From Candidatus Hydrogenedentota bacterium (GTDB lineage: Bacteria; Hydrogenedentota; Hydrogenedentia; Hydrogenedentales; SLHB01), in NCBI GenBank assembly GCA_022706165.1, contig JAKJDA010000026.1, positions 1 through 15,242 of the forward strand: a stretch of DNA of 15,242 nt, read 5' to 3'. Positions 1 to 15,242 of this stretch are shown one piece after another. A program made the translations under genes and the position numbers. The notes under the pieces are model-generated. The model searched no databases. It saw only the letters and a list, made by a program, of their open reading frames with translations, and had not been told where the DNA came from. How positions within the stretch are numbered: the stretch's first letter is position 1; each line of letters starts with the position of its first letter.

Positions 1-1488
1 GCGTCCGCCGCGCCGGACAGCTTCCGCGCCCACGGCCGCGCTCAACAAATAGACACACACCACCGCCCCCCATGCGCTCGGCAGCGCGGGCATGGGGGTC
101 ATCGTCACGCCAGCCATATAGAATACGCGCTGGGATTGGGTCAGCCATTCGAGACGGAAGCGTCCACCCGACTCAAACGCCAGATACCCCGCGAACATGC
201 CAAGCGTGAGAACCGTGGCGGTTGCTGCGATGGCAGCCCAGCGTGCGGCCTCCCGCAGGCTTTTCCCGCGCCGGCACAGAACTGCGACGGCCGCAAGGGT
301 CACAAAAAAAGCGCCGGTTACAGCGATGCCGCTGTCCATGTTCCACGCCAGCGCCAGGCCGCATAGCAAGCCCATCGCCGCCGCCCGCTTGGCCGTGGGA
401 CGGCGCGTGAACCACAGGAAAAGCCACCCCCCCGCAGCGGGAAAAAGAAAGCGAATGGGAATGTATTGGTAGTAAGGGTCCGCGAGGTTCCACTCGGCAA
501 CGTCGATCGCTTGAAGTCCCCAGACGGCCATCTGCGCGATGGCGAAAAGCCACAACCCCAGGATACGTCGCGTCCGAACCAAACGCTGCATCACGCCGTA
601 CAGCGAAAGCGTTCCGATCAGTGCGATCGCGGTCATGGTGGAGGTGAAGGTGAACACGGAGAGGCCAATCAGATGAAACCATGGCGCCAGGAATTCGCCG
701 TAGAGACCGTATTGCGCGGGCAGGTCCGCGAGCAACGTCTTGCCGGTCGCAGCCTGCGCGACGCTATAGAAAACGGCCTCGAAATGCGAGTACCAGCGCG
801 GACTATCCTCGCTCACGCTGGCGAGGCTCGCCACACGAAACGAGGCCACGGGAAAGAAAATCGTCAGCGCGAGAAAGGTCCGCCACACGATCCGGCGGCC
901 GACGGTGTTTGGGGGCGTCGATGCGCCTCTTGCCGATGCGAGGGATGCGTGCGCCGCAAACGCCAGAGAGGTGACAAAAAGGGCCTCCTGAAGAAAAGGC
1001 CTCTCCATGACAAAGGCAAACACCTTGTCTAACGGAGCCGGGTCGTGCATGAAATAGAACAAGGCCAGAAGAGCGGCTATAGGCAGCGCGGACTCCATCG
1101 CGAGCGTCGTTTTTTGCATAGTTGCCCAAGCAGGCGCAGTCCGGGCAACAAGCCAGAGCGCAAGCCATACCACAAACGGAGACGCAAGTGTCAGTGCAAT
1201 AAACAAAAAACGTTCTTGCGGTTCCGGCGCAAGCGCAGACTCCGAGGTGAATTGTGCGGCAAGTCTGTTGAGTTCGTCGAGCGGAACGTTCAGATGGACG
1301 CATCGATCGAGCGATTCGCCCAAGGCCAGCAGCACAAAAGCCGCTAGAAAAAACGCCGCCAGTGCGGCCGTTGCCGTGTGCCAAACGGACGCGGGGGGAC
1401 GCCGGAAATCATCTGTCAAACGTTGGCGCAACCGGTCAAAGCAACCGCGCAAGGCGTTTGTCACAAGGCGCGCCCGCAACGTCGTCAC
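1..1488 (-). CDS. Polytopic membrane protein, glycosyltransferase-like (C-terminus beyond window)
   Basis: The frame opens at a GTG (1488-1486) that overlaps the stop of the upstream rfbH-like gene as GTGA and stays open for 496 codons to the left edge, so the C-terminus is missing. The protein has a basic N-terminus, a first membrane helix at about residues 37-57, a second at about 95-115, and many further hydrophobic segments. Between them are the motifs [13 protein letters not shown] (249-261) and WNMDSG (382-387). Short acidic loops and a QYG motif like this occur in GT-C-type membrane glycosyltransferases that use lipid-linked sugars (GT39/ArnT-like); this is recalled family pattern, not a search result. 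The overlap implies translational coupling to the sugar dehydrase, so transfer of a deoxysugar or polymerisation of an envelope glycan is a reasonable inference. The reading frame is secure; the function is tentative. Confidence 0.8.
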
Positions 1489-2819
1489 CCCGCGCGCTTT
1501 TTGCAGAAGGCATGCACGGTGTCGATGACGAAATCGAGGTGTTTGGTCGTGAGGCCGGGGTACACGCCGATCCAGAAGACCTGGTTCATCACGAAATCGG
1601 AGTTCGCGAGTTCGCCCACGACGCGGTGCGGCACGTTCCTGTATGCGGGCTGGCGCACGAGATTGCCGCCGAACAACAGACGCGTGCCAATCTTCTTCGA
1701 TTCGAGATGGCGCACGAGCGCGTCGCGCGTGAAGGCCGCCTCGGGCCGCACGGCAATCGGAAACCCAAACCAACTCGGGTCGCTGCCCGGCGTGGCCTCG
1801 GGCAGAAGCAAATGCGCTTGCAAGTCGCCAAGCCCTGTCCGCAGATGCGCGAAGTTGCGTTTGCGCGTCTCGATGAACCGAGGCAGTTTACGGAGCTGCG
1901 CAACGCCGACGGCAGCCTGCATATCGCTGAGCTTCAGGTTGTAGCCGATTTCCGAGTAGGTGTATTTGTGATCGTATCCGTACGGCAACTCGCCCAACTG
2001 CCAGTCGAAACGTTTGCGGCACGTGTTGTCGCGACCCGGTTTGCACCAGCAATCGCGGCCCCAATCGCGGAAGGACTCGGCGAGTTTTTTGATCTGTTTG
2101 TCGCCGCACATCACCGCGCCGCCCTCGCCCATCGTGATGTGATGCGCCGGATAGAAGCTCACGGTCGCTACATCGCCAAACGTGCCGCAGTTCTTGTCGT
2201 GGAACGTCGCGCCAACCGCATCGCAACAGTCCTCGATCAGCCAGAGATGGTGCTTCTTCGCGAACCTTTTGACCGTCGTGACGTCGAAGGGATTGCCCAG
2301 CGTGTGCGCGAAGATGATCGCCTTGGTGCGTTCGCTTAGCGCCGCTTCGAGTTGCGTCACGTCGGCGTTGTAGGTGGGCACGTGGACATCGACGAAAACC
2401 GGCGTGAGGCGGTTTTGGATAATGGGATTGACCGTCGTCGGGAAACCCGCAGCGACCGTGATCACCTCGTCGCCGGGCGCGAGACGTCGTTCGCCGAGCG
2501 TTTCCGACGTGAGACACGATATCGCCAACAGATTCGCGCTTGAGCCGGAGTTCACGAGCAACACATGCTTGCACCCGATGAAGTGCGCAAAATCGTGCTG
2601 AAACCGCGCCGCAAAACGCCCCGTCGTCAACCAGAAATCGAGCGACGAATCAACGAGCGTCATAACGTCGTCATAATCGAACACGCGTCCGCTTACAGGC
2701 ACTGGGTCCTTACCCGGCGTAAACTCGCGTTTGGGCCAATTCTCCGCGCTGAATGCGCGCACCATCTCCAAAATCTTCGCGCGCAACGCGTCGGCGCTGG
2801 AAGGAGAATCCGAGTCCAT
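1485..2819 (-). CDS. rfbH: CDP-4-keto-6-deoxyglucose-3-dehydrase (RfbH/DdhC/E1-like)
   Basis: A 444-residue DegT/DnrJ/EryC1/StrS-fold enzyme. In place of the usual PLP lysine the active-site segment reads [14 protein letters not shown] (221-234), putting His226 at the lysine position, the hallmark of E1-type dehydrases that use PMP for C3 deoxygenation. Cysteines C199, C257, C259 and C267 give exactly the C-X57-C-X-C-X7-C spacing of the E1 [2Fe-2S] cluster. The known reaction, with a partner reductase (E3/DdhD), removes the C3 hydroxyl of CDP-4-keto-6-deoxyglucose on the way to CDP-3,6-dideoxyhexoses of O-antigen. Neither the reductase nor CDP-glucose dehydratase is in the window. The ATG at 2819 has AGGAG five bases upstream. 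It lies 68 bp after gcvPB and overlaps the membrane glycosyltransferase-like gene by 4 bp. A final sugar other than a CDP-dideoxyhexose cannot be excluded. Confidence 0.93.
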
Positions 2820-2887
2820 GCTATCTCCTGTACGGGATCGCGGCTGCCATGCAGCGGGAAAATCGAGGCCTCCCGTTCGTTATCCGC

Positions 2888-4327
2888 TCAACACGCGCAA
2901 TCGAGCCGTCGCGCGGCATACACTTCGTCGAGACGTCCCACGGGCGTTGTCGCGGGGGCATCATGGAAACTCTGCGGGTCAGTGGCCGCGCGCGCGGCTA
3001 TTGCCAGCATGGCGTCGCAAAATGCATCCAGCGTCTCCTTGGACTCTGTTTCCGTGGGCTCGATCATGAGGGCTTCTTTCACCGTAAGCGGGAAATAAAC
3101 GGTCGGCGCGTGAAATCCATGATCGAGGAGGGCCTTTGCGATGTCGATCGCATGAACGCCGTCGCGCGCCTGTGCCGATGCGGAGAAGACGCATTCGTGC
3201 ATAAAGCGTCCGTCGAACGCGCGATCGTATGCATCCTTCAATCGCGCATAGATGTAGTTTGCGTTGAGAACGGCATTCTCGGAAACTTTCTTGAGTCCCT
3301 CGCCGCCGAGATGAAGGATGTACGCATACGCCCGGAGCGCGATCATGAAATTGCCGAAGAACGCCGATACGCGTCCGATGGATTGTTCCGGCGTTGCAAG
3401 CGTGTAGAGGTCTCCCTCCTGCACGACGCGCGGACCGGGCAGGAACGGAACCAATCGCGCGCCCACGCCGACCGGGCCCGAACCCGGGCCTCCCATGCCG
3501 TGCGGCGTCGCGAAGGTTTTGTGCAAATTGAAATGCATGACGTCGAACCCCAAATCGCCGGGACGCGCTTGGCCGATGATGGCATTCAGATTCGCGCCGT
3601 CGTAGTACATCAGCGCGCCCGCATCGTGGGCGAGAGCGGCGATATCGGCCACATGGGGCTCGAAGAAGCCGTGGGTATTGGGACAGGTCAGCATTACGCC
3701 AGCCACACGGGGGCCGAGCAATGCTTTGAACGCATCGAAATCAATAGTGCCCGTGTCGTTGGACGGGATTTCTTTTACCTTGAATCCCGCGATGGCGGCG
3801 CTGGCGGGATTCGTGCCGTGCGCGGAATCGGGCACGAGGATCGTGTCCTTTTTTTTCGCGTTGCCGCGGGCGCGGTGATAGGCCGCCATCATCAACGTGC
3901 CCGCGAGTTCGCCGTGCGCGCCCGCGATGGGTTGCAGGCTGACCTCGCGCATGCCGCCAATTTCCGCAAGAAAACGTTCCAACTCGTAGACGACCTCGAA
4001 GGCTCCTTGGCACAACGGGTGCAGCGCGCGCGACGAGGCGACGTGGGGGTGCAATTCCGAGAAGCCGGAATAGGCAGCCACGGCCTCGGCCATTTTCGGG
4101 TTGTATTTCATCGTGCAGGACCCGAGCGGGTAGAAATGCGAATCGACGCCAAAATTGCGACGCGACAGATTGGTGAAATGACGCACAACGTCCAACTCGC
4201 TCACCTCCGGCAATGCGGCGGATGTTTCGCGGCACAGTTCCGGCGGCAGCGCCGCTTCCGGGACATCAAGGGGATCAAAAGCAACGCCCCTGCGGCCTGG
4301 ACGCGATTTCTCATAGATTAGCTGCAT
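2888..4327 (-). CDS. gcvPB: Glycine dehydrogenase (decarboxylating) subunit 2
   Basis: A 479-residue PLP-binding half of the split P-protein of the glycine cleavage system. Together with GcvPA it decarboxylates glycine and loads the aminomethyl group onto lipoyl-GcvH in the cytoplasm. The family hallmarks are clear: YPLGSCTMKYNPK (66-78), DSAHGTNPAS (167-176), YYDGANLNA (241-249), and the PLP lysine K270 in HFNLHKTFATPHG (265-277). Length is typical for the family. The ATG at 4327 overlaps the end of gcvPA by 10 bp and has AAGGA upstream, which supports both the start and translational coupling. The one slight deviation seen is PNTHGFFE where PNTLGLFE is common. It appears intact and should be inactive without a functional GcvPA. 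Confidence 0.97.
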   Translation of the reverse strand: MQLIYEKSRPGRRGVAFDPLDVPEAALPPELCRETSAALPEVSELDVVRHFTNLSRRNFGVDSHFYPLGSCTMKYNPKMAEAVAAYSGFSELHPHVASSRALHPLCQGAFEVVYELERFLAEIGGMREVSLQPIAGAHGELAGTLMMAAYHRARGNAKKKDTILVPDSAHGTNPASAAIAGFKVKEIPSNDTGTIDFDAFKALLGPRVAGVMLTCPNTHGFFEPHVADIAALAHDAGALMYYDGANLNAIIGQARPGDLGFDVMHFNLHKTFATPHGMGGPGSGPVGVGARLVPFLPGPRVVQEGDLYTLATPEQSIGRVSAFFGNFMIALRAYAYILHLGGEGLKKVSENAVLNANYIYARLKDAYDRAFDGRFMHECVFSASAQARDGVHAIDIAKALLDHGFHAPTVYFPLTVKEALMIEPTETESKETLDAFCDAMLAIAARAATDPQSFHDAPATTPVGRLDEVYAARRLDCAC

Positions 4328-5145
4328 GCCGTGTCCTTCAACGCTTGCGCGTATGCGTCGAGTTCTTGACGCGTCCGTCTTTCGGTGACCGCGACGAGCA
4401 GGTCGTTCGGCCCGCCAACGCCCAATGGTTCAAGCGGAAGGCCCGCCAGGAAACCGCGCGCGGCCATGCGTGCGACAACGTCCTGTGCATTCCTCGGCAA
4501 GCGAAGCGCGAATTCGTTGAACGTCGGCCCGTCGTTCAGGAGCGCCGCAAAGCCAAGCCGCGACTTCAGGTACTCCGCCTTGCTATGGCACTGCACCGCC
4601 AGCTCTCGGATCCCTTCTTTGCCGAGCAGACACATATGGACCAGCGCGCGCAAGGCGCAGAGCGCTTCGTTCGAGCAAATATTCGACATGGCCTTTTCGC
4701 GGCGGATGTGTTGTTCGCGCGCCTGAAGCGTGAGCACGAAACCGCGCCGGCCTTGTGCATCTTGCGTGGCGGCGGCCAAGCGTCCCGGCATTTTGCGGAC
4801 ATGCGCCTTGCGCGTCGCGAGCACGCCTAGATAAGGGCCTCCGAATCCGGCGGGAATGCCCAGGCTTTGTCCCTCGGCCACGGCAATATCCGCGCCCATC
4901 TCGCCCGGAGTCTTCACAATGCCCAGCGCGACAGGATAGAAACTCGCCACCAACAGCGCGCCCGCATCGTGGCACCGCTGCGCCAAGCAAGAGTAGTCGG
5001 CAAGAGTTCCAATAAAACTAGGCAACTGCACAACTACGCATGCAGCATCCGTTGGGTCGTCGCCTTCGACGATATCGAGACCGAGGTTGGCGGCGTGCGT
5101 CTCGGCCACTTGCCGATGAATCGGGTTCAGCGAGGAGTGATGCAC
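4318..5145 (-). CDS. gcvPA: GcvPA C-terminal fragment (frameshifted)
   Basis: This is the second-frame piece, opening formally at a GTG (5145) inside the gene, 275 codons, beginning just before [16 protein letters not shown]. It carries the well-conserved C-terminal part of GcvPA ([28 protein letters not shown]). No ribosome binding site was noted at this GTG, so it is best read as the continuation of the broken gene, not an independent start. Confidence 0.6.
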
Positions 5146-5572
5146 GACGCGCGACCTCGAACACCGCCGTGCTCCCGTCGTAAAGCGACGCGTTGGCGAA
5201 GTCCATGCCCGTCAGACGGCAGATCGCCGATTGATACTCGTAAATGGCTTGTAGCGTTCCCTGCGAACACTCGGGTTGGTATGGCGTGTACGCGGTGTAG
5301 AATTCGCTGCGCGAAGTCAGCGCGTCCACGGCCGCCGGAACGAAGTGGTCGTACACCCCGCCGCCCATGAAATTCACCAGGCAAACGTTGTTGTGCGACG
5401 CCAAGCGCGCCAGCCGATCGCGGACGGCCATCTCGGACAACCCCGCGGGCAGGTCCCACGAGGCGACGCGCAATCCAGCCGGGATGTGCGCAAACAACTC
5501 GTCTATCGATCCAACCCCGATCGCTGCCAGCATCTCGCGCGTTTCGGCGTCCGTCGCGGGACTCCACGTCAT
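5018..5572 (-). CDS. gcvPA: GcvPA N-terminal fragment (frameshifted)
   Basis: This is the piece a gene caller would report for the first frame, 184 codons. About the first 140 residues are genuine GcvPA. After YDGSTAVFE the sequence becomes an Arg/Ser-rich tail from reading the wrong frame until a stop at 5018. It lacks the remainder of the protein, so it is not expected to function alone. Confidence 0.6.
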
Positions 5573-5958
5573 GCGGTAAGCTCCTCGACATAGACCCGGT
5601 AGGCCGCCGCGTCCATCAACCGGCGCAGTTGAACGGACTCGACATCGTCAAGCCGGAAGAACCAGCCATTGTCGTAGGGGCTCTCGTTCACAAGCTCCGG
5701 GCGCGCTTCGAGTTCCTCGTTGATCTCCGCGATGTGTCCGGCCACCGGCGAGTAAACGTCGCTGGCCGCCTTGACGGACTCGACCGTGGCGGCGTGCGCG
5801 CCTTGTTTGACGTGCGTGCCCACTTCCGGCAGTTCGACATAGGTGATGTCGCCGAGTTGCTCGGCCGCGTAGGCCGTGATGCCGACGGTGTACACGTTTC
5901 CGTCGTCGCGAATCCACTCGTGGTCTTTGGTGTACCTCAGGTCGTCTGGAAATTCCAT
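5569..5958 (-). CDS. gcvH: Glycine cleavage system H protein
   Basis: A 129-residue lipoyl carrier that shuttles the aminomethyl group between the P, T and L proteins. It begins [15 protein letters not shown], and lipoylation is expected at Lys63 in [27 protein letters not shown] and the C-terminal NGWFFRL segment are also typical. I chose the ATG at 5958 because GGGAG lies eight bases upstream; an in-frame GTG three codons earlier (5967) overlaps that same ribosome binding site and is unlikely to be used. The stop overlaps the gcvPA start as ATGA. Length and motifs are normal for the family, and nothing suggests damage. Confidence 0.96.
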
Positions 5959-6022
5959 GGTCGCCACTCCCGCTGTGAAGAGCCTGCTTGTCTTCGCGTT
6001 TCGCGAACCTCCGCCATTGACG

Positions 6023-7087
6023 TCAATCCCTGCAAGAGCCCTGACGATAAAACGGCAATTCGCTCACTTCAATTTCAATGCTGCGCGGCCCCGCCGTCAA
6101 GATGCTTTCCGGCGGCAACGCGTCCGGCAAATACGCCAGCCCGATGCCATAGCCGACGCTGGGCCCAAAAACGCCACTGGTCACGGTCCCAACGGCAACG
6201 CCATCCGCATACGCCTCGAATCCGTGCCGGGGGGCCCTCCGATCGCGCGTGCGAATCGCCGTCAAAACAGGGTAGCCTCCTCGACGCTTCAATTCCACCA
6301 GCGCCTCGCGTCCAACAAATTCTTTGTTCCACGCGATGAACCGGTCCATCCGCGCTTCCAACGGGGTGCGCGACTCATCCACGTCCTGGCCCGATAAAGG
6401 ATACCCCATTTCGGTGCGCAACGTATCCCGCGCGCCCAGTCCCGCTGGAGCCGTTCCGGGCACGGCGATCAGCGCGCGCCATGCCTTTGGCGCAAGCTCC
6501 GGCGGAAGATAGAGCTCATACCCCCGCTCGCCCGTATACCCGGCGCGCGTGACAATCACCTCCGCGCCCTCCCATGTTGTACGACAGACGGCGAAATAAC
6601 GCAAATCGCGCGCGGCGGAGATGCCCGCCGCCATAAGCGCCTCGCACGCCCCCGGGCCTTGCACATCGATCTTCGCCGTGCTTTCCGAGACATCGCGCGC
6701 ATCGGGCGCATGCTCGAGGATGCGCGCACGGACCGCGTCCAATGCGCCCGCGTTGGTGACGACGTATAGAAGGTCCTCGTCAAGGCGCAAGGCAATCACG
6801 TCGTCGACGATTCGCCCCGCCTCATTCAACAGGGCTCCGTAACGGCAACGGCCGACCGGCAAGCCCGCCGCGTCCATGCATACAAGCCGATCAAACGCAC
6901 GGATGGAGCCATGGCCTTTCAGGATAAACTCGCCCATATGCGAACAGTCAAACAAACTGACGCGGGAACGGGTATGCGCGTGTTCCTCGAGAATTCCGGC
7001 ATATTGGATGGGCAAAAGCCAACCGTGGAAATCCACGACTTTGGCGCCGTTTGCCACGTGCTCGTCATAGAGGGGGGTGCGTCGCAT
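6023..7087 (-). CDS. gcvT: Aminomethyltransferase (glycine cleavage system T protein)
   Basis: A 354-residue T protein, which releases ammonia from aminomethyl-lipoyl-GcvH and transfers the one-carbon unit to tetrahydrofolate, giving 5,10-methylene-THF. The start MRRTPLYDEH, DFHGWLLPIQYAG (19-31), FDCSHMGEF (46-54), the Asp pair D95-D96 in GRIVDDVIAL (catalytic Asp position) and TRAGYTGERGYELY are characteristic. GGAG ten bases before the ATG supports this start. It is first in the gcv operon and is preceded by a leader with a predicted ZTP riboswitch and its own promoter, so expression is probably tied to folate one-carbon status. gcvH follows after a 64-bp gap counted from the ATG chosen for it. 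The gene looks intact. Confidence 0.96.
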   Translation of the reverse strand: MRRTPLYDEHVANGAKVVDFHGWLLPIQYAGILEEHAHTRSRVSLFDCSHMGEFILKGHGSIRAFDRLVCMDAAGLPVGRCRYGALLNEAGRIVDDVIALRLDEDLLYVVTNAGALDAVRARILEHAPDARDVSESTAKIDVQGPGACEALMAAGISAARDLRYFAVCRTTWEGAEVIVTRAGYTGERGYELYLPPELAPKAWRALIAVPGTAPAGLGARDTLRTEMGYPLSGQDVDESRTPLEARMDRFIAWNKEFVGREALVELKRRGGYPVLTAIRTRDRRAPRHGFEAYADGVAVGTVTSGVFGPSVGYGIGLAYLPDALPPESILTAGPRSIEIEVSELPFYRQGSCRD

Positions 7088-7131
7088 GCGGATCGCTCTC
7101 CGAGAAGGTCTTTGCGGGACCTGACAGCCCC

Positions 7132-7153
7132 CAAAGGGACAAAAAACCCTTTG
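7132..7153 (-). other. Hairpin in the gcvT leader, possible expression platform
   Basis: CAAAGGG (7153-7147) and CCCTTTG (7138-7132) form a perfect 7-bp stem with an 8-base loop that itself holds six T. It lies directly downstream of the riboswitch 3' motif and 45 bases before the gcvT ATG. Because the T run is in the loop and not after the stem, it is not a textbook terminator. It may be part of a translation-control platform, or pairing may rearrange with the aptamer. Confidence 0.45.
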
Positions 7154-7155
7154 TG

Positions 7156-7234
7156 TGCCCAGGCGAACGGCGAGCGACGGCTCGTTGCTTCCCCGTGGTC
7201 ACTTCCACGTCACATCGCCAGTAGCAACGAGCCC
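7156..7234 (-). promoter_or_regulatory. ZTP (pfl-motif) riboswitch aptamer upstream of gcvT
   Basis: Read on the minus strand, GGCTCGTTGCT (7233-7223) pairs perfectly over 11 bp with AGCAACGAGCC (7189-7179) as P1. The internal sequence holds CTGGCG, a small stem CGTGG/CCACG and then GGGGA followed by the P1 strand starting AGC. After a short linker comes CGCCTGGGCA (7165-7156). CTGGCG, CCAC-GGGGAGC and CCGCCTGGGCA in this order are the conserved elements of the pfl motif, which senses ZTP/ZMP (AICAR phosphates), signals of 10-formyl-THF shortage. These RNAs are known upstream of purine and one-carbon genes, which fits gcvT, a source of methylene-THF. The match is from memory of the consensus; a covariance search would settle it. 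Confidence 0.8.
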
Positions 7235-7269
7235 GGCATGCGCAGTACTGTGCCATCCCGACGCATGCC
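7235..7269. repeat. Inverted repeat over the gcvT promoter
   Basis: GGCATGCG (7235-7242) and CGCATGCC (7262-7269) are perfect 8-bp inverted arms separated by 19 bp. They span the predicted spacer and -10 region and abut the riboswitch P1. It could be an operator for a dimeric regulator, or a chance GCATGC repeat in GC-rich DNA. Confidence 0.4.
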
Positions 7270-7276
7270 CTGTCAA
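7247..7276 (-). promoter_or_regulatory. Candidate promoter of the gcv operon
   Basis: A perfect TTGACA (7276-7271) is followed after 18 bases by CACAGT (7252-7247), a weak -10 that keeps the key A2 and final T. A transcript would begin near 7240, just before P1 of the riboswitch at 7233. The position between an upstream terminator and the aptamer supports the call more than the -10 sequence does. Confidence 0.5.
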
Positions 7277-7293
7277 ATCGACGAGCCACGGCG

Positions 7294-7320
7294 CAAAACA
7301 AGCCCGCGCTGATCGCGGAC
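7294..7320 (-). terminator. Intrinsic terminator of the small membrane protein gene
   Basis: Immediately after the stop codon at 7321, GTCCGCG and CGCGGGC form a 7-bp stem (one G-T pair) with a 5-base loop ATCAG, followed by TTGTTTTG. It separates the upstream gene from the gcv operon and implies that gcvT needs its own promoter. Confidence 0.75.
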
Positions 7321-7935
7321 CTACGCGGATGCGGAATCGGAGGAAACGAAAGAACTTGCGCTAGCCGCTTGGTCGTAGACCAGGGCGATCAGCAGCACCG
7401 TAACCGGCAACGACACGAAAAGACCAATTCCACAAGCGATCGCGCCTATCGCTATGACGATGAAAAACAAGAGAATGAATGGCCCGATGTTCGCCATCAC
7501 CATGGTCCGGCTACGTTCCATGGCGGGCCAAAAATCCAGATTTTCGGCACACATACAAAAATAGGTAAACATATAAATGATCATCACGAAAATGCCGGGG
7601 AGAATGAACAAAACGAGGCCTATTGTCGTGAAAACGAGCATCAATAGGTTCGCCATGAACGCCGGCGGGAAACGCTGAAACCCTGAAAACGCTTCCGCGA
7701 ATTCAACCTGCTGGCCGCGCGCCGTTTTCAGGCAAATCGTAGCCAAACCCAAGGAAAACGGCCCCGCCAAAACAAGGTTCGCAAGCTGCATGCTCAACGA
7801 TCCCGCAATCACCCCAATGAGACCGAGCAAAACATAAGCGCCCAGCAGCAGCCCCGCATTCGCGACGAACAACTGCCACGCCTGCTTCAACAACGCCCCA
7901 AAATCGAATTGTACGGACCCGGATGTGGCGGTCAT
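7321..7935 (-). CDS. Polytopic inner-membrane protein of unknown function
   Basis: A 204-residue, very hydrophobic protein. Likely membrane segments are about 24-46, 52-70, 94-122 and a long stretch 150-188 that probably holds two helices. The centre has ILPGIFVMIIYMFTYF (111-126) followed after a short gap by an acidic residue and AMERSRTMV (138-146). An LPG in a helix followed by an A-x-x-RS-x-x-hydrophobic loop is the pattern of DUF975 and glycerophosphodiesterase-membrane-domain-like proteins, and this is the best guess for the fold. The C-terminus is a short Ser/Ala tail. The ATG has a GGAGGG-type ribosome binding site upstream (GGGGAGGGCAATGAC). A terminator follows the stop directly and rtcB lies 209 bp upstream, so it is probably transcribed alone or by read-through from rtcB. 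No function can be assigned. Confidence 0.85.
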   Translation of the reverse strand: MTATSGSVQFDFGALLKQAWQLFVANAGLLLGAYVLLGLIGVIAGSLSMQLANLVLAGPFSLGLATICLKTARGQQVEFAEAFSGFQRFPPAFMANLLMLVFTTIGLVLFILPGIFVMIIYMFTYFCMCAENLDFWPAMERSRTMVMANIGPFILLFFIVIAIGAIACGIGLFVSLPVTVLLIALVYDQAASASSFVSSDSASA

Positions 7936-8035
7936 GTCATTGCCCTCCCCTATGTCGGCCCTGAAAATCCCCTTCGCGATGGGCTATCGGCCGCAACGCA
8001 CTTTGGACAAAACCTCCCTTTTCTCTCGCGTCGCC

Positions 8036-8064
8036 ATAATACTCCTCGCGGTCTTTCAGGTCGA
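8036..8064 (-). promoter_or_regulatory. Candidate promoter of the small membrane protein gene
   Basis: TCGACC (8064-8059), a 17-base spacer and TATTAT (8041-8036, five of six to consensus) lie within the 209-bp gap after rtcB, about 100 bp before the ATG at 7935. Sequence match only. Confidence 0.35.
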
Positions 8065-8144
8065 ATCGAAACGCATCATTCCCGCGCGCCTATGAATTGG
8101 GAGAGAACGCCGAATCGCCCGCTTCAAAGGCGCTCGATTTCCCT

Positions 8145-9584
8145 CTATCCCTTCACGACGCCAACGGGACGGATCCGGACGACGCGACGGGCAAGACCGG
8201 CGCGTTCAATGACTTCGACGACGGCATCGATGTCCTTATACGCCTCCGGGCTTTCTTCGGTTAGGCTGTTCCTGCTGCGGGCCATGACGGTGATGCCATG
8301 ATCAGCCAACTCGCGGAGGAGCTTGCCTGCGTCCTGCGATTTACGGGCAGCCGTGCGACTAAGCACGCGGCCCGCGCCGTGACAAGAACTGCCAAAGGTC
8401 GCCTTCATCGCCGATTCGGCGCCGACGCAAACGTAGGATCCCGTCCCCATGTCGCCCGGAACGAGCACGGGTTGTCCGACGGCGCGATAGACCGCAGGCA
8501 CATCGGGATGCCCCGCCGGAAACGCGCGCGTCGCGCCTTTGCGGTGGACGCACAACCGCTTGCGCACCCCGCCAACCTCGTGCATCTCGAACTTCGCGAT
8601 GTTGTGGCAGACGTCATACAGCAGACGTCCGCCGAGTTCACGCGGCGAAACCTTCAGCGCATGCTGCAGCGAGCGCCGCGCGAGTTCCATCATGATTTGA
8701 CGATTCGCCCACGCAAAATTCGCCGCCGACGCCATTGCCGCCAGATACTCGCGCCCTTCCTCGGCATGCACCGGCGCGCAGCAGAGCTGCTTGTCGGGCA
8801 GACGGATGCCGTACTTCGCGGCGGCGCGCACCATGATGTCGAGAAAATCGTCGCACACCTGATAGCCAAGGCCACGACTGCCGCTGTGGATCATCAGCGT
8901 GACCTGGCCCTCGAACAAGCCGAAAACGTTCGCGACGCGCTCATCAAGCACGCGCTCGACCACGCCCAACTCGACAAAATGGTTGCCCGAACCAAGCGTC
9001 CCAAGTTGATCCGCGCCGCGCGACATTGCGCGCGATGATACCGCCGCAGAATCCGCGCCGGTCATGCAGCCGTTCTCTTCGGTGGTGTCGAGATCGCCAA
9101 CGGAACCGTAGCCCGCCTCGACGGCCCAGCGCGCCCCCTTCTCCAGCACCGCCCGCAGATCCCTCTCGCCAAGCTTCGGTATCGCCCCGCTCGACCCGAC
9201 GCCCGCCGGGATATCGCGATACAGCGCATTGACGGTTTCACGCAGACGGGGCGCGATGTCCGCAAACGAGAGCTGCGTGGTCATGAGTCGCACGCCGCAG
9301 TTGATGTCGTACCCCACGCCGCCCGGCGAGATGACTCCGCCCGCGTCCGGGTCCGTCGCGGCGACCCCGCCGATGGGAAAGCCATAGCCCCAATGTGCAT
9401 CCGGCATCGCCAGCGCATGTCCCACGATCCCCGGCAGACACGCGACATGCGCCGCCTGCTCCGCCGCCTTGTCCGACTCGATCGGGCCGATGAGCCGCTC
9501 ATCCGCGATGATCCGCGCCGCCACCCGCATCGGCGGCGTCTTGGCGATCTCATAGGTGGTGCTATCAATCCGAGTGAGTTTCAT
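8145..9584 (-). CDS. rtcB: RNA-splicing ligase RtcB
   Basis: A 479-residue GTP- and Mn2+-dependent RNA ligase that joins 2',3'-cyclic phosphate (3'-phosphate) and 5'-OH ends through a guanylated histidine. Visible hallmarks are GGVGYDINCGVR (88-99) with metal ligand Cys96, GSGNHFVE (198-205), HSGSRGLG with His233, His327 in YDVCHNIAKFE, and CHGAGRVLSR (401-410) with His402 as the predicted guanylation site. All expected metal and catalytic positions seem present and the length is normal. AGGA lies before the ATG at 9584. No archease, RtcA or RtcR gene is in the window, so it appears as a stand-alone RNA repair or tRNA ligation gene. It is divergent from the exported-protein cluster that begins at 9800. 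Confidence 0.96.
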   Translation of the reverse strand: MKLTRIDSTTYEIAKTPPMRVAARIIADERLIGPIESDKAAEQAAHVACLPGIVGHALAMPDAHWGYGFPIGGVAATDPDAGGVISPGGVGYDINCGVRLMTTQLSFADIAPRLRETVNALYRDIPAGVGSSGAIPKLGERDLRAVLEKGARWAVEAGYGSVGDLDTTEENGCMTGADSAAVSSRAMSRGADQLGTLGSGNHFVELGVVERVLDERVANVFGLFEGQVTLMIHSGSRGLGYQVCDDFLDIMVRAAAKYGIRLPDKQLCCAPVHAEEGREYLAAMASAANFAWANRQIMMELARRSLQHALKVSPRELGGRLLYDVCHNIAKFEMHEVGGVRKRLCVHRKGATRAFPAGHPDVPAVYRAVGQPVLVPGDMGTGSYVCVGAESAMKATFGSSCHGAGRVLSRTAARKSQDAGKLLRELADHGITVMARSRNSLTEESPEAYKDIDAVVEVIERAGLARRVVRIRPVGVVKG

Positions 9585-9629
9585 GGGCGGTCCTGTCTCC
9601 GAAAGTATCTACTTTTCATCACTGTAGAC

Positions 9630-9658
9630 AGAATAGCACGCTGGCTTAGTGTTGTGTA
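9630..9658 (-). promoter_or_regulatory. Candidate rtcB promoter
   Basis: TACACA (9658-9653), a 17-base spacer and TATTCT (9635-9630), with TGC directly before the -10 giving an extended -10 element. It would leave a leader of about 38 bases before the rtcB ATG. A sigma-70-type match only; RtcR/sigma-54 control was not seen. Confidence 0.35.
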
Positions 9659-9708
9659 TACGAATAACCTCTTGGAAAACTTAGCGTTATAGGGTAATAA
9701 GAAAGCGC

Positions 9709-9737
9709 TGGACAAAACACGCCACCCATGTAATACT
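9709..9737 (+). promoter_or_regulatory. Candidate promoter of the exported-protein cluster
   Basis: TGGACA (9709-9714, five of six), a 17-base spacer and AATACT (9732-9737), with TGT directly upstream of the -10 giving an extended -10 element. Transcription would begin near 9744, about 55 bases before the ATG at 9800. It lies in the 215-bp divergent region shared with rtcB. Confidence 0.45.
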
Positions 9738-9799
9738 AGAGCATACAGTGCGCGGGATGTGTGTCCGGGGAAACGCTAAATGCCAGGGGGAACCATCAC

Positions 9800-11194
9800 A
9801 TGAAAAAGCGAAGGGTGATCTCGGGAGTTTTTGTTGCGGCTGTTCTCGCTGCGGTAGTGGCGGGTGTTTTCGTGCAGCAAGGAATCCACACGCGGGCGCA
9901 AAAGGGGTTGACGCTCGATGCGCTGTCCCCGGAAGAAGCGCAGGCGCTCAGCCAAACGCGAACGGAACAACAGACAGCCCTCAAACAGGGAGACATGGCG
10001 AATGCGGCTGTGGAATTGGTCGACACGCTGCATCGTCTTCCCAACAAGGGGCCGGAAGCGCTCGACGAGGCCTTCGGTGTGCTCCAGTTGTCTGCGTTCA
10101 ACGCCGCCGCATTGATGCCAGACAAGATGCTGCAGTCCTTTTTCGAGCAGACCCTGAATCCGCAAGTCTATCCTATCGACGGCGTCGTGCGCGTCATGGC
10201 GTATGAAATACTGCCCACGTACAAGGAATACCGCACGACCCGTCCCCTGGACCCCAAGGCGCTCATCGAAGACATTCGAGCGCTTACCGCGAGCGAGGAT
10301 CCTATTACCCGTGCAGCGGCGCTCTACCTGCTTTCCAACCCGTATTTGGACGAAGATTACCATCGCGTCGTCGAGACAGTAAATACGCTCGCCGGGGAGT
10401 ATCCCAAGAACCTTATCGCCGTCGAAGGCTTGCGCCGTGCGTTGTACCTGTGTCGCAATGATCAAGCCGCTCTGGCTCAGGCCGTAAACTTACCGGAATG
10501 GAACGACGCCGTCCGCGACTTGCTCGAACGCGATCCCGTCGCGCAAACGATCCGCGCCGCCACCGAAGCCTGGGGCTCGGGCGGCAAGGAAGCCGCCGTG
10601 GACGTTTACCTCCAAGTCGCGGCCGACGACCCCGACCCGCGCGTGCGATACTGGGCCTTGAACTTCGCCTCCGAGCGGCGCACGGCAGGCGAGGTGCCAG
10701 ACTCGGAAGCGGCGCGGAAACTCGAGACCTTCTGCGTCGAGATCCTCGATGCAGCCATCCAACGCGCCCAACAGTGCACGGGTTCAGACCCCGCCGCCAG
10801 CAAACTCGAACAGGCCGTGACCGAAGCCATCCAAACCGGACGCCTCTCATTGGACGTCGCGCGCGTCGAGGAAATCTACTTCAATTTCCTCCTGTTCTCG
10901 AACCGTTACGACGAAGCCGAACAGTGGGCCCGGTACTTGGTCCCTCGCGAGCTCGGCGAAGTTCCCTTCGACATGAACCCTTACACCCGTAGCGCCGCGC
11001 CCATGAAGGAATGCTTCAAATACTTGATGTTGCAGACTCGGTACATCGACGCGGCCAACATCGTCGCCACGTTCCAGCCGTTTTACCCCGGTAGCGTACG
11101 CGATGGCGCTTACGACGAACTCGCACAAAAGCTCGCCAACGATGCTGCATACGGCGTGAATGGAAAATACCCCAACGGCAAGATGGACCGCTAG
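9800..11194 (+). CDS. Membrane-anchored or exported HEAT-like repeat protein, unknown function
   Basis: A 464-residue protein with basic N-terminus MKKRR and a hydrophobic segment at about residues 6-25 that may be an uncleaved anchor or a signal peptide. The remainder looks all-helical and soluble. Segments such as SEDPITRAAALYLLSNPYL and DDPDPRVRYWALNFASERR have the D-P-x-x-R-x-x-A-L pattern of HEAT-like repeats, and other parts (EALDEAFGVLQ, YDEAEQWARYLV) resemble TPR-like helices. I chose the ATG at 9800 because GGGGGA lies eight bases upstream; an in-frame GTG at 9761 has weaker support and would place hydrophilic residues before the signal. It heads a five-gene run of exported proteins, with the next gene 42 bp away. 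A scaffold or periplasmic binding role would be consistent, but no family was recognised. Confidence 0.8.
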   Translation: MKKRRVISGVFVAAVLAAVVAGVFVQQGIHTRAQKGLTLDALSPEEAQALSQTRTEQQTALKQGDMANAAVELVDTLHRLPNKGPEALDEAFGVLQLSAFNAAALMPDKMLQSFFEQTLNPQVYPIDGVVRVMAYEILPTYKEYRTTRPLDPKALIEDIRALTASEDPITRAAALYLLSNPYLDEDYHRVVETVNTLAGEYPKNLIAVEGLRRALYLCRNDQAALAQAVNLPEWNDAVRDLLERDPVAQTIRAATEAWGSGGKEAAVDVYLQVAADDPDPRVRYWALNFASERRTAGEVPDSEAARKLETFCVEILDAAIQRAQQCTGSDPAASKLEQAVTEAIQTGRLSLDVARVEEIYFNFLLFSNRYDEAEQWARYLVPRELGEVPFDMNPYTRSAAPMKECFKYLMLQTRYIDAANIVATFQPFYPGSVRDGAYDELAQKLANDAAYGVNGKYPNGKMDR

Positions 11195-11236
11195 GCCCAC
11201 CACGACGAGAAGGTGAGCCATAAAGGGGGACAACGC

Positions 11237-12454
11237 ATGAATACGCGCAAAAGGTTTGCCTACGCTATACTGGCAGTGATCGCGCTGGTGTTGACAGCGC
11301 TGGGTGTTTTGTACGGTCTGCCGGTGAGTGCAGGCTGCGGCGGCGATCCACCTCAAACATACACTCTTTCCGTGAATAAAGAAGGCACTGGAGAAGTCTG
11401 GGTGTCAGAGTGGAAATTCGATCCGGACCTATTAATAATGGCGTGGGTTAAGATCGGTGAAGAAGGCAGCTACACTCGCACTGCTGGAACAGTTCTCTTG
11501 GTGAGCGTCGCATCGGACGATCCTTGGCGAATACACCATTGGATAGACAATGGCACACAACTTGGAGCTGGTTGCTCCTATTCCGTCACCTTTAATACTA
11601 ACCATAACGTTACTGCTGTTTTCCAAGAGACCTGCGTGTTGACGCTCGAAACCGATCCTCCCAGTGTTCTCTGCGTCTGGGGGCCAGGGACTGTATTGGC
11701 CACCGATCCCGACTCTCTCGATATTGTCCCCCGTTGTGTTGACTCCGAGCCTCTTGAATGGCGCCAGTATAGGTTCTGGAAAGACACACGGGTCACCATT
11801 CGCGCCATAGACGGCCCTTGGTTCTTTCAGCACTGGGACGGACCGGGGCTGACACAAATGCAAAAGGCCTTGCCCATCGTCCAGTTCACTCTCGGCCAAA
11901 CAGAAACCGTCACGGGCGTCTTTCAGCCGGCGCTGTTCACGGTCTATGTTGACGAAATAACTCCGGGCTCCTGCCTGTGCTGGGGGGGCATCAACTGGGA
12001 CAATCCCCTGAGTGTTGGCGGTCATGCATGGTGGGGGATAGCCGTAGCGCCGGATCAACTCTCCAGTATTCCAGCAGATCTGAGAGAATATATAGAACCT
12101 AATCGCTGGGGTTTTTACGCGGTAGGCACTCCCTATCCCTGCACCAATCCCGATCTGCCCGGCCGGATTCAGTGGGATGCTCAACGGGCGTATAACCGGG
12201 CTTTTTCGTTTCCGATACCGCTGGGCAATGCGATTCCCGGTCTTCAGAGGACAGAAGAGCTGGACGACTCACCACCCAACTACAATTTGCGCTTCTACAA
12301 TTGCGTCGACGCGACGATAGACGTTGGAGGCGCCGCCGGGCGTTCGCTTCCGGCGTCGCGATGCACGATTGAGGTACCAGGTGAGTGCGTAGTAGACGTA
12401 TCCGGGCCAGGGTTGTTTGCCTGCAATGTGGCTATTCTCCCGCGTTGGCCGTAG
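11237..12454 (+). CDS. Exported Cys-rich protein with InlB-B-like repeats and a His...Asn-Cys domain
   Basis: A 405-residue protein with a signal (MNTRKR, hydrophobic to about residue 29) ending VSAGC34, a loose lipobox, so lipidation at Cys34 is possible. Residues 41-130 (TYTLSVNKEGTGEVWVS ... SVTFNTNHNVTAVFQ) match the divergent InlB B-repeat pattern, and 133-230 (CVLTLETDPPSV ... QTETVTGVFQ) looks like a second, longer copy. The C-terminal part (233-405) contains GGHAWWGIAV with His263 and NLRFYNCVDATIDVG with Asn355-Cys356. The order His then Asn-Cys recalls permuted papain-fold hydrolases, but this is only a motif resemblance. There are 12 cysteines in the mature part, which suggests an oxidising compartment. 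The ATG at 11237 is preferred over the in-frame GTG at 11213 because AGGGGGA lies just before it. Confidence 0.82.
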   Translation: MNTRKRFAYAILAVIALVLTALGVLYGLPVSAGCGGDPPQTYTLSVNKEGTGEVWVSEWKFDPDLLIMAWVKIGEEGSYTRTAGTVLLVSVASDDPWRIHHWIDNGTQLGAGCSYSVTFNTNHNVTAVFQETCVLTLETDPPSVLCVWGPGTVLATDPDSLDIVPRCVDSEPLEWRQYRFWKDTRVTIRAIDGPWFFQHWDGPGLTQMQKALPIVQFTLGQTETVTGVFQPALFTVYVDEITPGSCLCWGGINWDNPLSVGGHAWWGIAVAPDQLSSIPADLREYIEPNRWGFYAVGTPYPCTNPDLPGRIQWDAQRAYNRAFSFPIPLGNAIPGLQRTEELDDSPPNYNLRFYNCVDATIDVGGAAGRSLPASRCTIEVPGECVVDVSGPGLFACNVAILPRWP

Positions 12455-12489
12455 AATAACGTAGCAAAAGACACGCAAGGAGATACAGA

Positions 12490-13275
12490 ATGAAGAAGAC
12501 TATGATAACGACTATGTGTTTATGTGTTAGTTTTACATTACTACATTACAATTCTTCCTATGCCCAAGAAACGGCGCAGCCGGATTCCATTCCTCAGCGC
12601 GACGGCATACTGCTTCCGCCGGGCATGGACCAGTTCGAGCGGTTGGTAGTGGATGATATGCTGTCACTCATCCGTGACTATCGTACTGCCACGCGGAGTT
12701 CGCTACTGCACGATCCAGGATTTGTCTCTTCCGAACCAGCTGAGCCAACCGTAGGGGGCGGGTATATGGTCATTCGTCGAAAGGTAGCTGACGCTCCCAA
12801 CGCCATTGACGAGTGCACGGTTGTTGCAGTAGATGATCGCCAGTATGTGCACGTGACGCGGCGCTATCCGGACGGCTCAACCGTGGTATTTAACTATGAC
12901 GCGGGAAAATGCTATGGTTTCAGTGTAAAGACATCGAAGGAAGACGGCCCCATCCAGATTCAAGCCCGTCTTTCCAGAAACCCAGCAAAGATATTGTTTT
13001 CGGCCCCGTTTGTGCCGGGGCAAGAGCCGAATGCAGTGCTCTTTGCTAAACGATGGGACAAGGACTGGCATGCGTCAACGGTGGCAGCAGCGGGACAGAC
13101 TGCCATTCCGTTGCAGGCGGTCCGGTTCTATTTGAAATGGCGAGAGAAGTGGGTGAAGCGTTCCGCCGAGCTTCCCAAGCTTCCTCCGGAACCAAAGCTT
13201 GCCGCCCCCGTGACTTCCTACAACTGGGAAGAGCCGTGGACAAAAACAGCACCTCCAGCGGAAACGGGAAAATAA
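12490..13275 (+). CDS. Secreted protein, unknown function (paralog A of three)
   Basis: A 261-residue protein with a clear Sec signal peptide (MKKTMITTMC ... SSYA, cleavage likely after residue 25). A strong ribosome binding site AAGGAGA lies eight bases before the ATG. The centre has YVHVTRRYPDGSTVVFNYDA (119-138), a beta-type segment resembling ISLTRSFPDGRYVILDFF in the next gene, followed by FSVKTSKEDG and IQIQARLSRNPAKILF. The C-terminus is Lys/Pro-rich and hydrophilic. No enzyme motif was seen. It follows the InlB-repeat gene by 35 bp. The first 80 bases of the gene are markedly A/T-rich (codons such as ATG ATA ACG and TTA CAT TAC), unlike the metabolic genes on the left. Confidence 0.82.
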   Translation: MKKTMITTMCLCVSFTLLHYNSSYAQETAQPDSIPQRDGILLPPGMDQFERLVVDDMLSLIRDYRTATRSSLLHDPGFVSSEPAEPTVGGGYMVIRRKVADAPNAIDECTVVAVDDRQYVHVTRRYPDGSTVVFNYDAGKCYGFSVKTSKEDGPIQIQARLSRNPAKILFSAPFVPGQEPNAVLFAKRWDKDWHASTVAAAGQTAIPLQAVRFYLKWREKWVKRSAELPKLPPEPKLAAPVTSYNWEEPWTKTAPPAETGK

Positions 13276-13347
13276 CCGACGCGCAGTTCGCAATCTTGCT
13301 CGAACGCGCCCCGGCGATGTCAGCAAAAAAGACGGGAAGAATCTAGC

Positions 13348-14019
13348 ATGGCTAGCCTGAAATGGGGAGTTGTCTGTCTCGCCGCGACGGCGGCTGTCGT
13401 GGTGTCTTTTGTGTTGTGGCATTGGCCGTGTGACTACGGCAAGAACACGGGAGAGATTGCGCGGTGCGCCCATGCCCCCGGGCTGACGCCGGAAGAGGCT
13501 GTGGCGATGAGAAATGCGGCGGCGCTTATCGAGAGAATCGTGCCAACGATAAAGACACGGAAAGGGGCGATGCTTGCCGCCGTTTTCCGTAGGGGGAGCA
13601 TTAACGGTTGGGACTCAAACTTTATGGGTGTAGATGTGCCCAGCTTCTCTGGCAAATTCGTCGATCAGTATCAGTTCATCCAACATCAAGCGATCAGCCT
13701 CACCCGCAGTTTTCCTGACGGACGGTATGTAATTTTGGACTTTTTCACCTATGCAGGAGACGTGCTGCCCAATGAGGGATTGCGATATCTTGTTGTTGGA
13801 CATGGCGTGCAAGCCAAGAATACAGGGTTTCCTCAGAAAATGACGTTGCGTTTTTTCCCGAGCGGAGTTCTGAAAGAGCTATCGTGTGTGCACAACAACG
13901 TTCTCGGGCGGCATCTCGCATGGGACGAACAAGGGAATCTGCTGACATCGTCGGGAGAACCTGATCCCCAAGCAAATGAGTTTAGCCGATGGTGCGAGGG
14001 ATACTTGAAAGGTATGTAG
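13348..14019 (+). CDS. Membrane-anchored or exported protein, unknown function (paralog B of three)
   Basis: A 223-residue protein with an N-terminal hydrophobic segment at about 6-25, then LTPEEAVAMRNAAALIERIV (46-65), a helical part, then beta-type segments. SLTRSFPDGRYVILDFFTY (117-135) aligns by eye with the previous gene, and the C-terminal part (FFPSGVLKELSC, LAWDEQGNLLTSSG, EFSRWCEGYLK) aligns with the next gene (FDERGLVRELQL, RAWDKTGRLVKSSG, ELDAWCEKYLK). The G-x-L / W-D-x-x-G-x-L spacing is reminiscent of MORN_2-type repeats, a weak hint. The ATG at 13348 has only a modest ribosome binding site, GGGAAG. It lies 72 bp after paralog A and 62 bp before paralog C. No function is assigned. 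Confidence 0.8.
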   Translation: MASLKWGVVCLAATAAVVVSFVLWHWPCDYGKNTGEIARCAHAPGLTPEEAVAMRNAAALIERIVPTIKTRKGAMLAAVFRRGSINGWDSNFMGVDVPSFSGKFVDQYQFIQHQAISLTRSFPDGRYVILDFFTYAGDVLPNEGLRYLVVGHGVQAKNTGFPQKMTLRFFPSGVLKELSCVHNNVLGRHLAWDEQGNLLTSSGEPDPQANEFSRWCEGYLKGM

Positions 14020-14081
14020 GCCGGAGGACCTTGCCCTTCTTGTTGTGCACGACTGCCGCAGAGATAGCAAGAGAGGCCGCT

Positions 14082-14882
14082 ATGAGGGTGACGTATTCCA
14101 TCGTCATAGGCACCACGGGCATCGTGTGCGTTGTGCTCACCTCAGGAATTGCGGCGTATCTCGTCAAGAAGGGCCCTCTCGACTATAGCGCCAATCTACA
14201 GAGTATCCGCGCCAACATGACCAAGGTGGAGTTGACGTCCGCCGAACAACGGGCGGTATGCAGGGCGGTTGAACTCGCCGAGAATGTCACGCCCCGCCTC
14301 CCTTCGCGTCGTGTCGCAGAGCTTTCCACGCTGCTCCACGGGAAAATACCGCACATGTGGATTGGCTGGTCCTCCGCCGGTGAAAGCAGAAGTATTACCG
14401 CCGATTCCGAGTGTATCGATTACTATGACCATAGCACGATAGATACTGTGGACTTTGTGCGCTGTTTCGACAAATGGAACCGTCTTTTCGTGAGCTATAG
14501 AGAGCTTCGTTCGAAAGGGGACACGCAAGGCTTTGTGTCCGATGTTGGGTTCTCGTGGTATGGCAAGGAGGACTCGTATCTGTCTTTTCAGGTGCAATTC
14601 GACGAGCGCGGACTCGTGCGGGAATTGCAGCTACGGAAAGACTTTACGCCAATCGGTTGGCGTGCTTGGGACAAAACCGGGCGTTTGGTGAAGTCGAGCG
14701 GCGCGGACTCCCCGGAGTATGCCGAACTCGACGCGTGGTGTGAGAAGTATCTGAAAGACTGCACGTGCAAGCGCGATTGGTATTCGCTGCATGTGCAAAC
14801 CCCGCTGCGTCCGCCGATTTCCTCTGCGGCGTTACGTCCCGGCTTGGCTTTTCCAGGCAAATCACAAATGGCGGTTTTTTAA
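14082..14882 (+). CDS. Membrane-anchored or exported protein, unknown function (paralog C of three)
   Basis: A 266-residue protein with an N-terminal membrane segment at about 5-27. LTSAEQRAVCRAVELAENVT (51-70) corresponds to the LTPEEAVAMR helix of paralog B. VDFVRCFDKWNRLFVSYRE (123-141) corresponds to the SFPDGRYV segment, and GLVRELQL, AWDKTGRLVKSSG and AWCEKYLK (ending about 225) correspond to its C-terminus. Beyond that it carries about 40 residues not present in B (CTCKRD ... GKSQMAVF) that look like read-through into non-coding or foreign sequence. The ATG at 14082 has AGAGG five bases upstream; an in-frame GTG at 13989 would overlap the previous gene by 31 bp. The stop overlaps that of the convergent barrel gene by three bases. 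Function unknown. Confidence 0.78.
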   Translation: MRVTYSIVIGTTGIVCVVLTSGIAAYLVKKGPLDYSANLQSIRANMTKVELTSAEQRAVCRAVELAENVTPRLPSRRVAELSTLLHGKIPHMWIGWSSAGESRSITADSECIDYYDHSTIDTVDFVRCFDKWNRLFVSYRELRSKGDTQGFVSDVGFSWYGKEDSYLSFQVQFDERGLVRELQLRKDFTPIGWRAWDKTGRLVKSSGADSPEYAELDAWCEKYLKDCTCKRDWYSLHVQTPLRPPISSAALRPGLAFPGKSQMAVF

Positions 14883-14887
14883 AACCG
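14872..14887. terminator. Possible weak bidirectional hairpin between convergent genes
   Basis: CGGTTTT (14872-14878) and AAAACCG (14881-14887) form a symmetric 7-bp inverted repeat with a 2-base centre spanning the overlapping stop codons of the two convergent genes. Its A/T-rich stem and minimal loop make it a weak terminator candidate in either direction. No better one is visible nearby. Confidence 0.2.
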
Positions 14888-15242
14888 AACGCCCGCGCCG
14901 ACGAAGGGGCCGGAGACGTTGATATTGGCTTCGTCCTTGTCGTATTCGGCTTTGATTCCGAAGTATCGGTAGCCGCCTTCGAGGAAGAGGTTGCGGAAGG
15001 GGCTGACGCGCGCACCGACTTCGCTGTCGAAGAGGTGGCCGTATTTACCGGCGTACATGCCGGAGACTTCGCCGTAGACCTCAACGGGGCCGACGGGCAC
15101 GATGGTCATGTTCAGCCCGAGCACGGGCAGTCCCCCGATGCCGCTGGCGCTTTCCGTGCGCGTTGTCGTGCCGGGCAGATATGGCTTGGACATCTTGTAG
15201 TTGGAGTCTAGATTGAACACGGCGGCGTCGACGATGGTTTGG
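14879..15242 (-). CDS. Outer-membrane beta-barrel protein, C-terminal part (N-terminus beyond window)
   Basis: Only the last 120 residues are in the window, entering at 15242 in frame from the right edge; the in-frame GTG at 15220 is not a convincing start because the frame is open upstream. The sequence alternates hydrophobic and polar residues in short strands joined by turns: LNMTIVPVGPVEVYGEVSG, VGARVSPFRNLFLEGGYRYF, and it ends VSGPFVGAGVRF. A terminal Phe with an alternating final strand is the recognition signal for barrel insertion by the BAM machinery, so a small outer-membrane barrel is likely. This supports a Gram-negative-type envelope. It converges on paralog C with no intergenic space. 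Which barrel family it is cannot be seen from this fragment. Confidence 0.8.
   Translation of the reverse strand, partial: QTIVDAAVFNLDSNYKMSKPYLPGTTTRTESASGIGGLPVLGLNMTIVPVGPVEVYGEVSGMYAGKYGHLFDSEVGARVSPFRNLFLEGGYRYFGIKAEYDKDEANINVSGPFVGAGVRF

Follow-up and report, generated by a model that had tools for sequence, protein, structure and literature searches.

ZTP riboswitches ahead of the glycine cleavage operon of Hydrogenedentota, probably acting on translation

Which regulatory RNA governs the glycine cleavage genes of Candidatus Hydrogenedentota? A common controller of such operons is the glycine riboswitch, RF00504 (passages in PMC7266159 and PMC9971707), but the original prediction for the DNA studied here was that a ZTP riboswitch occupies the leader of gcvT. 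The window, meaning the whole stretch of 15,242 nucleotides that was analysed (contig JAKJDA010000026.1), carries the gcv genes on its minus strand in the order gcvT-gcvH-gcvPA-gcvPB (Table 1). Its gcvT, gcvH and gcvPB all score above their NCBIfam cut-offs, and its closest named GcvT relatives (52 to 58% identity) are from Candidatus Hydrogenedentota. By comparison with three aligned relatives gcvPA has a deletion of ~32 nt (window 5100-5200, minus strand) which breaks the frame and reflects either a genuine lesion or an error of assembly. In a relative, L035, the N-terminal part of gcvPA also lies in two frames (4150-4568; f1, then f3), a possible frame break.

Beyond gcvPB lies rfbH, which together with the next gene had been suggested to fall under the same switch. 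This suggestion is unsupported: an rfbH match is found at none of the gcv loci of the ten named Hydrogenedentota, all of them metagenome-assembled records, of which two (L033, L034) end inside gcvPB. In this particular genome rfbH may nonetheless be co-transcribed with gcv. For the open frame at 1-1773 there is no Pfam match at E ≤ 1 and no NCBIfam match at 0.001. On the other side of the operon, at 8145-9584 (minus strand), an RtcB-family protein matches positions 578-961, the C-terminal part, of the intein-containing RtcB model NF038162, below its cut-off.

Table 1. Features of the gcv operon and its leader in the window
Feature	Position	Strand	Basis or remark
Promoter: TTGACA (7276-7271) and extended -10-like TGGCACAGTA (7255-7246)	7246..7276	-	box shared with relatives
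ZMP/ZTP riboswitch aptamer (pfl motif, RF01750)	7150..7235	-	covariance-model match and covariation
P1 helix, 7233-7224 with 7188-7179 (plus T7223-A7189)	7179..7233	-	Rfam alignment
J1/2, TGGCG	7220-7216	-	enclosed by P1
P2, CGTGG/CCACG	7209-7205 / 7198-7194	-	enclosed by P1
P3, GCC 7171-7169 with GGC 7159-7157	7157..7171	-	Rfam alignment, phylum alignment
Pseudoknot, loop strand CGCC with GGCG	7165-7162 / 7219-7216	-	Rfam alignment, phylum alignment
CGCCTGGGC	7165-7157	-	aptamer 3' element
Leader / expression platform, 62 nt between aptamer and gcvT start	7088..7149	-	fold, terminator scan
Hairpin CAAAGGG/CCCTTTG	7153-7132	-	T run inside loop
Ribosome-binding site CGGAGAGCGAT	7092..7102	-	predicted partner GTCGCTCGCCG, 7178-7168; 10 pairs, 1 mismatch
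gcvT, aminomethyltransferase, 354 aa	6023..7087	-	NF001567, 333 bits, cut-off 300
gcvH, 132 aa	5569..5967	-	NF002270, 166 bits, cut-off 117
gcvPA, two frames (5018-5572, 4318-5145)	4318..5572	-	frame broken near 5145
gcvPB, 479 aa	2888..4327	-	NF003346, 703 bits, cut-off 441
rfbH, LPS biosynthesis protein RfbH	1485-2819	-	730 bits; 68 bp after gcvPB

The original prediction had named an Rfam covariance-model search as a check and the lack of a match as its refutation. Run on the window, this search gave one Rfam match only at E ≤ 1, to the ZMP-ZTP model RF01750, at 7235-7150 (minus strand) and full length (model positions 1-86 of 86), with 61 bits against a gathering score of 39 and an E value of 4.6e-8. 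The aptamer so defined sits between the TTGACA promoter and gcvT, 62 nt upstream of the latter, and hence in the leader of a one-carbon gene. Some details of its anatomy called for correction. The 3' limit had been placed at 7156, too short by comparison with a match that runs to 7150, and a string given as GGGGAGC had been misread, the correct one being GGGGAAGC. The CTGGCG element is present, within ACTGGCG at 7222-7216, and the 11-bp complementary stretch exists as 7233-7223 with 7189-7179, of which the Rfam P1 takes ten pairs.

The aptamer recurs throughout the phylum: it is found in 59 of 68 genomes, the window's own included, and in 37 of the 38 better assemblies. Of its 76 copies, 54 lie ahead of gcvT, one per genome, 20 ahead of an AICAR transformylase, and two are cut at contig ends. 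A GcvT match is present in 59 genomes, one of which (G067) is cut at the gene start, leaving 58 readable leaders; 54 of these carry the aptamer. Loss of its elements from relatives that keep the operon, the other outcome that would have told against the prediction, is thus confined to four of the 58 genomes (G003, G013, G028 and G025 (divergent GcvT)), in a comparison whose genomes include none of the window's genus. Nor is there an aptamer at the second gcvT copy of G011 or at the distant gcvT of G052.

Covariation was examined in an alignment of 68 aptamers, that of the window and 67 others, comprising 66 distinct sequences. Eight of the 76 copies were omitted: seven that exceed 95 nt, and L133, a cut copy whose whole length is identical to L013 from the same genome, probably one locus represented twice. 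Standard pairs occupy 91.6% of the pair cells in the 68-aptamer alignment, and pairing falls to between 37 and 50% when the partners are slid along each other. Changes on both sides are seen in 107 cells, as against 39.4 in shuffles, the observed number being reached by none of 500 shuffles. Among the 66 distinct sequences, helix 1 has both-side changes at 10 of its 12 pairs. Of the two helices proposed for a covariation check in relatives, P1 covaries, and P2 is conserved and hardly varies. P3 and the pseudoknot are likewise near invariant, with 99.0% and 99.6% of cells paired (66 sequences), so for all three elements what is demonstrated is conservation, covariation carrying no test.

The Rfam match, the conservation across 59 of 68 genomes, with 54 of 58 readable gcvT leaders, and the covariation of P1 rule out a chance match and bear out the claim of a ZTP riboswitch ahead of gcvT. 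On this sequence evidence the RNA of the window is a genuine member of the class, which would be expected to bind ZMP.

The second target in the phylum is a stand-alone AICAR transformylase (aptamer loci L009, L010, L017, L020, L024-L027, L115, L119, L127, L131, L137, L142-L144, L146, L147, L149 and L150). Two of the twenty proteins were scanned. The L143 protein aligns with the C-terminal portion of bifunctional PurH models, with scores under their full-length cut-offs, and the L150 protein, from a different subfamily, exceeds the threshold for PRK07106 (AICAR formyltransferase); the remaining 18 were assigned because their sequences visibly resemble L143. The window's own genome also has such a transformylase (L165, 1501-2619), 81% identical to a ZTP-controlled relative. 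Unlike many of its relatives this gene has no aptamer upstream, the best score there being 8.2 bits, and a second ZTP switch in this genome was rejected on that count. The window's aptamer is the one ZTP match in the assembly (3.48 Mb, 713 contigs, ~83% complete), and gcv is therefore the sole ZTP target found in an incomplete genome.

We looked also for the RNA that the operon might have been expected to carry. RF00504 matches neither the window (at E ≤ 1) nor the rest of the genome, and it passes its cut-off in none of the 68 phylum genomes, so the glycine riboswitch is rejected as the gcv switch. A single glycine-riboswitch-like hit appears in the phylum, at G029:C57:123039-123156 (plus strand), with 30.8 bits against a cut-off of 32. 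An aptamer model built from Hydrogenedentota matches nine of the ten named Hydrogenedentota loci, several of which are contigs of the phylum genomes, and misses only L034, whose gcvT is at a contig end. It matches none of 70 gcv loci of other taxa at E ≤ 1, some of which may not include the operon promoter; on 14 of these 70, Rfam at gathering scores returned three tRNAs only.

The original prediction had pointed to a perfect TTGACA placed such that transcription would begin just before P1. A plain sigma-70 scan found no promoter at the window leader, but relatives share a conserved TTGAC...TGGCA box upstream of their aptamers, which supports the placement. A TGGCANMRT box lies upstream of 37 of the 54 gcvT aptamers, against 0.0035 per shuffled upstream region, and in 34 of those it is preceded, at 14-22 nt, by TTG[AC]N. 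In the window TTGACA is separated by 18 nt from the hexamer CACAGT (7252-7247), and transcription is expected to start near 7240. The stricter pattern TTGACN{16,20}TGGCANARTA occurs 52 times across the 68 genomes, as against 16 times for the reversed control, with one exact occurrence in the window's genome. Only 10 of the 52 are at gcvT; with 42 lying elsewhere, we rejected a gcvT-specific promoter and take the pattern to be that of a general, extended -10 promoter. The TTGAC-(mostly N16)-TGGCANARTA arrangement is a recurrent one in Hydrogenedentota, seen at 7246-7276 (minus strand) of the window and at 51 other sites.

How might the aptamer act on the genes downstream? The two targets differ in what follows it. 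Terminator-like hairpins are present in 12 of 19 transformylase leaders, where shuffled leaders give an expectation of 4.2, and in 10 of these 12 the hairpin's 5' arm contains the aptamer's CGCCTGGGC (the 19 start-site rows exclude L150). The gcvT leaders show no excess: terminator-like sites occur in 16 of 54, with 15.1 expected from shuffles. An intrinsic terminator was also looked for in the window leader itself, which has no terminator-like site and none overlapping P3.

What the gcvT leaders do have is a distinctive ribosome site. Of the 54 gcvT leaders, 28 have AGGC in the 20 nt that precede the start, as do 5 of 96 control starts (gcvH 4/50, gcvPA 1/28, transformylase 0/18, the last being those left after the motif filter), a comparison that ignores shared descent; counted by hand, AGGC occurs in 19 of 35 genera. 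For AGGCG the counts are 16 of 54 and 1 of 96, and among leaders having GGAGG the motif continues as GGAGGC in 23 of 27 for gcvT and in 0 of 18 for controls. The control starts are the less certain, a Shine-Dalgarno-like core being present in 53/54 gcvT, 38/50 gcvH, 26/28 gcvPA and 18/19 transformylase leaders. The aptamer contains the complement of AGGCG, CGCCU, four bases of which form the pseudoknot. In several leaders the complementarity continues beyond CGCCU into the variable bases that precede it, as with AGGCGAAC with GTTCGCCT in L117 and L134, and AGGCGACC with GGTCGCCT in L028.

This extension is greater within leaders than between them. Measured 5' of CGCCU from the AGGC(G):(C)GCCU anchor, helix extension for a leader's own ribosome site exceeds that for permuted leaders, a result reached by 54 of 20000 permutations and, with one leader per genus, by 80 to 180 of 20000 in five draws. 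The same-anchor test shows nothing for gcvH (1319/5000), gcvPA (3497/5000) or transformylase (5000/5000). With the anchor offset as a control, gcvT gave 56/5000 at -2, a position still overlapping the helix; other genes were given 15 control tests, of which gcvPA at -4 was the lowest, with 127/5000. The whole duplex between ribosome site and aptamer gives no signal of covariation: by energy the own pairs of the 54 leaders do no better than permuted ones (2568/20000).

Folding gives a mixed picture. Mean pairing of the Shine-Dalgarno sequence to the aptamer is 0.42 in gcvT leaders as against 0.28 with shuffled aptamers (Wilcoxon p 0.0008), and 0.14 as against 0.12 in transformylase leaders (p 0.26). 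Compared with their own shuffles, the ribosome sites are on average no better (mean fraction as good 0.46; 9 of 54 at 0.05), and the mean predicted accessibility of the site barely shifts, from 0.37 without the aptamer to 0.33 with it. As a sequence signal, the AGGC enrichment suggests a translational ON switch of gcvT.

The window's leader is not a typical carrier of this signal: AGGC is missing from its site, whose score in the helix test is only 2. Both the minimum free energy structure and the ensemble from RNAfold nevertheless pair the ribosome site, CGG-A-GAGCGAT (7102-7092), with GTCGCTC-G-CCG (7178-7168), a partner made up of the linker and part of the P3 5' strand, while keeping P1. 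The probability of pairing to the aptamer is 0.76; shuffled aptamers have a mean of 0.31, and 3 of the 30 reach the real value. Shuffling the site instead, 27% of 200 sequences pair as well as the real one, and a translational step at this leader is for that reason only a prediction, plausible but from a weak folding signal.

Taken together, these data lead us to favour, with moderate confidence, the reading that the ZTP riboswitch is the 5' leader of the gcv mRNA and that ligand binding frees the gcvT ribosome site, switching translation on. When 10-formyl-THF runs short, ZMP/ZTP would rise and bind the aptamer, locking P3 and the pseudoknot between J1/2 and the loop. Without ligand, the P3 and pseudoknot strands would pair with the gcvT ribosome site and block translation; in the window, ligand-induced P3 would undo the ribosome-site helix. 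Since ligand would lock the very strands that otherwise block the site, binding should turn glycine cleavage on, and one-carbon units would pass from glycine into methylene-THF. The aptamer's identity, its position in the operon and its conservation were computed here, as were the lack of terminator excess and the enrichment of aptamer-complementary sites at gcvT; the ON direction is argued by analogy with the ZTP class, and we infer ligand binding and translational control, the latter in the window from predicted folding. A wider reading, to which we give somewhat less than even credence, is that the phylum employs two platforms according to target: a terminator with the P3 strand as its 5' arm for the transformylase, an enzyme that uses up ZMP, and CGCCU as anti-Shine-Dalgarno, with co-evolved flanking bases, for gcvT. 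With the pseudoknot strand serving as anti-Shine-Dalgarno, the bases of the ligand pocket and those hiding the ribosome site would be identical.

The same switch could instead act on transcription, if the 62-nt leader held a terminator of atypical form or one that depends on Rho. Many pfl RNAs overlap with predicted terminators (as reported in part of PMC2864571), RNA-seq work reports transcription termination at some ZMP-ZTP loci (a passage in PMC12121620), the phylum's own transformylase leaders look terminator-based, and the window leader does contain the CAAAGGG/CCCTTTG hairpin; yet the T run of this hairpin is in its loop rather than after it, and the want of terminator-like sites, in this leader and as an excess in the gcvT group, makes a transcriptional mechanism unlikely. 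Less probable again is a translational ON switch whose anti-Shine-Dalgarno is peculiar to each lineage, supplied in the window by the linker and P3 5' strand, perhaps with the 5' end covering the start codon. Such a switch would suit the window's minimum free energy structure, with P1 kept and 7178-7168 on the ribosome site, and the leaders that lack AGGC and still pair site with aptamer at >0.5 (e.g. L012, L125, L148). The same structure pairs CATGC (7240-7236) with GCATG (7089-7085) over the gcvT start codon, a pairing that matters only for a transcript starting at or before 7240 and so hinges on where transcription begins, and general covariation for site-aptamer pairings is absent. The broken gcvPA frame raises the further idea that the aptamer is a relic, kept by shared descent ahead of an operon dead in the window's lineage. 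An assembly of 713 contigs can contain such an error, however, and with the core elements kept at 61 bits and gcvT, gcvH and gcvPB intact above curated cut-offs, we regard this as very improbable.

The phylum may use glycine as an emergency source of one-carbon units, with purine-pathway stress as the signal, rather than treat it as a substrate for removal. The ZTP regulon is extended to glycine cleavage. A ZTP sensor ahead of the gcv genes in most relatives ties a known switch to a target for which we found no published description: the open-licence literature, in the portions accessible, yielded no account of a ZTP switch ahead of gcvT, although an earlier mention may exist. The novelty for this real ZTP riboswitch thus lies in the gcv target and the phylum, with a possible new variant of platform. 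Transformylase and gcvT together provide a natural contrast between a transcriptional and a probably translational platform, joined to one aptamer.

Known ZTP (pfl motif) riboswitches share with the window's RNA the full-length match, the conserved core, the leader position at a one-carbon gene and the pseudoknot between J1/2 and L3 (sections of PMC2864571 and PMC10907184), which in ZTP riboswitches makes the binding pocket (a passage in PMC10907184). Known targets listed in PMC2864571, as far as its accessible text goes, are purH, fhs, pfl, glyA, folD and metH, whereas here the target is gcvT, and in the gcvT leaders taken together terminators overlapping P3 are not in excess. For a covariation study from 2026 that dealt with whole ZTP switches, sequences were pre-selected for intrinsic terminators (according to part of PMC13273304). 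The glycine riboswitch controls the same type of operon, often elsewhere, by a different RNA with a different ligand. The two ligands meet in the tandem ZTP/glycine riboswitches of Bacillus and Oceanobacillus, which precede a serine-pathway gene and tie ZTP sensing to glycine and one-carbon supply (from a portion of PMC9481103); those systems employ two aptamers, whereas in Hydrogenedentota a single ZTP aptamer stands ahead of gcvT.
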